Below are positions 1-64,000 of a stretch of DNA of 64,000 bases, in pieces. Made by a program: the position numbers and the translations under genes. The notes beneath the pieces are model-generated. The model saw only the letters and a program-made list of their open reading frames with translations. It ran no database searches and was not told the DNA's origin. Position 1 is the first letter of the stretch; the number at the start of each line of letters is the position of its first letter. Origin of the DNA: Armatimonadota bacterium (lineage in GTDB: Bacteria > Armatimonadota > Fimbriimonadia > Fimbriimonadales > Fimbriimonadaceae); NCBI GenBank assembly GCA_037138755.1, contig JBAXHT010000001.1, positions 157,805 to 221,804 on the forward strand, written 5' to 3'.

Positions 1-159
1 AAGGCTCTGGGAATGCAAGACCAAATCGGCACAATTGAACTAGGAAAGCGGGCTGATTTCGCTCTCTTTAACGTTGACCATCCTCGGGCAATAGCATCGA
101 GTTTCGGTGTCAATCCCTGCCTCGGAACCTACATTGGTGGGTTCCTGCCTAACGACTAA
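1..159 (+). CDS. hutI: Imidazolonepropionase-like amidohydrolase, C-terminal fragment
   Basis: This open frame enters from the left edge and gives the last 52 residues of a protein. It contains a GTIELGKRADFALFNVDHP stretch followed by SFGVNPC and a final GG turn. That arrangement is typical of the C-terminal end of imidazolonepropionase (histidine degradation, 4-imidazolone-5-propanoate to N-formimino-glutamate) and of related metal-dependent amidohydrolases. The metal ligands lie outside the window, so the exact substrate cannot be confirmed. The gene runs convergently into idi and overlaps its 3' end by 11 bp. The family call rests on the tail motif only. Confidence 0.7.
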   Translation, partial: KALGMQDQIGTIELGKRADFALFNVDHPRAIASSFGVNPCLGTYIGGFLPND

Positions 160-670
160 GCTCTTCAAACCCATCCAAGATCAACCCGAGCCAGGGAGCA
201 AAATCCTCGGGCCGAGTGGCGAGCTCTGACCGCAGATCGGCCAGAGAGACCCAGCGGATCGCAGAAACTTCCTCTTCTGAAAACGGTACTTCCGCATCCC
301 AGCGGCCAACGAAGACGCTGTCCAGCTCCTTCTCGGTCAATCCGGAAACCGGATCGGAAGCGGAGTAGCGAAACTCCCCGAGTTTTTTCAGTTCGACTTC
401 GATTCCGAGTTCACGCTCTGCAGTCCTGACCGACGCAGACATTGTGCTTTCACCGGGCCAAGGATGCGAACAACAACTGTTCGCCCACTTTCCGGCAAAG
501 TGGTACTTCGAAAGCGCGCGTTGCTGAATCAACAGTTGGCCCGCTGCGTTGAACAGAAACACAGAAATCGCCCGGTGCCAAGTCCCACCGTTTTGATGAG
601 CAGCGAGCTTACCAATGGAGCCAATCGTCTCGCCTCGGTCGTTCACGACCTGCAGAAGCTCATCGACCAT
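149..670 (-). CDS. idi: Isopentenyl-diphosphate delta-isomerase, type 1
   Basis: A 173-residue Nudix-fold enzyme that interconverts IPP and DMAPP, feeding the isoprenoid and carotenoid pathway in the cytoplasm. The type 1 signatures are visible: H25 and H32 (HRAISVFLF), the catalytic cysteine in NSCCSHP (C66/C67) with H69, and the acidic pair E113/E115 in LTEKELD. These match the known metal ligands and catalytic residues of the family, and the length is normal. It is the last gene of the minus-strand carotenoid operon. Its start overlaps the end of crtB by 11 bp, so translational coupling is likely. The 3' end overlaps the convergent amidohydrolase gene. Confidence 0.95.
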   Translation of the reverse strand: MVDELLQVVNDRGETIGSIGKLAAHQNGGTWHRAISVFLFNAAGQLLIQQRALSKYHFAGKWANSCCSHPWPGESTMSASVRTAERELGIEVELKKLGEFRYSASDPVSGLTEKELDSVFVGRWDAEVPFSEEEVSAIRWVSLADLRSELATRPEDFAPWLGLILDGFEELSR

Positions 671-1559
671 GCGCCACCAAATGGATCAGCACACGCTCAT
701 CGTCGGCAACCACCCTGGCGGCGCAGAAGAGTTTCTGCCGCTTTGACGTCCGAGCCCGTTTGGTGAACACGTTGTAACGATTAGCCTCAATGCGCCCCAA
801 AATTTCGGAGTACAGGATTCGAGCAACGAGGACGGCCTTTCGCATCCTCCGCGGTAAGCGGTAAGTGCCAGTATCGGAGAATCGGTAGAGCTCGCGGGCG
901 CGATCAATCTCAAATTTCATGAGAGCTTCGATCTCTGGCGTCACAACCCCTCGTTCGAGATCTGCTCGTGAGACACCGAACCGTTCCATGTCCTCGCGCG
1001 GCAGGTACACCCGTTTCCGATCACGAAGGTCTTCTCCTACATCGCGGAGGAAGTTTGTAAGCTGCATCGCTTCACCCAGTGCTTTCGCTCGAAGCATTGT
1101 GTCTTCGTCTGTTGGAGCGTCCATTGCGTAGCACATCATCACCCCAATCGCACACGCGGAACCCCGCATGTAGCCTCGCAAGTCTTCGTACCTTTCGTAC
1201 TCAGCCTGATCAATGTCTTGGATCATGGCGTCGATGAAGCAGTGCGCCTCTTCGACGGGAATCCCACATTCGGCAACTGCGTCGCAAAAGGCTCTCATCG
1301 CCCAATGTTCCGGACGCTCACCAGCCAAACCACGAACCATTTGATTACGCCAATCCTCAAGATTTGCGCGCTGTTGCTCTAACGTAAGTCCGCCGGGGTT
1401 ATCTACCCACTCGTCGGCGATGCGTACAAAGCCATAGATCGCATGAACTCGTCGTCTGATCTTAGCTGGGAACCGCAAAGTGGCGTAGTAATATGTCGTC
1501 CCAAACTTCTTGTGGACCCTTCTGCACAGCTCGATATCATTGCGGCTTGCGTAACTCAT
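660..1559 (-). CDS. crtB: Phytoene/squalene synthase family, phytoene synthase
   Basis: A 299-residue trans-prenyltransferase-like enzyme expected to join two geranylgeranyl diphosphates into 15-cis-phytoene. Both Asp-rich Mg-diphosphate motifs are present: DEWVD near residue 48 and NFLRDVGEDLRDRKRVYLP around residues 168-186. The latter is the second squalene/phytoene synthase signature. Length is normal. The gene sits between the acyltransferase gene upstream (4-bp ATGA overlap) and idi downstream, so it is read as part of one operon. A squalene or diapophytoene synthase cannot be excluded from motifs alone, but the crtI and cruF neighbours favour a C40 carotenoid role. Confidence 0.92.
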   Translation of the reverse strand: MSYASRNDIELCRRVHKKFGTTYYYATLRFPAKIRRRVHAIYGFVRIADEWVDNPGGLTLEQQRANLEDWRNQMVRGLAGERPEHWAMRAFCDAVAECGIPVEEAHCFIDAMIQDIDQAEYERYEDLRGYMRGSACAIGVMMCYAMDAPTDEDTMLRAKALGEAMQLTNFLRDVGEDLRDRKRVYLPREDMERFGVSRADLERGVVTPEIEALMKFEIDRARELYRFSDTGTYRLPRRMRKAVLVARILYSEILGRIEANRYNVFTKRARTSKRQKLFCAARVVADDERVLIHLVAHGR

Positions 1560-2227
1560 TTCTTGGCAAACCTCTTCATGCTCATTCGCTCATTCACGTC
1601 GCCGGTTCCCTTCGCGAGTACCGAAAAATCTTCGCCGGTCGCGACGCGTTCCTTCAGATTGGCCAACTCGGTTGATAACCGATCATGACAATTTTCCAGA
1701 GAAGAAAACGAATGCGCCGTGCCCAAACTGACCCAGGCTTCCGGGCGCTCGTGGATCGAATGCTCGTAATAAATGGCGGTGGGCACTAACGTTACCCCTT
1801 TCACCTTTTCCGCAACGAGTTGGAGTGCCTTGCCGAGAGGCCAAATATGTGGTGGACGGTGCAAAATGCCCTCTGCAAAGAGCATCAAAGACTGTTGCTC
1901 AGAGTTCATCAGGCGAATCGTCTTTTTGATTGTCCCCGCGCGTCCAGTCGTATCGCCGGCGGCGTACCGCATCCCTCCGACCTTAGAAAACAGCGGAAAG
2001 GCGTCAAACTCCTCGATCCAGTCAAGTGCTTTGAGTTTGAGTTTCTCGACGACATGAAACATGATGTAGCCATCGAGCCAACCGTGATGGTTGCAGTAGA
2101 AAATCACGGGCGCCTGAAGAGTCTCTTTTGGCGCAGACCAGTACAGGTTCCGAAGGCGTGTTCGAACCGAGCGGCGAATCATGCCACCCACTAGCCCACC
2201 TACAAAACCCTCGGTCTGCGTGCTCAT
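1556..2227 (-). CDS. Lysophospholipid acyltransferase-family protein in carotenoid operon
   Basis: A 223-residue PlsC-like acyltransferase. The HX4D catalytic box is seen as NHHGWLDG near residues 46-53, and the FxEG acceptor-binding box as FAEGILHRPP near residues 117-126. The N-terminus is amphipathic without a clear transmembrane segment. The family transfers acyl groups to glycerol-phosphate lipids, but members within carotenoid clusters (as in the staphyloxanthin pathway by analogy) acylate carotenoid glycosides. Its 4-bp overlaps with both crtB and crtI support a role in tailoring a carotenoid, most simply acylating a sugar attached by the divergent glycosyltransferase. That substrate is an inference; a general phospholipid acyltransferase role remains possible. 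Confidence 0.85.
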   Translation of the reverse strand: MSTQTEGFVGGLVGGMIRRSVRTRLRNLYWSAPKETLQAPVIFYCNHHGWLDGYIMFHVVEKLKLKALDWIEEFDAFPLFSKVGGMRYAAGDTTGRAGTIKKTIRLMNSEQQSLMLFAEGILHRPPHIWPLGKALQLVAEKVKGVTLVPTAIYYEHSIHERPEAWVSLGTAHSFSSLENCHDRLSTELANLKERVATGEDFSVLAKGTGDVNERMSMKRFAKK

Positions 2228-3675
2228 CCGGCAATCACTCCTTCATGGATCAGACGCTCTTCGATGAGTTCGGCTGAAATCAATACCATCGGCAGTCCGT
2301 TGCCAGGAACAGTACTAGCTCCGACGAAGTAGAGATCGGGGTTCGACTTACTCCGATTCTGTGGTCGCATGAATGCGCTCTGAAAGAGATCATGACTAAT
2401 CCCAAACGCGGCTCCTCGCTCAAGATTCAGTTCGCTCTTCCATTCGTTCGGACCGCGCCGCTTGATCTCTCGAACTTTGGATCGATCAAATCCACCCTCC
2501 CTTGCCAACCGATCAAAAACCGTGCCTTCGAGCTGGTCGATCATTCCTTGATCCATTGGGTAATCCAGGTTCGGACACGGCACGAGAACGAACAAGTTAA
2601 TTCTCCCGTCCGGCGCAGCGTTGGGGTCGCTGCGCTTGGAGATGCAGACATAGAACGCCGGATCTTCTGGAAGCCGGAGGTTGTGGAATATCGAGTCGAG
2701 ATTGCCATCAAAGTCGGCACCGAACACCACGTTGTGGTGCTCGAAACCCTCCAGATCGCCTTCGTAGTCGATGTACATCAGGTGCGCGGAGCAGGAGTAA
2801 CGCAGGTTACGCTTTGATGGCGCCGCTGATAGCTCCCGCTGGGCGTAGGGCATATCGGCGTTCGCAACAACTGCATCAGCATCGATGATTTCTCCGCCAA
2901 CCAGATGGACGCGCTTGCCTTCGATGCGGTCTACCGGACAGTTCAGTCGAATCTGTACACCTTTCTCATGAGCAATCTCCGCCATCGTATCGGAGATCGA
3001 ACCGAGGCCTCCTTCCGGGTAGAAGATGCCTTCGCCGTACTCCATATAAGCCAACGTGGCATAAACCCAGGGCGCATCGTTTGGCGAGAGACCGAGATAC
3101 ATCGTTTGGAAGCTGAAGATCATCTGGAGCCGCTTGTCGTCAAACCGTTGTTTGACGCGCTTCGCCAGGTTTCCAAGCATGTTGTGCTGCAGCACCCGCT
3201 TGAGCTGCGAAGGACTCGCGAAATCCCACACCGAGCGGTAGTTCTTGCGAACGAAGTTCGGAATCGACTCTTCGTAGAGGTCCTTGAGTTCCGAAAGGAA
3301 TCCTGGATACTTAGCAGCCTCTTTGTCGCCGCTCATCTCGCGAATTCGTTCGGTCATCACCGGAACATTCGTAGTTCCATCAAACCGAGTTCCATCGGCA
3401 AAAAACACTCGGTAGCTCGGATCACAAAGCCGATTCGGAACTCTCACGTCAAAGTCTTCACCGACATCTTTGAACAGCTTCTTGAACGGATCAAGCATCA
3501 TCAGCAGCGTGGGGCCACCATCGAATCGGCACTCTCCAACTTGCTCTCGGCGATTTCGACCACCAACGGCATCGGTCTTCTCGACCACTGTGACGCGGTG
3601 CCCGCGATGAGCGAGTCGCATTGCGACTCCTAACCCACCAACTCCGGCGCCCACCACGACAAAGTGCTTCGACAT
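2224..3675 (-). CDS. crtI: Phytoene desaturase (CrtI/CrtN-type FAD enzyme)
   Basis: A 483-residue FAD-dependent carotene desaturase. The N-terminal dinucleotide-binding motif GAGVGGLGVAMRLAHRG is followed by VVEKTDAVGGR and FDGGPTLLM. The C-terminal family signature appears as DLYFVGASTVPGNGLPMVLISA. Together these are diagnostic of the CrtI/CrtN/CrtD group, which introduces conjugated double bonds into phytoene and related acyclic carotenes. Motifs cannot tell the number of desaturation steps, nor a CrtD-like 3,4-desaturase from CrtI. It is preceded by an AGAAGG ribosome-binding site. A 28-nt gap separates it from cruF upstream and a 4-bp overlap joins it to the acyltransferase downstream. 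Confidence 0.93.
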   Translation of the reverse strand: MSKHFVVVGAGVGGLGVAMRLAHRGHRVTVVEKTDAVGGRNRREQVGECRFDGGPTLLMMLDPFKKLFKDVGEDFDVRVPNRLCDPSYRVFFADGTRFDGTTNVPVMTERIREMSGDKEAAKYPGFLSELKDLYEESIPNFVRKNYRSVWDFASPSQLKRVLQHNMLGNLAKRVKQRFDDKRLQMIFSFQTMYLGLSPNDAPWVYATLAYMEYGEGIFYPEGGLGSISDTMAEIAHEKGVQIRLNCPVDRIEGKRVHLVGGEIIDADAVVANADMPYAQRELSAAPSKRNLRYSCSAHLMYIDYEGDLEGFEHHNVVFGADFDGNLDSIFHNLRLPEDPAFYVCISKRSDPNAAPDGRINLFVLVPCPNLDYPMDQGMIDQLEGTVFDRLAREGGFDRSKVREIKRRGPNEWKSELNLERGAAFGISHDLFQSAFMRPQNRSKSNPDLYFVGASTVPGNGLPMVLISAELIEERLIHEGVIAG

Positions 3676-3703
3676 ATCAGCCTTCTACGGCAAGATCATC
3701 AGA

Positions 3704-4447
3704 TCATTCGCCAATGATGTTTTGTTTTTGTGGCAATCCGAGCCAAACCGAGAACGCAAGAAGCGATAACCAAGCGGGGTCAAACCCCGTGATGAATCCG
3801 TTCCAGGCAACGAAACCGCAAAAAAAGGGCAGAACCAATCGAGAGGATCCCGACACCGCCGCAACTTGGCGAAGCCCGATTGCGGCCAATCCACCCACAA
3901 AAACCCAACCGACCGTGTTCAAAATTGGGGCCCCGTAAAGCGGACCTGGCGGGATCCACTTCCAATAGCCCAGTACATCGGTCATCGCGCGCTCCATCGG
4001 AATGTCTATCGCAGCAGCTAGAATCGCAGTTCCCAAGACCAGTCGCCAATCCTTCCAAAATCGAGAAACGAACAGGAAGCTCCCGCCGACCATCATCAAC
4101 CAAGCCAGGGGAAGCAGTAGCGGGAAGCGGTGTCCCATTCCTAGCGGTACGGTCGGAACCCAGCGATCTGTATACTCATAACGCCCAAACGGAAATGCGG
4201 TAAACAATCCGACGATCTCGGCAATGGCTCCTATGGCAATCACCCAACCCACAGACCGCCAAGACCTCATGGAAATTGCAATAGAACCTGCCCCGGTGAG
4301 CATGATCAGCGCGCTCATGATTGGAGCTATCGGACCTGGGTCGGTCCTCAGGAACTTCTGGGCCGCGACTCCGAAGCAGGAGAACAGCACGCAGGCGATA
4401 TACACCTTTGTTAACCTCGCTTGCCAAAGTTCCAATTTCACGCTCAT
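3704..4447 (-). CDS. cruF: Carotenoid 1',2'-hydratase family membrane protein (CruF-like)
   Basis: A 247-residue polytopic inner-membrane protein with about seven hydrophobic segments. Conserved blocks typical of the CruF/bisanhydrobacterioruberin hydratase family (former DUF422) are visible: FPFGRYEYTD near residues 85-94, PLAWLMMVGG, an AAAIDIPMERAMTDVLGYWKW block and a PILNTVGW block. Family members add water across the terminal double bond of acyclic carotenoids, giving the 1'-hydroxyl that is later glycosylated. It heads the minus-strand carotenoid operon. Only 24 bp separate its start from the divergent glycosyltransferase, so any promoters overlap the coding starts. Confidence 0.85.
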   Translation of the reverse strand: MSVKLELWQARLTKVYIACVLFSCFGVAAQKFLRTDPGPIAPIMSALIMLTGAGSIAISMRSWRSVGWVIAIGAIAEIVGLFTAFPFGRYEYTDRWVPTVPLGMGHRFPLLLPLAWLMMVGGSFLFVSRFWKDWRLVLGTAILAAAIDIPMERAMTDVLGYWKWIPPGPLYGAPILNTVGWVFVGGLAAIGLRQVAAVSGSSRLVLPFFCGFVAWNGFITGFDPAWLSLLAFSVWLGLPQKQNIIGE

Positions 4448-4471
4448 CTACTGTACCAAGGAGGCTCGTTG

Positions 4472-5503
4472 ATGGCGCTTGTCTTGTTTGGTATGTACGG
4501 CTTCCTCGTTGCAGTGGCGGCTGGAAACCTGCTCTTCATGCGCCGGCCGAAGGTGCCCTCGCGCGTTTGTTTCGAGGTGATGATTCCTGCTCGCAACGAA
4601 GAAGACAACTTGCCTATGGTGCTTCCTCCACTATTGGCAAGCGGAGTCAAGGTGACTGTCCTCAACGACGACAGCTCCGACGAAACTGGGGCGGTGGCGG
4701 CTCGGCTCGGGGCTACGGTGATTTCGTCAGAAGGACCGCTTCCGACGGGCTGGACGGGAAAAAACAATGCCTGTCACCACCTTGCTCAGCAGGCTAAGGC
4801 CGATTGGGTCGTGTTTCTCGATGCGGACACTCGCCCTCTGGAGGGTTTTGCCGAGCAGCTTTCCGGCCATCTTCTCACGACCGATGCCGAGGTGGTATCT
4901 GGATTCCCTCGGATGCTGCCCGGGGCTGGACTCGAACCTGCGTATCTCGGCTGGGTGACCTGGATCTTGCTCGCCACTAACCCGTTTGGGTTAGTGGCGA
5001 TGACCGGCAAAGGGCACAACCGCTTCACAAATGGCCAATTTGTCGCCTGGCGAAGATCGACTCTCTTCGAATTGCAGCCGTTTGAACAGGTGAAAGGAGA
5101 GATTCTGGAAGACGTGAAGATCGGTCGGCTCCTTGCCAAGCGCGGGCGAAAGGTTGATGTTTTAAACCTCTCCAGAATTCTCGAAGTGCAGATGTACCGG
5201 ACGTTGCCCGAGGCGTTTCGGGGGATGTGTAAGAACTCGGCAGACATTGCCGGGCACCCCTTAGCATCGCTTTTCCTAGCTCTCTTTTTGCTCTTCATCG
5301 CTTGGGGCTGGGTGCTCGGAGGAGTTGGCTGCTATGCCCTCCTCGTGCTCAGCAAGGCACTCGCCGACCGAATCACCAGGTTCACGCCGTGGACCGCGTT
5401 GTTGATACCGCTGACGATCACCGGCGCGGCGGTGACGATTCTGGTTTCCCTGGTGCAAAAGAAGAAAGGACTTCGAACCTGGAAAGGACGAACCTACACT
5501 TAG
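4472..5503 (+). CDS. Family 2 glycosyltransferase, carotenoid type (CruG/CrtQ-like)
   Basis: A 343-residue membrane-associated glycosyltransferase. The start at 4472 is chosen because AAGGAGG lies 6 nt upstream; a longer frame from 4421 lacks this. It has an N-terminal transmembrane segment, a GT-A core (MIPARNEEDNLP, LNDDSSDET, the DxD-type FLDADT), an ILEDVKIGRLLAKRG acceptor-side block, a QMYRTLPEAFRGMCKN block, and two or three C-terminal membrane helices. This layout matches CrtQ/CruG-like carotenoid glycosyltransferases. With CruF opposite, the natural reading is O-glycosylation of a 1'-hydroxy carotenoid. The sugar donor is not predictable here. It converges on the RND permease gene 50 bp away. 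Confidence 0.85.
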   Translation: MALVLFGMYGFLVAVAAGNLLFMRRPKVPSRVCFEVMIPARNEEDNLPMVLPPLLASGVKVTVLNDDSSDETGAVAARLGATVISSEGPLPTGWTGKNNACHHLAQQAKADWVVFLDADTRPLEGFAEQLSGHLLTTDAEVVSGFPRMLPGAGLEPAYLGWVTWILLATNPFGLVAMTGKGHNRFTNGQFVAWRRSTLFELQPFEQVKGEILEDVKIGRLLAKRGRKVDVLNLSRILEVQMYRTLPEAFRGMCKNSADIAGHPLASLFLALFLLFIAWGWVLGGVGCYALLVLSKALADRITRFTPWTALLIPLTITGAAVTILVSLVQKKKGLRTWKGRTYT

Positions 5504-5553
5504 AGTAGCTCAGCCCGCCTGCCGGTTCCGAAAGTCCGGTTTGGCAGCCGGAG

Positions 5554-8500
5554 TTACTTTTGGAATTTCATTTGAATGTCGTCAAACAGCGAGTAGACAA
5601 CGGGGACAATAAGCAGCGTCAGCGCAGTCGAAGTGATCAACCCACCGATGACAACCGTCGCCAGCGGGACATACATTTCTGAGCCTGAACCGATTCCGGT
5701 TGCAAGCGGGAGCATCCCGAAAACTGCGCAGAGCGTGGTCATCAGAATCGGCCGCAACCGAGTTTGACCTGCAGTGAGCAGAGCTTCTTTGCGGTCAAGA
5801 CCGCTCGCCCTAAGCTGATTCGTATAGTCCACCAGCAAAATTCCATTCTTGACGACAATCCCGACAAGCATCAGTAACCCGATGAAGCCGGTGAGACCGA
5901 ACGATCGGTCCGTGAAGAACAGGCCCAAAACCAGCCCGATTCCGCATAGCGGAACCGAAACCAGAACAACGAGCGGATAAATAAACGATTCAAACTGCGA
6001 TGCAAGCAGCATATAGATCAGCGCGACCGCCAGGAAAATAGAGAGTCCGAGACCGGCGTACTCGGCCTGCTGAGTCTGCTGCTGGAAGCCGAGCTCCCAA
6101 CTCGTGGTCGGCGGAAGTTGAACCTTAGCGAGTGCTGCTTTAACTTCATCCTGAACTTCACCCAAGGGGCGGTCCAGCACCGAGCCCGAAACTGTAATGA
6201 TTCTCTGCCCTCTCTGCCGCGCAATCTGGTTCGGGGCGACCCCAAAGACCGGAGTCGCCACTTGCCCAAGGGTTACCCCGGCGCGGTCACCTGCCCTAGG
6301 AAGAACGATGAGTTGCTTGATCTCCTCCGTTGTGTTGCGGAGAACCTGAGGGACTTGCACGAAGATTGGATACTGGAAACCGTTCTCTTGGTAAAAGGTC
6401 GCTTGGCGCCCGTTGGTTGCGGCTGCGATCACATCCGCTACTGTGCTGAACGAGATTCCGAGGCTTTGTGCCTTGTCGCGATCTATCTGCCACTGCACCT
6501 CCGGAAGCGCGTCCTGGACGTTCATGTCCACGTTTTGCAAACCTGGAACCTCTGACATCGCCGCCATAATCGTCCTCGCACTGTCCGTCAGCTCGTCAAG
6601 ATTCTGCCCGTAAACATCGATGGAGACTCCGCTGTTGTTGCCCAGAATCCGCTGAACTACGTCGAGGACGTTCATCTGAACACGGGCGCCAGGAATGCTA
6701 GCGAATTGCTTTTGGAGCCGCTTGATCACATCAGCTGTCTTCTCTTTCCGGTCATCTTTCAGCTTGATCGTGGCAGAACCCTCTTGGGGTGCTCCGCCGC
6801 CCGCGCCCCGTAACCCGACGTTCGCCCCGGCCCCCGAGATGACGGTTTCGACGACCTTGTCCTCCCTCAACGTCTTCTCGATCTTGAGCATCACCTCATT
6901 TGTTTTTTCGACCTGGGTTCCAATCGGGAGTTTGAGTCGAAGATCGATGTTTCCGGAGTCAGACGGTGGAAGCAGTTCGCGAGGAACTAACGGCCAAAGA
7001 AGGACCGCTAGCAAAGTTGAGACTACACCGATACCGACGACTCTCAGCCGGCGAGAAAGTGCCCACTCCAGAGTCGCACGGTACTTGTGATCGAGGTGCT
7101 CGAGACGTTGCCCTGACCAGTCAAAAAGCTTGATCATCATGGACCGCTTCTTGCTTGGATCACGAAGTTCGGGATGAGATTCCTCCAGCACCTCTTGCGT
7201 TGAAATCATGCGCGAAGCGAGCATCGGAACGACCGTCGTCGCATCCAACAGCGAAATCCCAATCGAGAAGATGACGACTAAAGCAAACTGTGTGAAAACC
7301 TGTCCGGTCTGCCCGCTAAGCAAAATCAGCGGGAGAAACACAATCATGACCGTAAAGGTCGAGGCCAAAACAGCAGTCAATATCTCATTCGTTCCGGTCT
7401 CCGCTGCCTCACGGGCGGTGGACCGGTTCCGTTCAATGTGCCGGTAGATGTTTTCCAACACCACGATGGCGTCATCGACGATCAGTCCGGAAGCCAGGGC
7501 CAAGCCGCTGAGCGAAATCGTGTTAAGAGTGAAGCCGCAGAAGTAAAGCAGCGAGAACGTCGAGATCATGCTGATCGGAATCGACAGCGCGACAACGAAA
7601 GTGCTCTTCAGGTTTCGCAAGAAGAACGTGATAATCAGGATCGCGAGGACGGCTCCGATGATGGCGGTCTCCTGCAGATCCAGAATTGACTTCTCAATGA
7701 ACGACGACTGGTCGTACACCAATTGAATCTTGAGATCGGGAAACCGGGTTTCGATCTTGGTGATCGCCTCTTTGACCTTCCGGGCAACTTCGACCGTGTT
7801 CGCGCTGTTCTGGCGCGTGATCCCAATGCTCATAGCCGGATCGCCATTCGCGCGGATGAAATTGGTGATGTCCTGGCTTGCGTCGCGCACATTGGCGACT
7901 TCGCTAAGTCGGACGAGTTGGCCGTTTGCGTTGGTGAGCGGTAGGTTGCGAAGCTCATCAACAGAACGAAAATAGCCCACACTCCGCAAGTTGTATTGAG
8001 ACTTGCCTTCTTTTACAATTCCCGCGGGTTGCGAGACGTTTTCCTGCTCGATCCGTTGGGCGACTTGCGGGATCGTGAGCCCACGTGCATCCAGCTTTGC
8101 CGGATCGACATCGATCATGATTGCGCGATCCTGACCACCGCCTATGGAAACCGATGCAACGCCACCCGCTGATTCGATCAGCGGCGAAATCTCGTTGATG
8201 AGCCGCCTCCGCAAGGTGACAAGATCGGACTTCTCGGACGAGACTCCGAACACCAGAATCGGAGTTGTCGAAGGGTCGAACTTGAAGATGTTCGCCGACG
8301 AGATGTTCGGATCGCGCGGGAACGAGCGTTGCGCTCGTTGAACCTGCTGAAAGACATCCACCGCAGCCGTGTCGATGTTCACGCCGTAGTCAAACTGGCA
8401 CCGGATGCTCGTGAACCCGAGACCCGAGTTGGAACTGACCATTGTCAGTCCTTTGATGGTATTCACTGCCTGCTCTACTGGCCGAGCAATCTGGACCTCC

Positions 8501-8676
8501 ATCACCTCCGGGCTCGTGTTCGGCCAGCTGATGTTGACGTTGACGATCGGAATATCGACCTTTGGCAACAGGTCAATCGGGATGCGAAGGAAGAGGATGA
8601 AGCCGAGCAGAACGAGCGCTGCGATCCGCATCGTGACCGCAACCGGACGGGTGACTGCCAGCCGCCCGATGTTCAT
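5554..8676 (-). CDS. RND multidrug efflux permease (HAE-1/AcrB-like)
   Basis: A 1040-residue proton-driven exporter of the inner membrane. The architecture is classic: TM1 (residues about 10-30), a large periplasmic porter loop, TM2-6 including GLIVDDAIVVLENI with the paired aspartates of the proton relay, a second periplasmic loop, and TM7-12 including VGIVVKNGILLVDYTNQ. Length is normal. It is co-transcribed behind its membrane-fusion adaptor with a 4-bp overlap. Substrates are unknown. No outer-membrane TolC-like channel is encoded nearby, so one must be supplied elsewhere. There is no adjacent TetR or MarR regulator. Confidence 0.95.
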   Translation of the reverse strand: MNIGRLAVTRPVAVTMRIAALVLLGFILFLRIPIDLLPKVDIPIVNVNISWPNTSPEVMEVQIARPVEQAVNTIKGLTMVSSNSGLGFTSIRCQFDYGVNIDTAAVDVFQQVQRAQRSFPRDPNISSANIFKFDPSTTPILVFGVSSEKSDLVTLRRRLINEISPLIESAGGVASVSIGGGQDRAIMIDVDPAKLDARGLTIPQVAQRIEQENVSQPAGIVKEGKSQYNLRSVGYFRSVDELRNLPLTNANGQLVRLSEVANVRDASQDITNFIRANGDPAMSIGITRQNSANTVEVARKVKEAITKIETRFPDLKIQLVYDQSSFIEKSILDLQETAIIGAVLAILIITFFLRNLKSTFVVALSIPISMISTFSLLYFCGFTLNTISLSGLALASGLIVDDAIVVLENIYRHIERNRSTAREAAETGTNEILTAVLASTFTVMIVFLPLILLSGQTGQVFTQFALVVIFSIGISLLDATTVVPMLASRMISTQEVLEESHPELRDPSKKRSMMIKLFDWSGQRLEHLDHKYRATLEWALSRRLRVVGIGVVSTLLAVLLWPLVPRELLPPSDSGNIDLRLKLPIGTQVEKTNEVMLKIEKTLREDKVVETVISGAGANVGLRGAGGGAPQEGSATIKLKDDRKEKTADVIKRLQKQFASIPGARVQMNVLDVVQRILGNNSGVSIDVYGQNLDELTDSARTIMAAMSEVPGLQNVDMNVQDALPEVQWQIDRDKAQSLGISFSTVADVIAAATNGRQATFYQENGFQYPIFVQVPQVLRNTTEEIKQLIVLPRAGDRAGVTLGQVATPVFGVAPNQIARQRGQRIITVSGSVLDRPLGEVQDEVKAALAKVQLPPTTSWELGFQQQTQQAEYAGLGLSIFLAVALIYMLLASQFESFIYPLVVLVSVPLCGIGLVLGLFFTDRSFGLTGFIGLLMLVGIVVKNGILLVDYTNQLRASGLDRKEALLTAGQTRLRPILMTTLCAVFGMLPLATGIGSGSEMYVPLATVVIGGLITSTALTLLIVPVVYSLFDDIQMKFQK

Positions 8677-10274
8677 CTCTTTTCGCCCTTACTCTTCTTA
8701 TCGTCCTGCTTCGAGCCTTTCGCGCCAGGCACCTTTACTTCTTGACCGTCTTTGAGGCGGCTATAGGTCATCGTCACCACCTTCTCACCCGGCTTGACGC
8801 CTGCCAGAATCTGAACTCGTTTCCCGTCAGTTTCGCCGACTTCGACTGGACGCAGGGCAACCTTATTGTCTTCACCCAGCACTGCAACAGATCCCTCAAC
8901 AATGGCTTCCTTCGGGACGATACACTCCGCCGAGACGCGCTTGAATACAAACGAAGCTTCGCCAAAAGCACCAGGTTTGAGGTTTCGTGCATTGTTAGTG
9001 ACTCGAACGAGCACGTTCACCCGGCGATTTGTTGGGTCGGCAACGCCGGCGATCGTTGCGACTTTGCCGTTGAGCTTCTCGCCGCTCGCTAGCGTCAGCT
9101 CAACCGGAAAGCCGACCGAGATGCGCCCTGATTGCTCGACCGCAAGCGATGCCCGGAAGAACAGCCAGCCATCCGACTGGATCACCAAGACCGCCGTTCC
9201 CGGAGACGCCAACGCTCCAGGATCAGCACTCCGCAACGAGACCACACCATCTACTGGTGAACGCAACGACGTTTCTCTCACTGCGACTTGAGCGGTAGAA
9301 ACTTGAGCTTCCGCTGCCGCAACCGTCGCGGCCAAAGCGCGAATATTCTCGGCAAAAGCGGGAGTCTGTGCACGGTTTCCTTGGGCCACCTTGACCGATC
9401 CCCTGGCCTGGTTCAGCCTCGCTTCGGCGTTCGAGATCGCGGTCTGCCCCGTTCGACTCACTTGGCCCAAAGACGCTTTCGCCGAACCCAAGTCGGCATC
9501 CGCAGATTTCACTTGCTGTCGAGCCGAATCCGCTCCTGCAACCGCTACTTCAACCTGTCGTTTCTGCACTTCTAGTTGGGTTGTCGCGTTGTTCAAATCC
9601 TGCTCCGACACGTACCCTTTTTCAAACAGCGACTGCTGTCGCTCAACAAGGCTCTTCTGGTTTGCGAGTGACGCTTGCTCGCGCGCGACCGTTGCTTCGG
9701 CTGATTTCTGAGCCGCCTTTGCGGTCGCAACTCGAGATTCCGCGACCTTGACCGCCGCCTCGGCGACCTCAACCTGACTCCTCAAGTTTTGAGTCGCCAG
9801 GTTCAAATCGTTCTTGGCTGCGATCATCACGGCGTTCTGCTGATCGAGGTTTCCGGCGACGCCTGAGTCAGTCGCACTCTTTTGGATCTTGGCTTGGGCC
9901 AGCCTCGACTTCGCTTCTGCCAAGCCCGCTTTTGCATTCGCCAGGGTCGCGAGCGCTGTTCCCTGGTCCAACTTGACCAGCACCTGACCAGCGGAGACTC
10001 GGTCGCCTTCCCGGACGGAAATTGATGCAATCTGACCAGAAGTACGGGGAGCAAGTTCGACTCGGTTGGGTGACTCCAATGCTCCGGATGCTGTCAGCTT
10101 GAGAACAATTTCCCCCGCAACCGCCTCAGCCACTTCTACAACCGGAGTCCTCGCACCCTTTGGAGGTCCACTCTTAGCGGCACCCTCAGCGGCACTCTTG
10201 GTCTTGTACTTCCAGCCAACCGCTCCGCCCAGCAGAACAACCAACCCCCAACCTAAGACAGTACCGCGTCGCAT
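8673..10274 (-). CDS. RND efflux periplasmic adaptor (membrane fusion protein)
   Basis: A 533-residue periplasmic adaptor that would bridge the RND permease and an outer-membrane channel. It starts with an inner-membrane anchor (residues 5-22), followed by a lipoyl half-motif (APRTSGQIASISVREGDRVSAGQVLVKLD). A very long Ala/Gln/Lys-rich coiled-coil hairpin occupies about residues 95-305. Then come the second lipoyl half (SLRSPVDGVVSL) and beta-barrel/membrane-proximal domains. The coiled coil is much longer than in AcrA-type adaptors, which may reflect a wider periplasm or a different channel partner. A GGAG ribosome-binding site precedes the start, and the gene overlaps the permease start by 4 bp. 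Confidence 0.92.
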   Translation of the reverse strand: MRRGTVLGWGLVVLLGGAVGWKYKTKSAAEGAAKSGPPKGARTPVVEVAEAVAGEIVLKLTASGALESPNRVELAPRTSGQIASISVREGDRVSAGQVLVKLDQGTALATLANAKAGLAEAKSRLAQAKIQKSATDSGVAGNLDQQNAVMIAAKNDLNLATQNLRSQVEVAEAAVKVAESRVATAKAAQKSAEATVAREQASLANQKSLVERQQSLFEKGYVSEQDLNNATTQLEVQKRQVEVAVAGADSARQQVKSADADLGSAKASLGQVSRTGQTAISNAEARLNQARGSVKVAQGNRAQTPAFAENIRALAATVAAAEAQVSTAQVAVRETSLRSPVDGVVSLRSADPGALASPGTAVLVIQSDGWLFFRASLAVEQSGRISVGFPVELTLASGEKLNGKVATIAGVADPTNRRVNVLVRVTNNARNLKPGAFGEASFVFKRVSAECIVPKEAIVEGSVAVLGEDNKVALRPVEVGETDGKRVQILAGVKPGEKVVTMTYSRLKDGQEVKVPGAKGSKQDDKKSKGEKR

Positions 10275-10354
10275 TTCACTCCAGCTTATTCAAACGAAGG
10301 ATGGTGAGAGGAGTTCTCGCGCTAGATTTTCATAACTTAACGGAAATCCTCAGC

Positions 10355-11146
10355 TCAAAGCTTGGAGTGTTTCTTCATAAACTCAAGCAAGATTGGAAAC
10401 CCGGGGGTTGGCATTCCTCCATGGTCGTAACCCTGAAACTCAAGGAGTTCGACTGACGGGTGGCCGACTTCTTTGAACATCCGCCAGAAGTAAGCAGATT
10501 CTTCATAGCGGCCGTACAACTCCTTGTTCCTATCCGCTGACAGCAGCAGAATTGGCGGCGCATCCTTTCGCACATGATATTGCGGAGCAAGATCGTCGAC
10601 AACCGGCTGGCGCTCCGGAATCCCCCGCTCTTGCCGGATCGTGTAGTGAGTGATCGACTGACCACTGAATGGAATCAGCCCGGCAAAGGAATCCGGATCG
10701 ACACCGTAAGGCTTGAGCCAGCGCTTATCGAGAGTGACCATACTCGCCAGATATCCGCCCGCTGAGTGTCCGCTCAGGAAGATCTTCGTTCGCGAGCCGC
10801 CGTACTTCTCGATGTTTTGAACCGTCCAGGCGACCGCCGCCGCTGCGTCTTCGATATAGGCAGGAGCCTTTGCCTTTGGGCTCAACCGATAGCCTGCAGC
10901 AACGACCGCGATCCCCTGATTCCGTAGGGCCTCCGGCACCCACTTCGAACCGCCCGTCAGCCCGCCACCGTGAAACCAAACGACGGTCGCGAAATCTATC
11001 TTCCCTTTGGGCACGTAAAGGTCAAGTTTGCATTTCTCGTTGACGTAATCATCGCTCGACTTGACCCGATACGCAACGTCCTTGTTGAGATCGTAGCCAA
11101 TTGTCTCTTGGGCGATTACAGCAAACGAGAGCAAGGCGGTTAGCAT
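10355..11146 (-). CDS. Alpha/beta-hydrolase (HSL/BD-FAE-like esterase), secreted
   Basis: A 263-residue alpha/beta-hydrolase with a short signal-peptide-like N-terminus (MLTALLSFAVIAQE). The oxyanion motif HGGG sits near residues 59-62, the nucleophile elbow GHSAGG near 127-132, and a terminal catalytic His in YDHGG near 245. This combination defines the hormone-sensitive-lipase/feruloyl-esterase-like carboxylesterases. The substrate is unknown; acetyl or feruloyl groups on plant polysaccharides would fit the glycosidase-rich neighbourhood. A TAAACT hexamer lies exactly 9 nt before the ATG, suggesting a leaderless transcript. It stands alone between the RND pair and the divergent GH130 gene. 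Confidence 0.85.
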   Translation of the reverse strand: MLTALLSFAVIAQETIGYDLNKDVAYRVKSSDDYVNEKCKLDLYVPKGKIDFATVVWFHGGGLTGGSKWVPEALRNQGIAVVAAGYRLSPKAKAPAYIEDAAAAVAWTVQNIEKYGGSRTKIFLSGHSAGGYLASMVTLDKRWLKPYGVDPDSFAGLIPFSGQSITHYTIRQERGIPERQPVVDDLAPQYHVRKDAPPILLLSADRNKELYGRYEESAYFWRMFKEVGHPSVELLEFQGYDHGGMPTPGFPILLEFMKKHSKL

Positions 11147-11155
11147 GACTTCGAA

Positions 11156-11161
11156 AGTTTA
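11156..11161 (-). promoter_or_regulatory. Candidate -10 element, leaderless esterase gene
   Basis: TAAACT read on the minus strand, 9 nt before the esterase ATG. The expected transcription start would fall on the start codon, and no Shine-Dalgarno sequence is present. The same hexamer recurs before purC, purE, a Gfo/Idh gene and the terminal phosphatase gene in this window. Confidence 0.45.
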
Positions 11162-11363
11162 GCCCTTCAGTTGGGCTTCTTGGTTCCACTTTTCCCGGTG
11201 GTCGCGCCAGGGATTGTCTACGGCCCGCCGAATCTACCAATCTTGCGCGACAGCGAGGGTTCAGCGGAGTACCCAGGGTTATGTCTGGTATCAACTGGAG
11301 AACCGCGAACCGCGCCCAAGCAACCCTTAGCCTACGAAGCACCCCTGTGACTTCGGAAGAGTT

Positions 11364-12347
11364 ATGAGACCAAGTGAGTACGAGGTGCTACTCCATCGGC
11401 ACCCCAAAAACCCGATCCTGACCGCCGCAGACTGGCCTTATCCTATCCACTCAGTGTTCAACCCCGGAGCCACAACTCTGCAAGATGGCACCACGCTGTT
11501 GCTCTGCCGAGTCGAAGATCGTCGAGGGATGTCGCACTTATGTGCTGCGAGGTCTCAAAACGGTGTAGACGGCTGGGTGATTGACTCCGAACCGACATTC
11601 GAGCCAGATCCAGAAAACTATCCTGAAGAGCTCTGGGGGGTCGAAGACCCGAGGATCACCTACATGTACGACCTCGAAGAATTCATGATCGCGTACACGG
11701 CGTTCGGAAAATCCGGCCCAGGTGTCGCCATCGCCTCCACCAAGGACTTCAAGAAATTCGAGCGATTCGGCCTCATTATGCAAGCCGACGACAAAGATGC
11801 GGCCCTCTTCCCCCGCATGTTCAACGGCGAATTTGGACTTATCCACCGTCCCTCCAACGAAAGCGGATCACACATGTGGCTTTCGTTTTCGCCCGACCTC
11901 CGAAACTGGGGCGGACACGTGATCCTACTTCCTGCCCACCGAGGATCATGGTGGGATGCCAACAAAATCGGCCTTTCACCCCCTCCAATCGAAACGGACC
12001 GAGGATGGCTTGTGATGTATCACGGCGTCAGACACCACGCCTCCGGTTCGCTCTATCGGGTGGGACTTGCTCTCTTTGACAAGGCCAATCCCGAGATCTG
12101 CCTCCTTCGAGGTCAACCATGGATTTTTGGCCCGGAAGCGCAGTATGAAGTCACCGGCGATGTCAGTCACGTCGTCTTCCCGACCGGGTACACCGTCGGC
12201 GCTGATGGCGATACCATCAACGTCTATTACGGTGCTTCCGACACCAGCGTCTGCCTCGCCACGGGAAGTATCAAGCAAATGCTGAACTGGCTCGATCGTA
12301 ATGGAACCGAAGGGATCAGTACGACTGAACCCGTGCAACCGGTTTAG
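11364..12347 (+). CDS. Glycoside hydrolase family 130 protein (beta-mannoside phosphorylase/hydrolase-like)
   Basis: A 327-residue five-bladed beta-propeller enzyme. Family features seen are NPGATTLQDGTTLLLCRVEDRRG near residue 35, WGVEDPRITYM near 92-102 with the catalytic-region Asp, an RPSNE-type block, WDANKIG near 195, WLVMYHGV near 213-220 and the terminal VYYGASD. GH130 enzymes phosphorolyse or hydrolyse beta-1,2- or beta-1,4-mannosides. Motifs here do not settle phosphorylase versus hydrolase. There is no signal peptide, so it probably acts on imported oligosaccharides. A GGAAGAG ribosome-binding site precedes the ATG. It is convergent with GH78, leaving only 3 bp between the stops. 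Confidence 0.88.
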   Translation: MRPSEYEVLLHRHPKNPILTAADWPYPIHSVFNPGATTLQDGTTLLLCRVEDRRGMSHLCAARSQNGVDGWVIDSEPTFEPDPENYPEELWGVEDPRITYMYDLEEFMIAYTAFGKSGPGVAIASTKDFKKFERFGLIMQADDKDAALFPRMFNGEFGLIHRPSNESGSHMWLSFSPDLRNWGGHVILLPAHRGSWWDANKIGLSPPPIETDRGWLVMYHGVRHHASGSLYRVGLALFDKANPEICLLRGQPWIFGPEAQYEVTGDVSHVVFPTGYTVGADGDTINVYYGASDTSVCLATGSIKQMLNWLDRNGTEGISTTEPVQPV

Positions 12348-12350
12348 GTG

Positions 12351-15095
12351 CTACTTCAACTTAAATTCGTAACGACCCGAGCCGAGTGCAAACTCGGCCC
12401 GCCCATTTGAAACCTGCTTGATACCTTCGACTGGCTTACCGGTTCCGCCCAACGAAATAGGATCATCGGAACCCAAAGGCAAAACCACCTGCGCTGAACA
12501 GTTGGGGGGAATCACAATCTCAAACCGAATCGATTCCCCAACCCGCCTCCAGTTACTCACAATCTTCCCTCGCACCGATCGGTAGCTCGATTTCACCCAA
12601 TCCACGCCTTCGGGAACCTGCGGGCGAATCACAATCTTGTCGAACCCCACGGCGTCCGGGGCCGGCTGAATGCCGCCCAGCCAGTTCATCATCCACTGGC
12701 TCACGGAGCCGAACATCGGGTGATTGTGGGAAAACGTATTGTCGCTAAACTCCCAGTGCTCCCAAAGGGTCGAAGCTCCGTTTTTGAGCATCCATCCCCA
12801 GCCCGGGAAGTCGGGTTGAGTTGCGATCTTGTACGCCAGCTCCGTGTGCCCAGCGTCCGAAAGAACCTGAAACATGTACTTCGTCCCCAGAATCCCCGTC
12901 GTAAGGTGATCCTTCGCCTTATGGATCTCGTTGATAAGATAAGCAATGACTCGTTCTCGGTCAGATTCCGGGATGATCCCCGTGTAGAGGCCGATGGCCT
13001 GGCTCGTCTGAGTTCCTGTCCCAACCTTTCCAGTAGTTGCGTCGAAGAACTGTTCCAGAAATGCTCGCTGGATCTTCTTTGCCAAGGCTAGGAAGTGCCG
13101 CCGATCTTCGGCTTTTCCGATTCGGGCCGCCGTCTTTGCCATGAGGCTTGCTGTTTGATAGTAGTGCGGCGTGACGAAGGGTCCAGGAGGGGTATCAGTT
13201 AAACCTTCGTGGTCGCTGAGACCATCCGTCACAATGCCGCTCGGATACCTTGCCTCCACTAGGTCCATCCACTTCTTTGCCGCCGAATACTCCATTTCGC
13301 CGATCTCGCGATCGCCGTAGTACTGATAAAGCTGATCCGCCAGCAGAACTGGAGCCATCGCCCAGACGAGACCGCAGTACTGAATCCCCATGGAGGGGGC
13401 AGTGTCCGTGAACATTCCATCGGGCTGCGCACTATCCGACCAGTCCCGAACCGCCTTGGCGTAGAACCGTGACATATCATAGTTCGCCATAAGCGCCTCG
13501 CTGGTCGCGACGATATCTCCGCCGTAGCCGAGCTTCTCACGGTGCGGACAGTCCGACTGAACGCTGAAGATGTTCGACAAAAACGTCCGTCGGCACATCG
13601 CCTGAACCTCATTCAGCATCGAATTTGAGCACTGAAACTCGCCGACACCTTCGACATCCGAGTTGAGCCTCATCGCGGTGACTGCACTTAACGGCAACGC
13701 ACTGGGCAGTCCCGTAATCTCGACATAGCGGAAACCATGGAAGGTGAACTTTGGAGTGTACGTTTCCTTTCCGCCCTTGGCGATAAACGTATCCGCTTGC
13801 ACCGCCACCTCTGGAGCACCGGGTCCACCGACGCTTTCCCCGGTTTCCTTGCGCTTGTACTTGATCTGCCCCGCGACGCTTGTCATGGGGTTCAGCATTC
13901 CGTCTTTGTAAAGCAGTTCTCCGTAGCGAAGAGTGACTCTCGTTCCCGCGTCAATCTCGGTTTTCAGCCGCACCCAGCCCGCAAAGTTGACACCCATGTC
14001 GTAAACATAGACTCCGGGTTTTGGATTGCTTACCTTAACTGCAGTCCAAGTCGAGGTGACCCGAATTGGAGGTTGAGATTGTGAGACTAACCGGCCGATT
14101 GGGTCAGCCGCAGGGCTGGCTGCACGCCAGTTGGCGTCATCAAAGTCCGCTTTGTTCCAGCCTGCTTGCTCTCTACGTGCATCATAAACTTCGCCAAGAT
14201 AGACGTTGTTTCGAAGAATCGGCCCTTCTCCTACTCGCCAGCTTTCGTCGGTAGTCACGACTTGGCTGGAGCCATCTTTGAAATCAACGTTAAGCTGGGC
14301 TATCACCCTTGGTCGCCCAATCGTCAAGCTTTCTCGTAGGTTGAACCTGCCAAACAGTCGCAACGGAAGTGGGTTGTACCAGCCATCGCCAAGCATCACG
14401 CCGAGGCAGTTCTGACCCTTCACAAGTTGCTTTGTGACGTCGAAAACACTGTAAAGAACTCGATCCTCAACCCGCGTCCAGCCTGGGTCGAGCACGTGAT
14501 CTCCGACCTTCTCGCCGTTCAACGATGCCTCGTAGTAGCCAAGCCCAGAAACCAGCAATCTTGCTCTCGCAACTTCTTTGGACAACCCAAACTCTTTCCT
14601 CAACAGCGGCGCGGGGCTATCCGCGTAGAAGTCAGCTTCTGTCGTCGGAGCAAGTTTCCCGTCGGAGATCCACTTGGCTTGCCACTCGTGCAGAGACATC
14701 ATCCCCATTTCCCACCTCGATGGCTTGCTTGAGGCTATGGCTCCATCGGAACCCCAGATTTGCACTCTCCAAAAGCACTCTTGGCCCGTCCGAAGAGTCT
14801 TGCCCCGATAAGGGACATTGTTCTGCTGACTGCTCTCAACTCGCCGGCTATCCCAAAGGTCACCCTGACCGCGTTGCAACAGTTTTGGTGAGCTTGCTAC
14901 CAGGATTTGGTAGGCGACTTGGTTGGCATTTCGGACCCCCGGTTTTGACTGCAAAACCCAACTTAGGCGAGGGGCCGAGCTGTCGATTCCAAGAGGATTG
15001 ACTCGACCTTCACAACGCAACTCTACCGGCTCGATCGTCAGCACTTTTCTCATCGTCGTCCCCACTGCCGTTAAAGCGCATATCGAAGCCAACAT
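12351..15095 (-). CDS. Alpha-L-rhamnosidase, glycoside hydrolase family 78
   Basis: A 914-residue multidomain rhamnosidase that removes terminal alpha-L-rhamnose from plant glycosides or polysaccharides. The order is an N-terminal beta-sandwich (PVELRCEGRVNPLGIDSSAPRLSW), a Bac_rhamnosid_N-like region (GLGYYEASLNGEKVGDHVLDPGWT), and an (alpha/alpha)6 catalytic barrel. The barrel includes SDCPHREKLGYGGD near residues 515-528 (general-acid region) and the conserved GASTLWEHWE near 775. A C-terminal beta-sandwich follows. Start choice is uncertain: the first Met at 15095 gives a weak signal-like leader, while a Met 14 codons in (15053) would give a cytoplasmic form. It forms a rhamnoside-degradation set with GH106 2 kb away. 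Confidence 0.93.
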   Translation of the reverse strand: MLASICALTAVGTTMRKVLTIEPVELRCEGRVNPLGIDSSAPRLSWVLQSKPGVRNANQVAYQILVASSPKLLQRGQGDLWDSRRVESSQQNNVPYRGKTLRTGQECFWRVQIWGSDGAIASSKPSRWEMGMMSLHEWQAKWISDGKLAPTTEADFYADSPAPLLRKEFGLSKEVARARLLVSGLGYYEASLNGEKVGDHVLDPGWTRVEDRVLYSVFDVTKQLVKGQNCLGVMLGDGWYNPLPLRLFGRFNLRESLTIGRPRVIAQLNVDFKDGSSQVVTTDESWRVGEGPILRNNVYLGEVYDARREQAGWNKADFDDANWRAASPAADPIGRLVSQSQPPIRVTSTWTAVKVSNPKPGVYVYDMGVNFAGWVRLKTEIDAGTRVTLRYGELLYKDGMLNPMTSVAGQIKYKRKETGESVGGPGAPEVAVQADTFIAKGGKETYTPKFTFHGFRYVEITGLPSALPLSAVTAMRLNSDVEGVGEFQCSNSMLNEVQAMCRRTFLSNIFSVQSDCPHREKLGYGGDIVATSEALMANYDMSRFYAKAVRDWSDSAQPDGMFTDTAPSMGIQYCGLVWAMAPVLLADQLYQYYGDREIGEMEYSAAKKWMDLVEARYPSGIVTDGLSDHEGLTDTPPGPFVTPHYYQTASLMAKTAARIGKAEDRRHFLALAKKIQRAFLEQFFDATTGKVGTGTQTSQAIGLYTGIIPESDRERVIAYLINEIHKAKDHLTTGILGTKYMFQVLSDAGHTELAYKIATQPDFPGWGWMLKNGASTLWEHWEFSDNTFSHNHPMFGSVSQWMMNWLGGIQPAPDAVGFDKIVIRPQVPEGVDWVKSSYRSVRGKIVSNWRRVGESIRFEIVIPPNCSAQVVLPLGSDDPISLGGTGKPVEGIKQVSNGRAEFALGSGRYEFKLK

Positions 15096-15154
15096 TGCGC
15101 GAGTCTATCTGAACTTCGCTTTGCGGGGGCGTAGCTTTCCAAAACTTGCTTTGG

Positions 15155-15160
15155 TATAAT
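15155..15160 (+). promoter_or_regulatory. Extended -10 promoter of tRNA-Ala
   Basis: A perfect TATAAT preceded by TGG (TGn-extended -10) lies 44 nt before the mature tRNA-Ala 5' end. No good -35 is visible, which is common for extended -10 promoters. Between it and the tRNA lies a short leader containing a small TGC/GCA hairpin. Confidence 0.6.
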
Positions 15161-15204
15161 ATAAGTCCTGTCGAATCGCAGTGCTTTGCACAGCGAACAG
15201 TCGT

Positions 15205-15279
15205 GGGGGATTAGCTCAATGGGAGAGCACCTGCTTTGCAAGCAGGGGGTTAGGGGTTCGAGTCCCCTATCCTCCACCA
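15205..15279 (+). tRNA. tRNA-Ala (UGC)
   Basis: Complete cloverleaf. The acceptor stem is GGGGGAT/ATCCTCC with one G-T pair. The D arm is GCTC/GAGC, the anticodon stem CCTGC/GCAGG with loop TTTGCAA gives anticodon TGC, and the T arm is AGGGG/CCCCT with TTCGAGT. Discriminator A is followed by an encoded CCA. It stands alone, without rRNA genes nearby. Confidence 0.97.
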
Positions 15280-15546
15280 AAACATGAGACCTTTCGCACG
15301 GTCTACATCCGCGTCTGATATCCGAAGATCAGGTTATTTGCGTCTAATTCTTAAGTGGCATCGAGGATCGTCTCAAACTGCACAACGAAGGTGTATCCAG
15401 GTCAACCTAGTGTGGCATCCCTTGGTTGCTTGTCCACACTGAATCCTTTGAATCCCGATCCGAGGCCAAGGGAAAAGAGAAACAAATCAAAAGCCGGAAA
15501 TCCGCAGCAGCTATCCAAACCCTCATTGGAGAGGATCATGGCTGCG
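15280..15546. other. Intergenic region without recognisable gene
   Basis: These 267 bp lie between tRNA-Ala and the 3' end of the DUF4166 gene. Short open frames exist but none resembles a known protein, and no ribosome-binding site or strong hairpin was seen. Confidence 0.5.
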
Positions 15547-16227
15547 TCACCGCCGAGATTCCTCCCTTTTGGGCTTCACATGGCTCGGAATGTTTTCCGG
15601 ATCGACCTCTTCCCACTCGACGTCAAACACCCCAACAAAGCCGAATAGAGTTCCCCAGTATCGGCTCTTCACCTCGACCTCGATCCGGTACCGACCGATC
15701 TCATCGTCGAACCAGACGTAAACAAACGCCTTTCCGGAAAAGAACATTGGGAACTTGAAGGCAATCGCGCCCTCGTAAAACCGCTGCTCATCTGACTCAA
15801 TTCGGAGTCCGCCGTTTTCGGCAACGGTGAGTTTCAGATCAACCGCCAGGTGCTGGTGAGTTCCCATTCGGTCCACAACCGAATTCCGATCCGGATCGCG
15901 CACCATGTAAGCATCAAATCGCCGTCTGCGCCCAAGGTCGAACGTGCGTAGCTCCGTCACCGTTTCACGGCCCAACGAATCCACATAGGCCCAGTTCTCA
16001 ATGGTGAACGGCACGTTTTCGCCCTGTTCCGGAAACATGATGTTGCGCCAGGTACCCACCATTAAGAACGGGATCGTGTAGAACCTGCCGTGCCAAACCC
16101 GGTCCATGACCCCACGTCCGATCGCCCGCTTTCGATCCGTGCTATCAAAGCCAAACCGCTCCTGAATCTTAGGATGTAGCTTTTCGAACTCATCACCCAT
16201 GACGGTGGCGTAGATCGACTTTCCCAT
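15547..16227 (-). CDS. DUF4166 domain protein
   Basis: A 226-residue protein with the start placed at 16227, where TGATG joins the upstream stop and this ATG. The opening MGDEFEKLHPKIQERFGF motif, an FTIENWAYVDSLGRETVTE stretch, the THQHLAVDL block and the closing YWGTLFGFVGVFDVEW are typical of DUF4166. That domain often occurs alone or fused to short-chain dehydrogenases or membrane proteins such as YndJ. Biochemical function is unknown. It is translationally coupled to a CrtA-like monooxygenase gene, so the two products probably act together, possibly on a hydrophobic or isoprenoid substrate. The substrate idea is inference. Confidence 0.75.
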   Translation of the reverse strand: MGKSIYATVMGDEFEKLHPKIQERFGFDSTDRKRAIGRGVMDRVWHGRFYTIPFLMVGTWRNIMFPEQGENVPFTIENWAYVDSLGRETVTELRTFDLGRRRRFDAYMVRDPDRNSVVDRMGTHQHLAVDLKLTVAENGGLRIESDEQRFYEGAIAFKFPMFFSGKAFVYVWFDDEIGRYRIEVEVKSRYWGTLFGFVGVFDVEWEEVDPENIPSHVKPKREESRR

Positions 16228-16934
16228 CAGACGGCTCCCTTTGGCAGCAACGAGGTTCTGCCTTCCCACTCGCCGTATTCGGCGATGGGGCGGAAGCGAA
16301 GGGTCGTAAACTCGTGATGAAAATCTCGTCGCTCGCGCTCTTTCATCGCGTCGATGTGCCTCGCCGGACTTTCGACTCCGCTATGTCCGCGAACCATATC
16401 CACCATTGCCTGTTGTGTGTTCCAGATCGAGAACGTCGAAATCGTATGGGGATGCCTGATGGCGGCTAGAGTCAAGGTCGTTTCCGGGTGATCCCGAACC
16501 AAAGTTTCCACCGGCCGTCCCCACTTCACAAAACGTGGAATCTCGGGCAAGCGCATCCGAGCCAGCGTAAACGCGGCTACTGGAGCCTCCGGATCAGATT
16601 CGCCAACGGAGTAGGGAAGAGAATCAAACTCTTTCACAGATCCCCACTTCCTTAAAAACTCCATTCGAACATGCCAGCCCGAGGCAATACTCTGCCCCAG
16701 CCTAGTTGAACCCAAAAATTCATCAATCGCATTCTCACTTTCCCACGCCGCAAACATCACAACTCTACGGAGCTGAATTCGCTCTAGAGACAATATCGGC
16801 GATCCGAGTAGCATCGGTGTCAAACACTCAGCATGAACAAGCCCCGGAGTCCGTGTCCGAGAAGGCGGTCCGTAGAGCGAAGCAAGAGTGAGCGGAGCCG
16901 CCATCTGTGCCAAGCCGAGTGTGAAGACCTTCAT
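16227..16934 (-). CDS. Spheroidene monooxygenase (CrtA)-like protein
   Basis: A 235-residue protein probably of the dimeric alpha/beta-barrel heme monooxygenase fold. It resembles CrtA in several blocks: WESENAIDEFLGS near residues 64-76, a VAAFTLARMRLPEIPRFVKWG block near 120-140, then TLAAIRHPHTISTFSIWNTQQAMVDM (residues 153-178) and RERRDFHHEFTTLRFRPI near 200. CrtA enzymes introduce keto groups into acyclic carotenoids. The carotenoid operon 12 kb away makes a related role attractive, but CrtA homologues also occur outside carotenoid pathways. The gene heads a two-gene unit with DUF4166. It has no signal peptide. The call rests on motif memory, not alignment. Confidence 0.6.
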   Translation of the reverse strand: MKVFTLGLAQMAAPLTLASLYGPPSRTRTPGLVHAECLTPMLLGSPILSLERIQLRRVVMFAAWESENAIDEFLGSTRLGQSIASGWHVRMEFLRKWGSVKEFDSLPYSVGESDPEAPVAAFTLARMRLPEIPRFVKWGRPVETLVRDHPETTLTLAAIRHPHTISTFSIWNTQQAMVDMVRGHSGVESPARHIDAMKERERRDFHHEFTTLRFRPIAEYGEWEGRTSLLPKGAV

Positions 16935-17107
16935 TCCAACTTTCAGAATACATTGAAATCTCCTGTCGTTGCGTGCTTGATTGATCTTTCCTGACCTGAA
17001 ACTCTTTTAGGATGAAGCCATTCCAAAGTTGGATCTTACAAGCGCTGGGTTCTCGCCAGCACAGATGAGCGCAGCTTGTGCGACAACTATAGCCACGCCG
17101 TTTTTCC

Positions 17108-20100
17108 ATGGGTAACATCAGCCAAATGCTCATCCTGGCCAGCCTTCTCGGCGCGTTCCTGATTCCTCAGAACACGGACCTGTCTGCAAACTTCAAAAAT
17201 CCACCGGCCTCCGCACGGCCGCACACCTGGTGGCACTGGATGGGCGGAAACGTGACCAAAGAAGGCATCACTGCAGACCTAGAAGCTATGAAGCAAGCCG
17301 GAATCGGCGGAGCGCACATTTTCGATGCAGGGCAAGGTATTCCGAATGGCCCGATCAAATACAACTCCCCGGAATGGCGCGAACTGATGGCATTCGCGTT
17401 CCAAGAAGGCAAGCGGCTGGGGCTCGATATGACAATGCATAACAGCTCGGGCTGGTCTTCCAGCGGAGGTCCCTGGGTCACGAAGGAGGATGCGATGAAG
17501 AAAATCGTCATCTCGAAGGCAATTGTACAGGGTGGCAAGAAGGTCAAAATGCCGGCCCCGGTCATCAACCAAGGCTACTACCGCGACTTGCAAATCGTCG
17601 CCGTTCCGACGCCTGATGTTCCTAACCAATATCGCATGAACGAGCTTGCTGGGTTGGGAGCTAACCCCGGTCCTCGTCCTCACATCGCCTGGCCCAGAGT
17701 CGAGGTTTCCGACTGCGTCCAGATCCCGTTGACAGCCACCGAATACGAACTCCCTGAAGGAGATTGGACTATTCTCAGATTCGGCGTCACGCTGACGGGA
17801 GCACTCAACGTCGCAAGCCGTCCAACCGGCGAAGGGCTAGAAGTGGACAAGCTCAGTGCGGATTCTCTCGACCGTTTCTTTGCCGGGGGGCTAAATCCGC
17901 TATTCAAGACGGTGGGCAAAGACAGCTCCCTCCACACCGTGCTGATCGACAGCTACGAAACCGGTTACAACAATTGGACTCCAAAGCTCTTCGAAGAGTT
18001 CAAAAAGCGAAGAGGTTACGACCCTATGCCTTATCTCCCATGCCTTGCTGGATACTCCATCACCGGATCGGACACTACCTTTGGCTTCCTCTTCGACTGG
18101 CGCAAAACGCTCTCCGAACTCTGGGCGGAAAACTACAGCGGCCACTTTGCAAACAAGCTCAAGCAGCAAGGGCTTCAGCTCGCCATCGAACCCTACGGCA
18201 ACGGAAACTTCGATCCGTTCACCTACGGGAAACCCGGCGGACTCATCATGGGCGAGTACTGGGTCGGCGAAGGACAAATTAACGCCGCCGTCAAAGTCGC
18301 CGCCTCGGTCGCCCACGTCTACGGCAAGAACGTTGTCGGTGCCGAAGCCCTCACCGCCAGCCCCGAGCAAGCCGGATGGCGCAACCAGCCCCGCCAATGG
18401 AAGGCCTTCGCTGACCGAGGCATGACCACAGGCGTCAACCGAATCATCTACCACCGCTTCGCCCACCAACCCTGGGTCAGCGGCGTCAATCCCGGAATGA
18501 CTATGGGTCCCTGGGGCTCCCACGTGGACCGAACCAACACAATCTGGCCCTACATGGCAACCTGGGATCAGTACGTTTCCCGCTGCCAATACATGCTTCA
18601 AAGCGGCACTTTCGCCGCCGACATCCTCCTGTTCAGCGGTGAAGACACTCCCCAAAACTACGCCGGAGAAGGCCAAAACCTCCCCGAAATCCCCGCCGGC
18701 TACGATCACGACTACATCGGCCTCGATCCTCTGATGTCGCTGACCGTCAAGAACAAGAAACTAGTTCTTCCCAACGGAGCAAGCTACGCTGTTCTTGCGC
18801 TCCCTAGCTCAGACTTCATGACCGTTAAACTCGCCCGAAAGATCAAGCAATTGGTCCAAGACGGTGCAACCATAGTCGGCCCCCGCCCCATCCAAACCCC
18901 GAGTCTCCAGGAAGTCTTCAACAAAGGTCAGGTCGAACTTGGCGAGATTGCCGACGAATTGTGGGGAATATTTGGAGTCTCACCGTCAGTTGGCAAAAGC
19001 ACCGGAAAAGGGCAAGTCATCTGGGGGAAAACTCTCGGCGAAGTGCTTGGTTTTTCAAACCTCCGTCAAGATTTCGTATCAGATGCCAAAGACATCAGCT
19101 TCATCCATCGCAAGATAGGCACTACTGACACCTACTTTGTCGCCTCACCGCAGCCTTACCCGCGAACCGTCACTTGCAACTTCCGAATCAGCTCCGCAAA
19201 TACTAAAGTCCAACTTTGGCACCCGGAAACTGGCCGAATTGAAGACGCCCCCGTTTGGCAAAAAACCGCCCACGGAGTTTCCGTCCCCGTCAACCTAGAT
19301 GCCGACGGCTCCGTCTTCGTCGTCTTCTCTCCGGCAACCGCACCGGCCAAACACATCACCGAAACCCGCGAAATCGTCGCCCCAGAAACCACCAAACCCG
19401 CCCCGACCCTAACAATTCTCAAAGCCATCTATGGCGACGCACCAACCGGACGAGTTAAAGACGTCACCAGCATCCTCGCCAGGGCCGTTACCGCCAACAC
19501 TATCCGAATCGTCGCTTCCAACTCCGACCTCGGCGGCGACCCCGTGCCCCAAGTCGTCAAAACCCTCACCATCACCTACAAACTTGGCGAAGAAACAAAA
19601 AGCGTCACTCTCCCCGAAAACGCCATGTTCACCATCGGCGACTTCCCCAACGCCGGAACGCCGCCCATTTCCGAACTCCAAGGCAACACATTGAAAGTCT
19701 GGAAAAACGGCACCTTCTCCCAGACGTGGTCAACCGGCCAAAAAACTCAACACCAAGTCAAAGACCTTCCCCAACCAATCGAACTCACAGGCCCATGGCA
19801 AATCAAGTTCACCTCCACCTATGACCCGGAAAAAACAGTCACCTACGACAAGCTCAAATCCTGGACCGACGACGAGAACTTCGACAACAAATACTTCTCC
19901 GGCACAGGAACGTATTCCAAATCGATCCAAGTGAACAAGAGCCTCCTAGGAAAAGGCAAGCGCCTGTTCCTCGACCTCGGGGACGTCCGCGAACTCTGCC
20001 GGGTTCGCCTCAACGGCAAGCCCGTCGCCACTCTCTGGAAGTCTCCGTTCCGCGTCGACATCACCGACTTCGCCAAACCCGGCGCAAACACCCTCGAAGT

Positions 20101-20347
20101 TGACGTCACTAACCTCTGGACCAACCGCCTGATCGGCGACGAACAATTTCCAGACGACATGGGCTGGGACGGCGCGGTTCTCAAAGACTGGCCACAGTGG
20201 TTCCTCAACCATCAACCCCGCCCCGAGCCACGCCGAAAAACCTTCACCACCTGGCGACACAACTTCAAAGACACTCAGCTACTACCATCCGGGCTTCTCG
20301 GTCCGGTCATGCTCAGACCCGTAAAAGAGATTTCCCTCCCGCGGTAA
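17108..20347 (+). CDS. Alpha-L-rhamnosidase-like glycoside hydrolase, family 106
   Basis: A 1079-residue secreted enzyme. The first 20 residues form a signal peptide. The N-terminal catalytic part shows the GH106 hallmarks: WWHWMGGNVTKEGITADLEAMK, GGAHIFDAGQG and LGLDMTMHNSSGWSSSGGPW. Later VLIDSYETGYNNWTP and GAEALTASPEQ carry probable catalytic acids. The C-terminus is a galactose-binding-like beta-sandwich (RLFLDLGDVRELCRVRLNGKPVATLW) ending in LLPSGLLGPVML, as in other members. Together with GH78 and GH130 it suggests plant pectin or rhamnoside use. The distal half uses many C-ending Pro, Thr and Lys codons and so carries long antisense open frames that are not genes. A hairpin spans its stop codon. 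Confidence 0.88.
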   Translation: MGNISQMLILASLLGAFLIPQNTDLSANFKNPPASARPHTWWHWMGGNVTKEGITADLEAMKQAGIGGAHIFDAGQGIPNGPIKYNSPEWRELMAFAFQEGKRLGLDMTMHNSSGWSSSGGPWVTKEDAMKKIVISKAIVQGGKKVKMPAPVINQGYYRDLQIVAVPTPDVPNQYRMNELAGLGANPGPRPHIAWPRVEVSDCVQIPLTATEYELPEGDWTILRFGVTLTGALNVASRPTGEGLEVDKLSADSLDRFFAGGLNPLFKTVGKDSSLHTVLIDSYETGYNNWTPKLFEEFKKRRGYDPMPYLPCLAGYSITGSDTTFGFLFDWRKTLSELWAENYSGHFANKLKQQGLQLAIEPYGNGNFDPFTYGKPGGLIMGEYWVGEGQINAAVKVAASVAHVYGKNVVGAEALTASPEQAGWRNQPRQWKAFADRGMTTGVNRIIYHRFAHQPWVSGVNPGMTMGPWGSHVDRTNTIWPYMATWDQYVSRCQYMLQSGTFAADILLFSGEDTPQNYAGEGQNLPEIPAGYDHDYIGLDPLMSLTVKNKKLVLPNGASYAVLALPSSDFMTVKLARKIKQLVQDGATIVGPRPIQTPSLQEVFNKGQVELGEIADELWGIFGVSPSVGKSTGKGQVIWGKTLGEVLGFSNLRQDFVSDAKDISFIHRKIGTTDTYFVASPQPYPRTVTCNFRISSANTKVQLWHPETGRIEDAPVWQKTAHGVSVPVNLDADGSVFVVFSPATAPAKHITETREIVAPETTKPAPTLTILKAIYGDAPTGRVKDVTSILARAVTANTIRIVASNSDLGGDPVPQVVKTLTITYKLGEETKSVTLPENAMFTIGDFPNAGTPPISELQGNTLKVWKNGTFSQTWSTGQKTQHQVKDLPQPIELTGPWQIKFTSTYDPEKTVTYDKLKSWTDDENFDNKYFSGTGTYSKSIQVNKSLLGKGKRLFLDLGDVRELCRVRLNGKPVATLWKSPFRVDITDFAKPGANTLEVDVTNLWTNRLIGDEQFPDDMGWDGAVLKDWPQWFLNHQPRPEPRRKTFTTWRHNFKDTQLLPSGLLGPVMLRPVKEISLPR

Positions 20348-20363
20348 ACGCGAAGGAGGGAAA
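20331..20363. terminator. Hairpin spanning the GH106 stop codon
   Basis: Arms TTTCCCTCC (20331-20339) and GGAGGGAAA (20355-20363) pair perfectly. An inner CGCG/CGCG stem with a 5-nt loop is separated from them by a 2-nt bulge. The GH106 TAA lies partly in the loop. It sits between two convergent genes (GH106 and icd). No T-run follows, so termination strength is uncertain. Confidence 0.5.
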
Positions 20364-20378
20364 TGCCAGCACCAGACC

Positions 20379-21839
20379 TTATTGACCCTGTCCGAGCGAG
20401 TATCCGGCGACACCGTCAAAAGTGCAAAGGTTTTCGTGCTTGATGACCTCAAACCCGGCCTCAACAACCCTTCCGAGAAGGGAAATAATCTCGGTTCCGG
20501 TTAATGTTTGTCCCGCCCGAGCCATGAACCGGCACCGGAAGTGATCAACCAGCGTCGTCTCGGCAAAGCCCTGAGGCCACACCTTGACGCCCCGGCAAGT
20601 GATCATCGCGAGCTCCAAGTCGCCCCCACAAGGCATCAATTTCTCGCCTAGCTCATCCGGAGTTCCGTTCCACTGGACGAACACGTCCGTCCCAACCGTC
20701 TCCTTCACCGAAGGAGTAACCGGGCGCACACCGAGCTTCATTGGCTTAGCATCGCCATACCGAACCACCTCAAGCTTAGTAGGCAACTGCCCGAGCCGAG
20801 CAACAACTGCCTCGCCGAACTCTTTAGTTCCGACCAACTGTGCGCTGATACCCTTCTGGTAGATGTCGCTCGTGTGGATTCCGTCCTCAATCGTCTTCAG
20901 CCAAGCGTTGTGAATGCGCTCGGCAACTTCCGGCTGACCGATGTGAACCAGCATCATTACCGCCGCCAACAGCAGACCCGAGGGGTTCGCCGCATTCAAC
21001 CCGGACAGCAGAGGTGCGCTACCGTGGATCGCTTCGAACATGGCGCAATGCTGACCGATGTTAGCCGAACCAGCGAGGCCAACCGAGCCAGCGACCTCTG
21101 CCGCGATGTCACTGATGATGTCGCCGTAAAGGTTTAAGGTCACGATCACATCAAAGTTTTCCGGTTGAGTCGCGAGCCGAGCCATTCCGATGTCGATGAT
21201 CCAGTGCTCCTTCTCCATCTCCGGGTACTCCGCTCCGATTTCATCAAAGATCCGGTGGAACAAGCCATCGGTCAGTTTCATGATGTTGTCCTTGCTCATG
21301 CAAGTGACTTTCTTGCGACCGTTAGCCCTGGCGTACTCGAACGCGTATCGAACAATTCGCTCGCAGCCCGACCGACTCACGAGCTTCAAGCACTGATAAA
21401 CCTCCTCAGTTTGCCGATGCTCGATACCTGCGTACAGATCCTCTTCGTTCTCGCGGATGATCACGATGTTCATCCCAGGCCCCGACTTGCCCGCAAACGG
21501 AGCGTAGGTAACACAGGGTCGAACGTTTGAATACAAACCAAGCGTCTTACGAATGGTCACGTTCAGGCTCTTGTAGCCGCCGCCCTGCGGAGTCGTGATG
21601 GGTGCCTTCAAGAAAACCTTCGTGCTTCGCAATGAATCCCAAGCTTCGGGCTTGATGCCCGAAGTGAAGCCCGACTTATAAACGGCTTCACCAATCTCGA
21701 TCACTTCCGGCTCAATCGCAGCACCAGCTTGCTCCAACACGTTGAGCGTCGCCGCCATGATTTCCGGCCCGATTCCGTCGCCGTAAGCGACTGTGATCGC
21801 GGTCTTCACTGAACCAGAAGAGGATGTCTGAGAAGTCAT
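20379..21839 (-). CDS. icd: NADP-dependent isocitrate dehydrogenase, Thermus type
   Basis: A 486-residue TCA-cycle enzyme converting isocitrate to 2-oxoglutarate. The start at 21839 follows an AAGGATT ribosome-binding site, so the longer upstream frame is rejected. Signatures seen are GDGIGPEI at the N-terminus, KSLNVTIRKTLGLYSNVRP, VVIREN-type IIRENEEDLYAGIEH, and a NLYGDIISDIAAEVAGSVGLAGSANIG block. The extra C-terminal domain of about 140 residues (ending LVDHFRCRFMARAG and FDGVAGYSLGQGQ) is distinctive of the long isocitrate dehydrogenase known from Thermus, and absent from the E. coli type. The gene is divergent from a winged-helix regulator across a 47-bp spacer. Confidence 0.93.
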   Translation of the reverse strand: MTSQTSSSGSVKTAITVAYGDGIGPEIMAATLNVLEQAGAAIEPEVIEIGEAVYKSGFTSGIKPEAWDSLRSTKVFLKAPITTPQGGGYKSLNVTIRKTLGLYSNVRPCVTYAPFAGKSGPGMNIVIIRENEEDLYAGIEHRQTEEVYQCLKLVSRSGCERIVRYAFEYARANGRKKVTCMSKDNIMKLTDGLFHRIFDEIGAEYPEMEKEHWIIDIGMARLATQPENFDVIVTLNLYGDIISDIAAEVAGSVGLAGSANIGQHCAMFEAIHGSAPLLSGLNAANPSGLLLAAVMMLVHIGQPEVAERIHNAWLKTIEDGIHTSDIYQKGISAQLVGTKEFGEAVVARLGQLPTKLEVVRYGDAKPMKLGVRPVTPSVKETVGTDVFVQWNGTPDELGEKLMPCGGDLELAMITCRGVKVWPQGFAETTLVDHFRCRFMARAGQTLTGTEIISLLGRVVEAGFEVIKHENLCTFDGVAGYSLGQGQ

Positions 21840-21861
21840 GGTAGAATCCTTAACGATTTGC

Positions 21862-21884
21862 ATTACACGAATATAATTACACGA
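21862..21884. promoter_or_regulatory. Divergent icd/regulator promoter with direct repeats
   Basis: The 47-bp divergent spacer holds two 9-bp direct repeats, ATTACACGA at 21862-21870 and 21876-21884, spaced 14 bp start to start. A perfect TATAAT (plus strand, 21872-21877) lies 9 nt before the regulator ATG. A TATATT on the minus strand (21875-21870) is suitably placed for icd. TTAACG at 21850-21855 is a possible -35 for the regulator. The repeats flank the -10, a likely binding place for the regulator itself. Confidence 0.5.
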
Positions 21885-21886
21885 AA

Positions 21887-22189
21887 ATGATGTCGCATAA
21901 TCTTGATTCATTGAAATCCACGAATGGTTGGACATTTTTAACCAATCACACTCACGTCCTGGTGTGCCTCCTTCGCGACCCGGAGACGAGGCTGCGCGAC
22001 GTGGCGACCCAAGTCGGCATCACTGAACGTGCCGTCCAACGCATCATCGCCGAGCTCGAAGAATCCAATGTGATCTCCCGCGAGAAAGACGGAAGGCGGA
22101 ACCGCTACACCATCAACACCCAAACTCCGCTAAGGCATCCGCTGGAACAAGGAGTCACGTTGGCAGAAGTGCTCTCAAAAATCGTATAG
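21887..22189 (+). CDS. Winged helix-turn-helix transcriptional regulator
   Basis: A 100-residue single-domain DNA-binding protein (ArsR/MarR-like winged helix). The HTH is [40 protein letters not shown] at about residues 38-77, preceded by [20 protein letters not shown]. Similar short regulators share the [18 protein letters not shown] pattern and lack a ligand domain. A second ATG at 21890 is equally possible. Divergence from icd, plus direct repeats in the shared promoter, suggests control of icd, of itself, or both; this is inference. There is no ribosome-binding site, and TATAAT lies 9 nt upstream, so the mRNA is likely leaderless. Confidence 0.82.
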
Positions 22190-22284
22190 CTTCCGCCACT
22201 GGGCTCGCAGAGGACACATCCTGACTCCGTCGGGGCGTACCGCCCTGTGTGGCGTTCCAAACCAAGTAATCTGCCACCAGATCT

Positions 22285-23937
22285 ATGCTCTCCCTCATCG
22301 CAGCCTTAGCCATGAACCCAACCGTAACCCAGCTCATCGAACAGTACCAAGCCGACCTCGGCAGCCTCGAGCGATTCTACAAAGTCGAAATATCCGACGA
22401 ACGCACCAGCCGCTTCAAAAAGTTCTACCAAGAAGCAGAGGCGAAGCTAGAACAACAAGACTTCGACAAGCTCGAGCAAGGCGGAAAGGTCGACTACATC
22501 CTGTTCAAGAACCACCTCGACCGCAACCTCGCCAAGCTCGACGCCTTCCAAAAGCAAATCGAAGAGACCAAGCCATTCCTTCCGTTTGCAACCGACCTGA
22601 TCAAACTCGGCCAAGACCAGCGGCGAAGCAACCCCATCCAGCCTCAGCAAGCCGCCGCAACCCTCGCCAAAATCGAAACCGATCTGCCGAAGCTTCGCCA
22701 AAAACTAGAAAGCGCCAAGAATCTGGACAAGTTCGCCGCCTTCCGCAGCGCCCGCTTCAACGACCAGCTCCTCCGAAACCTCGCCGAGTGGTACCGGTTC
22801 TACAACACCTACGACCCCCAATTCGGCTGGTGGGTCACCGAGCCATACAACCGCACCACCAAAGCCCTCCAAGAGTTCAGCGCCTTCCTTAAAGAGCGAA
22901 TCTGCGGCCTAAAACCCGGCGACAACAGCCCCATCGTCGGCGACCCAATCGGCCGCCAAGCCCTCCTCAACGAGCTCAAATACGAGATGATCCCCTACTC
23001 CCCCGAGGAGCTGATTGAGATCGCGAACAAGCAGTACGCCTGGTGCGAAACCGAGATGAAAAAAGCTGCCAAAGAGATGGGCTACGACGACTGGCACCAA
23101 GCCCTCGAAAAGGTCAAACAAGACTACGTCCAACCCGGCGACCAGCCCCAAATGATCCGCGACCTCGCCGAAGAAGCCATCAAATACGTCGAAGACAACG
23201 ACCTCGTCACCGTCCCCCAACTCGCCAAAGAAACCTGGCGAATGACCATGATGCCCCGCGAACAGCAAAAGGTCAGCCCCTTCTTCCTCGGCGGCGAACA
23301 GATCATGGTCAGCTTCCCCACCGCCGAAATGGAGCACCAAGAAAAGCTCATGAGCCTGCGCGCCAACAACGTCCACTTCGCCCGCGCAACCGTTCACCAC
23401 GAGCTCATCCCCGGCCACCACCTCCAGCAGTTTTACGAAGCCCGCTTCAACCCCCAGCGCCAGCTCTTCTACACCCCCTTCTGGGCCGAAGGCAACGCCC
23501 TCTACTACGAATTCCTCTTCTGGGAAATGGGCTTCCCCAAGACTCCTCAAAACAAAGTCGGAATGCTCTTCTGGCGCATGCACCGCTGCGCCCGAATCAT
23601 CTTCTCCCTCAGCTTCCACCTCAAGAAGATGACCTCGGAAGAGTGCGTCAACATGCTGGTCGAAAAAGTCGGCCACGAACGCGCCTCCGCCGAAGGCGAA
23701 GTCCGCCGCTCATTCGGCGGCGCCTACTCGCCCCTCTACCAAATCAGCTACATGATCGGCGCCCTCCAACTCTGGTCCCTCCGGCAGGAGCTGGTCGATA
23801 GCGGAAAGATGAAGCAGAAGGAGTTCCACGACGCCGTCTTCCGAGAGAACAGCATCCCCATCGAAATGACCCGGGCGCTGCTGACGGATCAGCCGTTAAC
23901 GAAGGACTTCAAGTCAAACTGGAGGTTCGCGCACTAA
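22285..23937 (+). CDS. DUF885 family (zinc metallopeptidase-like) protein
   Basis: A 550-residue protein of the DUF885 family. The conserved metal-binding block HHELIPGHHLQ lies at residues 371-381, an HExxPGH variant of the gluzincin motif. A downstream EGNALYYEFLFWEMGF supplies the probable third ligand Glu, and ERASAEGEVRRSF and GALQLWSLRQE follow as in family members. The first residues are hydrophobic but short, so secretion is possible rather than certain. The family is thought to be carboxypeptidase- or oligopeptidase-like; the substrate is unknown. It stands alone and is followed at once by a terminator-like hairpin. Confidence 0.82.
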   Translation: MLSLIAALAMNPTVTQLIEQYQADLGSLERFYKVEISDERTSRFKKFYQEAEAKLEQQDFDKLEQGGKVDYILFKNHLDRNLAKLDAFQKQIEETKPFLPFATDLIKLGQDQRRSNPIQPQQAAATLAKIETDLPKLRQKLESAKNLDKFAAFRSARFNDQLLRNLAEWYRFYNTYDPQFGWWVTEPYNRTTKALQEFSAFLKERICGLKPGDNSPIVGDPIGRQALLNELKYEMIPYSPEELIEIANKQYAWCETEMKKAAKEMGYDDWHQALEKVKQDYVQPGDQPQMIRDLAEEAIKYVEDNDLVTVPQLAKETWRMTMMPREQQKVSPFFLGGEQIMVSFPTAEMEHQEKLMSLRANNVHFARATVHHELIPGHHLQQFYEARFNPQRQLFYTPFWAEGNALYYEFLFWEMGFPKTPQNKVGMLFWRMHRCARIIFSLSFHLKKMTSEECVNMLVEKVGHERASAEGEVRRSFGGAYSPLYQISYMIGALQLWSLRQELVDSGKMKQKEFHDAVFRENSIPIEMTRALLTDQPLTKDFKSNWRFAH

Positions 23938-23942
23938 AAAGT

Positions 23943-23967
23943 CCCCTCTCCATCCATGGGGAGGAGG
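23943..23967. repeat. Dispersed CCCCTCTCCAT hairpin, copy 1
   Basis: CCCCTCTCCAT pairs with ATGGGGAGG(A)GG around a 2-nt loop, with one bulged A and one G-T pair, six bases after the DUF885 stop. Read on the minus strand, the hairpin at 40287-40312 shares the AGTCCCC-TCTCCAT/ATGG core. It may also act as a terminator for the DUF885 gene, although no T-run follows. Confidence 0.5.
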
Positions 23968-23980
23968 GTCCAAGTTGGGA

Positions 23981-24091
23981 CACTGGTAAGCAGATTCTCA
24001 GAATCCCCAAGCGGTTCCCGAGCGGTCTTTCCAGCGCAGGGTACCGAGCTCTCGGGGTGCCTGTTTATCTCGCCCACGGCAGTTGCTAGCC
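23981..24091 (+). repeat. RAYT-associated structured repeat, degenerate copy C
   Basis: The left end, CACTGGTAAGC followed by the small palindrome AGATTCTCAGAATC, is identical over 25 bp to the copy at 25526. The right end (TTTATCTCGCCCACGGCAGTTGCTAGCC) is a diverged form of the family's TTACCCCGCCCACGCAAGTGGCTCGCC end, given here in two parts: TTTATCTCGCCCAC then GGCAGTTGCTAGCC. The inner right arm has decayed (GGGTACCGAG), so the long stem no longer closes properly. It lies 0.9 kb from the transposase gene. Confidence 0.6.
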
Positions 24092-24279
24092 GTTGCCATC
24101 AACCACCTGCCGTGAAGCGCCACCAACCCAGGCAAACCTTCGACCAAACAGCAAAATGAGTAAACCCTACAGGTCTAGCGTGTGCCGAAAATCGGTACTA
24201 ATCACTACTGCGGGAGACACGCGACTGGTGGGAATCCTTCGCAATCCCTCTTAATCTGGGTTTGATGATTCGTTCGCTG
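24092..24279. other. Gene-free stretch beside the repeat
   Basis: With the preceding repeats this makes a gene-free region of about 340 bp (23938-24279). This part shows no convincing open frame, ribosome-binding site or strong hairpin. Confidence 0.5.
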
Positions 24280-24729
24280 CTAGAATTTGATCGAATCCCA
24301 GATCGCCAAAACTTCCGTAGTTTTGGCTGATGACCGGCCAAGAATGTAGGGATGAAGAGTTGCATATCTCACGAATGATGCCACATCTCGGCTTGCGACA
24401 ATACAAGGCCCAAAATACTTCGAGATACACAACTTAGCATACTTTTTGAACTCAATATCAAAATCAGGACCCATGTACACTCCGCTCCGCCATTTTTCAT
24501 CAGCATGACAATTTAATGAATAATTGGCTACCGGGATGTCAACCTTGGCTTCTAACTCCCTTCCAAGTAATTCCCATAGCGTAGGACTCTTAATGTCGAG
24601 ACTAAGATTCCACAGGCTTTCTTGGGGATGCTTCTGCAAGAGAAACTCCAGGGTCAGATCTTTGCGCTCCGTCTTTACCGAGAACCCCTCTTCGGCCAGC
24701 ACTTCTCTAAGTGCTACACTAGGTTTCAT
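24280..24729 (-). CDS. Unknown protein beside the RAYT
   Basis: A 149-residue protein I do not recognise. It starts MKPSVALREVLAEEGF, is mixed charged and hydrophobic, has Cys residues at several points and no signal peptide or membrane segment. Base composition is noticeably more AT-rich than the surrounding housekeeping genes, fitting an accessory region. Its ATG overlaps by 4 bp (ATGA) the stop of an open fragment upstream that appears to be the tail of a broken partner gene. The coupling suggests it was once the second gene of a small operon. Without its partner it may be poorly expressed. Confidence 0.6.
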   Translation of the reverse strand: MKPSVALREVLAEEGFSVKTERKDLTLEFLLQKHPQESLWNLSLDIKSPTLWELLGRELEAKVDIPVANYSLNCHADEKWRSGVYMGPDFDIEFKKYAKLCISKYFGPCIVASRDVASFVRYATLHPYILGRSSAKTTEVLAIWDSIKF

Positions 24730-24830
24730 AATCGTGGCACCACGATGGTCATTCCTCCCCGCTTGGTGACTGGCTTCATAAGCTTCACAAGGGTGGGTAT
24801 TCCCAGAACATCTTCAATCCATGTGTCCTT
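24726..24830 (-). pseudogene. Truncated C-terminal remnant of an unknown gene
   Basis: About 34 codons (starting near KDTWIEDVLGIPTLVKL, ending MTIVVPRL) stay open up to a stop that overlaps the next ATG by 4 bp. Upstream the frame runs into the repeat and then out of frame through the transposase gene, so it has no plausible start of its own. The simplest reading is the surviving tail of a gene whose 5' part was replaced by the RAYT/repeat unit. No family was recognised. Confidence 0.45.
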
Positions 24831-24832
24831 GC

Positions 24833-24957
24833 GGCGAGCCACTTGCGTGGGCGGCGAGCCACTTGCGTGGGCGGGGTAAGCAGAAGGGGATGGGGTGGCA
24901 CTGTCAAGCGACCAAACGCCGAGGACTTTCAACCGCCCGCAAACAAGCTTGTCAGTG
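24833..24957 (-). repeat. RAYT-associated structured repeat, copy A (downstream of the transposase)
   Basis: Read on the minus strand, left arm CACTGACAAGC (24957-24947) pairs with GCTTGACAGTG (24909-24899): 10 of 11 positions, with a central A-A mismatch and a 37-nt loop. The conserved tail follows: GTGCCACCCC, then CTTCTGCTTACCCCG, then CCCACGCAAGTGGCTCGCC with a small CCAC-GCAA-GTGG hairpin. The last 20 bp are tandemly duplicated (24831-24850 and 24851-24870). It begins 18 bp after the transposase stop, in the orientation opposite to copy B. Confidence 0.75.
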
Positions 24958-24975
24958 AACAGCCTTCCGCCCATG

Positions 24976-25479
24976 CTACCAACTCCTATCCACCTCAATC
25001 TCTCCTGCTTCATCGAGAAGAATCGACCTAGCAGATGACCACCGATACTCCATGATATCAGAGCAAAGCCCTTTCCGAACGGGATTGAAATGAATGTAGT
25101 TGATAGCATTCGCCCGAGCCTCCTCGGTAAAGATGTTTCGATCATGGCCGCCGCCCGGTTCCCATAGAACGTCTTGGATCAATCCAGCAATCAGCGCCCT
25201 GCGAGATACGCCCTGCTTGATGGACTTAAGAATGTCCGCGATCTTGTAAGTCTCGCGAGAGGGCCGAATCAGCAAATGGACATGGTCGGGCATAAACACA
25301 TAAGCAAGCACAGTAAAGCCCTGCGTAGTCCCCGCCTTCGAAATCGCCCCTGCGAGCCACAGACAGATCTGTTCGTTCAACAGATGCGGACTCCTCTTCC
25401 GAGTGCTGAACGTCAGCATATGAGAATGCCCCGGGATGTCCCTCGCCTCCCGACGCTTATACTTTTTCTCCGGCTGCAT
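24976..25479 (-). CDS. REP-associated tyrosine transposase (RAYT, IS200-like Y1 family)
   Basis: A 167-residue HUH-type nuclease. Motifs are HSHMLTFSTRKRS at residues 18-30, YVFMPDHVHLLI with the HVH metal pair at 66-68, and YIHFNPVRKGL with the catalytic Tyr at 128. The terminal EYRWSSA at 144-150 follows. The Tyr-containing YI-NPV signature and the single-copy setting between inverted repeats are features of domesticated RAYT proteins rather than mobile IS200 elements. Copy B of the repeat lies 46 bp upstream and copy A 18 bp downstream, in opposite orientations. It is therefore expected to bind and cleave one strand of these repeats. No accessory TnpB or IscB gene is present, and the reading frame is intact. 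Confidence 0.93.
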   Translation of the reverse strand: MQPEKKYKRREARDIPGHSHMLTFSTRKRSPHLLNEQICLWLAGAISKAGTTQGFTVLAYVFMPDHVHLLIRPSRETYKIADILKSIKQGVSRRALIAGLIQDVLWEPGGGHDRNIFTEEARANAINYIHFNPVRKGLCSDIMEYRWSSARSILLDEAGEIEVDRSW

Positions 25480-25525
25480 GAGGCATTGGCGAGTTGACTA
25501 AGTCCTCGGTGATTCCAGCTTCGGA

Positions 25526-25628
25526 CACTGGTAAGCAGATTCTCAGAATCTCGAAGTAGTCACTCAGCGGGCTTACCAGTGCCACCCCTGCCTACTTCTG
25601 CTTACCCCGCCCACGCTAGTGGCTCGCC
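25526..25628 (+). repeat. RAYT-associated structured repeat, copy B (upstream of the transposase)
   Basis: The perfect 11-bp inverted repeat CACTGGTAAGC (25526-25536) / GCTTACCAGTG (25571-25581) encloses a 34-nt loop that itself contains the palindrome AGATTCT-C-AGAATCT. The tail then reads GCCACCCC, CTTCTGCTTACCCCG, CCCACGCTAGTGGCTCGCC. It is the best-preserved copy and lies directly upstream of the transposase start. Confidence 0.8.
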
Positions 25629-26197
25629 GATACAGACTTTCTGGCTCTCATCACAAGTACCTTCCGCCAAGTATAACAAGCAAACCTACTTTTCGGAAGT
25701 GCCTACGCGCAAATTAACACAATTTTTTGCGCCAGCCAGAACTGCTGATAACAGAGCATGACAAAGCTAAGACCTTTTGGTACCCTTCACTCCTCGGCCG
25801 CCGCGCCGAAATCCGCTCCGAGCCAAACTCTCACCCCAAACAGCAAAAGCCGAAATCCGATAAGCGAAATTTCATGGTTGACAAAACTGCGTTTTCATCG
25901 CCTAGTAAGTGATGAAACAAATTCTGTGGCGTACGAGGTGCCAGTCGCGCTTTCGCTTCCGCATAGAATCAACTTCAAACCTAGCCAACCATCTGACCGC
26001 CGATCTATCCGCCCGCAAAGCATTGACGGCTAAAGGGGCCAAAACGGGATCCAAACTTGTCCCCACCCTTCCCCACTTACCGGCCAAATCGGAACACTCG
26101 TTGAACCTAAATTCCCCACTTCCCCACGTCACTTCTCTCTCCCCCAATTGGTACAGCATTCTCGAAAAGTGATCCGCGATCGTCCAGAAGCGCACCC
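25629..26197. other. Gene-free accessory stretch
   Basis: These 569 bp downstream of repeat copy B hold several short overlapping open frames on both strands. None has a ribosome-binding site, a recognisable domain or consistent codon use. The first 120 bp are AT-rich. I see no element here that I can name. Confidence 0.5.
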
Positions 26198-26638
26198 CTA
26201 CTCAACCGAGAACAGGAGGCTGAACTCGGGTGAGGCCGGAAAAGTTTCTGGATACAACTCCAAATACGGTCCAGAACCCTTCGCGAACCCACTCGCCGGC
26301 AGCCACTCTCCGTGGAACCAATCAATGGTCGACCGAATCGCTTCGAGATTTGGCACCTCGACCCGCGCATACTGGCCGCTCGGAACGTCCCATGCTTCCA
26401 TTCCTTCGGGAGGATTCATAGAAGACTCGAAAGCAGCAATGTACGCAAAGTACCCTTCGGATAACCCCGGATAATCCCACCGAGCGACGCCAAAGCACTC
26501 CCCTTCAACATTGACTTCCGACATTCGGGGCACGAACATATCCCAGGCACTTGGACACAGATTGGGGTCCATACTAGAGATGACGACGCACCCGACGACT
26601 CGTTTGGCAGGCAATTCGACGATGACCGGAGCACTCAT
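26198..26638 (-). CDS. GyrI-like / effector-binding domain protein
   Basis: A 146-residue single-domain protein resembling the AraC-type effector-binding (GyrI-like, SOUL-fold) family. Visible features are an opening VELPAKRVVGCVV strand, AWDMFVPRMSEV, a central YFAYIAAFESS strand, WDVPSGQYARVEVP (equivalent to the family's IPAGxYAVFxH motif) and a terminal YLELYPETF, which is strongly typical. Such stand-alone domains bind small hydrophobic molecules. The ligand is unknown, and no DNA-binding domain is attached. A TGA-TATGCT extended -10 lies 9 nt upstream of the ATG. It is divergent from acpH over 30 bp. Confidence 0.8.
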   Translation of the reverse strand: MSAPVIVELPAKRVVGCVVISSMDPNLCPSAWDMFVPRMSEVNVEGECFGVARWDYPGLSEGYFAYIAAFESSMNPPEGMEAWDVPSGQYARVEVPNLEAIRSTIDWFHGEWLPASGFAKGSGPYLELYPETFPASPEFSLLFSVE

Positions 26639-26647
26639 GATTGCGCG

Positions 26648-26656
26648 AGCATATCA
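26648..26656 (-). promoter_or_regulatory. Extended -10 of the GyrI-like gene, probably leaderless
   Basis: TGATATGCT on the minus strand: TGn plus TATGCT, with 9 nt from the hexamer to the ATG and no ribosome-binding site between. Confidence 0.45.
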
Positions 26657-26668
26657 CAAGGGAATCAG

Positions 26669-27256
26669 ATGAATCTCCTCGCCCACGCCGTCCTCTCGCC
26701 AAACGAGCCACTGATTCGTCTCGGAAACTTCGCCGCCGACTTCCTCTCTCGCCCCGAGGAGCAAGCCATGGTGGGCCCCCTGGCGGCGGGTGTTCGGCTA
26801 CACCGGCATATCGACTCGTTCACCGACAAGCATCCCGTCGTCCAAAGAGCGATGCTACGCCTCACCGGATTCCAGCGATTCGCAAATCCGATTGTTGACG
26901 TGTATTTCGATCACTTTTTGGTCAACAATTGGCCCCTAGACGAGTCCGTGGAATCCTACGTCTGGACTCTTCACGCGGAAATCTTGGAACACATCCATGA
27001 GTTGCCCCCACAATCCCAATTAATCCTGCGCCGGATGATCCAAGACGAATGGCTCCTCAGCTACTTCGACTTCGCGGGTCTACGAACAACTTTTCGGCGA
27101 ATGGAAAAACGAATCCTCCACAATTCCCAGCGCGCCGTTGACATGGTCGGAGCAGTTGCGTTACTCGAATCCCACTATTCCCAGTTCGAGCAAGATTTTC
27201 AAGAGTTCTGGCCCGAGCTTTGGCAATCCGCTCAGGAACAAATAGCCACTGGCTGA
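26669..27256 (+). CDS. acpH: Acyl carrier protein phosphodiesterase (AcpH family)
   Basis: A 195-residue all-alpha metal-dependent phosphodiesterase expected to remove the 4'-phosphopantetheine group from ACP. The family pattern is clear: MNLLAHAVLS, LIRLGNFAADFL, GVRLHRHIDSFTDKHPVV near residues 43-60, RFANPIVDVYFDHFLVNNW near 71-89, and a closing FQEFWPELWQ. Metal-binding His and Asp residues sit in RLHRHIDSFTDKH and DVYFDH. An AAGGGA ribosome-binding site precedes the ATG. It is divergent from the GyrI-like gene and is followed by tRNA-Ser on the opposite strand. Confidence 0.88.
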   Translation: MNLLAHAVLSPNEPLIRLGNFAADFLSRPEEQAMVGPLAAGVRLHRHIDSFTDKHPVVQRAMLRLTGFQRFANPIVDVYFDHFLVNNWPLDESVESYVWTLHAEILEHIHELPPQSQLILRRMIQDEWLLSYFDFAGLRTTFRRMEKRILHNSQRAVDMVGAVALLESHYSQFEQDFQEFWPELWQSAQEQIATG

Positions 27257-27266
27257 TGAATTGGAA

Positions 27267-27354
27267 TGGCGGACAGGGTGGGATTCGAACCCACGGTAAG
27301 TTGCCCTACTCCGCATTTCGAGTGCGGTGCACTAGACCACTATGCGACCTGTCC
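27267..27354 (-). tRNA. tRNA-Ser (CGA)
   Basis: Read on the minus strand. Acceptor GGACAGG/CCTGTCC, anticodon stem CCGCA/TGCGG with loop CTCGAAA gives anticodon CGA. A long class II variable arm (AGTAGGGCAACTTACC) precedes a standard T arm GTGGG/CCCAC with TTCGAAT. Discriminator G is followed by an encoded CCA. The gene starts 41 bp past the stop of the DUF255-like gene on the same strand. Confidence 0.97.
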
Positions 27355-27395
27355 AACGGATATTATGACCCAAGAGGCCTGCTCTGCGCGAGGGG

Positions 27396-29396
27396 CTAGG
27401 GTCGCGCCAGATTCAATTTGGCTTGCTGGAGTGAAAGCGGGCCCTCGCGGCGGCCGGGTCGCACGATGTAGATTCCTCGATTGTCATCGATGGGAACAGT
27501 GAATTCAAGAGGAAACTCAGCGGGTACTACCTTCATGCTCCGTGGGAATTCCACTTTGCGATTTCGAGCTTGCGAAATAGTTTCGCAAACCACCCCTGAG
27601 GCCAAGACCGGAGACGCTTCCGCGACTGAGGGAATCATCGATGCAATCTGACTCGCCCGGGACCTGAGTTCACCGGCCAGTGTTTGATCTTGCAAGACGG
27701 ACCCGAACTGGTGCATCACCCTCATCCCCATCGCAGTCGTTGACTCGTAACCTGGATCAAACAGTTCGGGCATGGAGCCGCTCACGCCGGGGATCGGGCT
27801 TTTGCCATCCAAGGTCAGCGTTAGCCAGTCGGAATGGCTCGTTCCGAAGAGCTTCAGAGTCGTGCGAAGCAGCGGCTGCGCCTCAGACAGAGCCGACCGG
27901 TCGCCGAGCACAAGGTACTTCTGAAGCAAGGCATCTGATACCGCCAGATAGCTGCCGAGCCAACCGTTCCCGGAAGTTGGGATTCCAGAAATCCTCTGGA
28001 CACCCTCGCCCAGGTAGCACCTGTTGAGAGTTGGTTCGAGCCGTCTGAAAAGATCGAGTGCCTTCTGATCTCTAGTGAGATGATAAATCCTGAGCAAACG
28101 AGCGCACGCAAATCCCAAGACATAACTGCGATTTGCTTTGGTATGCTGCGCAGCCTGTGAAGAAGCTGGAACGAGCTTCCGCCGGATCTTGGCAAGCATC
28201 GGATCGGCGAGAAGCTCGATCTTGTTGAGTCGTCCGATGTAATCTTTCTGAACCGGCGTTGACAGCAAGTTAATCCTAACCCATTCCGCCTCAAATGGCG
28301 TCAGTCTGGAGTCGATTCGTGAGCCTGTGAGGCTAAAGAATGTGCTCAGACCAGACTCTTCGACGTCCGAGACTTTCCCTTCAAACAAGTTCGCGTCGGT
28401 CATAAATCCGTTTTCAACTGATTCTAGGATGTCATCCAAGATCAGCATCAGATTGGAGCGTCGTGTCAACGCGAACGTCTTTGCAACAGTCTCCGCAAAG
28501 GCAATGTTGGTGAGAACCGACTTCGAGGCAATCGTCCGATGCGGCTTCCCTAGCTCAATGCCATCAAAGATGCCGCCTCCGACAACATCGTAGCCGGCAG
28601 ATCGGCAAAACAACTCAATGGATTGGGTGACGAGGTCCGCCCGACCGAGTTCGAGGAGTAGATCCAAGGTGGAGGGTCTCAACTCGCAATAGCCGTTTGA
28701 GTTGAATCCGCCGTACTTGATCACCTGGCTCCGTTGAATTCTTTCGACTAAATCCTGCGCACTACCGAAGGAACCCGGAACAAGCTCTGATAGCTTCTGA
28801 CTCTCGGCGTTTGCAAACGCATCTAGTTCCAACACGGTCTCCGGACTTAGCTGCTGTTTATCGAGCAACTTTTTGATTCCCAAGAGCTGAAGTAACACGG
28901 CTGGAGTCGACAGCCGATCGTCCGCGCCTCGGGGTCGGATCATCCCAATCAGGCGACCGGCGGTCGTGGAAACCAAGACCGTCGCTCCAGGCCGAAGATA
29001 AGTCTGAAGTCGACCAAGTGGAAAGATCAGGCGCTCAGCTTCTGGATAATTTTCTGCATTCAGCTTAACAGGAACGAAGTAGCGGTTGATGAGGCGGACG
29101 ACTTCTGGATCGCGCATCGCCTCCGTTTCCAAATCTCGTGCGTTCGTATCTCGGGGGTCGATGATGACCCACAGTAGTGCTTTCCGGAGTTTAGTAGCTT
29201 CTTCGACCGCTCTTGAAGGAATAGTCTGCCAACGAAGCTCAACCGCTGCGGCCGGTAGTGCCTTTCGACTGTCGACAGTCACGAGCTTTTCTGTCTCCGA
29301 GGGTGGCAAGTAGGGGTAGAGCAGAACCTTGCCGACGCAGATGATGGTCAGCACTGTCGCCGTAAATGCGGTCACGCCAAACTTAGGGTTCTGCAT
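27396..29396 (-). CDS. DUF255/YyaL-like protein, thioredoxin motif lost
   Basis: A 666-residue membrane-anchored protein with one N-terminal transmembrane helix at about residues 9-28. Residues about 55-130 resemble the thioredoxin-like DUF255 domain of YyaL/SPATA20 (an RLINRYFVPVKLNAENYPEAE block), followed by (alpha/alpha)6-barrel repeats such as VIKYGGFNSNGYCELRP and GGGIFDG. At the place where family members carry the CHWCHVM redox site, this protein reads DPRDTNARDLETEAMRDPE, so the cysteines are absent. The fold may be kept for binding rather than redox or hydrolysis. The family assignment is moderate, as similarity is distant. It is divergent from gatC over 40 bp. Confidence 0.6.
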   Translation of the reverse strand: MQNPKFGVTAFTATVLTIICVGKVLLYPYLPPSETEKLVTVDSRKALPAAAVELRWQTIPSRAVEEATKLRKALLWVIIDPRDTNARDLETEAMRDPEVVRLINRYFVPVKLNAENYPEAERLIFPLGRLQTYLRPGATVLVSTTAGRLIGMIRPRGADDRLSTPAVLLQLLGIKKLLDKQQLSPETVLELDAFANAESQKLSELVPGSFGSAQDLVERIQRSQVIKYGGFNSNGYCELRPSTLDLLLELGRADLVTQSIELFCRSAGYDVVGGGIFDGIELGKPHRTIASKSVLTNIAFAETVAKTFALTRRSNLMLILDDILESVENGFMTDANLFEGKVSDVEESGLSTFFSLTGSRIDSRLTPFEAEWVRINLLSTPVQKDYIGRLNKIELLADPMLAKIRRKLVPASSQAAQHTKANRSYVLGFACARLLRIYHLTRDQKALDLFRRLEPTLNRCYLGEGVQRISGIPTSGNGWLGSYLAVSDALLQKYLVLGDRSALSEAQPLLRTTLKLFGTSHSDWLTLTLDGKSPIPGVSGSMPELFDPGYESTTAMGMRVMHQFGSVLQDQTLAGELRSRASQIASMIPSVAEASPVLASGVVCETISQARNRKVEFPRSMKVVPAEFPLEFTVPIDDNRGIYIVRPGRREGPLSLQQAKLNLARP

Positions 29397-29420
29397 TGCC
29401 TGGCTTCATTATGAGCCTGT

Positions 29421-29428
29421 GCTAAAAT
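29421..29428 (+). promoter_or_regulatory. Extended -10 of gatCA, probably leaderless
   Basis: TAAAAT at 29423-29428, preceded by TGC at 29420-29422, with 8 nt to the gatC ATG and no ribosome-binding site between. Confidence 0.5.
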
Positions 29429-29436
29429 CAATCTCT

Positions 29437-29727
29437 ATGGCGATTTCGCTTGATGAAGTAAGGCATGTAGCAAAACTCGCTCGTTTGGATCTCGACGAGC
29501 CTGAAATGATGTCGCTTCAAACCGAGCTGAACGCGCTGATCGGACACTTTTCTGATATTCAAGCGGTTGATTTTGGCGGGATTAACCCTAAACTTCATGC
29601 TTCTAACCTCACTAATGTCTGGGCCGAAGATGTCCCGCGCACATCCTTCAAACGCGAACTCGCCCTCAAAAACGCCCCAATGAGCAAGGCAGGCCTGTTC
29701 CTCGTCCCCATGATCATTGAGGATTGA
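29437..29727 (+). CDS. gatC: Asp/Glu-tRNA amidotransferase subunit C
   Basis: A 96-residue small subunit of the GatCAB amidotransferase, which converts misacylated Glu-tRNA(Gln) and Asp-tRNA(Asn) to the correct amides. The N-terminal ISLDEVRHVAKLARLDLDEPEM is the family signature, and the conserved (L)RxD patch appears in modified form as VWAEDVPRTSF. The start at 29437 is chosen because it gives the standard MAI/LS start; an upstream in-frame extension to 29329 overlaps the divergent gene and lacks conservation. Its stop overlaps the gatA ATG (TGATG), so subunits C and A are translationally coupled. gatB is not in the window. Confidence 0.93.
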   Translation: MAISLDEVRHVAKLARLDLDEPEMMSLQTELNALIGHFSDIQAVDFGGINPKLHASNLTNVWAEDVPRTSFKRELALKNAPMSKAGLFLVPMIIED

Positions 29728-31181
29728 TGTCGATAACATCGCTTACCGCCGTTGAGATCGCCGCAAAGTTGCGTTCAAAAGAAGTTTCTGCAGTGGACGT
29801 CGCCACTGCATTCTTAGATCGCATTGCTGCGGAGGATTCGAAATACGGAGCTTTCTTGGCGGTCGATCGAGATCGTGCGTTGGGCGAAGCCGCCGCTGCC
29901 CAAGGACGGATTGATTCGGGAGACGCTTCCCTACTTACCGGGATTCCGGTCGCCGTGAAGGACAACATGTCCTCCGAAGGAATTGAAACGACATGTGCGT
30001 CGAAGATTCTCAAGGGCTACGTTCCTCCCTTTGACGCTACTGTTATTGAAAAGCTGAAAGCCCAAGGTGCGGTGATTCTTGGCAAGACGAACTTGGATGA
30101 GTTCGCGATGGGTTCTTCCACCGAAACCTCTGCATACAAATTTGCCCACAATCCGTGGGATATCACTCGAACTCCGGGGGGGTCTTCTGGCGGTTCGGCG
30201 GCGGCAGTTGCCGCAGATTTGGCGCCTCTATCTTTAGGTTCGGATACGGGAGGTTCGATTCGGCTCCCAGCATCATTCACCGGAACGGTTGGCTACAAGC
30301 CAACCTACGGCAGATGTTCTCGGTACGGACTGGTCGCATTTGCATCTTCGCTCGACCAAATTGGGCCGATCACTAAGACGGTGGAAGACGCCGCGATCCT
30401 GGCTGAAGCCACCACTGGGCACGACGAGCGAGATGCAACTTCCAACCCCGCCCCGCCAGTTTCTGCGCGAGACCTCAAAAACGGTTCTCTAAAGGGTCTC
30501 AAACTGGCTTTCCCTCGGGAAATGTACGGCGAAGGCACCGATCCAGAGGTTCAGAAGGCGGTCGAGGCGTCACTGGAGGCACTGAGGCGAGAGGGGGCAT
30601 CCGTCGACGAGATTTCGATACCTTCGATCCCTCTCGGGGTCACCACGTACTACATCATCGCTCCTGCGGAGGCTTCCTCAAACCTTGCTCGGTTCGACGG
30701 AGTCCGGTACGGTCCTCGATCGGAGGGTCAGGGGCACATTGACGTTGTCGCCAAAACTCGCGCTGAAGGCTTTGGGCACGAAGTCAAAGCCCGAATCATG
30801 ATCGGCACTTACGCCTTGAGTGCTGGGTATTACGACGCCTTCTACCTGCGCGCTCAGCAGGTCCGGGCGATGATGACGCAGCAGTTCTTGGAGGCCTTCC
30901 AAAGCTACGACTTTATCGTCTCACCAACTGCGCCGGTCGTTGCCTTCAAGCTCGGCGACCTTAGCCAGGATCCGATGCAGATGAAGATGCTTGACTACTG
31001 CACCATCCCTGCCAACATGGGCGGCATGCCCGGAATCTCCATTCCGTGCGGCTTCGCCCACGGGCTTCCTGTCGGATTACAACTGATGGGTGCACCGATG
31101 GAAGATGAGCGGATGCTTCAGGCGGCCTATTGCGCCGAGCAACTGTTCGCAGTGAGCCCGAAGCGACCACCAGCTCTCTAA
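29727..31181 (+). CDS. gatA: Asp/Glu-tRNA amidotransferase subunit A
   Basis: A 484-residue amidase-signature enzyme that releases ammonia from glutamine for GatB. The Ser-cisSer-Lys triad is visible: IPVAVKDN (Lys near residue 78), TPGGSSGGSAAAVAADLAPLSLGSDTGGSIRLPA (cis-Ser and nucleophile Ser near 154 and 178). The substrate-side MGGMPGISIPCGF block follows near 430. Length and motifs favour GatA over other amidases, and coupling to gatC (ATG overlapping the gatC stop) settles it. The start is ATG at 29727; a TTG one codon upstream is less likely. Confidence 0.96.
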   Translation: MSITSLTAVEIAAKLRSKEVSAVDVATAFLDRIAAEDSKYGAFLAVDRDRALGEAAAAQGRIDSGDASLLTGIPVAVKDNMSSEGIETTCASKILKGYVPPFDATVIEKLKAQGAVILGKTNLDEFAMGSSTETSAYKFAHNPWDITRTPGGSSGGSAAAVAADLAPLSLGSDTGGSIRLPASFTGTVGYKPTYGRCSRYGLVAFASSLDQIGPITKTVEDAAILAEATTGHDERDATSNPAPPVSARDLKNGSLKGLKLAFPREMYGEGTDPEVQKAVEASLEALRREGASVDEISIPSIPLGVTTYYIIAPAEASSNLARFDGVRYGPRSEGQGHIDVVAKTRAEGFGHEVKARIMIGTYALSAGYYDAFYLRAQQVRAMMTQQFLEAFQSYDFIVSPTAPVVAFKLGDLSQDPMQMKMLDYCTIPANMGGMPGISIPCGFAHGLPVGLQLMGAPMEDERMLQAAYCAEQLFAVSPKRPPAL

Positions 31182-31225
31182 ACAGTCCAAAATCGCGTAC
31201 AATACTTTAGCTAACAAAGCCAAGG

Positions 31226-32026
31226 ATGGGCGCGGTGGCAATGAGACAGGAAGTCATAAACGCAGATTTGCAGATTTATCGCGACGAGGCGAGAAACATT
31301 GGGTTCTCGCTCGTACGGCGGCTTTACCTCAAGAAGGCGCACCGAATCGCCTCACAGAATCCCCTCGAACCCCTTACTCCGGTTCTCATCGGACGCGAGC
31401 CCGACTTCGAAGACGCCTACCAAGCTGAGATGGAGCGACGGTTTATTGACCCATTTTTTGGTGGGTTGTGGTACGCCTGCCGTGAGCGATTCTGGGCGTT
31501 TGAGGAAGGCATTGCGAAGCTAAAATCGTCCGAAATCGCCGAGTTCAAAGAGCTTCCGCATACGGTTAGGGAGGTTGCGCTAGGCTTGTACGAAGCCCTC
31601 CGCTGGGCCGACATCATGCATGCGGATATTGCCGAAAGCGAGGCCAAGCCATGGCTTTCGCACGGCCTACCCGCCTTCCATCCCGGCGACCGCCAGGCTT
31701 CGGCCCTCTACGCCGTCGCCGAGAAGAACGTCCAAGAGTATGAGCGGAACTATCAGGAGCTGACGGGCGGCATCGAGCGAACAAAGGCACAGGCCAGCGT
31801 TTTCATAACGACTCTCGACGCGCTACGGCTGAAAATGCTCTCTTATCGCCACGTCGGCCGCGACCCATCGCTAGGCTCGCAGGACTTCTTGTCCGCTCTC
31901 GCCGAAGCTCGGGCCCAGTTGTCGGCAATCGATCGAGCCCTGGATGAGGTTGATCTGAGTCATTATCCGACGACGGTGGCCTACTTGGAATACAGTGGCG
32001 AGAAAGCTGTGGTCGAGTCGGCTTAG
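31226..32026 (+). CDS. Unknown alpha-helical protein
   Basis: A 266-residue protein I do not recognise. It looks soluble and mostly alpha-helical, rich in Glu, Arg and Ala. A LYLKKAHRIASQNP patch lies near residue 33, a central WADIMHADIAESEAKPWLSHG near 131, and a heptad-like C-terminal region (ALAEARAQLSAIDRALDEVD) suggests a short coiled coil. There is no signal peptide. AAGG directly precedes the first ATG (31226); the next in-frame ATG at 31241 is better spaced from the same AAGGATGGG, so the start is uncertain by five codons. A TACAAT hexamer at 31198 may be its promoter. It lies 44 bp after gatA on the same strand. Confidence 0.65.
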   Translation: MGAVAMRQEVINADLQIYRDEARNIGFSLVRRLYLKKAHRIASQNPLEPLTPVLIGREPDFEDAYQAEMERRFIDPFFGGLWYACRERFWAFEEGIAKLKSSEIAEFKELPHTVREVALGLYEALRWADIMHADIAESEAKPWLSHGLPAFHPGDRQASALYAVAEKNVQEYERNYQELTGGIERTKAQASVFITTLDALRLKMLSYRHVGRDPSLGSQDFLSALAEARAQLSAIDRALDEVDLSHYPTTVAYLEYSGEKAVVESA

Positions 32027-32032
32027 GTTAGG

Positions 32033-32995
32033 TCAGAGCGCGTCAAGGTCGATCGGTTTGGCGGCTGCGCCGAAAACTTCCTTGCGTTTCTCGTAGTTCT
32101 GTCTCTCATACCAAAGCATCGCTTCGAGGCTCGTTCTGAAGTCATATTCATCTCCCAGACCCATTTCTCGGTTCAGCACAAGGGCTTGTCGGAAAAAGTC
32201 ATTGAACCTCTCTTGATTCAATGTTAACTCACCCTCAAGCTGCGCCAAAGATGCCTTCAAGAACCGTTGCCGGAACCCAGGGTGCTCCCGAAACTCTTGG
32301 TGAACCAATCGTTCCAATATTGCAAAGTCAGCTGCTGGTCTCGACTTGAGGGAGAGTTCCGTGACGAATAGGTTGAGCCTAGCCAAGCGGAGAAAACGGT
32401 CGTTGTAACCGCGACTCTCCAACTGTTTGTGCATTCGCCGGAGTCTGGCTAGATTCTCCTTGCCCGACCACGGACTAAATGTCGTTGTCAAAAGTAGGAG
32501 TCTCGCTTGATGTGGGCTGAGCGGATTCCTCGCTTCCATCAGCATTGCTTTATGGAACATCCACCGATTGAGAGAAGTCGCGGCCCGGTCAAACGTCCTT
32601 GGTTCGTCTCCTCGCACTCCATCGATGCACAAATACGACGCTCCGGCAAGCCATCGATCCTTCGGCATAAAGTTAAACGACTCACGTTGGAAGGCCGGTG
32701 GAAAGGGGCCCCTGTTTTCCTCGAATCGAGGCTCAGTCGCAATTGCCATGAGCGCTTGGATATCATGGCGGTGGCCTCGAAAAATGCTTTCAGCCTTTGT
32801 CCAAACTTCGCTTGCCGCAGTGTTCTCCCAATCAATTCTATAGTCCAGCCAATCGAGTTCATGCCCCTCGAGCGCTTTTGCAGCCGCAGATTCGTACGTG
32901 AGGCTAGTCTCAACGCTGACGTACTGATCCGACAATCGAAATCCCGATTGAGAGAACAACAGGAGGATGACTGCCCCCCAAGTACTGCGGTACAT
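32033..32995 (-). CDS. Unknown secreted protein
   Basis: A 320-residue protein. The start at 32995 is chosen because it yields a clean signal peptide (MYRSTWGAVILLLFSQSGF) and because an extended -10 (TGT-TATAAT, 33011-33003) ends 7 nt upstream. The frame stays open further upstream to 33073 without purpose. The mature part is charged and helical with repeated leucine- and arginine-rich helices such as LARLRRMHKQLESRGYNDRFLRLARLN, reminiscent of solenoid repeats but without a clear consensus. Function is unknown. It converges on the 266-residue unknown gene, leaving 6 bp between the stops. Confidence 0.65.
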   Translation of the reverse strand: MYRSTWGAVILLLFSQSGFRLSDQYVSVETSLTYESAAAKALEGHELDWLDYRIDWENTAASEVWTKAESIFRGHRHDIQALMAIATEPRFEENRGPFPPAFQRESFNFMPKDRWLAGASYLCIDGVRGDEPRTFDRAATSLNRWMFHKAMLMEARNPLSPHQARLLLLTTTFSPWSGKENLARLRRMHKQLESRGYNDRFLRLARLNLFVTELSLKSRPAADFAILERLVHQEFREHPGFRQRFLKASLAQLEGELTLNQERFNDFFRQALVLNREMGLGDEYDFRTSLEAMLWYERQNYEKRKEVFGAAAKPIDLDAL

Positions 32996-33002
32996 ATCCA
33001 GA

Positions 33003-33011
33003 ATTATAACA
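33003..33011 (-). promoter_or_regulatory. Extended -10 of the secreted-protein gene
   Basis: TGTTATAAT on the minus strand: a consensus TATAAT with a TGn extension, 7 nt before the ATG at 32995. This implies a leaderless mRNA. Confidence 0.55.
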
Positions 33012-33091
33012 CTGGCTTGAATCAGATAAGAATCTGGCTCCTGAGCACAGAATGTGGCATTGAATTTCGTCAAGCTGCTTTTCTTTCCCGG

Positions 33092-33114
33092 CCCGCCGGG
33101 TTAAACTCGGCGGG
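33092..33114 (+). promoter_or_regulatory. Hairpin abutting the Gfo/Idh start codon, with embedded -10
   Basis: CCCGCCGGGTT (33092-33102) and AACTCGGCGGG (33104-33114) are complementary with one G-T pair and end 2 nt before the ATG. The hexamer TAAACT (33102-33107) inside it lies 9 nt before the ATG and may be the -10 of a leaderless transcript. The hairpin would then be a DNA feature rather than an RNA one. Confidence 0.4.
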
Positions 33115-33116
33115 TC

Positions 33117-34106
33117 ATGGCAGAAGTGCGATTTGGACTGATCGGGGTTGGTGGGTTTGCAAGGTATCGCGTGGCGAACCTGCTGAAGGTGAAGGGCGCA
33201 AGCGTGGTCGCGATGGCGGATACTTCGGCGGATAACATTGCAGCGATGAAAGCGGCGCATCCGCAGAGCGCGGGGGCGGCGGAATACTCGGACTATCAGG
33301 ATTTGCTGAAAGATTCGAACGTGGATGCGGTCATGATCATGACTCCGCACACGCTCCATGCTCAACAGATCGTGGATTCATTGGAAGCTGGAAAGCATGC
33401 TTGCGTGGAGAAACCGATGGTTTGCACCGTCGCCGACGCGCATCGCGTCATCGCCGCACAAAGGGCGAGCGGCAAAGTCGGTATGGTTTCCTACCAACGG
33501 CACTTTGATTCGATCTATCGCAAGATCAAGGGCATGATCGACAGCGGCGAAGCTGGCGAAATTCAGTTCATTGCGGGCCTGAGCTGCCAAGAGTGGAAGG
33601 TTGCTTGCGCGGGGACTTGGCGACATGACCCGGCACTGAGCGGTGGCGGACAACTGAACGACACTGGTTCGCACTTTGTTGATATCATGCTTTGGGTCAC
33701 CGGGTTACAGGCCGAGACGGTTTCGGCGGTTGGAGATAATCGTGGGCTTCAGGTCGACATTGATTCGGCACTTGCGATTAAGTTTAAGAACGGCGCGGTG
33801 GGCAACATCTCGATCATTGGTGATTCAACGAACTGGCACGAGGATATGACGATCATGGGTACCAAGCTTGGCTTCTTCGTACGCGGTGGAAAACTGACCG
33901 TGCGAAATCTCGCCAAGGATCGGATCGTTTACGAAGAGACCTACGGCGGCTCGACCCCGGACCAGCACTTCTTCGACTGCATCACCCAGGGAATCCCTTG
34001 TGAAAGTGGTTTCGAGTGTGGTCTCGAGGTCATTCGCCTCACCGAAGCTGCCTGGAAGTCGATGGAAGCGGGTGGGGCGATGGTCAAAGTCGCCGATTTG
34101 GGATAA
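33117..34106 (+). CDS. Gfo/Idh/MocA family oxidoreductase
   Basis: A 329-residue NAD(P)-dependent sugar or inositol dehydrogenase-like enzyme. The N-terminal Rossmann motif is RFGLIGVGGFARYRVANL. The family signature KHACVEKPMVCTVADAHRVI (catalytic-region EKP near residue 97) is followed by RHDPALSGGGQLNDTGSHFVDIMLWVTG, which holds the conserved D-x-x-x-H at about 180-184, and a C-terminal alpha/beta domain. Substrate cannot be predicted. No ribosome-binding site is visible; TAAACT sits 9 nt upstream of the ATG. A small membrane-protein gene follows 3 bp later on the same strand and an intrinsic-terminator-like hairpin lies within that gene. Confidence 0.92.
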   Translation: MAEVRFGLIGVGGFARYRVANLLKVKGASVVAMADTSADNIAAMKAAHPQSAGAAEYSDYQDLLKDSNVDAVMIMTPHTLHAQQIVDSLEAGKHACVEKPMVCTVADAHRVIAAQRASGKVGMVSYQRHFDSIYRKIKGMIDSGEAGEIQFIAGLSCQEWKVACAGTWRHDPALSGGGQLNDTGSHFVDIMLWVTGLQAETVSAVGDNRGLQVDIDSALAIKFKNGAVGNISIIGDSTNWHEDMTIMGTKLGFFVRGGKLTVRNLAKDRIVYEETYGGSTPDQHFFDCITQGIPCESGFECGLEVIRLTEAAWKSMEAGGAMVKVADLG

Positions 34107-34109
34107 GCG

Positions 34110-34631
34110 ATGAACCACGTTGGTCCGTTAGTAAAGGAGTGGGCGACATTCTACTCGGTGTTGGCCGGGGCAACTGCCACTCTTCTCGGGCTGCTGTTCG
34201 TCGCGGTTTCGCTTCACGGCCGAGTTCTGCACGAAAAGCAGAACTCGGCCTTTTTTCGGCTCGCCAGGCTTACGCTGAGCAACTACTTGATGTTGCTTTC
34301 TTACTCCTTGCAGATGATCGTTCCCGTCGAACGGGAGATACAGTTCCGAATCATGTGGACTGTCGTCGGGCTCGTGGGTCTCTTCTGGACAATCAGGCTC
34401 TTCTTTGAGACAAAGAGATTAGGTGTCAAACCCGATCCATTCATCATGCGCTCCTACCGAGTTTCGGCAATGACGTATTGCTTCTGCGTCCTACTGGGAC
34501 AGTTCTACTTCACCAACTTCAAAGAGACCCTCTTGTTCGCGATGATGCCAGCACTATCGCTGACATTCGGTTCAATCCGCAACTCTTGGGGATTGCTTAC
34601 GATGGTGCAGTCAGATCAAGTCAGTTCATGA
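34110..34631 (+). CDS. Small polytopic membrane protein of unknown function
   Basis: A 173-residue protein with four or five hydrophobic segments. It begins EWATFYSVLAGATATLLGLLFVAVSLHGR, a pattern I associate with a widespread family of uncharacterised membrane proteins (short N-terminal tail, ATLLGLLFVAVS helix, then a charged loop). Start codon 34110 lies 3 bp after the Gfo/Idh stop. The striking feature is a perfect 13-bp hairpin followed by six T within codons 37-49, a probable intrinsic terminator inside the gene. The 3' end overlaps the convergent secreted-protein gene by 11 bp. Confidence 0.65.
   Translation: MNHVGPLVKEWATFYSVLAGATATLLGLLFVAVSLHGRVLHEKQNSAFFRLARLTLSNYLMLLSYSLQMIVPVEREIQFRIMWTVVGLVGLFWTIRLFFETKRLGVKPDPFIMRSYRVSAMTYCFCVLLGQFYFTNFKETLLFAMMPALSLTFGSIRNSWGLLTMVQSDQVSS
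34218..34256 (+). terminator. Intragenic intrinsic terminator / attenuator
   Basis: GGCCGAGTTCTGC (34218-34230), loop ACGAAAA, GCAGAACTCGGCC (34238-34250), then TTTTTT (34251-34256). All 13 base pairs are perfect. It lies 108 nt into the membrane-protein gene, downstream of the Gfo/Idh gene. Confidence 0.8.
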
Positions 34632-35115
34632 CTGCGGTGTTGACTAATCTTTCGAAAGCCTTGTTGAGTTCAGCCTCACTCTTCACTTGGCTGATCCGTA
34701 CGCTGAGGGCAAGGATGTCTTCCTTGGAGTTCTTCAGTATCACGTATTTTGAGGTCGGCTTTCCGTCTTTGCCGATCATTTCGAAGCTCATCGTCTCGTA
34801 GCCCTTCTTGTTCTTGCTGAGTTTGTAGGGAGTTGGTGTGGCTTTCTCGCGGCGCTGAATGAAGTACAAACTAGTGTTGTAAAGTCGATCCCAGTTCGAA
34901 CCCTTGGCACTGCCTGTCATCGTGCCAATTTCGCCCTTCTCGGAGTGGAACTCTCGCTGACCAAAACTGGTTTCCTCGCCAACTTCCCATCCTTTGGGGA
35001 CTTCGACGGTGTACTTTTTGGTCGCAACCTTTACAAAGCCATCCTTTAGGTCAGTAATCGTCGGCTCGATCATTGCGACCATGGCGGCGAGGTAGGACAA
35101 GTTCTGGAGTGTCAT
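34621..35115 (-). CDS. Unknown, possibly secreted protein (PsbP/DUF1795-like outline)
   Basis: A 164-residue protein. The N-terminus (MTLQNLSYLAAMVAMIEP) is a weak signal-like segment. The remainder begins FVKVATKKYTVEVPKGWEVGEE, an opening like that of many small exported beta-rich proteins of the PsbP/DUF1795 type, where a 'y.v.vP.gW' strand is followed by alternating strands. I cannot confirm the family. Function is unknown. It stands alone, divergent from katG, and overlaps the end of the membrane-protein gene by 11 bp. Confidence 0.6.
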   Translation of the reverse strand: MTLQNLSYLAAMVAMIEPTITDLKDGFVKVATKKYTVEVPKGWEVGEETSFGQREFHSEKGEIGTMTGSAKGSNWDRLYNTSLYFIQRREKATPTPYKLSKNKKGYETMSFEMIGKDGKPTSKYVILKNSKEDILALSVRISQVKSEAELNKAFERLVNTAVMN

Positions 35116-35233
35116 ATCAGCTACTACGCGATGATGTATTTAAATGTCTTGCCAGTTGTGCAGGTTTTTTTGTGTCCCAAATATTCATTGCCGTTCAGCT
35201 AGACCGGCGATTCCAACCCAACCCAAGGCGTAG

Positions 35234-37441
<2,208 letters not shown>

Positions 37442-37468
37442 TCCGCTCCTTGGGGGTAATGTTTCGAC

Positions 37469-38410
37469 ATGCTAGCAGCGTCAATCATTGCCCCTTCTTT
37501 GTACGTCTCGGCCTGGATCGTCGGTTGGAACCCTGCCAGCATCAGCACGTTTGAGAAGCAGTCGGCGAAGCTGAGCGAAGTCATGCCAGAGCGGTATGAG
37601 ATCACGCCTAGCGGTACGATTGCTCTGAAGTCGAGTTGGAAAGACGCAGATTGGAAGCGTGTTCAGGCAGCGGCGCGAAAGAACAAGGTCAAAGTGCTCG
37701 GCATGGTCCATAACTTCGTTCTGCCTGATGGCTTTAATGCAAAGGCGATGAGCCTGATGCTGAACGACCCGAAGAAGGTCAAGGCGGCGGTAGCTACCTT
37801 GGTCGGCTTCGTTAAGAAGGATTCTCTGGACGGGATTGATCTCGATTTTGAGTCTTTGGCAGTGACGGATCGGAAGGCGTATTCAGCGTTCGTCGCGGAT
37901 TTGGCCAAAGCGCTCCATGCTCAGAAGAAGCTTTTGTCTGTCACGGTACATCCTAAGGAGTCGGAGCCGGGGAACTGGGATGGGCCGAAGGCGCAGGATT
38001 GGAAGGCGATTGGGGCGGTGGCGGATCGGGTGAAGATCATGTGTTATGACGTTCACTGGTCGACCTCGGAGCCGGGACCGATTGCTCCGACAGACTGGGT
38101 TGTTCGGGTGGCGAAGTTCGCTATCACCCAAATGCCTCTGTCGAAGGTAGATATCGGGGTTGCGTGGTACGGATATGACTGGCGGCAAAAGCCGGCTTTG
38201 TCTCTGACGTATGCGGACCTCTCTCGGCTGCCGTTTCGGATGGATGCCTCCAGCGGGGAGCTGACCCAGGGTCCTTCGGTTTTCTTTTCCGGTCGGGCGG
38301 CGTTTGAGCAGAAGGTTGCAGCAATTCGGTCCTTGGGGTTGAACAAGGTGAGCGCCTGGTATTGCGGCTCGGAAGAGCCGGACGTTTGGCGCTTGATTCC
38401 GGGTCGGTGA
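37469..38410 (+). CDS. Glycoside hydrolase family 18 protein (YaaH/chitinase-like)
   Basis: A 313-residue single-domain TIM barrel with a short hydrophobic leader (MLAASIIAPSLYVSAW). The GH18 active-site motif DxxDxDxE is complete as DGIDLDFE at residues 121-128, with E128 the predicted acid. KIMCYDVHW near 190 carries the conserved Tyr-Asp, and AWYGYDW lies near 230. It resembles bacterial YaaH/spore-cortex-like and endo-beta-N-acetylglucosaminidase-like members more than large chitinases. No LysM or chitin-binding domain is attached. A GGGGG-rich ribosome-binding site precedes the ATG. It may be co-transcribed with katG, though the functional link is unclear. Confidence 0.88.
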   Translation: MLAASIIAPSLYVSAWIVGWNPASISTFEKQSAKLSEVMPERYEITPSGTIALKSSWKDADWKRVQAAARKNKVKVLGMVHNFVLPDGFNAKAMSLMLNDPKKVKAAVATLVGFVKKDSLDGIDLDFESLAVTDRKAYSAFVADLAKALHAQKKLLSVTVHPKESEPGNWDGPKAQDWKAIGAVADRVKIMCYDVHWSTSEPGPIAPTDWVVRVAKFAITQMPLSKVDIGVAWYGYDWRQKPALSLTYADLSRLPFRMDASSGELTQGPSVFFSGRAAFEQKVAAIRSLGLNKVSAWYCGSEEPDVWRLIPGR

Positions 38411-38754
38411 GCGTTCTTCAGTTTCGGAGAGAACTGCGACGCATTCTGGTGGGGACATTGGGTTCAAATAGGTGCTCGTTTTTCAATTTGGGTGGGGACA
38501 AGTGGGGACAGGCTTCTGAGGTGAGAGTTGGGAGGCTTGTACACCGCTTTGCACGGGCTTCGGCGGGGGCAGGTGAGATGCGTCTATTTCTTGGGGACGT
38601 ACCGCCCTGACGCAGCCGGGATCTTCGACGCGCGAGTGTAAAGAATTTTTGATCATCACCTTGTAGGCGAAGTTTCGGGGGGTTTGTCAACCTTCTCGTT
38701 GGGAGTTGGGGTTGTTGAACTTCTATCCAAAGCTCTGACTGCTCCAAGTTGGTT
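38411..38754. other. Gene-free stretch upstream of repeat copy D
   Basis: No convincing gene. It contains a tandem TGGGGACAAG/TGGGGACAGG at 38491-38511, and a 12-mer CGTACCGCCCTG that also occurs at 22236. Together with the repeat that follows, the gene-free region covers 38411-39022. Confidence 0.5.
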
Positions 38755-38856
38755 CACTGGTAACCTGGCTCGGTGAGGGCGTCGAGTTGTTCTGGGCGCG
38801 GTTACCAGTGCCACCCCAGTTACTTTTGCTTACTCAGCCCACGCAAGTGTCTCGCC
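38755..38856 (+). repeat. RAYT-associated structured repeat, copy D
   Basis: The perfect 11-bp inverted repeat CACTGGTAACC (38755-38765) / GGTTACCAGTG (38800-38810) encloses a 34-nt loop. The conserved tail follows (GCCACCCC, CTTTTGCTTACTC, CCCACGCAAGTGTCTCGCC). Compared with copy B, the tenth pair has changed from G-C to C-G on both arms. It lies 13 kb from the transposase gene, in a gene-free region. Confidence 0.75.
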
Positions 38857-39007
38857 GGTGGTGACCCCGGACTGAGTGACTTCGACGGGCGGAAGTTGAT
38901 GCTCCAGCATCGGCAAGGCGAGAAGCGCGGTCATCGTGTTTCCATCATACAGCAAGAGTGCTCAGCGCGGTGTTTGCGTGTGAGGTTATCGGAGTGTAGT
39001 ACGTTTT

Positions 39008-39016
39008 TGTTATACT
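39008..39016 (+). promoter_or_regulatory. Extended -10 next to a GTG start
   Basis: TGTTATACT: TGn plus TATACT, ending 6 nt before the GTG start at 39023. There is no ribosome-binding site, so the mRNA is probably leaderless. Confidence 0.5.
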
Positions 39017-39022
39017 TGCTTT

Positions 39023-39847
39023 GTGCGAGAGTGGATCGGGGGGCTCAGCAAGCGTCAGCAACTAGCGTTGTTTGGGCTTTGTTACGCCGGTCTCCTTGGA
39101 TGCTTGATGACACTCTACGGTCTGGCGGCGGGGAAATATCCTGGAGGAATGCTTCCTGGATTGGTAGCCGTTCCTTTCGGCTTTTATCTTCTTGGGAAAC
39201 TCAACGAGAAGCGGGGACAGGCACCGCAACCAATCGAGATCCCCGAATTGGCAGAACTCCTCATCGAGTGCGGTGCGAGAAAGCCTCACCTTTCGATTTT
39301 GCGCGGGAAAGACAACCGGGAGTATCCGCGTCCGTTCATTTATGGCGAGGCAATCTCGATCTCGGAAGTTGCGCTTGAGAGTCTGAGTCGTCCAGCCCTG
39401 AACTGGTTTCTGCGAACCGAGTATCGGTCACAGAAGCGGGTTTTCGGCTTCTTCGGCAGGACGTTTCCAGGGCTAGCGTTGGTCACACTGCCATTGATGG
39501 GCCTGATAGAGAGATTTAAGGTTTCTGATTGGTGGATGCTCGGCATCCTGGCTATGTTGGTGATCTACTTTGCTTTGGGATTCAAAGTTGAGGCTTTGGA
39601 GCAATTACGTGCGGATCGCGAGACAACAATCTCTGACGAAGACTTTCTTGCGGCGAAAGAAGCGCTGAGTTACCCGTTCTTCGCACAAATTCACCGAAGA
39701 CGCGGAAAGCGGTTCATGTTCAATCCTAAAGAATTGGAGAGACGAGCGAAAAATCTTGGGATTGAGTTAGAAGAGGGGTATCGGGTTCCGGGAGCAATGC
39801 CAATTCGTTTAGGAGAATCAGAGGTTGGGGTTGCGAGTCAGGCCTAA
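39023..39847 (+). CDS. Membrane protein of unknown function
   Basis: A 274-residue protein starting with GTG. Two N-terminal helices (residues 11-31 and 42-58) and two central helices (about 146-162 and 170-188) surround a cytoplasmic or periplasmic segment, and the C-terminus is charged. The helix-loop-helix layout resembles integral-membrane M48-like proteins. However, at the expected place the sequence reads EVALESLSRPALNWFLRTEY and no HExxH zinc motif exists anywhere, so peptidase activity is not supported. The start fits a leaderless mRNA (TGT-TATACT 6 nt upstream). It follows the gene-free stretch with repeat copy D and is convergent with a small membrane protein. Confidence 0.65.
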   Translation: MREWIGGLSKRQQLALFGLCYAGLLGCLMTLYGLAAGKYPGGMLPGLVAVPFGFYLLGKLNEKRGQAPQPIEIPELAELLIECGARKPHLSILRGKDNREYPRPFIYGEAISISEVALESLSRPALNWFLRTEYRSQKRVFGFFGRTFPGLALVTLPLMGLIERFKVSDWWMLGILAMLVIYFALGFKVEALEQLRADRETTISDEDFLAAKEALSYPFFAQIHRRRGKRFMFNPKELERRAKNLGIELEEGYRVPGAMPIRLGESEVGVASQA

Positions 39848-39899
39848 GGGTTGGTTGTTTTAGCCTAGGCAATGCGATTGCCTAGGCATCGATTTTGCT

Positions 39900-40205
39900 T
39901 TAATCCATGAACCACAAGATGAAAGGAGAGAGCTGGGTGCCCAGACTCGCGCACAGCAGCATGATTGCTTGGCGCTCGAACTTTTCATAAATTCTGCTAC
40001 ATATGCAACCCGCTGCCGAAAGGGCGATCAGGGCGAGCGATAGATTGTGATACACAGTTAAGTGTCGCACAACCAATATCAGAATGAATCCTCCTGGAAC
40101 GCCGGCGAAAAGGCTCATGAGTGCGACACCGCAACCGATCCTATTCTTTGGCTTCAGTTCTCCGTCTTGCCGATTCGCGTCGACAGGGACTTTCATCTTG
40201 CTCAT
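39900..40205 (-). CDS. Small membrane protein of unknown function
   Basis: A 101-residue protein with a charged N-terminal 24 residues followed by about three hydrophobic segments (GVALMSLFAGVPGGFILILVV, LSLALIALSAAGCI, AIMLLCASLGTQLSPFILW). No family was recognised. Another reading frame on the opposite strand also stays open here, but it is only an unneeded upstream extension of hisC. The membrane-like composition is the main support for this call. Confidence 0.5.
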   Translation of the reverse strand: MSKMKVPVDANRQDGELKPKNRIGCGVALMSLFAGVPGGFILILVVRHLTVYHNLSLALIALSAAGCICSRIYEKFERQAIMLLCASLGTQLSPFILWFMD

Positions 40206-40286
40206 TGTACGCGCTCTATCTTGAAAGTAGTGCTGGGCTTATTCCGGAGGCGGAATCTGGTCGGTGTTCGGCCTCACCCCCTAAAT

Positions 40287-40312
40287 CCCCCTCTCCATGA
40301 ATGGAGAGGGGG
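40287..40312. repeat. Dispersed CCCCCTCTCCAT hairpin, copy 2
   Basis: Perfect 12-bp inverted repeat CCCCCTCTCCAT / ATGGAGAGGGGG with a 2-nt spacer, 32 bp before the hisC start. On the minus strand it shares its core with the hairpin after the DUF885 gene. Similar CCCCCTCTCC repeats are common intergenic elements in several phyla. A regulatory role for hisC is not evident. Confidence 0.6.
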
Positions 40313-40343
40313 ACTTTCGGAGGATGTCTGTCACAATGGAGGG

Positions 40344-41465
40344 GTGTCTGAAACTCCGATTCGACCTGCGATTTTGAAGATGAGCCCTTATTCTCCGGGG
40401 AAACCGATTGGGGAGGTTCAGCGGGAGTTGGGGTTGGATCGGGTGATAAAGCTGGCTTCGAATGAGAACCCTTTGGGGCCGTCGCCTCGGGCGGTTGAGG
40501 CGGTGAAGGCGGCGGCGGAGACGCTGCATCTTTATCCGGATGCTTCGTGCTTCTCGCTGCGTGAGGCTTTGGCGGCGAAGTACGGCTTGCCAATGAACCA
40601 GATTGTCGTGGGGAACGGGAGCGATGAGATTATTCATCTGCTCGGGCAGATTTTCTTGGAGGACGAAGGGGATGAGATCATTGTTGGCGATCCTTCTTTC
40701 GTGCGGTATGACGCGGCGGCGGGGCTGGCGAACTGCGTTCTGACCAAGGTTCCTTTGACGACGGATATGCGGCTGGATATTCCGGCGATGGCGGCTCGGG
40801 CTTCGGATCGCACGCGGTTGATCTTTATTGCTAACCCGAATAACCCGACAGGCACGATTGTTTCTCAGGTGGAGATTGAGGGGCTCTTGCAGTCGGTTCC
40901 TTCTTCGGCGGTAGTTGTGCTGGACGAGGCTTACTTTGAGTTCGCGCAGGGCGCGCCGGGGATGCCGAATTCGCTGGATTTCTTGTCGCGGTTCCCGAAC
41001 GTGGTGGGGATGCGGACGATGAGCAAGGCTTATGGGTTGGCCGGGCTGCGGGTTGGTTACGCGTTTGTTTCGCCGGAGATTTCGGATGCGATTGACCGGG
41101 CTCGGGAGCCGTTTAACGTGAATATCTTGGCTCAGGCGGCGGCGATTGGGGCTTTGTCGGACGACGAGTATGTGGCCAGGACAGTTGCGATGAACCAGGC
41201 GGGGCTTGATCGGCTGACGGCGTTGTTTAAGGAGACGGGCGGGACGCCCTATGAGAGTCACGCGAACTTTATCCTCGCGGATATTGGTCAGCCAGCGGAG
41301 CCAGTTTTCCAGGCGTTATTGCGGAAGGGCGTGATTACGCGGTCCGGCCACGTCTTGGGATTGCCAAATTGCTTACGCGTTAGTGTGGGAACTCCTGAAG
41401 AACTTGACGTTTTTGTTGAGAGTTATCGTGAGGTCTTGGCAGCAAAAAGCCCTGCTCACGTTTAA
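40344..41465 (+). CDS. hisC: Histidinol-phosphate aminotransferase
   Basis: A 373-residue PLP enzyme of histidine synthesis. The N-terminal YSPGKPIGEVQRELGL..VIKLASNENPLGPSP block is typical. PLP residues are seen in NGSDEIIHLL, FIANPNNPTGTI and the Schiff-base Lys in RTMSKAYGLAGLRVGYAF (Lys near residue 233). The start is taken as GTG 40344, which gives the family's usual RP-IL-M/L-xPY leader. ATG 40380 would cut into it, and an open extension back to 40062 crosses a repeat and is rejected. A CACAAT hexamer preceded by TGT ends 6 nt before the GTG. A bidirectional terminator closes the gene. Confidence 0.93.
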   Translation: MSETPIRPAILKMSPYSPGKPIGEVQRELGLDRVIKLASNENPLGPSPRAVEAVKAAAETLHLYPDASCFSLREALAAKYGLPMNQIVVGNGSDEIIHLLGQIFLEDEGDEIIVGDPSFVRYDAAAGLANCVLTKVPLTTDMRLDIPAMAARASDRTRLIFIANPNNPTGTIVSQVEIEGLLQSVPSSAVVVLDEAYFEFAQGAPGMPNSLDFLSRFPNVVGMRTMSKAYGLAGLRVGYAFVSPEISDAIDRAREPFNVNILAQAAAIGALSDDEYVARTVAMNQAGLDRLTALFKETGGTPYESHANFILADIGQPAEPVFQALLRKGVITRSGHVLGLPNCLRVSVGTPEELDVFVESYREVLAAKSPAHV

Positions 41466-41481
41466 GCGTTAAGCAGGGCTT
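41447..41481. terminator. Bidirectional terminator between hisC and a convergent small gene
   Basis: AAGCCCTGCT (41447-41456) and AGCAGGGCTT (41472-41481) form a perfect 10-bp stem with a 15-nt loop that contains the hisC stop. An A5 tract on the left gives TTTTT for minus-strand transcripts, and TTATT follows on the plus strand. Confidence 0.8.
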
Positions 41482-41493
41482 ATTAAGTGATTG

Positions 41494-41781
41494 TTAAGCT
41501 GCGATGTTGGTGGTGATCCGGTTGAACGGGATGACGCCGCGTATGATGGTGTCGCGGACCTCCAGATCGGTTCCGAGATTGTCGGATACCGTTTGGATAG
41601 CTTGGCTGACGTGATCCATTTCGGCATCACGAAGTAGGTAAACGGCGATGTTTGCCTGCTCTTCGGTAACGTTTACACGTACGCCGAGAACTCCTTGTTC
41701 CCAGAGACCATCGAACGACTGCTCGATGACCGACTCAACCTCCTTTTTCGTGATTACACTCTTGGTGTTTTGCGATTGCAT
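41494..41781 (-). CDS. Small protein of unknown function
   Basis: A 95-residue protein. The start at 41781 is chosen because AAGGAAA lies about 4 nt upstream; a longer open frame to 42006 lacks this. It reads MQSQNTKSVITKKEVESVIEQ at the start, then alternating strands such as GVLGVRVNVTEEQANIAVYLLRDAEM, and ends LEVRDTIIRGVIPFNRI. The outline of strand, helix and 'EVRDTIIRGV' strand is loosely like small alpha/beta proteins of the Asp23 kind, but I do not claim that family. It is divergent from the Ycf46-like ATPase gene, and convergent with hisC across the shared terminator. Confidence 0.6.
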   Translation of the reverse strand: MQSQNTKSVITKKEVESVIEQSFDGLWEQGVLGVRVNVTEEQANIAVYLLRDAEMDHVSQAIQTVSDNLGTDLEVRDTIIRGVIPFNRITTNIAA

Positions 41782-42006
41782 GGTTTCCTTATCCTCTACT
41801 TTTAAATGAACGTCTTTGATCGCGAAAGGTTCAGTAGTTCCCTCTCTAAATCGTCGGTAAACCGACCTCAGTTTCTCCATAGGTTCGCACAGAAATACAT
41901 GTAGGAGTCCTAAAAAGGTTCCACTGTCATTCGTTATGAGGGCATTTCTGCCCAGTGAGTCGCGTTGCAACGTCGCAAGCGTATGAAGGGTAGATTCTAA
42001 AGGCAC

Positions 42007-43476
42007 ATGGATTCAAAGCGCGAGATTGAGACGCTGATTCGGTCGAAGTACCCGATCCTCTACGTAGTTTCCTACGAAGAACGACGGGTGGAGTTAGCAC
42101 TTCAGGCGATCGCATCCACGCTTTCGCGGACTTTGCATACGTGGTCGTTGACGCAAGGCATGAAGCCGGTTTTGGGTTCCGGGGCGAAGAGTACATTGTC
42201 TCCGGAGCTAGAGGCGCTGGCGCAGGTTTATGAGGCTCCGGACGGCACGATAGTGATGCTGCGGGATTTCCATCACTACATGCGCGATCCTCGGGTTTTG
42301 CGCTTGCTGCGCGATATTGCGGGGCGTCTGCGAGAGAAGAAGACTTCATTGATCCTGACGGGATCGCCGATGGAGCTCCACCCGGATATCGAGAAGGATG
42401 TGTCGTTGTTGAATTTTCCCTTACCGGATGGGGATGAGATTGGGCGGCTTTTGGACACTGCCCACGCATCCTTGCCCGAAGAGATTCGGTCTCAGATCGC
42501 GCTGGAGCCAGTTGAGCGCGAGCGGATTGTGAAGAGTGCGCAAGGGCTGACGATCAACGAAGTTGAGGCGGTTTTGGCTCGGTCGATTGTTGAGTCGAAG
42601 AAGTTTGATCCGGCGGTAATCCAGAAGGAGAAGGAGCAGGTTGTTCGGAAATCGGGGGTTTTACAGTATTTCCAGCCGGACGCCTCGCTGGCGGATGTCG
42701 GCGGAATGAGCACATTGAAAGACTGGTTGAACCAGCGCACGGAGAACTTTACGGATGCGGCTCGGGAGTTCGGGATCCCGGCGCCGAAGGGGATTTTGAT
42801 GCTCGGCGTTCAGGGGTGCGGAAAATCTCTGACGGCGAAGGCGATTGCTTCCTTGTGGAACTTGCCAATGCTTAGGTTGGACGTTGGCTCAATTTTTGGC
42901 CAGTACGTTGGGCAGAGCGAGATGCAGATGCGGAAGGCTCTTGCAACGGCGGAGGCGATTTCGCCTTGCATTTTGTGGGTCGATGAGCTAGAGAAGGCTT
43001 TTGCGGGAACCCGTAACTCGGGGGATAGTGGGGCTTCCTCGCGAGTTTTTGCGACGTTCTTGACTTGGATGCAGGAGAAGAAGTCGCCGGTGTTTATTGT
43101 TGCTACCGGGAACGATGTTTCAGCTTTGCCACCAGAGCTTTTGCGCAAGGGACGGTTTGATGAAATCTTCTTTATCGACCTTCCGGAGCAGAAGGAGCGG
43201 GAGGATATTTTCCGGATTCATATTGGAAAGCGCAAGCGTGATCCCAAGAAGTTCAAGCTCAAGGTTCTGGCGGAGGCGAGCGAGGGTTTTAACGGAGCGG
43301 AGATTGAGACTTGCGTTGTTGCGGCGTTGCAACGGGCTTTCTTTCAGAAGCGCGAGCTGACACAGGCGGATTTGGCGGCAGAGGTCGAGGCCTGTGTTCC
43401 GCTGAGCGTGATGATGGCAGAGGACATCTCGGCATTGCGAGATTGGGCTTCGATGCGGGCTCGGTCGGCGGGTTAG
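42007..43476 (+). CDS. AAA family ATPase, Ycf46-like
   Basis: A 489-residue single-AAA-module ATPase. The N-terminal domain starts REIETLIRSKYPILYVVSYEERRVE, characteristic of the Ycf46 family, followed by a RecA-like decayed region (IVMLRDFHHYM near residue 80). The AAA core starts near 232: Walker A GVQGCGKSLTAK (about 269-280), Walker B PCILWVDELEKAF (319-331), sensor-1 VFIVATGND, arginine-finger region LLRKGRFDEIFFIDLP and the second-region GFNGAEIETCV. Ycf46 is known from cyanobacteria and plastids, where it is implicated in CO2 utilisation; its role in other phyla is unknown. It is flanked by two small unknown genes. Confidence 0.88.
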   Translation: MDSKREIETLIRSKYPILYVVSYEERRVELALQAIASTLSRTLHTWSLTQGMKPVLGSGAKSTLSPELEALAQVYEAPDGTIVMLRDFHHYMRDPRVLRLLRDIAGRLREKKTSLILTGSPMELHPDIEKDVSLLNFPLPDGDEIGRLLDTAHASLPEEIRSQIALEPVERERIVKSAQGLTINEVEAVLARSIVESKKFDPAVIQKEKEQVVRKSGVLQYFQPDASLADVGGMSTLKDWLNQRTENFTDAAREFGIPAPKGILMLGVQGCGKSLTAKAIASLWNLPMLRLDVGSIFGQYVGQSEMQMRKALATAEAISPCILWVDELEKAFAGTRNSGDSGASSRVFATFLTWMQEKKSPVFIVATGNDVSALPPELLRKGRFDEIFFIDLPEQKEREDIFRIHIGKRKRDPKKFKLKVLAEASEGFNGAEIETCVVAALQRAFFQKRELTQADLAAEVEACVPLSVMMAEDISALRDWASMRARSAG

Positions 43477-43688
43477 GCCGCCTTTTCGGATTGAGCATCT
43501 TGGAGACCGCCTTCAACGAGCTTCAGCTTTGGCTTCGGCTCGAGTTTGAGGTTCGGCTGGTAAGGCTTTTCCGCCTTGCGTGCACGGAGCCACTTGACGA
43601 GCTTGGGTTCTTCGTAGGCTGAATGATCCTCGTCGTAGACAAAGGCCATCGGGGCAAAGGATTCGTTTGAGCCGAGCTGATTGAACAC
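43473..43688 (-). CDS. Small charged protein of unknown function
   Basis: A 71-residue protein (start MFNQLGSNESFAPMAFVYDEDHSAYEE) whose C-terminal half is Lys/Pro-rich (RARKAEKPYQPNLKLEPKPKLKLVEGG). It overlaps the 3' end of the ATPase gene by 4 bp in convergent orientation. No family was recognised and no strong ribosome-binding site seen. The ordered acidic-then-basic composition suggests a real but intrinsically disordered product rather than a chance frame. Confidence 0.45.
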   Translation of the reverse strand: MFNQLGSNESFAPMAFVYDEDHSAYEEPKLVKWLRARKAEKPYQPNLKLEPKPKLKLVEGGLQDAQSEKAA

Positions 43689-43771
43689 GATGAGGTTGGT
43701 TCCGTGTTCGGTGTATTCTGAGCCTGGTAGGTTGGACAGGCTATCTGCTCTTTCCAGCTTTGTGGTGATTC

Positions 43772-44566
43772 ATGGGATTTGTGCTGAGTGCGTTTGCGGA
43801 TGAGATTGATGCGGATCTAGGAGTTCAGTTTGAGCACCTTTTAGCGGAGGGCATCACGTTGATCGATCTCCGGTCGGCGTTTGGGAAGAACGTCATGCAG
43901 CTTTCGGACGCCGAAGTTCTTGAAGTTCGGCGTCTGGCAGAAGATTCGGGGTTGGGTTTCAACTGCGTGGCTTCGCCGATTAACAAAGTTGCGGTGGCGG
44001 AAGGGTCTGCCGATGACGAGCTTGCGAAACTGGTACGAGCCTCAGAGATTGCGGGATTGTTAGGGATCAATCGAATTCGCATCTTCTCGCCGGATGGTGA
44101 TGATTGGGCGGTCATTGAGCCTTGGATGGCGATGCAGGTCGGCTTTGCGGCGGAGAACGATCTTGTGCTGATGCATGAGAATGACGGCAAGTACTACGGG
44201 TCGATTCCGGGGAATGCTCAGCGGTTGTTTGAGACGTTTGGTTCTCCGAGTTTCATGGCGGCGTTTGACTTTGCCAACTCTGTGCAGCACGGATTTTTCG
44301 CCATGAAGGACTGGTTTCCTTGGCTGTTGCCGCATTTGGAGACGGTTCACATCAAGGATGCGCGAGAAGACGGAAAGGTGGTTCCGGCGGGTGAAGGGGT
44401 TGGGCAAGTTCGGGAGACTCTCGTCTGGTTAAAGCAACAGAGTTGGGAGGGGGTGCTCTCGATTGAGCCGCATTTGCAGTTCGCGGGAGATCGGGGTGGA
44501 TTCTCAGGGACTGAATCGTTTGGGATCGCCTCGCGGGCGATAAAGGGCATACTGGAGGAGCTATGA
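43772..44566 (+). CDS. Sugar phosphate isomerase/epimerase family protein (TIM barrel)
   Basis: A 264-residue xylose-isomerase-like TIM barrel, first gene of a three-gene operon. Conserved blocks are LSAFADEIDADLGVQFEHL, GITLIDLRSAFGKNVMQLSD, INRIRIFSPDGDDW, LVLMHENDGKYYGSIPGNAQRL, MAAFDFANSVQHGFFAM and HIKDAREDGKVVPAGEGVGQV. Metal-binding Glu, Asp and His residues are in HEND, AFDFAN and HIKDAR. The substrate cannot be inferred; it probably acts on a keto-sugar or cyclitol together with the overlapping dehydrogenase. Its stop overlaps the next start by 4 bp. Confidence 0.88.
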   Translation: MGFVLSAFADEIDADLGVQFEHLLAEGITLIDLRSAFGKNVMQLSDAEVLEVRRLAEDSGLGFNCVASPINKVAVAEGSADDELAKLVRASEIAGLLGINRIRIFSPDGDDWAVIEPWMAMQVGFAAENDLVLMHENDGKYYGSIPGNAQRLFETFGSPSFMAAFDFANSVQHGFFAMKDWFPWLLPHLETVHIKDAREDGKVVPAGEGVGQVRETLVWLKQQSWEGVLSIEPHLQFAGDRGGFSGTESFGIASRAIKGILEEL

Positions 44567-45609
44567 GTGTGGTTCGGTTTGGGGTTTTGGGGTGCGGGAA
44601 TATCTCGAAATCACACTGCGACGCGGTTGTCGCGGCGACAGGTGCCGAGCTCGTTGGAGTGTGCGACGAAGTTTCAGCGAAGCTCGCGGCTCGGGCAGCA
44701 GAATATTCGGTCCCTGGGTTTACCGACTTTGATGAGTTGCTGAAAGAGGTCGATGCGGTTTTGGTGTGTCTGCCCAGCGGGATGCACAGTGAATACACCG
44801 TTCGAGCGGCCCAAGCTGGCACGCATGTTTTGACTGAGAAGCCTTTAGATATCACGTTGGTCAATGGCCTGAGGATGGTCGAAGCCGCCGAGTCAGCCGG
44901 GGTCAGGTTGGGGTGCATCAGCCAGCACCGTTTTGCGCGGGATATTCGTCGGCTCCACGATGCGGCGCAGAGTGGCGAGCTAGGAACTTTGCTCCAAGGC
45001 GATTCGATCACGAAGTGGTACCGCAGCCAGTCGTACTACGACAGTGCCGGCTGGCGCGGAACTTGGGCGATGGACGGCGGCGGGGCTTTGATGAACCAAA
45101 GCGTTCATTACATCGACATGATCCAGTGGATTATGGGGGGAGTAAAAGCCGTTCAGGCCCGGACTCGGACGGGAATGCACAATATCGAGGTTGAAGACTC
45201 GGCGATGGCGATGGTGGAATACAACAGCGGAGCGATGGGGGTCATTCAGGGCTCGACTTCGTTCTATCCTGGATTGTCTGAGCGACTGGAGGTTCATGGC
45301 ACCAAGGGCACAGTCGTTATTGAGGGAGACCGAGCAAAGGTTTGGGTGACCAAGGAAACAGCCGAGCATGAGCCATTTGGACCCGCTGTCCTCCTGGGCA
45401 AGGACCATCAGTTAGATGAGGACCCGACGGCACCATTCCATGTTCAGCACGGCTTGCAGATTCAAGACTTTACCAACGCGATCTTGGAGGATCGAGCTCC
45501 CTTTGTGACGGGTCGGGCGGCGTTGGAACCGCTGAAAGTCATATTGGCTATTTATGAGAGTTCCCGCCGGGGCGGGGAGCGAGTCGAACTCGCGGAGCTA
45601 GAGGGATAA
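44563..45609 (+). CDS. Gfo/Idh/MocA family oxidoreductase
   Basis: A 348-residue NAD(P)-dependent dehydrogenase and the middle gene of the operon. It has Rossmann motif RFGVLGCGNISKSHCDAV, the family signature GTHVLTEKPLDITLVNG near residues 86-102, and the active-site MDGGGALMNQSVHYIDMIQWIMGG block near 170-189, where H182 is at the conserved catalytic place. It is flanked on both sides by sugar isomerase family genes, with a 4-bp overlap upstream and 1 bp between stop and start downstream. That supports a sequential oxidation and isomerisation pathway for a sugar or inositol derivative. It is a paralogue of the gene at 33117. Confidence 0.93.
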   Translation: MSVVRFGVLGCGNISKSHCDAVVAATGAELVGVCDEVSAKLAARAAEYSVPGFTDFDELLKEVDAVLVCLPSGMHSEYTVRAAQAGTHVLTEKPLDITLVNGLRMVEAAESAGVRLGCISQHRFARDIRRLHDAAQSGELGTLLQGDSITKWYRSQSYYDSAGWRGTWAMDGGGALMNQSVHYIDMIQWIMGGVKAVQARTRTGMHNIEVEDSAMAMVEYNSGAMGVIQGSTSFYPGLSERLEVHGTKGTVVIEGDRAKVWVTKETAEHEPFGPAVLLGKDHQLDEDPTAPFHVQHGLQIQDFTNAILEDRAPFVTGRAALEPLKVILAIYESSRRGGERVELAELEG

Positions 45610-45610
45610 A

Positions 45611-46393
45611 ATGGGCAGCATGAGATGGGCAGCACAGTTCTATACATTACGTGAACACGTTAAGACCGCTTCGGGTCTCCGCACCGCACTTCAGAGAGTG
45701 CATGAGATGGGCTATGAGGGCGTTCAGATTTCGGCAGTGGAGGCTTTCGAGAAAGAAGTCTCGCCCGAGCAGCTTCGTGATTGGCTACAGGAGTACAACC
45801 TGGTCTGTTGCGCTACTCACCGACCCTGGGAAAACTTGCTCAACAAAACAGACGCAGAGATCAAGCTCCACAAGACGATTGGCTGTACACATATCGGTAT
45901 TGGAATGGGCCCTAAGAAGTGCTTTGACGGCGGCGCCCCCGCATGGAGAGAGTGGCTGAAGGATGCCCAGCGGGTGATCGACGCATTTGGAGCTGAGGGC
46001 CTCAACTTCTGCTATCACAATCATGCGGTCGAGTTTGAGGATAAGGGTGGAAAGAAGGCCTACGATATCATGCTCACTGAGGCTGATGCGCGGCTCCAGT
46101 TCATTCTTGATACCTATTGGATCGTCCATGCGGGTGTGGACTGCGCGGATCAGATCAGCAAGATGAGGGGACGCGTGAACGTCGTGCACCTCAAAGACAA
46201 GGCGGTTGTAAAGGGCGAGATCCGGATGGCTCCAGTTGGGCGCGGAAACCTGGCTTGGCACAAGATTCTTCCCGCTCTGGATGCCGCAGGGACTCAGTGG
46301 GGGATCGTTGAGCAGGACGACTGCTATGGCGAAGATCCTTTCGACTGTCTGCGACAATCTCTGAACTACTTGCAACAAACAGAAAAGGTCTGA
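45611..46393 (+). CDS. Sugar phosphate isomerase/epimerase family protein (TIM barrel)
   Basis: A 260-residue xylose-isomerase-like protein, third gene of the operon. Blocks are RWAAQFYTLREHVKTASGLRTALQRVHEMGYEGVQIS, LVCCATHRPWENLLN, GCTHIGIGMGP, LNFCYHNHAVEFED, LQFILDTYWIVHAGVD and VNVVHLKDKAV, with metal ligands expected in HNHAVEFE and HLKD. The HNHxxEF motif is typical of the IolE/IolI-like branch. A second Met three codons in (45620) may be the true start. A bidirectional hairpin overlaps its stop codon. Confidence 0.9.
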   Translation: MGSMRWAAQFYTLREHVKTASGLRTALQRVHEMGYEGVQISAVEAFEKEVSPEQLRDWLQEYNLVCCATHRPWENLLNKTDAEIKLHKTIGCTHIGIGMGPKKCFDGGAPAWREWLKDAQRVIDAFGAEGLNFCYHNHAVEFEDKGGKKAYDIMLTEADARLQFILDTYWIVHAGVDCADQISKMRGRVNVVHLKDKAVVKGEIRMAPVGRGNLAWHKILPALDAAGTQWGIVEQDDCYGEDPFDCLRQSLNYLQQTEKV

Positions 46394-46415
46394 TCCCACA
46401 GGGGCGTCAGACCTT
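46385..46415. terminator. Bidirectional terminator after the isomerase operon
   Basis: AAGGTCTGA (46385-46393) and TCAGACCTT (46407-46415) form a perfect 9-bp stem with a 13-nt loop. On the minus strand the stem is followed by a TTTT run, so it can end the polysaccharide export gene transcript as well. Confidence 0.7.
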
Positions 46416-46436
46416 ACTTGGTTAACTCAGCCGTTT

Positions 46437-47378
46437 TTAGAGTCGGAACCCGAAAAGGTTGCTGAGCGAGTTAAAGATGAACAGCGTGTTGACAATCGCG
46501 TTGACCTGCTGGAAGTCAGGCGTGTTGGTTGCAGGAATGTATACGAGGTCTCCGGGAAGCAGCTTGACGTTCTGGACCGAATCTCCCTTCACAAGGAAGC
46601 TGACCAGGTCGGCGTTGATGCGAACGTACTCGCCCGGTCGTCCAGGGAGTTCTCGCATGACATACGCTTTTGAAGTTCTGGCTCGGTAAGGAACTTCGCC
46701 ACCAGAGATCGTCAGTGCGTCCATGAGGCGCATCGTTTCGCGGTAGGGGAACAGCCCAGGGTTTCTGACTTGGCCGAGAACCATGATTCGGTTGCGCTGC
46801 TCTTCAGGAATATCAAGAATGTCGCCATCCTGAAGTTCGTAGTTCTGCGAGTTGTCTCCGAATACGGTGAGAGCATACAAGTCGATGGGAATCAGTTCTC
46901 GCGAACCTTTTCGGCGCAATGTGGAGCGTCGTGCGTCCGACCTGTCTGAAACGTACCCACCACCTGCCGAAAGCAGGTTCATGATGGTGTCGCCCGGACG
47001 GAAGATCACTTCTCCAGGGCGGTTTACCTGACCGTTAATACTGGCCTTCAGCCTCCGGTACTGAGTGATGGTGACCGAAACGATCGGATCGCGAAGGAGC
47101 AGTTTCTTCTTGTAGAGATCGAAGAGTGCCTTTTCAACTTCAGCGATCGTTTTGCCTTCGACGTAAAGGACTCCGACGAAGGGAGCAGCGATATTGCCAT
47201 CTTCACCAACAGGAACGTCGGCGGCAATCTGTTGCTGGTTGAAAACTTGGATCCGAATAACATCTTCTGGCTTAAGAGTGTATGGCTTTGCCGAGGTTGA
47301 ATTTTGGGCAAAGCATGCCGTGGTTAGAGCCAAAAAGACTCCCATGAACACCACCAATCTTCGCACCATTAAATTCAT
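46437..47378 (-). CDS. Polysaccharide export protein (Wza-like, PES/SLBB domains)
   Basis: A 313-residue periplasmic or outer-membrane protein with a signal peptide (MNLMVRRLVVFMGVFLALTTACFAQ). The start is set at 47378; a Met three codons later (47369) is equally likely. The N-terminal polysaccharide-export domain covers YTLKPEDVIRIQVFNQQQ to LLRDPIVSVTI, followed by two SLBB domains (SINGQVNRPGEVIF and VLGQVRNPGLFPY). Such proteins form the outer-membrane exit for capsule or exopolysaccharide. The partner tyrosine kinase, chain-length regulator and glycosyltransferases are not adjacent. The cysteine in TACFAQ is not a convincing lipobox, so it may be periplasmic rather than a lipoprotein. 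Confidence 0.9.
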   Translation of the reverse strand: MNLMVRRLVVFMGVFLALTTACFAQNSTSAKPYTLKPEDVIRIQVFNQQQIAADVPVGEDGNIAAPFVGVLYVEGKTIAEVEKALFDLYKKKLLLRDPIVSVTITQYRRLKASINGQVNRPGEVIFRPGDTIMNLLSAGGGYVSDRSDARRSTLRRKGSRELIPIDLYALTVFGDNSQNYELQDGDILDIPEEQRNRIMVLGQVRNPGLFPYRETMRLMDALTISGGEVPYRARTSKAYVMRELPGRPGEYVRINADLVSFLVKGDSVQNVKLLPGDLVYIPATNTPDFQQVNAIVNTLFIFNSLSNLFGFRL

Positions 47379-47394
47379 TGTATATCCAGAGTTC

Positions 47395-48243
47395 TCACTC
47401 GTCTTCAAGTTTAGCATGTTCAGCCTCCTGCTGAGTTCGGCGATGACCTTCGATTACAATGGTTATCTCGCCTTTGCCCGGCACTTCACCCTCAGAAGGA
47501 ATAGTCGGAAGAGTGCTTCGGAATACTTGCTGATTTAGCTTAGAAATCTCCCTGCAGACCGCATATCGGCGAAAACCTAGTACTTCTGCGGATGCCTCCA
47601 AGAGTGTTCGGAAACGGTGAGGCGACTCAAACAGAACCAGAGTGTAGGGTGATTCCACAAACTGCGCCAGTTCCTTTCGCATGGCACCCTTTGTTCTGCC
47701 GAGGAAGCCGAGGAAGGCGAATCGCTGAGCGTAAAACCCTGATAGCATGATTGCCGTTATGGGAGCCGATGGCCCAGGGATAGCATCGACTTCGATTCCT
47801 CTGTTGTGAGCGAGGTCTGCCAGCCGCGATCCAGGGTCGCTGACGCCGGGGGCTCCACCATCGGTGAGAAGAGCGGCCGTTCGACCCTCTTCGATCTCAT
47901 TCATAATCTGATTGAGTTTGTAGTCGTCGGTGTGGTCGTTTGCCACCCGCATGGACTTCTTCACTTCCAAGACATGCCCAAGCTTGGAACTGATCCGTGT
48001 ATCTTCGACGATCCAGAAATCTGCCTCTGTCAACGCCGTACGGGTTCTGGGAGAGATATCTCCCAGATTCCCGATCGGCGTTGCGACGAGGGTGAGCTTT
48101 GGCTTTATTTTTTCGGAGCCGAGCTCGATGGAGGAGTTGTGGGCGCCTTGGGTTGTGCGGCCTTCTGCTTTGCTTCCTCTTCCTTCTGTTGCTTGGCTAG
48201 TTCGGCTTCGGTCTTGTCGTAGTCGGCCTTTGCTTTTTGCCAT
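47395..48243 (-). CDS. rsmI: 16S rRNA (cytidine-1402-2'-O)-methyltransferase
   Basis: A tetrapyrrole-methylase-fold enzyme that methylates C1402 of 16S rRNA. Signature blocks are LTLVATPIGNLGDISPRTRTAL, EDTRISSKLGHVL, TDGGAPGVSDPGSRLAD, IPGPSAPITAIMLSGF and FLGFLGRTKGA. The start is a real problem: the conserved part begins just after the SurA-like stop, and no ATG, GTG or TTG lies near it. The nearest ATG, at 48243, gives a Ser/Arg/Gly-rich 47-residue leader that overlaps the SurA-like gene by 139 bp in another frame. Either that leader is real, or an unusual start or frameshift at the A6 run is used. Confidence 0.9.
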   Translation of the reverse strand: MAKSKGRLRQDRSRTSQATEGRGSKAEGRTTQGAHNSSIELGSEKIKPKLTLVATPIGNLGDISPRTRTALTEADFWIVEDTRISSKLGHVLEVKKSMRVANDHTDDYKLNQIMNEIEEGRTAALLTDGGAPGVSDPGSRLADLAHNRGIEVDAIPGPSAPITAIMLSGFYAQRFAFLGFLGRTKGAMRKELAQFVESPYTLVLFESPHRFRTLLEASAEVLGFRRYAVCREISKLNQQVFRSTLPTIPSEGEVPGKGEITIVIEGHRRTQQEAEHAKLEDE

Positions 48244-49799
48244 TCTTCTTGTCGTCCTCGGAATTCCTTTTCTTGCTCAGCCTTAACCAGCGTAGCTGCC
48301 TGGAGCTCCTTGAAGCTCGCGGCGACATCACTGTAGATTCGCTGACCGTTCGCGTCGTACTTGTTATTCTTGTCGAGAGCAATCAGCAGCTGGTTGTAAG
48401 CATCATCTCCCTTCTTCTGGTCTTTGAGGTCGGTGATGACCTCCTTTCGCAGATCCCAGTTATCCTTGAACTCAAGGAACTTGGTGAGAGAAGCGATTCG
48501 CTCTGCCTTCAGCTTCGCCTTATCGGCTCCCGGAGCGTCATAGATCTTTTGGAAGGCAGCGAGAGCGACGGTTGCAGCGAGTTCAGCGCCTGGCTCGTCT
48601 TTCGAGACGCCCTTAGCGAGATCATACGCCTTTTGAATCTCCGGGCTGATCTTGTCGGCAGCCTCCATCATGCCCTTTCCGAGGGCATAGGCGGCTTCAT
48701 AAGCTTTGAGTTCGAACTTAGGGAGCGTTGACTTCTTGAGCTCGTCGATTTTCTTTTGGAACTGACCTTGAGCTTCCGAGGATGCCCATTGGGTCATGTA
48801 TCGCGCCTTTTCCTTGTCGAAGTCGGGAGGAACGTTGGCCTTGATGGCGATGACTTTGAAGATCGAAAGTCCGTCCGGAGTCTTGACGGGTTCGGTGTAT
48901 CCGTTTGGAGTCAACGAACCGATTGGCTTGAGGTCTTCGCTGCGCTGGATTGCGGTCATAGGAACCGGCATGATGCGATCGCTCTTCTTCTTTCCAGCTT
49001 CGGCGACTTCATCCGAATACTGATCCATCGCGGATTCAAAGGTCTTGCCAGCCTTGATCTCATCGTAAATCTTCTTCGCCTTAGCTTGGTCCGCACCTTT
49101 GATGAGGATTCGCTTGACGTCGAATTGCTTAAAGCTTTCCTTCACCGCGGCTTCATCTGGCTTGAGTGAGTTCTTAATCTGCTCGACTGCGGCAGCAGGG
49201 CCGAATTGAGCTTGAAGGAGCGGCTTCTCTGCCGGATCAGCGAGCTTCTTGGTGAACTCGTCCATCTGTTTCTTGTACAGATCAGCTACGGTTTGTCCTT
49301 GAGCGAGCTCCTTGACCTTAGTGTCAAGCTCGGCGTCGGTTGCGTTTGGCTTGAGCTGGGTTCCCAGCTGATCTCGGATCGACTTCTTGAACTTGTCGAG
49401 CGTGATCTCCTTCTTAATCGACTCTTCGTCGATCTTGATTCCGGATTGAAGCGCGGCTTCTAACATGTAGCCCTGCTCGATCACTTGGGTGACGGCCTGG
49501 GTTTGGAGGCTGACCGCGAATGTCGGGGGCAACTGATCCAATAGCTGAGCGTTTCCGCCGAGCTGTTGCTGAATGAGCTGCTCCTGAGCTTTATCAACCC
49601 ATGCGACGGGGAGTTCGACTCCACCGACTGTAGCAAACGTTGCTAGCTTCTGACCTTTCGCATCAGTTGCGGCGAACTTGGCTGAGCGCCCACACGCGCT
49701 GTAGCCCATTGTGACGACCATTGCAATGGCGCTGAAAAGCAATACTGACTTTCCGCATCCACCTTCAAAAAACTTCTCTCTTACAGTGCTGATTGACAA
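48105..49799 (-). CDS. SurA/PrsA-like peptidyl-prolyl isomerase, membrane-anchored foldase
   Basis: A 564-residue exported protein. It starts with TTG at 49799 and has one N-terminal hydrophobic segment with a possible, non-ideal lipid-attachment cysteine (GYSAC). An N-terminal SurA-like helical region (residues about 60-230) follows, then a parvulin-type PPIC domain (KRILIKGADQAKAKKIYDEIKAGKTFESAMDQYSD to LSIFKVIAIKA, about 232-325). After that come a long helical region with TPR-like character and a Lys/Gln/Ala-rich coiled coil with a Pro-rich tail. It probably helps outer-membrane or secreted proteins fold. Its end overlaps rsmI in another frame, with an AAAAAATAA stop context. Confidence 0.85.
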   Translation of the reverse strand: MSISTVREKFFEGGCGKSVLLFSAIAMVVTMGYSACGRSAKFAATDAKGQKLATFATVGGVELPVAWVDKAQEQLIQQQLGGNAQLLDQLPPTFAVSLQTQAVTQVIEQGYMLEAALQSGIKIDEESIKKEITLDKFKKSIRDQLGTQLKPNATDAELDTKVKELAQGQTVADLYKKQMDEFTKKLADPAEKPLLQAQFGPAAAVEQIKNSLKPDEAAVKESFKQFDVKRILIKGADQAKAKKIYDEIKAGKTFESAMDQYSDEVAEAGKKKSDRIMPVPMTAIQRSEDLKPIGSLTPNGYTEPVKTPDGLSIFKVIAIKANVPPDFDKEKARYMTQWASSEAQGQFQKKIDELKKSTLPKFELKAYEAAYALGKGMMEAADKISPEIQKAYDLAKGVSKDEPGAELAATVALAAFQKIYDAPGADKAKLKAERIASLTKFLEFKDNWDLRKEVITDLKDQKKGDDAYNQLLIALDKNNKYDANGQRIYSDVAASFKELQAATLVKAEQEKEFRGRQEEWQKAKADYDKTEAELAKQQKEEEAKQKAAQPKAPTTPPSSSAPKK

Positions 49800-49862
49800 G
49801 GGAAAACACCTACTCCTAATTGGGGAAGAACTGAATTATGACAGAAAATTGTTCCCGCCGCC

Positions 49863-49891
49863 TTGACAAGTAGACAAACAGGACGTATAAT
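49863..49891 (+). promoter_or_regulatory. lexA consensus sigma-70 promoter
   Basis: A perfect -35 TTGACA (49863-49868) and a perfect -10 TATAAT (49886-49891) are separated by 17 bp. Expected transcription starts fall at the edge of or within the palindrome that follows. It is the only double-consensus promoter seen in the window. Confidence 0.9.
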
Positions 49892-49894
49892 CCG

Positions 49895-49911
49895 TCTACC
49901 TAATAGGTAGA
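49895..49911. promoter_or_regulatory. Candidate LexA operator (SOS box)
   Basis: TCTACCTA-A-TAGGTAGA is a perfect 17-bp palindrome that starts 3 bp after the -10 and ends 8 bp before the lexA start codon. It matches neither the Gram-positive GAAC-N4-GTTC nor the E. coli CTGT-N8-ACAG box. A further GTAGAC (49870-49875) / GTCTAC (49894-49899) inverted pair brackets the -10. Confidence 0.7.
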
Positions 49912-49919
49912 AGGCGCGC

Positions 49920-50552
49920 ATGGCGAAAGGACTCACAAAGCGGCAACAAGAAATTCTGGACTTCGTTCTGGAGTACGTAGAAGGCGAAGGCTATCCTCCG
50001 TCGATTCGCGAAATTGGCACTCGATTCGAGATCGGCTCCTTGCGAGGCGTGACCGTTCACCTAGACGCTCTAGAGCGGAAGGGCTACATCTCCCGGTCGA
50101 ACACTCCGCGCTCCATTAAACTGACGCATCCCAAATACACACCTGGGAATTCGAAGGTGGCGATGTTGCCATTGGTAGGTTCGATTGCCGCTGGTTCCCC
50201 CGTTTTGGCTGAGGAAGATAAGGAAGCGATGATCCCGGTTCCTTCGGAGATGGTACGCAACGTCGATGGCGCATTTTTGCTTCGAGTCAAAGGCGATTCG
50301 ATGGTTGGAGACGGCATCATGCCGCGCGACCTGGTCGTGATCCGTCCTCAGAAGACGTTCCATCAATCCGACGTCATGGCAGTTCGAGTTGGCGAGGAAG
50401 CGACGATCAAGAGGATCAACAAGGCCGGAAGCAAAGTGACTCTGGTTTCATCGAACCCCGCTTACGAGCCGTTTGAGGTCGATCCCCGCGAAACTGAGGT
50501 CATCGGCAAGGTCGTCGGTTTGTTCCGCGACTACGAAGGCATGTCCTTCTGA
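49920..50552 (+). CDS. lexA: LexA repressor
   Basis: A 210-residue SOS repressor and self-cleaving protease. The winged-helix N-terminus reads LTKRQQEILDFVLEYVEGEGYPPSIREIG, with recognition-helix region EIGSLRGVTVHLDALERKGYI. The cleavage site is Ala91-Gly92 in SIAAGSP, the catalytic Ser127 is in RVKGDSMVGDGI and Lys164 in ATIKRI. The recognition helix differs from E. coli (SLRGVTVHLDAL instead of SPNAAEEHLKAL), in line with a different operator. An AAGG ribosome-binding site lies 5-8 nt upstream. The strong promoter and overlapping palindrome imply autoregulation. It is divergent from the SurA-like gene. Confidence 0.96.
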   Translation: MAKGLTKRQQEILDFVLEYVEGEGYPPSIREIGTRFEIGSLRGVTVHLDALERKGYISRSNTPRSIKLTHPKYTPGNSKVAMLPLVGSIAAGSPVLAEEDKEAMIPVPSEMVRNVDGAFLLRVKGDSMVGDGIMPRDLVVIRPQKTFHQSDVMAVRVGEEATIKRINKAGSKVTLVSSNPAYEPFEVDPRETEVIGKVVGLFRDYEGMSF

Positions 50553-50575
50553 TTCGTTTGTTAGCAGGCACCCCA

Positions 50576-50611
50576 TTCGGGCATCGGTAAACTGATTTTC
50601 CGATGCCCGAA
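50576..50611 (+). promoter_or_regulatory. Perfect hairpin enclosing the purC start codon
   Basis: TTCGGGCATCGG (50576-50587) and CCGATGCCCGAA (50600-50611) form a perfect 12-bp stem with a 12-nt loop. The purC ATG (50603-50605) lies in the 3' arm. The loop begins with TAAACT, 9 nt before the ATG, which could itself be a -10. No ribosome-binding site is seen. Confidence 0.65.
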
Positions 50612-51496
50612 CTGCTTCACTCTGCCGTGTTTGGCCTCCCCGCTCCGCGAACCGGGAAGGTGCGGGATGTGTATGACCTTGGCGATTCGGTGCTAATTGT
50701 TGCGACGGACCGAATTTCGGCTTTCGATGCCGTGATGGCGAACGGCATTCCTGATAAAGGGTGCATTCTCACGCAGATGAGTTCGTTCTGGTTTTCGCTC
50801 CTTGCGGATGTATGCCCCAACCACGTTTTGTCAGCCGAATTTGATGTAATTCAATCCAAGTGCGAGAAGCCTCAACCGGAGCTGCGCGGTCGGTCGATGC
50901 TTTGCAAGAAAGCTCGAACAATTCCGGTGGAGTGTGTTGCTCGTGGGTACATCACTGGTTCACTGCTTAAGGAGTACAACCGCGAAGGCGGGGCCGTTCA
51001 TGGTCTCGGCTTGCCGACTGGCTTGGTAGATTCAAGTGCTCTCCCCGAACCCATCTTCACTCCGGCAACAAAAGCGGAAGAAGGACATGATGAGAACATC
51101 TCGTTTGCAGAGGTCGTGAACCGAATCGGCCGGGAGACCGCAGAACTACTTCGAACTTGGACGCTTGAGCTCTACTCGCGGGCGTCTGCCCATGCGGCGA
51201 GTCGCGGAATCATTCTCGCAGATACGAAGTTTGAGTTCGGAGAGACCGAGGATGGGATCATCTTGATTGACGAGGTCCTCACACCAGACAGTTCGCGCTA
51301 TTGGGATGCCCAACTATATGCGCCAGGCAAGAGCCAGGCAAGCTTCGACAAGCAGTTTGTGCGTGACTTCCTGGAGACCAGTGGATGGGATAAGAACCCG
51401 CCGGGGCCAGTCTTGCCCGCCGACATTGTCGAAAATACCCGCGCAAAATACATCGACGCATATTGTCGAATCGTCGGTCAAGAGCCTGACCTATGA
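50603..51496 (+). CDS. purC: SAICAR synthetase (phosphoribosylaminoimidazole-succinocarboxamide synthase)
   Basis: A 297-residue enzyme of purine synthesis joining CAIR and aspartate using ATP. Signatures are GKVRDVYDLGDSVLIVATDRISAFD near residues 17-41, LRGRSMLCKKARTIPVECVARGYITGSL near 93-120, and ILIDEVLTPDSSRYWDA near 225-241 with the SAICAR synthetase motif. The length of about 300 is typical of the eukaryote-like/long bacterial form rather than the 240-residue E. coli form. The start codon is buried in a perfect hairpin. The stop overlaps the waaA start by 4 bp. Confidence 0.96.
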   Translation: MPELLHSAVFGLPAPRTGKVRDVYDLGDSVLIVATDRISAFDAVMANGIPDKGCILTQMSSFWFSLLADVCPNHVLSAEFDVIQSKCEKPQPELRGRSMLCKKARTIPVECVARGYITGSLLKEYNREGGAVHGLGLPTGLVDSSALPEPIFTPATKAEEGHDENISFAEVVNRIGRETAELLRTWTLELYSRASAHAASRGIILADTKFEFGETEDGIILIDEVLTPDSSRYWDAQLYAPGKSQASFDKQFVRDFLETSGWDKNPPGPVLPADIVENTRAKYIDAYCRIVGQEPDL

Positions 51497-52752
51497 TGTA
51501 CCTGATCTACAACTTCATCCTGGTCGGCCTGGCGCCGCTCTGGGTGCCGTGGATGTGGTTGCGCACTAAGAAGCGAGGCGAGCAGCCGAACTGGGCGGAA
51601 CGGCAGGGGAACTACGAAAAATCGCTCCCGATCAAAAAGAAGGGCGACAAGCGGATCTGGGTTCACGCGGTCTCGGTAGGTGAGGTGATCGCGGCGAAAC
51701 CGTTCTTGGAGGAGCTTCGCAAGGAGTGTCCGAAGACAGAGATTGTGCTGAGCGTGACGACCAGCAGCGGGCATCAGACAGCTCGTGAAAAGTTGGTTGG
51801 GCTGTTCGATTTCTTGGTCTATTTCCCAATTGATATTGCCCGATTCCAGCTTCGAGGGGTCCAGCGGATTCGCCCGGATGTTATCGCGGTCATGGAGACC
51901 GAGCTTTGGTACAACTTCCTCTGGGCGGCCGATGTTTTCGAGGTTCCGGCGTTTCTGGTGAATGCTCGGAGTAGTGACCGGGCTTTTCGGCGGTCGATGA
52001 AGTTTCGTTGGTTCTTTGCCGAGACCTTGGCATTAGTAAAGGAAGTTCTCGCTCAGAGCGAGCAGGATGCCGAAAGGTTCAGGGCTTTGGGCGCGCCAAA
52101 GGTTCGAGTTTTGGGGAATACGAAGTTTGATGAAGCGGCGGGGGCCTCGGCTTCCGATGCCTCGGTTTGGCGGGCTGAGCTCGGGTTAGATGAGCGTCCT
52201 GTCGTCGTTGTCGGTTCGACTCGGAGTGAGTTTGAAGTCAAGCTCGTCGTTGATGCGCTTGCGCCGTTTGCGGGTCAGATTCAGGTGATCCACGCCCCTC
52301 GGCACTTGGAGACGGCAAGCGATGTCCTCACTCTTGCTCGGAGCACTCCGTTTTCGGTTGGCCTACGTTCCTTGCGAGAGAAGGCGGATTACCTCGTGCT
52401 TGACACCTACGGCGAGCTCGGAGCGGTGTATTCAGTGGCAGATATCGTGGTCGTAGGCGGCGCGTTCGATACGCTCGGCGGGCAGAACATTATTCAGCCG
52501 TTGGCACTTGGAAAGCCGGTGTTGCACGGGCCGAACATGTTCAACTTCCGCGAGGTCGCAGCTCAAAGTTTGGAAGCGAGGTCTAGTCGGGTTTGCACGA
52601 CCGCTGAGGAGCTTGAGGCTGCGGTACGGGAGTTGCTTAGTTCTGGCGATCTGAGGTCGGAGATGGGCTTCGCAGCGAGTTCGCTCGTTCAGCGAAATCT
52701 TGGGGCCAGTGCTCGATATGCTGCGGTAGTTGCTGATGCGCTTGTGCAATAG
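51493..52752 (+). CDS. waaA: 3-deoxy-D-manno-octulosonic acid (Kdo) transferase
   Basis: A 419-residue membrane-anchored GT30 glycosyltransferase that adds Kdo to lipid A precursors at the inner membrane. The first 20 residues are a membrane anchor. Then come PNWAERQG (with the catalytic Glu of the GT30 N-terminal domain), IWVHAVSVGEVIAAKPFLEEL, the TTSSGHQTAREK block, RPDVIAVMETELWYNFL and LVNARSSDRAF. The C-terminal donor domain includes VVVVGSTRSEFEVKLVVDAL and VVGGAFDTLGGQNIIQPLALGKPVLHGP. Its presence shows the organism makes lipopolysaccharide with Kdo. Start is ATG 51493 or 51496. A clear terminator follows. Confidence 0.94.
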   Translation: MMYLIYNFILVGLAPLWVPWMWLRTKKRGEQPNWAERQGNYEKSLPIKKKGDKRIWVHAVSVGEVIAAKPFLEELRKECPKTEIVLSVTTSSGHQTAREKLVGLFDFLVYFPIDIARFQLRGVQRIRPDVIAVMETELWYNFLWAADVFEVPAFLVNARSSDRAFRRSMKFRWFFAETLALVKEVLAQSEQDAERFRALGAPKVRVLGNTKFDEAAGASASDASVWRAELGLDERPVVVVGSTRSEFEVKLVVDALAPFAGQIQVIHAPRHLETASDVLTLARSTPFSVGLRSLREKADYLVLDTYGELGAVYSVADIVVVGGAFDTLGGQNIIQPLALGKPVLHGPNMFNFREVAAQSLEARSSRVCTTAEELEAAVRELLSSGDLRSEMGFAASSLVQRNLGASARYAAVVADALVQ

Positions 52753-52802
52753 TGGTCAGCTGGTCGACTATGACAACAGCTCCCGGTTCGCTCCGCTTAC
52801 CG

Positions 52803-52826
52803 ACCCCCGGACGAGCGGGGGTTTTT
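52803..52826 (+). terminator. Intrinsic terminator after waaA
   Basis: ACCCCCG (52803-52809), loop GACGAG, CGGGGGT (52816-52822), then a T-run to 52826. It lies 51 bp past the waaA stop and just before the purE promoter. Confidence 0.85.
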
Positions 52827-52840
52827 AGTTCATAGCAAGC

Positions 52841-52846
52841 TAAACT
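52841..52846 (+). promoter_or_regulatory. Candidate -10 of purE, leaderless
   Basis: TAAACT ends 7 nt before the purE ATG, downstream of the waaA terminator, with no ribosome-binding site between. Confidence 0.45.
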
Positions 52847-52853
52847 AGAACCA

Positions 52854-53333
52854 ATGAAAGTCGGCGTGATCATGGGGAGTAGTAGCGACTGGGAGACGAT
52901 GCGGGCGGCTGTCTCTGTTCTGGAGGAGCTTGGAATCGAGTGCGAGCACGAAGTAGTCAGTGCACACAGGACTCCGGAGCGGATGTACGAGTATGCCAAG
53001 TCAGCCCGTGACCGTGGTCTGGCCGTAATTATTGCCGGAGCCGGGGGGGCGGCGCACCTGCCCGGAATGGTGGCGAGCCTGACCACACTTCCGGTCATCG
53101 GGGTTCCGGTACAGACCAAAGCACTTGGCGGAGTCGACTCCCTCTACTCGATTGTCCAGATGCCAGCCGGAATTCCGGTTGCGACGGTCGCAATCGGAAA
53201 CGCCGCCAATGCGGGACTTCTGGCAGCGAGAATCCTTGGCGCGACCGATTCTGTTGTTGCTGCGAAACTCGAAGCCTATGCCGAGAGTCTTAAGGATAAG
53301 GTGGTTCAGATGAACCTGGAGATCAAATCGTGA
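52854..53333 (+). CDS. purE: N5-carboxyaminoimidazole ribonucleotide mutase, class I PurE
   Basis: A 159-residue purine-synthesis enzyme converting N5-CAIR to CAIR. It shows [14 protein letters not shown] at the N-terminus, the [15 protein letters not shown] loop with the catalytic-region His, the [28 protein letters not shown] block and [29 protein letters not shown]. These distinguish class I PurE mutases. purK is not adjacent. The stop overlaps the next ATG by 4 bp, so it is coupled to the esterase gene, an unexpected pairing. Confidence 0.96.
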
Positions 53334-54376
53334 TAACTGGACTCGTATTCGCAGCGATGACCGCGCAGCGACCGCCGATTGCTCCGACCAAGTGGGAGAC
53401 GGTTGGCCGCTTCCAGAAATCGACCCAGGGAGTGAGCTGCGAGTGGCCAGGTTCTGCAATTCGGGCGAGTATCGCGGCAACTACATTGAAGGTCGAGTTC
53501 ACGACTTCGACGGCGAATGACCGTTGGCAGATCGAAATCGATGGTCGTCCGACCCAGGTCCTGAAGCTGATCAAAGGGAATGGGCGTTACGAAATCAATC
53601 TTCCGAACGCTCGTATGCACCAGATCTTGCTCGTCCGGCGTAGCGAGGCGTTCCAGGGAGCAACCGAGTTTCGAGGATTTTCTGGAACGGGTGTTCGCTA
53701 CCAAAACCCATCCGACGACGAATCGATGTTCCGCAAAGACCGGCGCATAGAGATCATTGGCGACTCAATCAGTGCTGGGTTCGGTGTAGATGGGAAGACG
53801 AAGGAAGAGCCCTACAGTCCTGAAACGGCAAATGCATACATGACCTACGGTTGGGTGGCGGCTCGTCAGGTGAAGGCGCTCCCGACCATCGTCGCTTGGT
53901 CAGGGAAAAAAATGTGGCCTGACAATACGATCCCCGAAATCTACGACTACATTTTTCCGAGTTCGAAGACAGGCGCCTGGTCGCCAGATTCCGGGCCGAA
54001 GCCGCAAGCGGTTGTGATCAACCTCGCCACAAACGACTTTGGTAGAGGGATTCCCGACGAGAAGGGATGGAAAGGTGGATACACCTCGTTCCTCAAAAAG
54101 GTTCGTAAAAACTATCCGTCGGCGTACATCTACTTGGTAACCGGGTCGATGATGTCGGACTCGTGGCCTGTTGGTGCTAAGCACCTCTCGACCCTCAAAT
54201 CTTGGCTAGACTCGATACAATCGGAAATGGGAGACCCTAAGATAAAGCGTCTTGACTTCCCAGTGCAGCAAGAGTCGGACGGAATCGGGTCCTCGTGGCA
54301 CCCGAATGCGGTCACGCAGGCGAAGATGGGCAGGCTACTCGCAGTCGCACTGAAGGGCGATCTAGGCTGGAAATAG
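53330..54376 (+). CDS. SGNH hydrolase, carbohydrate esterase family 2-like
   Basis: A 348-residue two-domain esterase. A short hydrophobic leader ([13 protein letters not shown]) is followed by an N-terminal jelly-roll (residues about 20-130: [21 protein letters not shown] to EFRGF). The C-terminal SGNH domain has [13 protein letters not shown] near 142-154 (nucleophile Ser in GDS), the [12 protein letters not shown] block near 226 (Asn of block III) and [12 protein letters not shown] near 323 (the Asp/Ser-xx-His end). This order matches CE2 acetylxylan/glucomannan esterases. It may deacetylate plant polysaccharides, fitting the glycosidases in the window. It is coupled to purE by a 4-bp overlap. 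Confidence 0.87.
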
Positions 54377-54377
54377 C

Positions 54378-55760
54378 TTAGGCACTCGCGCCGGGATGGA
54401 GGGTTCGCAGGAGGTCTTTGACCTCGTTGTGCAGGTCCTTATCGTAGTGCATTTGCTCGTTGATCTTCTGGTAGCCGTGCATGATCGACGTGTGATCTCG
54501 GTTTCCAAACTGCGATCCAATGTGCTTCCAAGAGTCGCCGGTGATTCTTCTTGTCAAGAAGATTGCAACGTGACGCGCGTGGACGATTGGCCCTTTCCGA
54601 GACTGCCCCTTCATTTCGTCGACAGAAATCTTGTACTGACGGGCAACTAGTTCGAGGATCTGGGCAGAGCCGGGTCGGCTAAAAACTCCTTGGTAGTACT
54701 TCTCAACCATTTCGCGAGCGAAATCAACAGTGATCTCGGCCTGTTCGATGCTAGCAAGGGTCGCGAGCTTTGTGATCGCGCCTTCTAAAGTCCGTACGTT
54801 GCCGGGCACGGTTTCAGCGAGGAACATCGCGGCGTCCTTCGAAAGTTCAATGTGCATCGCCTGTGCCTTGCTATTGATGATGGCGCATCGAGTTTCTGTG
54901 TCAGGAAGCTGGACGTCGGCCACGAGGCCACTTTCGAAGCGCGATCGGAGCCGCTCGTCCATCAAGAAGAGATCTTTGGGCGGGCGATCCGAGGTCAGGA
55001 CGATCTGCTTTCCGAGCGAATAGAGGTAGTTAAACGTGTGGAAGATTTCTTCCTGCGTCTTGTCCTTATTGGCGATGAACTGAATGTCGTCTACTAGCCA
55101 TACATGTACGTGGCGGTGCATTCGACGGAACTGCTCAACTCGGTTTGCTTGGAGAGCATTGATGAAATCTTCGGCGAACTGCTGTGCCGTGACGTAGGCA
55201 ATGTTGACTTTTGAGTCGTTAGCTAGCAATTGCCCAGCAATTGCGTGCAGTAAATGAGTTTTGCCGAGTCCGCTGTTCCCGTAGATGAAAAGCGGGTTGA
55301 ATTTGACCCCCGGCTCTCCTGCGACGGCAATCGAGCCGGCAAGAGCAAGACGGTTGGATTGTCCTTTGATGAACGTTTCGAACGTGTACTTCTCGTTCGG
55401 AGCAAAACGTTGCACTGGCGTCGTCAACGCAGGCTGGGAGATGGCTACGGAAGACTCCACGACTTCCTTCTTTTCACGCGGCGAGGCGATGATCTGGAGC
55501 TCAACGGATTGACCGAGTTCGTCGCTCAGGCAGCTTTGGAGCAGTCCGGAAAAGCGGTCTCGTACCCACTGCTGGATGAACTGACCTGGGGCTGCGAGGC
55601 GAACAACGTTTCCTTCGATGGAAACCGGCTCGAGGGGCCGAATAAAACGAACCATGATTGGCTCCTTGACTTCACCGGACATCCGTTGTAATACTCCCTG
55701 CCACGCTGCACTCAGTACGATGGCTGATTCGGAATCTTCAAAGGAGAACTGTCGTTTCAT
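54378..55760 (-). CDS. dnaA: Chromosomal replication initiator DnaA
   Basis: A 460-residue initiator ATPase. Domain I/II covers about residues 1-122. The AAA+ core starts at YTFETFIKGQSNRLAL, with Walker A GNSGLGKTHLL at 161-171 and Walker B WLVDDIQF at 221-228. Sensor and arginine-finger regions follow (DERLRSRFESGL). The domain IV DNA-binding helix block is GPIVHARHVAIFLTRRITGDSWKHIGSQFGNRDHTSIMHGYQKI, with the DnaA signature GNRDHTSIMH near 430. It lies alone: no dnaN, recF or gyrB beside it, and no TTATCCACA-type boxes in the 276-bp upstream gap. A TATACT/TTGCAA pair at 55814-55844 may be its promoter. Confidence 0.97.
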   Translation of the reverse strand: MKRQFSFEDSESAIVLSAAWQGVLQRMSGEVKEPIMVRFIRPLEPVSIEGNVVRLAAPGQFIQQWVRDRFSGLLQSCLSDELGQSVELQIIASPREKKEVVESSVAISQPALTTPVQRFAPNEKYTFETFIKGQSNRLALAGSIAVAGEPGVKFNPLFIYGNSGLGKTHLLHAIAGQLLANDSKVNIAYVTAQQFAEDFINALQANRVEQFRRMHRHVHVWLVDDIQFIANKDKTQEEIFHTFNYLYSLGKQIVLTSDRPPKDLFLMDERLRSRFESGLVADVQLPDTETRCAIINSKAQAMHIELSKDAAMFLAETVPGNVRTLEGAITKLATLASIEQAEITVDFAREMVEKYYQGVFSRPGSAQILELVARQYKISVDEMKGQSRKGPIVHARHVAIFLTRRITGDSWKHIGSQFGNRDHTSIMHGYQKINEQMHYDKDLHNEVKDLLRTLHPGASA

Positions 55761-56042
55761 TGTCGGGCGGGCGAAGGTTTTGCTGGGGTGCCGTTCTTCG
55801 ATCTAGGCGTCGGAGTATACAAGGGATTTACAAAGGAGTTGCAAAAGAAAGGAAAGTTTTTTGACACTTTCCGACATCCTGAAACGTCTTTGGCGACCTG
55901 AAGTCTTTTCTCTGACATATCATCGTATAGAAGGGCAATTTACTCGAGATATCGACTGTTATCGTGTTTTGATTGCACAGAGTTCTACTGATAAATTTTC
56001 CAGGTTGAATCTGCGTGTGTAGACTAATATATTCCGATGAGT
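55761..56042. other. Divergent dnaA / thiamine pyrophosphokinase intergenic region
   Basis: The region is AT-richer than its surroundings. It holds a candidate dnaA promoter on the minus strand (TTGCAA 55844-55839, TATACT 55819-55814, 19-bp spacing). On the plus strand TTGAAT (56005-56010) and TATATT (56028-56033, 17-bp spacing) precede the kinase gene. I found no consensus DnaA boxes, so this is not claimed as an origin. Confidence 0.5.
56005..56033 (+). promoter_or_regulatory. Promoter of the thiamine pyrophosphokinase gene
   Basis: TTGAAT and TATATT with 17-bp spacing. The hexamer ends 9 nt before ATG 56043 (3 nt before ATG 56037), which suggests that the second ATG is used on a leaderless mRNA. 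Confidence 0.55.
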
Positions 56043-56681
56043 ATGCGTGTTTTGGTGGTACTCGGTGGAGACCAATTGGTTGCCGACCGAATGTCTCCGT
56101 GGGTTGATTCGGCCACGCATGTCATCGCAGTTGACGGAGGATTTCATCACCTCGAATCGGTTGGGAGGCTACCGCAGTGGGTTGCCGGAGATTTCGATTC
56201 CGCCGACCTGGGTGCCGTCCCAGACAGCGTGATTCGAGTCCACTTTCCCGATCAAGATCAAACGGACTTTGAGAAGGTTCTTCGCTGGTGCTTCGAGCAG
56301 GGATTTGATTCTGTCCACGTTGCATGTTCCGAAGGAGACCTTCCTGATCATCAGCTCCAAAACTTCTATACGGCGGCGGCAGCTCTCGTTGATGTTTGGT
56401 TCGTTTTCCGTCGAGGGATGGGCCGGATTGTGCGATCCGAAAACGGCGAGTTCAAGGTTCCGACCCCCGTTGGGGCCAGAGCGTCGTTGATTCCCCTCAC
56501 TGCGTGCGATTCGGTGACCCTCCAAGGCGTTCAATGGCCCCTCGACCGAGCAACTCTGGTTCCGTTGGGTCTCTCAAGTATTTCCAACCGTGCTGTTGAT
56601 TCTGTGATCTCCGTTGGTTTGGAGAGGGGACAAGCCCTGATTTTTTGGGAAACAAATGAGGTCATTTGGGAAGAATCCTGA
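56043..56681 (+). CDS. thiN: Thiamine pyrophosphokinase
   Basis: A 212-residue enzyme that pyrophosphorylates thiamine to thiamine diphosphate. Key blocks are VIAVDGGFHHLESVGRLPQWVAGDFDS, with the GDFDS metal site near residue 50, FPDQDQTDFEKVLRW near 69-83, and GDLPDHQLQN near 98-107, the equivalent of the GGRxDH-LAN motif. A C-terminal beta-domain follows with VGARASLIPLTACDSVTLQGVQWPL. The start at 56043 rather than 56037 is preferred because of the promoter position. No thiamine riboswitch-like conserved sequence was seen upstream. It reads toward the FHA gene. Confidence 0.88.
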   Translation: MRVLVVLGGDQLVADRMSPWVDSATHVIAVDGGFHHLESVGRLPQWVAGDFDSADLGAVPDSVIRVHFPDQDQTDFEKVLRWCFEQGFDSVHVACSEGDLPDHQLQNFYTAAAALVDVWFVFRRGMGRIVRSENGEFKVPTPVGARASLIPLTACDSVTLQGVQWPLDRATLVPLGLSSISNRAVDSVISVGLERGQALIFWETNEVIWEES

Positions 56682-56733
56682 TAAACCCTAGTAGATTTCC
56701 GGGGTTTTAGCCCAATAATAGGAAGCAACTCTC

Positions 56734-57159
56734 ATGAACGAAGAAGCCACTCTCGTCGAAGAAGCCACCGATGCTAGTCAAGCAGTCGTCGCTGAAACCA
56801 CTGGTCAGCCTGTTGAGGAACTGTCGACCCCTGCCCTGACCGCCACGTTGGTGGTTAAGCGCAATGGAGCCGAGACTGATGAAGTTTTTCCGGTCAGTAG
56901 CCCTTGCGTCATCGGCCGATTCGACCCGGCAGTTGGACCAATCGACATCGATCTGGCTTCGCTACCAGAAGGTGTTTACGTTAGCCGCAAGCACGCAAAA
57001 TTCGTCCAAGAGGACGGAGTTTGGAAGGTTGTCGACCTTGGCTCTTCCAACGGCACATTTGTGCTCGCAGACGACTTTGAAAAGGTCGACGAGAAAGAGC
57101 TCTCAGACGGAACCGAGATCGCCCTTGGCAATGCCCGGTTTGTCTTTCATCTAAGCTAA
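56734..57159 (+). CDS. FHA domain protein
   Basis: A 141-residue protein with a 38-residue acidic, disordered N-terminus followed by one forkhead-associated domain. The phosphothreonine-binding pattern is complete: VIGRFDPAVGP near residues 66-76, YVSRKHAKF near 93-101 and VDLGSSNGTFV near 108-118. No other domain is attached, so it probably acts as an adaptor reading Ser/Thr phosphorylation; the kinase is not in the window. An AGGAAG ribosome-binding site lies upstream. It overlaps the 3' end of convergent purM by 9 bp. Confidence 0.92.
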   Translation: MNEEATLVEEATDASQAVVAETTGQPVEELSTPALTATLVVKRNGAETDEVFPVSSPCVIGRFDPAVGPIDIDLASLPEGVYVSRKHAKFVQEDGVWKVVDLGSSNGTFVLADDFEKVDEKELSDGTEIALGNARFVFHLS

Positions 57160-58185
57160 CTGTACGTCAGTTGAACCGGCGAGAACTTCCCCGATCACGG
57201 CAGCGTTCTCGCCGTTGTCACGCATGTGGGTTAGGATCTGGTCGACATAAAACCGGTCGACGACCAGCACCATCCCGATCCCCATGTTGAACGTCCGGTA
57301 CATCTCGGTCTCTCCGATATTGCCCATTTGCTGAATCAAATCAAAAACCGGCAAAGGTGTCCAGGATCGCTTCTCGATCATGACTCTAGTGTTTGGGCCG
57401 AGGACCCTTGGGATGTTATCGAAGAATCCGCCGCCGGTGAGGTGGGCCATCGCGTGCAGTGGACTGTTTTCGACCAGCCAAGGCTTGAGTGCGTTGTAGT
57501 AACAGCGGTGCGGAGCTAGGAGCGCGTCTGCAATGGTTTGCTCGGTCCCAGGAACCAGGTCTCGCACACTCAGACCCCCGACTTCGAAGAGCGCTCGCCG
57601 GGCAAGGCTGAAGCCGTTAGTGTGTAGCCCGTTGCTCGCCAAGCCGATGATCGCGTCTCCGGCAGAAACTTGGCGTGGGAACTTGAGAACGTCGTCTACA
57701 ACTCCAACGATGGTGCCGACAATATCGACTTCCTCGTCATGATAGACACCGGGCATTTCGGCCGTTTCACCGCCGATCAAGGCACATCCGATGTCGCTGC
57801 AGCTTGCTGCCATTCCGTTGACAACGGCTTCAAACGTCTCTGCTGAGAGTTGGCTACAGCCGTAGTAATCCAGGAAGAATAGTGGATGAGCACCCTGACA
57901 AAGGATATCGTTAACGCAGTGATTAACTATGTCTCGGCCCAAGTTTGAGTAGTCGCCAGCCATCGCAGCAACTTTGGTTTTTGTACCGACGCCATCGATG
58001 GAGCTCACCAACAGGGGGCTGGACATTTCTGGGAAGAGTCCCTTGAACAGCGCTCCAAATCCACCAATCCCACCGACTACTCGCTCGCCCTGGGTAGCAC
58101 GGATGTTACCAACGACCCCTCGTAAAGCGCGCTGAGCTTCGTCGATGTTGACGCCGGCGGATGCGTATGTCAGTTCCTCTGCCAT
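57151..58185 (-). CDS. purM: Phosphoribosylformylglycinamidine cyclo-ligase (AIR synthetase)
   Basis: A 344-residue purine-synthesis enzyme forming AIR from FGAM with ATP. Typical blocks are TYASAGVNIDEAQRAL, the LLVSSIDGVGTKTKVA motif near residues 58-73, NDILCQGAHPLFFLDYYG near 92-109, LIGGETAEMPGVY near 136-148 and IGLASNGLHTNGFSLARR near 180-197. It is monocistronic as far as seen. With purC and purE it makes three scattered purine genes within 7.5 kb rather than a pur operon. The start at 58185 is a plain ATG. Confidence 0.96.
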   Translation of the reverse strand: MAEELTYASAGVNIDEAQRALRGVVGNIRATQGERVVGGIGGFGALFKGLFPEMSSPLLVSSIDGVGTKTKVAAMAGDYSNLGRDIVNHCVNDILCQGAHPLFFLDYYGCSQLSAETFEAVVNGMAASCSDIGCALIGGETAEMPGVYHDEEVDIVGTIVGVVDDVLKFPRQVSAGDAIIGLASNGLHTNGFSLARRALFEVGGLSVRDLVPGTEQTIADALLAPHRCYYNALKPWLVENSPLHAMAHLTGGGFFDNIPRVLGPNTRVMIEKRSWTPLPVFDLIQQMGNIGETEMYRTFNMGIGMVLVVDRFYVDQILTHMRDNGENAAVIGEVLAGSTDVQLA

Positions 58186-58240
58186 CTAGCTAAGGCTACC
58201 CGTTGGGCGGGTATCATATTTCTTCGCCCGAATCTCTTGG

Positions 58241-58315
58241 GGGTCTGTAGCTCAGCGGTAGAGCAGTGGCCTTTTAAGCCATTGGTCGAGGGTTCGAATC
58301 CCTCCGGACCCACCA
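58241..58315 (+). tRNA. tRNA-Lys (UUU)
   Basis: Acceptor GGGTCTG/CGGACCC, D arm GCTC/GAGC, anticodon stem GTGGC/GCCAT with loop CTTTTAA (anticodon TTT), T arm GAGGG/CCCTC with TTCGAAT, discriminator A and an encoded CCA. A TATCAT at 58212-58217 may be its -10. It is divergent from purM. Confidence 0.97.
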
Positions 58316-58444
58316 CTTCTTGCTTGTGCAATCGGGAAATATCCAATCGGCCGCACCCTAGGGGGGTATTCGCATTTCGCAATTATTGAGCGAAAGGTAT
58401 AAGATGTTTCAGTAACGCCCCGGTAATTCTCGGAGGACACAGGA

Positions 58445-60118
58445 ATGAATCGAACTACACTAGCCATTTTCGGCGGAGTCGCCCTTGTTGCAGCGGGTGC
58501 AGCTTGGCAGATCAAAGTCGTCAACCTCAACAAACTCGCCATCAAGCGATTGGTTGATGAGTCAAACCCAGTCCCCATCCAAAGCCGGCTCAACACCCGG
58601 ATTCTCGCGAACCAGAAATTCATTGCCGCGATGGATGGTGCCTTTATCGCTACGCCAGAGTTCAACAAGCCGATCGATATTGGCGACTTCGTGTTCGAGA
58701 GCACCGCGGCGGTCGTGATGCGTACAGAGCGGGTCAGGACAGGGAGTCAAGCAGGTGGGCTCAAAATCAACGCGGCACTCAAGACGCCCTATGCGGTTGT
58801 GAGTACGGGTCAACGCACCCAAGATCCGTGGGATCATAGCATGGAGTTCCGCGTGTTTCCCCTGAATGCCGACGCGAAACATGTAGGCGTCCCCATCCCT
58901 TTACCTGAGAACCCGGATAAGTTTCCAAAATTCCTTGCGGAAACTGGGACCGACAACCAGATCGTGCGAGCAAAGGACGGTTCATTGTTGGCCTTCCGAA
59001 ACACAACTTACTGGGGACCACCCCCCGGGGTCAAACCTGATTGGTGGGATAAACACAATATCCAGGGACGTCCCAACGGAGCAAGGGTGGGAACCATGGT
59101 TTGGAAATCAACCGATGGAGCGAACTGGAAGCAGATTTCATTTATCGACCCAATGAGCGTGTCGAGCGGACGCTATGCGATCCCCCGTCCGGCGCCGCAA
59201 GAGTCGGGATGCCCCGACGGTTGCTTCGGCGGATTCGACCGAATGGAAGCGTACGCTTGCCCATTCACCGGAGCGATTTACGCCACGATGAATTCAACGG
59301 GCGGTTGGCGCTATGACTACAGCAAGAAGCCACCGACCTCTGCTGATTCAAAACCAGCCGCAACCCATTATCTTTTCAAGTCGATCGATGGCGGTTTGAG
59401 TTGGAAAATGGTTGCCGAATTCGGGGCCTGGACGCCCATCGTGATCACGTCAACGCCATCGGGACGAGTCTACATCTACTCCAACATTGACAAAGCACCC
59501 ATGATGGCGTATTCCACAACCAACTCGACTTCAAGTTTCGCGCTCTCCGGTTGGTACAACGTCGGGATCAAAGACTTGCCTGTCGGGGCCGACGAGCTGT
59601 ACGGCGACCGCGTGTACAAGGCCTGCAACACAATCACCCGGATTTCCGGCGACTCAAATTCCAATATGGTGCGGATTAGCTACCCAATCACAGACTCAAA
59701 AGGGCGTAGCGCGGTCGCAATTGCAAACGTTTCGACTCCACCGGGCGATGCCCAACCAACCGTCACTGCCCATGGAATCATCCAGGGTGGGGCTGATCGA
59801 TCTGTCCTTTGTTCTGCCTTTGTGGATGGCGATCCCGTCGTCGGACCAGCCAATCAAGTCGCAGCATTCTTCTGGATTGAAGGTACCGGAACCAAGGGCA
59901 AGGCCGATGGAGAGGCCGTCGTCAAGTGCCGGGTTTACCGGGGAGAGAAGGAAGTATCAAACGATTTGACTTTGAGTGGCAAACACTCACCAAACATTTC
60001 GGTCGGTCACTATATGGGTGGCGGAGCATTTTCGGAGGCGGGCAAAGCTAAGTTCTTGGTTCAATGGCCCGAGCTCGAATCGCAGAAAGCCCAAGTCGTA
60101 TCAGTTCCGATTAAATGA
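58445..60118 (+). CDS. Sialidase-like (BNR/Asp-box) beta-propeller protein, exported
   Basis: A 557-residue protein with a clear N-terminal hydrophobic signal or anchor (residues 5-22). Asp-box-type repeats (STDGANW near residue 222 and SIDGGLSW near 316), VVSTG- and IVRAKDGSLLAF-type strands suggest a sialidase-like six-bladed propeller. A disulphide-like CPDGC lies near 256. The catalytic Arg triad and Tyr/Glu pair of true sialidases were not identified, so it may be a binding protein or lyase of another sort. A CGGAGGACAC ribosome-binding site supports the start. It lies upstream of the two-component genes but with its own end 46 bp before them. Confidence 0.65.
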   Translation: MNRTTLAIFGGVALVAAGAAWQIKVVNLNKLAIKRLVDESNPVPIQSRLNTRILANQKFIAAMDGAFIATPEFNKPIDIGDFVFESTAAVVMRTERVRTGSQAGGLKINAALKTPYAVVSTGQRTQDPWDHSMEFRVFPLNADAKHVGVPIPLPENPDKFPKFLAETGTDNQIVRAKDGSLLAFRNTTYWGPPPGVKPDWWDKHNIQGRPNGARVGTMVWKSTDGANWKQISFIDPMSVSSGRYAIPRPAPQESGCPDGCFGGFDRMEAYACPFTGAIYATMNSTGGWRYDYSKKPPTSADSKPAATHYLFKSIDGGLSWKMVAEFGAWTPIVITSTPSGRVYIYSNIDKAPMMAYSTTNSTSSFALSGWYNVGIKDLPVGADELYGDRVYKACNTITRISGDSNSNMVRISYPITDSKGRSAVAIANVSTPPGDAQPTVTAHGIIQGGADRSVLCSAFVDGDPVVGPANQVAAFFWIEGTGTKGKADGEAVVKCRVYRGEKEVSNDLTLSGKHSPNISVGHYMGGGAFSEAGKAKFLVQWPELESQKAQVVSVPIK

Positions 60119-60149
60119 AATCCAAACAGATCGCGGTTCTTTAAGCCCG

Positions 60150-60155
60150 TATAAT
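60150..60155 (+). promoter_or_regulatory. -10 of the two-component operon, leaderless TTG start
   Basis: A perfect TATAAT, 9 nt before the TTG codon that begins the conserved response-regulator sequence. No ribosome-binding site lies between. Confidence 0.55.
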
Positions 60156-60164
60156 CGGCTTAAG

Positions 60165-60830
60165 TTGCGGATTTTAGTGATTGAAGATGACGAGGTCATT
60201 GGCGAGCGCTTGCGGAAGACGCTCGCGAAGGAAGGATACGTCGTCGATCTGGCTTCGGATGGCGAGGCTGGACTGCAGCAAGCCCAGCGCGAGTCGTACT
60301 CCCTCATCATCTGCGACGTCATGATGCCCAAATGTGATGGTTGGTCCGTCGTTAAGAGGCTCCGTGAGGATCGTTCCCGAACTCCGGTGTTGATGCTCAC
60401 CGCCCGGGATGCAGTTGAGGATCGAGTGAAAGGGCTTGATCTTGGCGCGGATGACTATTTGGTGAAGCCGTTTGATTTCAACGAGTTGCTTGCTCGTGTT
60501 CGAGCACTGCTTCGGCGCGATAAGCCGACCAAGTCTTCGAAGATGACCTTTGATGATCTGGAAATCGACGCCGCGGGCAAGACCGTTCGGCGCGGAGGCG
60601 AAGTTATCAAACTGACTCCCCGCGAGTACTCGCTCCTGGAAGCATTGGTGCGCAACCGGGGCCGTGTTCTTTCTCGGGAGGTGATCATTGACCGCATTTG
60701 GAACGACGATGAGTCGATGTCGAACACCGTAAATTTCCACGTGACTTCCCTTCGCAAGAAGATTGACGCTGGTCGAGAGAAGAGCCTGATCGAAACCGTA
60801 CATGGCTTTGGATACCGAATTGGAGACTGA
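60165..60830 (+). CDS. OmpR/PhoB-family response regulator
   Basis: A 221-residue two-domain regulator. The start is TTG at 60165, giving MRILVIEDDEVIGERL, the usual receiver opening; open sequence further upstream belongs to another frame and has no role. The acidic pair is D8/D9, the phosphoacceptor D51 in IICDVMMPKCDGW, the switch Thr in LMLTARD and the conserved Lys in DDYLVKPFDFNEL. The C-terminal winged helix (residues about 128-221) ends in the typical VNFHVTSLRKKID and IETVHGFGYRIGD. It overlaps the histidine kinase start by 1 bp and is probably phosphorylated by it. Confidence 0.94.
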   Translation: MRILVIEDDEVIGERLRKTLAKEGYVVDLASDGEAGLQQAQRESYSLIICDVMMPKCDGWSVVKRLREDRSRTPVLMLTARDAVEDRVKGLDLGADDYLVKPFDFNELLARVRALLRRDKPTKSSKMTFDDLEIDAAGKTVRRGGEVIKLTPREYSLLEALVRNRGRVLSREVIIDRIWNDDESMSNTVNFHVTSLRKKIDAGREKSLIETVHGFGYRIGD

Positions 60831-62296
60831 TGTCATTTCGCCTTCGACTGATACTGATCAACTCGCTTGCCGCTTTCCTTCTGCTCGGAGTCGGAATGGG
60901 ATTCTTGGTGATCCGGACTCAACGGGTGTTCTTAGAATCGATAGACAGGGACTTAACAAACCGGGCGATGAAGATGGGACGAGGCGGCGGTCCCGGGCCA
61001 AACGGTCCTGGTCCGAACGGTTCGGGAGGCGGAGGTGGGCCGATGAGAAGCCCTCCAGGGGCAATGAATGACGTTGAACGGCCCGTCATGTTAGCTCCGG
61101 ATGGCACGCCTCGAATGCAGAATGCGCGGGTATTGGACCCGCTTGGTGTGCAGCGAGCGAAGGGAGATCGGCCTTACGTCGGAGACGTTCGAGCTGATGG
61201 AGAACTCGTCCGAGTCCTGACCATGCAGTTTCGTCGCCCACCAGGGGCAGACGAGAACATCCCCGAAGTGAGCTACATTCAGATCGGCCACTCTTTGCGG
61301 GATTTCGATCGAATGAAGGAGACCCAGGCCGGAGTGGTTTTGATTCTGCTTCCGATCGGAGTTCTTTTGTCCGCGTTCATCGGCGCTTTTTTGGCTGAGC
61401 GGGCATTAGTGCCTCTGCGCCGGCTCAGTGGAGCAGCGGCCAAGATTTCCGGGGAGCAGATGGACGTCCGCCTGGATGTGACCTCATCGGACGAACTTGG
61501 TCAACTTTCCCGAACCTTCAACGCGATGCTCGACCGATTGCAGGGTTCGTTCCGTGAACGTGACGAGGCGAACAAACGGCTTGAAGCAAATCTGGAAGCA
61601 CAGAAGCAGTTCGTTGCGGATGCATCACATGAGCTTCGGACGCCACTTGCGCGACTAAGGCTCACCACAAGCGGTGCGCTGCAACAGGATTCCGACGTCG
61701 GGGAGCTTAAAGAAGCATTGGAGATCGCGGACCGAGCGGGGGTTTCGATGACGCGCCTGGTGGAACAACTCCTCGCTTTAGCCAGGTTGGATCAAAAGGC
61801 CGAACTGAGCGAACAGAGTTGCTTTGTCAAAGAGTTTCTGGCGGAAGCGGAGGGCGTTCTCGCACCGTTGACACCAGGTCTGAGGGTCAACGCCACATCT
61901 AATGCAAGAGTTCGGGGTTCTTCTTCTGATTTGGCAAGAGCGGTGATCAATTTGGTCGATAACGCACGACGGCATTCCCCGCCAGAATCACCCATTGAGG
62001 TCATCACTTCTTTGGCTCAGGGTTCGATTGTCGTGTCGATTAAGGATCAAGGCGAGGGGATTGCTTTGGAGCACCTCGCACGACTAGGAGAACGGTTTTA
62101 TCGCGCCGACGAACATCGGAATCGCAAGGACGGAGGTGCTGGGCTCGGGCTATCAATTGCAAAAGCAATCGTCGAACGCTCCGGGGGTGAACTCCGTATC
62201 TCGAGCGAGCTTGGAAGAGGCACAACTGTGCAGCTAGTGCTCCCGATTTTTTCAGAACTTGACCAATCAAATAAATCCCAAACATCTGTTTCGTAA
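60830..62296 (+). CDS. Sensor histidine kinase with Gly/Pro-rich sensor loop
   Basis: A 488-residue inner-membrane kinase. TM1 is at residues 8-28 and TM2 at 166-190, enclosing a periplasmic sensor of about 135 residues. Its first part (51-79) is a low-complexity Gly/Pro/Asn run (RGGGPGPNGPGPNG and on). HAMP follows (LVPLRRLSGAAAKI), then the HisKA H-box FVADASHELRTPLARLR with H267. The ATPase has the N-box NLVDNARRHS, the G1 box SIKDQGEGI and the G2 box DGGAGLGLSIAKAIVERSGG. The Gly-rich loop is unusual and parallels the Gly-rich protein encoded next. Confidence 0.94.
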   Translation: MSFRLRLILINSLAAFLLLGVGMGFLVIRTQRVFLESIDRDLTNRAMKMGRGGGPGPNGPGPNGSGGGGGPMRSPPGAMNDVERPVMLAPDGTPRMQNARVLDPLGVQRAKGDRPYVGDVRADGELVRVLTMQFRRPPGADENIPEVSYIQIGHSLRDFDRMKETQAGVVLILLPIGVLLSAFIGAFLAERALVPLRRLSGAAAKISGEQMDVRLDVTSSDELGQLSRTFNAMLDRLQGSFRERDEANKRLEANLEAQKQFVADASHELRTPLARLRLTTSGALQQDSDVGELKEALEIADRAGVSMTRLVEQLLALARLDQKAELSEQSCFVKEFLAEAEGVLAPLTPGLRVNATSNARVRGSSSDLARAVINLVDNARRHSPPESPIEVITSLAQGSIVVSIKDQGEGIALEHLARLGERFYRADEHRNRKDGGAGLGLSIAKAIVERSGGELRISSELGRGTTVQLVLPIFSELDQSNKSQTSVS

Positions 62297-62335
62297 AGTA
62301 ACCAATGTAAAGGAAAACCTTTGGAGGAAACTCAA

Positions 62336-63184
62336 ATGGAACGAACTCAACGAACAATCACTCGACTCTTCGCGATCACTGCACTGGTGGCAGCTTTCGC
62401 CACATCGTTCGCACAGGGCGGCTTCGGTGGTCCTCCACAGGGAGGCCCTCCTCAGGGTGGGCAGCAAGGCGGTCGTCAAGGTGGACCAGGACAACAGTTC
62501 CGCATCCCCAGAGGTCCCCAGCTCTTGCGGCATCCAGATGTTCAGAAGGAGCTCAAGCTAAGCGATGGTCAGATGAAAGCAATTGACCAGGCATTTCCTC
62601 AGCTCGGTGGGGGGCAAGGTGGTCGCCAAGGCGGACCTGGTGGACCCGGCGGAGAAGGTGGCCAGCGCGGTGGCGGACAGGGTGGCGGGGGCCAGCGTGG
62701 TGGCGGCCAAGGTGGACCCGGCGGTCAGGGCGGGCCTGGTGGCCCAGGTGGACAAGGAGGACAAGGAGGACCGAACCCCAAGAACGACGCAAAAATCAAG
62801 GAAATCCTGACTCCACAGCAGTACAGTCGCTTCAAGCAAATTGAGATTCAGGTGGTCGGACCCCAAGCGTTCATGATGCCGGAGGTCGCAGAGCGGCTCC
62901 AGATTAGCGAAGAACAGCACGAAGCAATTCGAGATGTCATGGAATCTGTGCGACCCCCTCAGGGCCAGCAAGGTGGACAGCGTCCGGATCCCGCAAAGTT
63001 CATGAAGGAAGTGATGGCTAAGGTGCTAGCGGTACTTTCTGATAAGCAGCGAACCGAGTACCGCGCAATGGTCGGGAAGGAGTTCTACTTGACCACGCCT
63101 CCAATGGGCGGACAGGGTGGACCGGGTAATCGCCAAGGCGGGCAAGGTGGTCCCGGAGGACCTCCTCCTCCAGATGGTAATTAA
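62336..63184 (+). CDS. Gly/Gln-rich exported protein with Spy/CpxP-like helices
   Basis: A 282-residue exported protein. The start is ATG 62336, with GGAGGA 7 nt upstream. The signal peptide runs to about residue 27 (LVAAFATSFAQ). Three Gly-rich blocks (GGPPQGGPPQGG, a long GGQGG/GGPGG run at about 92-147 and a C-terminal one) separate helical segments. Those segments read DVQKELKLSDGQMKAIDQAFPQL, EILTPQQYSRFKQIEIQ and VAERLQISEEQHEAIRDVMES, which resemble LTxxQ-type periplasmic helices of the Spy/CpxP group. Coding by GGT/GGC-rich repeats makes this region prone to length change. Its place after the kinase suggests it is a target of, or a brake on, the sensor. Confidence 0.75.
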   Translation: MERTQRTITRLFAITALVAAFATSFAQGGFGGPPQGGPPQGGQQGGRQGGPGQQFRIPRGPQLLRHPDVQKELKLSDGQMKAIDQAFPQLGGGQGGRQGGPGGPGGEGGQRGGGQGGGGQRGGGQGGPGGQGGPGGPGGQGGQGGPNPKNDAKIKEILTPQQYSRFKQIEIQVVGPQAFMMPEVAERLQISEEQHEAIRDVMESVRPPQGQQGGQRPDPAKFMKEVMAKVLAVLSDKQRTEYRAMVGKEFYLTTPPMGGQGGPGNRQGGQGGPGGPPPPDGN

Positions 63185-63217
63185 GAATTCGGTCAACTCT
63201 CTCTGACCGGTATCGAG

Positions 63218-63252
63218 CGGGTCGGGTCTTCGGACTCGGCCCGTCTTGATTT
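63218..63252 (+). terminator. Intrinsic terminator with TTCG tetraloop
   Basis: CGGGTCGGGTC (63218-63228), loop TTCG, GACTCGGCCCG (63233-63243): 11 pairs, two of them G-T, followed by TCTTGATTT. It ends the two-component/Gly-rich operon. Confidence 0.8.
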
Positions 63253-63263
63253 GGAATATCGAA

Positions 63264-63269
63264 TAAACT
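63264..63269 (+). promoter_or_regulatory. Candidate -10 of the terminal phosphatase gene
   Basis: TAAACT, 8 nt before the ATG at 63278, between the terminator and the gene. No ribosome-binding site is present. Confidence 0.45.
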
Positions 63270-63277
63270 AACATCGA

Positions 63278-64000
63278 ATGAATCCCCGATTGGAATTTGC
63301 CCTCGAAGCTGTCCGCAAGGCGGGGGATTCGACGCTCGTCCACTTTCGCAACCGGGTGGGTTGGGAGCTTAAGGGTGATTCTTCGCCAGTGACCATCGCC
63401 GATCAAGAGGCGGAACAGATTTTGCGAGATGCGTTGGGCTTGTTGTTTCCCGGCGAGGCAATTTTAGGTGAAGAGCAGGGGTTAACCGGATCAGGAACTA
63501 CCCGCTGGATCATCGATCCGATCGATGGAACAAAGTCATTTGTCTCCGGGGTTCCACTGTATGCAACCCTCCTCGCGTACGAAGTTGACGGCGTTCCTGA
63601 ACTAGGCGTCTGCTACTTCCCGGCTCTTGGAGAGATCATCTACGCTGCTCGGGGCGAAGGTGCGTTTTTTAACGATTCACCCTGCCGAGTCTCGACTCGC
63701 ACTTCAATTTCTGGGTCGATTCTGGCCTGTGGCGGCCCCCTTTCGATGATCAAACACGGTAAATGGGATGGGTTTGCCATGCTTTCGGAGTCTTCTCTGA
63801 CCTCCCGAACTTGGAGCGATGCTTACGGCCACGCTCTGGTAGCAACCGGTCGTGTTGACGCTATGATTGATCCTGTGGTCAGCCGATGGGACCTCTCGGC
63901 GATTCGTGTGATTGTTGAAGAGGCGGGAGGAACTTTCTCGGACTTCAATGGAGGAGATCCTTTTGACCGGGGAGATTTCGGCCTCGAAGCGATTAGCTCG
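63278..64000 (+). CDS. Inositol monophosphatase family, probable histidinol-phosphatase (partial)
   Basis: The first 241 residues of a Mg-dependent phosphatase cut by the window edge; only the last residues should be missing. The family's metal sites are visible: VTIADQEAEQ near residue 46, the LGEEQG block near 67-72, and WIIDPIDGTKSFVSGVPLYATLLA near 79-102. The last metal Asp is in SRWDLSAIRVIVEEAGG near 205-221. The IDPIDGTKSFVSG form with the later WDLSA motif resembles HisN-type histidinol-phosphatases more than SuhB. hisC occurs elsewhere in the window. The start is ATG 63278, probably leaderless. Confidence 0.87.
   Translation, partial: MNPRLEFALEAVRKAGDSTLVHFRNRVGWELKGDSSPVTIADQEAEQILRDALGLLFPGEAILGEEQGLTGSGTTRWIIDPIDGTKSFVSGVPLYATLLAYEVDGVPELGVCYFPALGEIIYAARGEGAFFNDSPCRVSTRTSISGSILACGGPLSMIKHGKWDGFAMLSESSLTSRTWSDAYGHALVATGRVDAMIDPVVSRWDLSAIRVIVEEAGGTFSDFNGGDPFDRGDFGLEAISS

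Follow-up and report, generated by a model that had tools for sequence, protein, structure and literature searches.

A RAYT gene and its two inverted structured repeats appear to move as one unit in relatives of Fimbriimonas

We analyzed a 64,000-nucleotide stretch of DNA (the window) from an Armatimonadota genome, in which a RAYT gene lies between two copies, A and B, of a structured repeat (Table 1). The outer 35 nt of copies A and B are inverted with respect to each other at 97% identity, and further inverted blocks lie inside. An initial annotation of this DNA had described inverted repeat copies on either side of a RAYT gene, an arrangement that our comparison bears out. The annotation placed the start of the feature at 24833; the framing is real, but this position belongs to a 20-bp duplicate, and copy A begins at 24852. 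The window also contains a solo repeat, copy D, and a decayed copy.

Table 1. Positions of the RAYT unit and of repeat copies in the window (C1 coordinates refer to the contig)
Feature	Position	Strand	Basis
Complete unit, left end (copy B)-RAYT-right end (copy A), 778 bp	24852..25629	-	Inverted framing repeats; same architecture duplicated whole, or deleted internally, in relatives
RAYT, Y1/HUH transposase, 167 aa	24976..25479	-	HVH 66-68, Tyr128, Asn132; ORF intact
Copy A, right end, type II	24852..24964	+	Covariance model match, 118.2 bits
Copy B, left end, type I	25519..25629 (C1:183323-183433)	-	Covariance model match, 97.5 bits
Outer hairpin CCAC-TTGC-GTGG, copy A	24859..24870	+	Sequence; 92-94% of cells paired across copies
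GTGG head of inner REP, copy A	24895..24898	+	Sequence; similar heads precede hairpins adjoining related RAYTs
11-bp stem 5′ arm, copy A, CACTGTCAAGC	24899..24909	+	Covariation
11-bp stem 3′ arm, copy A, GCTTGTCAGTG	24947..24957	+	Covariation
11-bp stem 5′ arm, copy B, CACTGGTAAGC	25571..25581	-	Inverted blocks and 13-copy alignment
11-bp stem 3′ arm, copy B, GCTTACCAGTG	25526..25536	-	Inverted blocks and 13-copy alignment
Extra 20-bp direct duplicate of copy A outer end	24832..24851	+	Pattern search and self-comparison
Solo repeat copy D, stem CACTGGTAACC/GGTTACCAGTG	38748..38857 (C1:196552-196661)	-	Covariance model, 102.7 bits
Weak, decayed repeat copy	23974..24092 (C1:181778-181896)	-	Covariance model, 24 bits

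In profile searches, the protein scored 92.1 bits against NCBIfam REP_Tyr_transpos (curated cut-off 80) and also exceeded the Pfam Y1_Tnp cut-off, while the IS200 profile gave 25.7 bits, below its cut-off of 55. The open reading frame and these family scores confirm the intact Y1 transposase of the initial annotation, with HVH at residues 66-68 and Tyr128 within YIHFNPV, a motif of the form Y---NP. In 18 homologs, H66, H68, Y128, and N132, which lies four residues past the tyrosine, were invariant. The C terminus follows about 40 residues after Tyr128. By sequence, the closest solved relative is 4er8, TnpA-REP with a bound REP hairpin; 4er8 was also the best PDB fold match of an AlphaFold model (pLDDT 91.8) of the protein, with E 1.6e-9 and TM 0.74. 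By profile score, HUH and Tyr motif, and fold, the window gene is a member of the RAYT/TnpA-REP family. Elsewhere in the window's genome (L025, G000:C1:1833464-1833769), a RAYT-like domain that scores above the RAYT cut-off lies within a 507-aa open frame, possibly a fusion.

The repeat is about 112 bp long. Read inward from the outer end, it consists of an outer module of about 35 bp, CGGCGAGCCACTTGCGTGGGCGGGGTAAGCAGAAG, followed by an inner GTGG and, directly after it, a stem that encloses a loop of about 34-40 nt. In a 13-copy alignment, the 11-bp stem pairs columns 49-59 with columns 97-107, and five pairs are changed on both sides. Covariation was again found at five pairs in a second alignment of 32 copies, consisting of 31 previously unused copies and copy A as anchor; this alignment contained 39 double-change cells, compared to 11.3 in shuffles, and 92% of its cells were paired, compared to 22-39% for slid structures. 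The outer CCAC-TNGC-GTGG hairpin is well preserved and so nearly invariant that covariation is uninformative about it. One compensated pair in this hairpin, TCAC...GTGA, occurs at the left end of the G003 derivatives described below. Since folding energies of single-copy DNA were unremarkable for most copies (z-scores +1.24 to -2.36), we relied on the comparative evidence. An Rfam search with the repeat returned no match even at E<=1, and no GGGGWSAS motif was seen by eye in copies A or B.

GTGG stands directly before the CACTGGTAAGC...GCTTACCAGTG hairpin, as the GT[AG]G head does in a REP. The repeat is best understood as two joined parts, a GTGG-headed REP with a long-loop hairpin and an outer module that marks where the unit ends. 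The module is clearly seen in only part of the Fimbriimonas-like genus to which the window belongs. RAYT homologs in named genomes of Planctomycetota, Zixibacteria, and Armatimonadota are often framed by hairpins with GTGGC or GTGCC heads, and in 49 of the 74 named RAYT loci examined, which come from several phyla, the inverted flanks exceeded the 99th percentile of mismatched flank pairs. Loops in the hairpins adjoining related RAYTs range from 2 to >50 nt, the long ones measuring about 20-55 nt. The initial annotation had taken a large and complex repeat (105-125 bp, with an 11-bp stem) as the sign of a distinct system, provided that copies exist genome-wide. The length and the stem held up, but size alone is insufficient, and we dropped it as a distinguishing mark because long-looped hairpins adjoin related RAYTs too.

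Two variant arrangements were seen in other genomes. A RAYT at L148 (G010:C49) adjoins GTGGCACTGGTACGC-type repeats in tandem, a BIME-like array. Three copies in G016 (L169:1216-1274, L170:1616-1674, and L170:2005-2063) combine the outer module with another inner sequence, TTGATTTAGCCTGCGGGATCGAGGATCC, and may represent a separate element family that has this border in common.

The initial annotation proposed searching the genome for further copies and checking whether they are biased toward intergenic sites and track the presence of the RAYT. The pattern AGCCACTNGCGTGGGCGGGG matched the genome 21 times at <=3 mismatches, compared to one match for the reversed control, and a longer form of it matched the window four times (0.00 expected). 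A covariance model built from 13 copies gave 38 genome matches at E<=1, including a few that are weak or are palindrome echoes on the opposite strand. About 30 copies beyond the framing pair were found in this way, dispersed and many of them solo, but not hundreds. The copies are mostly intergenic: of 26 copy centers, five fell within long ORFs, compared to 68% of flanking bases.

Our comparisons used draft genome assemblies, among them several MAGs. Covariance model matches occurred in nine of 61 genomes: 32 in the window's genome (G000), 41 in G003, 24 in G016, 22 in G009, 12 in G001, and 2 each in G002, G010, G050, and G052. Several full-length close RAYTs were present in each of G003, G010, and G050. 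Within the genus, which named near matches place near Fimbriimonas, five of the seven genomes with repeats had a close RAYT or its remnant, compared to one of the 13 without repeats (20 genomes; one-sided Fisher ~0.007, calculated by hand). The remaining genomes were two with repeats alone, G001 and G016, and 12 with neither; in G011, a fairly close RAYT occurs but no repeats do. The 12 copies in G001 and 24 in G016, where a close RAYT is missing, fit relics that persist after loss, yet they weaken a strict link. The association between repeats and RAYT is real but not strict, a mixed outcome on the refutation criterion of the initial annotation. Close RAYT homologs were not found on plasmids, which yielded only remote RAYTs of about 27-31% identity. 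In two different Planctomycetota/Phycisphaerales genomes, RAYT units are 97% identical over 717 bp (L194 and L200), which suggests recent transfer or shared ancestry.

Whole units have been duplicated in relatives. Two units in G050 are 95% identical over 810 bp (L158/L159), and two in G003 are 94% identical over 709 bp (L129/L130); the members of each pair occupy different sites. In both pairs, identity stops at the outer ends and the flanks are unrelated; in G003, one of the two left ends falls past a contig break, and only the right border is visible in both copies. G003 also carries at least 13 copies of a derivative of ~415 bp at different sites, and all 13 have the same deletion junction. 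These derivatives align to both ends of the RAYT unit on contig C15 across one deletion of about 346 bp and are, on this alignment, MITEs made from a RAYT unit. Because one shared deletion was followed by dispersal to different sites, both ends must travel together. The MITEs average 82% identity, indicating that most of their movement was not recent. Two derivatives in G009 have a common deletion, distinct from that in G003, and retain the two ends along with the final ~45 codons; a similar derivative is found in the window's genome (C3:1556-1957).

Only one intact unit was assembled in the window's genome. The ends of contigs C4 and C5 have exactly 55 nt in common, counted from the first base of the repeat, and the starts of C3 and C5 likewise have exactly 55 nt of the other end in common. 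From these termini we infer two further near-identical units that collapsed in the assembly graph, their middle remaining unassembled. The contig breaks at the C4 end, both C5 ends, and the C3 start (L007, L009, L014, and L015) fall exactly at unit ends, and the 40-kb C5 is probably flanked by two near-identical units that share one orientation. No target motif was visible by eye, the bases to the left of the repeat being unconserved. No target duplication was seen adjoining the units inspected, and no empty site was found, as joining the C4, C5, and C3 flanks gave no clear restored gene. As judged from these copies, the whole package of end, RAYT, and end, ~0.8 kb in length, appears to move and to have spawned MITE-like derivatives, a feature that the initial annotation had not noticed.

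Repeats and MITEs often lie inside or against the end of another copy, as at 24832-24876 in the window, at L044:1446-1610, and at L296, L299, and L171. The element behaves as if it preferred its own ends as targets.

We weighed these observations against the published view of an ordinary REPtron (PMC6006769; PMC2817692), in which the RAYT is fixed and domesticated, only single repeats spread in trans, and framing is incidental to mobility. Many copies in the genome are indeed solo and mostly intergenic, which fits this view. However, duplicates of whole units whose identity ends at the outer ends need both ends together, and 13 derivatives that have one internal deletion in common and keep both ends require that the ends act jointly; we therefore consider a fixed RAYT unlikely. 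Another possibility is that the unit is moved by a different, unrelated transposase that reads terminal inverted repeats. Such repeats and MITEs are typical of DDE elements, and a close RAYT is missing from G001 and G016 despite their repeats. Yet no target duplication adjoins the inspected units, every unit encloses a RAYT or what remains of one, and stem sequences differ between RAYT lineages within one genome, which makes an outside enzyme less probable still. Least credible, in our judgment, is that the repeat is mainly an RNA element, such as a terminator or regulatory RNA, that flanks both sides of the RAYT for transcript control. A covarying stem would fold in RNA too, but the repeat has no Rfam match, it forms the borders of duplicated units, and its orientation is opposite on the two sides.

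We therefore favor, with good though not full confidence, the view that the two inverted structured repeats are the termini of a single transposing unit with the RAYT gene inside, which would make the whole a self-sufficient mobile element. Comparison of the copies establishes the sharp outer ends, the spread of units and derivatives, and the covarying hairpin behind the GTGG head. By analogy with its relatives TnpA-REP and TnpA-IS200, the RAYT may act on single-stranded DNA, where it would recognize the GTGG-headed hairpin at each end; Tyr128 would cleave near the outer end, and the unit would be rejoined elsewhere. MITEs and solo repeats could be served likewise in trans. Because its ends are inverted, the single-stranded unit could fold end to end into a giant hairpin, an autonomous REPIN, in which both cleavage sites meet. 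TnpA-REP cuts single-stranded REPs, with the head tetranucleotide helping to choose the site, and reportedly processes REP while leaving its inverse unprocessed (PMC8266576). Given this preference, our model must still account for two inverted ends.

RAYTs are usually presented as domesticated and immobile. Those of this clade bear classical transposon marks: several copies per genome, near-identical units at different sites, and one-deletion MITEs that keep both ends. The clade may stand between IS200 elements and domesticated REP systems as an intermediate form, and it touches the open questions of how REP repeats are dispersed and why genomes keep their RAYT genes. Unit, MITE, and solo end are natural substrates for studying how a single-strand transposase handles inverted ends. 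A bolder proposal, which we hold only tentatively and with some doubt, is that this clade's RAYT units are living transposons, built in a way not described for Y1 enzymes. They would have two inverted ends, each with a GTGG hairpin and an outer border module, and would be excised and inserted as one folded single strand; as autonomous parents of REP-like repeats and MITEs, they would bridge IS200 elements and domesticated RAYTs.

Several known systems resemble the window unit in part. Like IS200/IS605 elements such as IS608 and ISDra2, it combines a Y1/HUH enzyme with subterminal hairpins, the lack of a visible target duplication, and multi-copy mobility. In contrast to them, it has terminal inverted repeats, its RAYT has Y---NP rather than Y---Q, and it contains no tnpB. 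Single-strand cleavage and a circular intermediate are further traits of IS200/IS605 elements. In REPINs, too, two hairpin repeats stand inverted to each other and are believed to fold together into one mobile single strand (Bertels and Rainey, 2011, PMC3116915), but the window-type pair encloses a transposase gene or remnant.

REPtrons and their TnpA-REP share with the window unit a RAYT, two inverted hairpin repeats with GT[AG]G heads, and dispersed intergenic copies (PMC2817692; PMC6006769). In published descriptions, REPs measure about 21-65 nt and a REPtron does not transpose as a whole (Nunvar et al., 2010, PMC2817692; Quentin et al., 2018, PMC6006769); the cognate REPs are dispersed, mostly intergenic, and often present in >100 copies. 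The window ends are longer, at ~112 bp, their loops span about 34-40 nt, and in relatives both units and MITEs have spread. Nunvar et al. found no multiple RAYT copies (PMC2817692). In TIRtrons, or TIRYTs, RAYT-like genes carry long inverted repeats on either side, and the repeat families are moderately abundant (Di Nocera et al., 2013, PMC3733652). As in the window unit, their terminal inverted repeats are long, some are partly self-complementary, and dimers and clusters occur (PMC3733652); the window unit has TIRtron framing, with its 35-nt outer arms at 97% and inner inverted blocks. Unlike TIRtrons, its repeat consists of a GTGG-headed covarying hairpin and an outer module, and the copies in relatives are evidence that the complete unit and its derivatives have moved. 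Most TIRYTs belong to subclass 2.1 and have a C-terminal HTH domain (PMC6006769), for which the 167-aa window RAYT is too short in full form, and GGGGWSAS was not seen by eye in copies A or B; both features are typical but not universal. On sequence grounds, the window case belongs with the known TIRtrons and REPtrons, to which it adds evidence of unit mobility and of MITEs.
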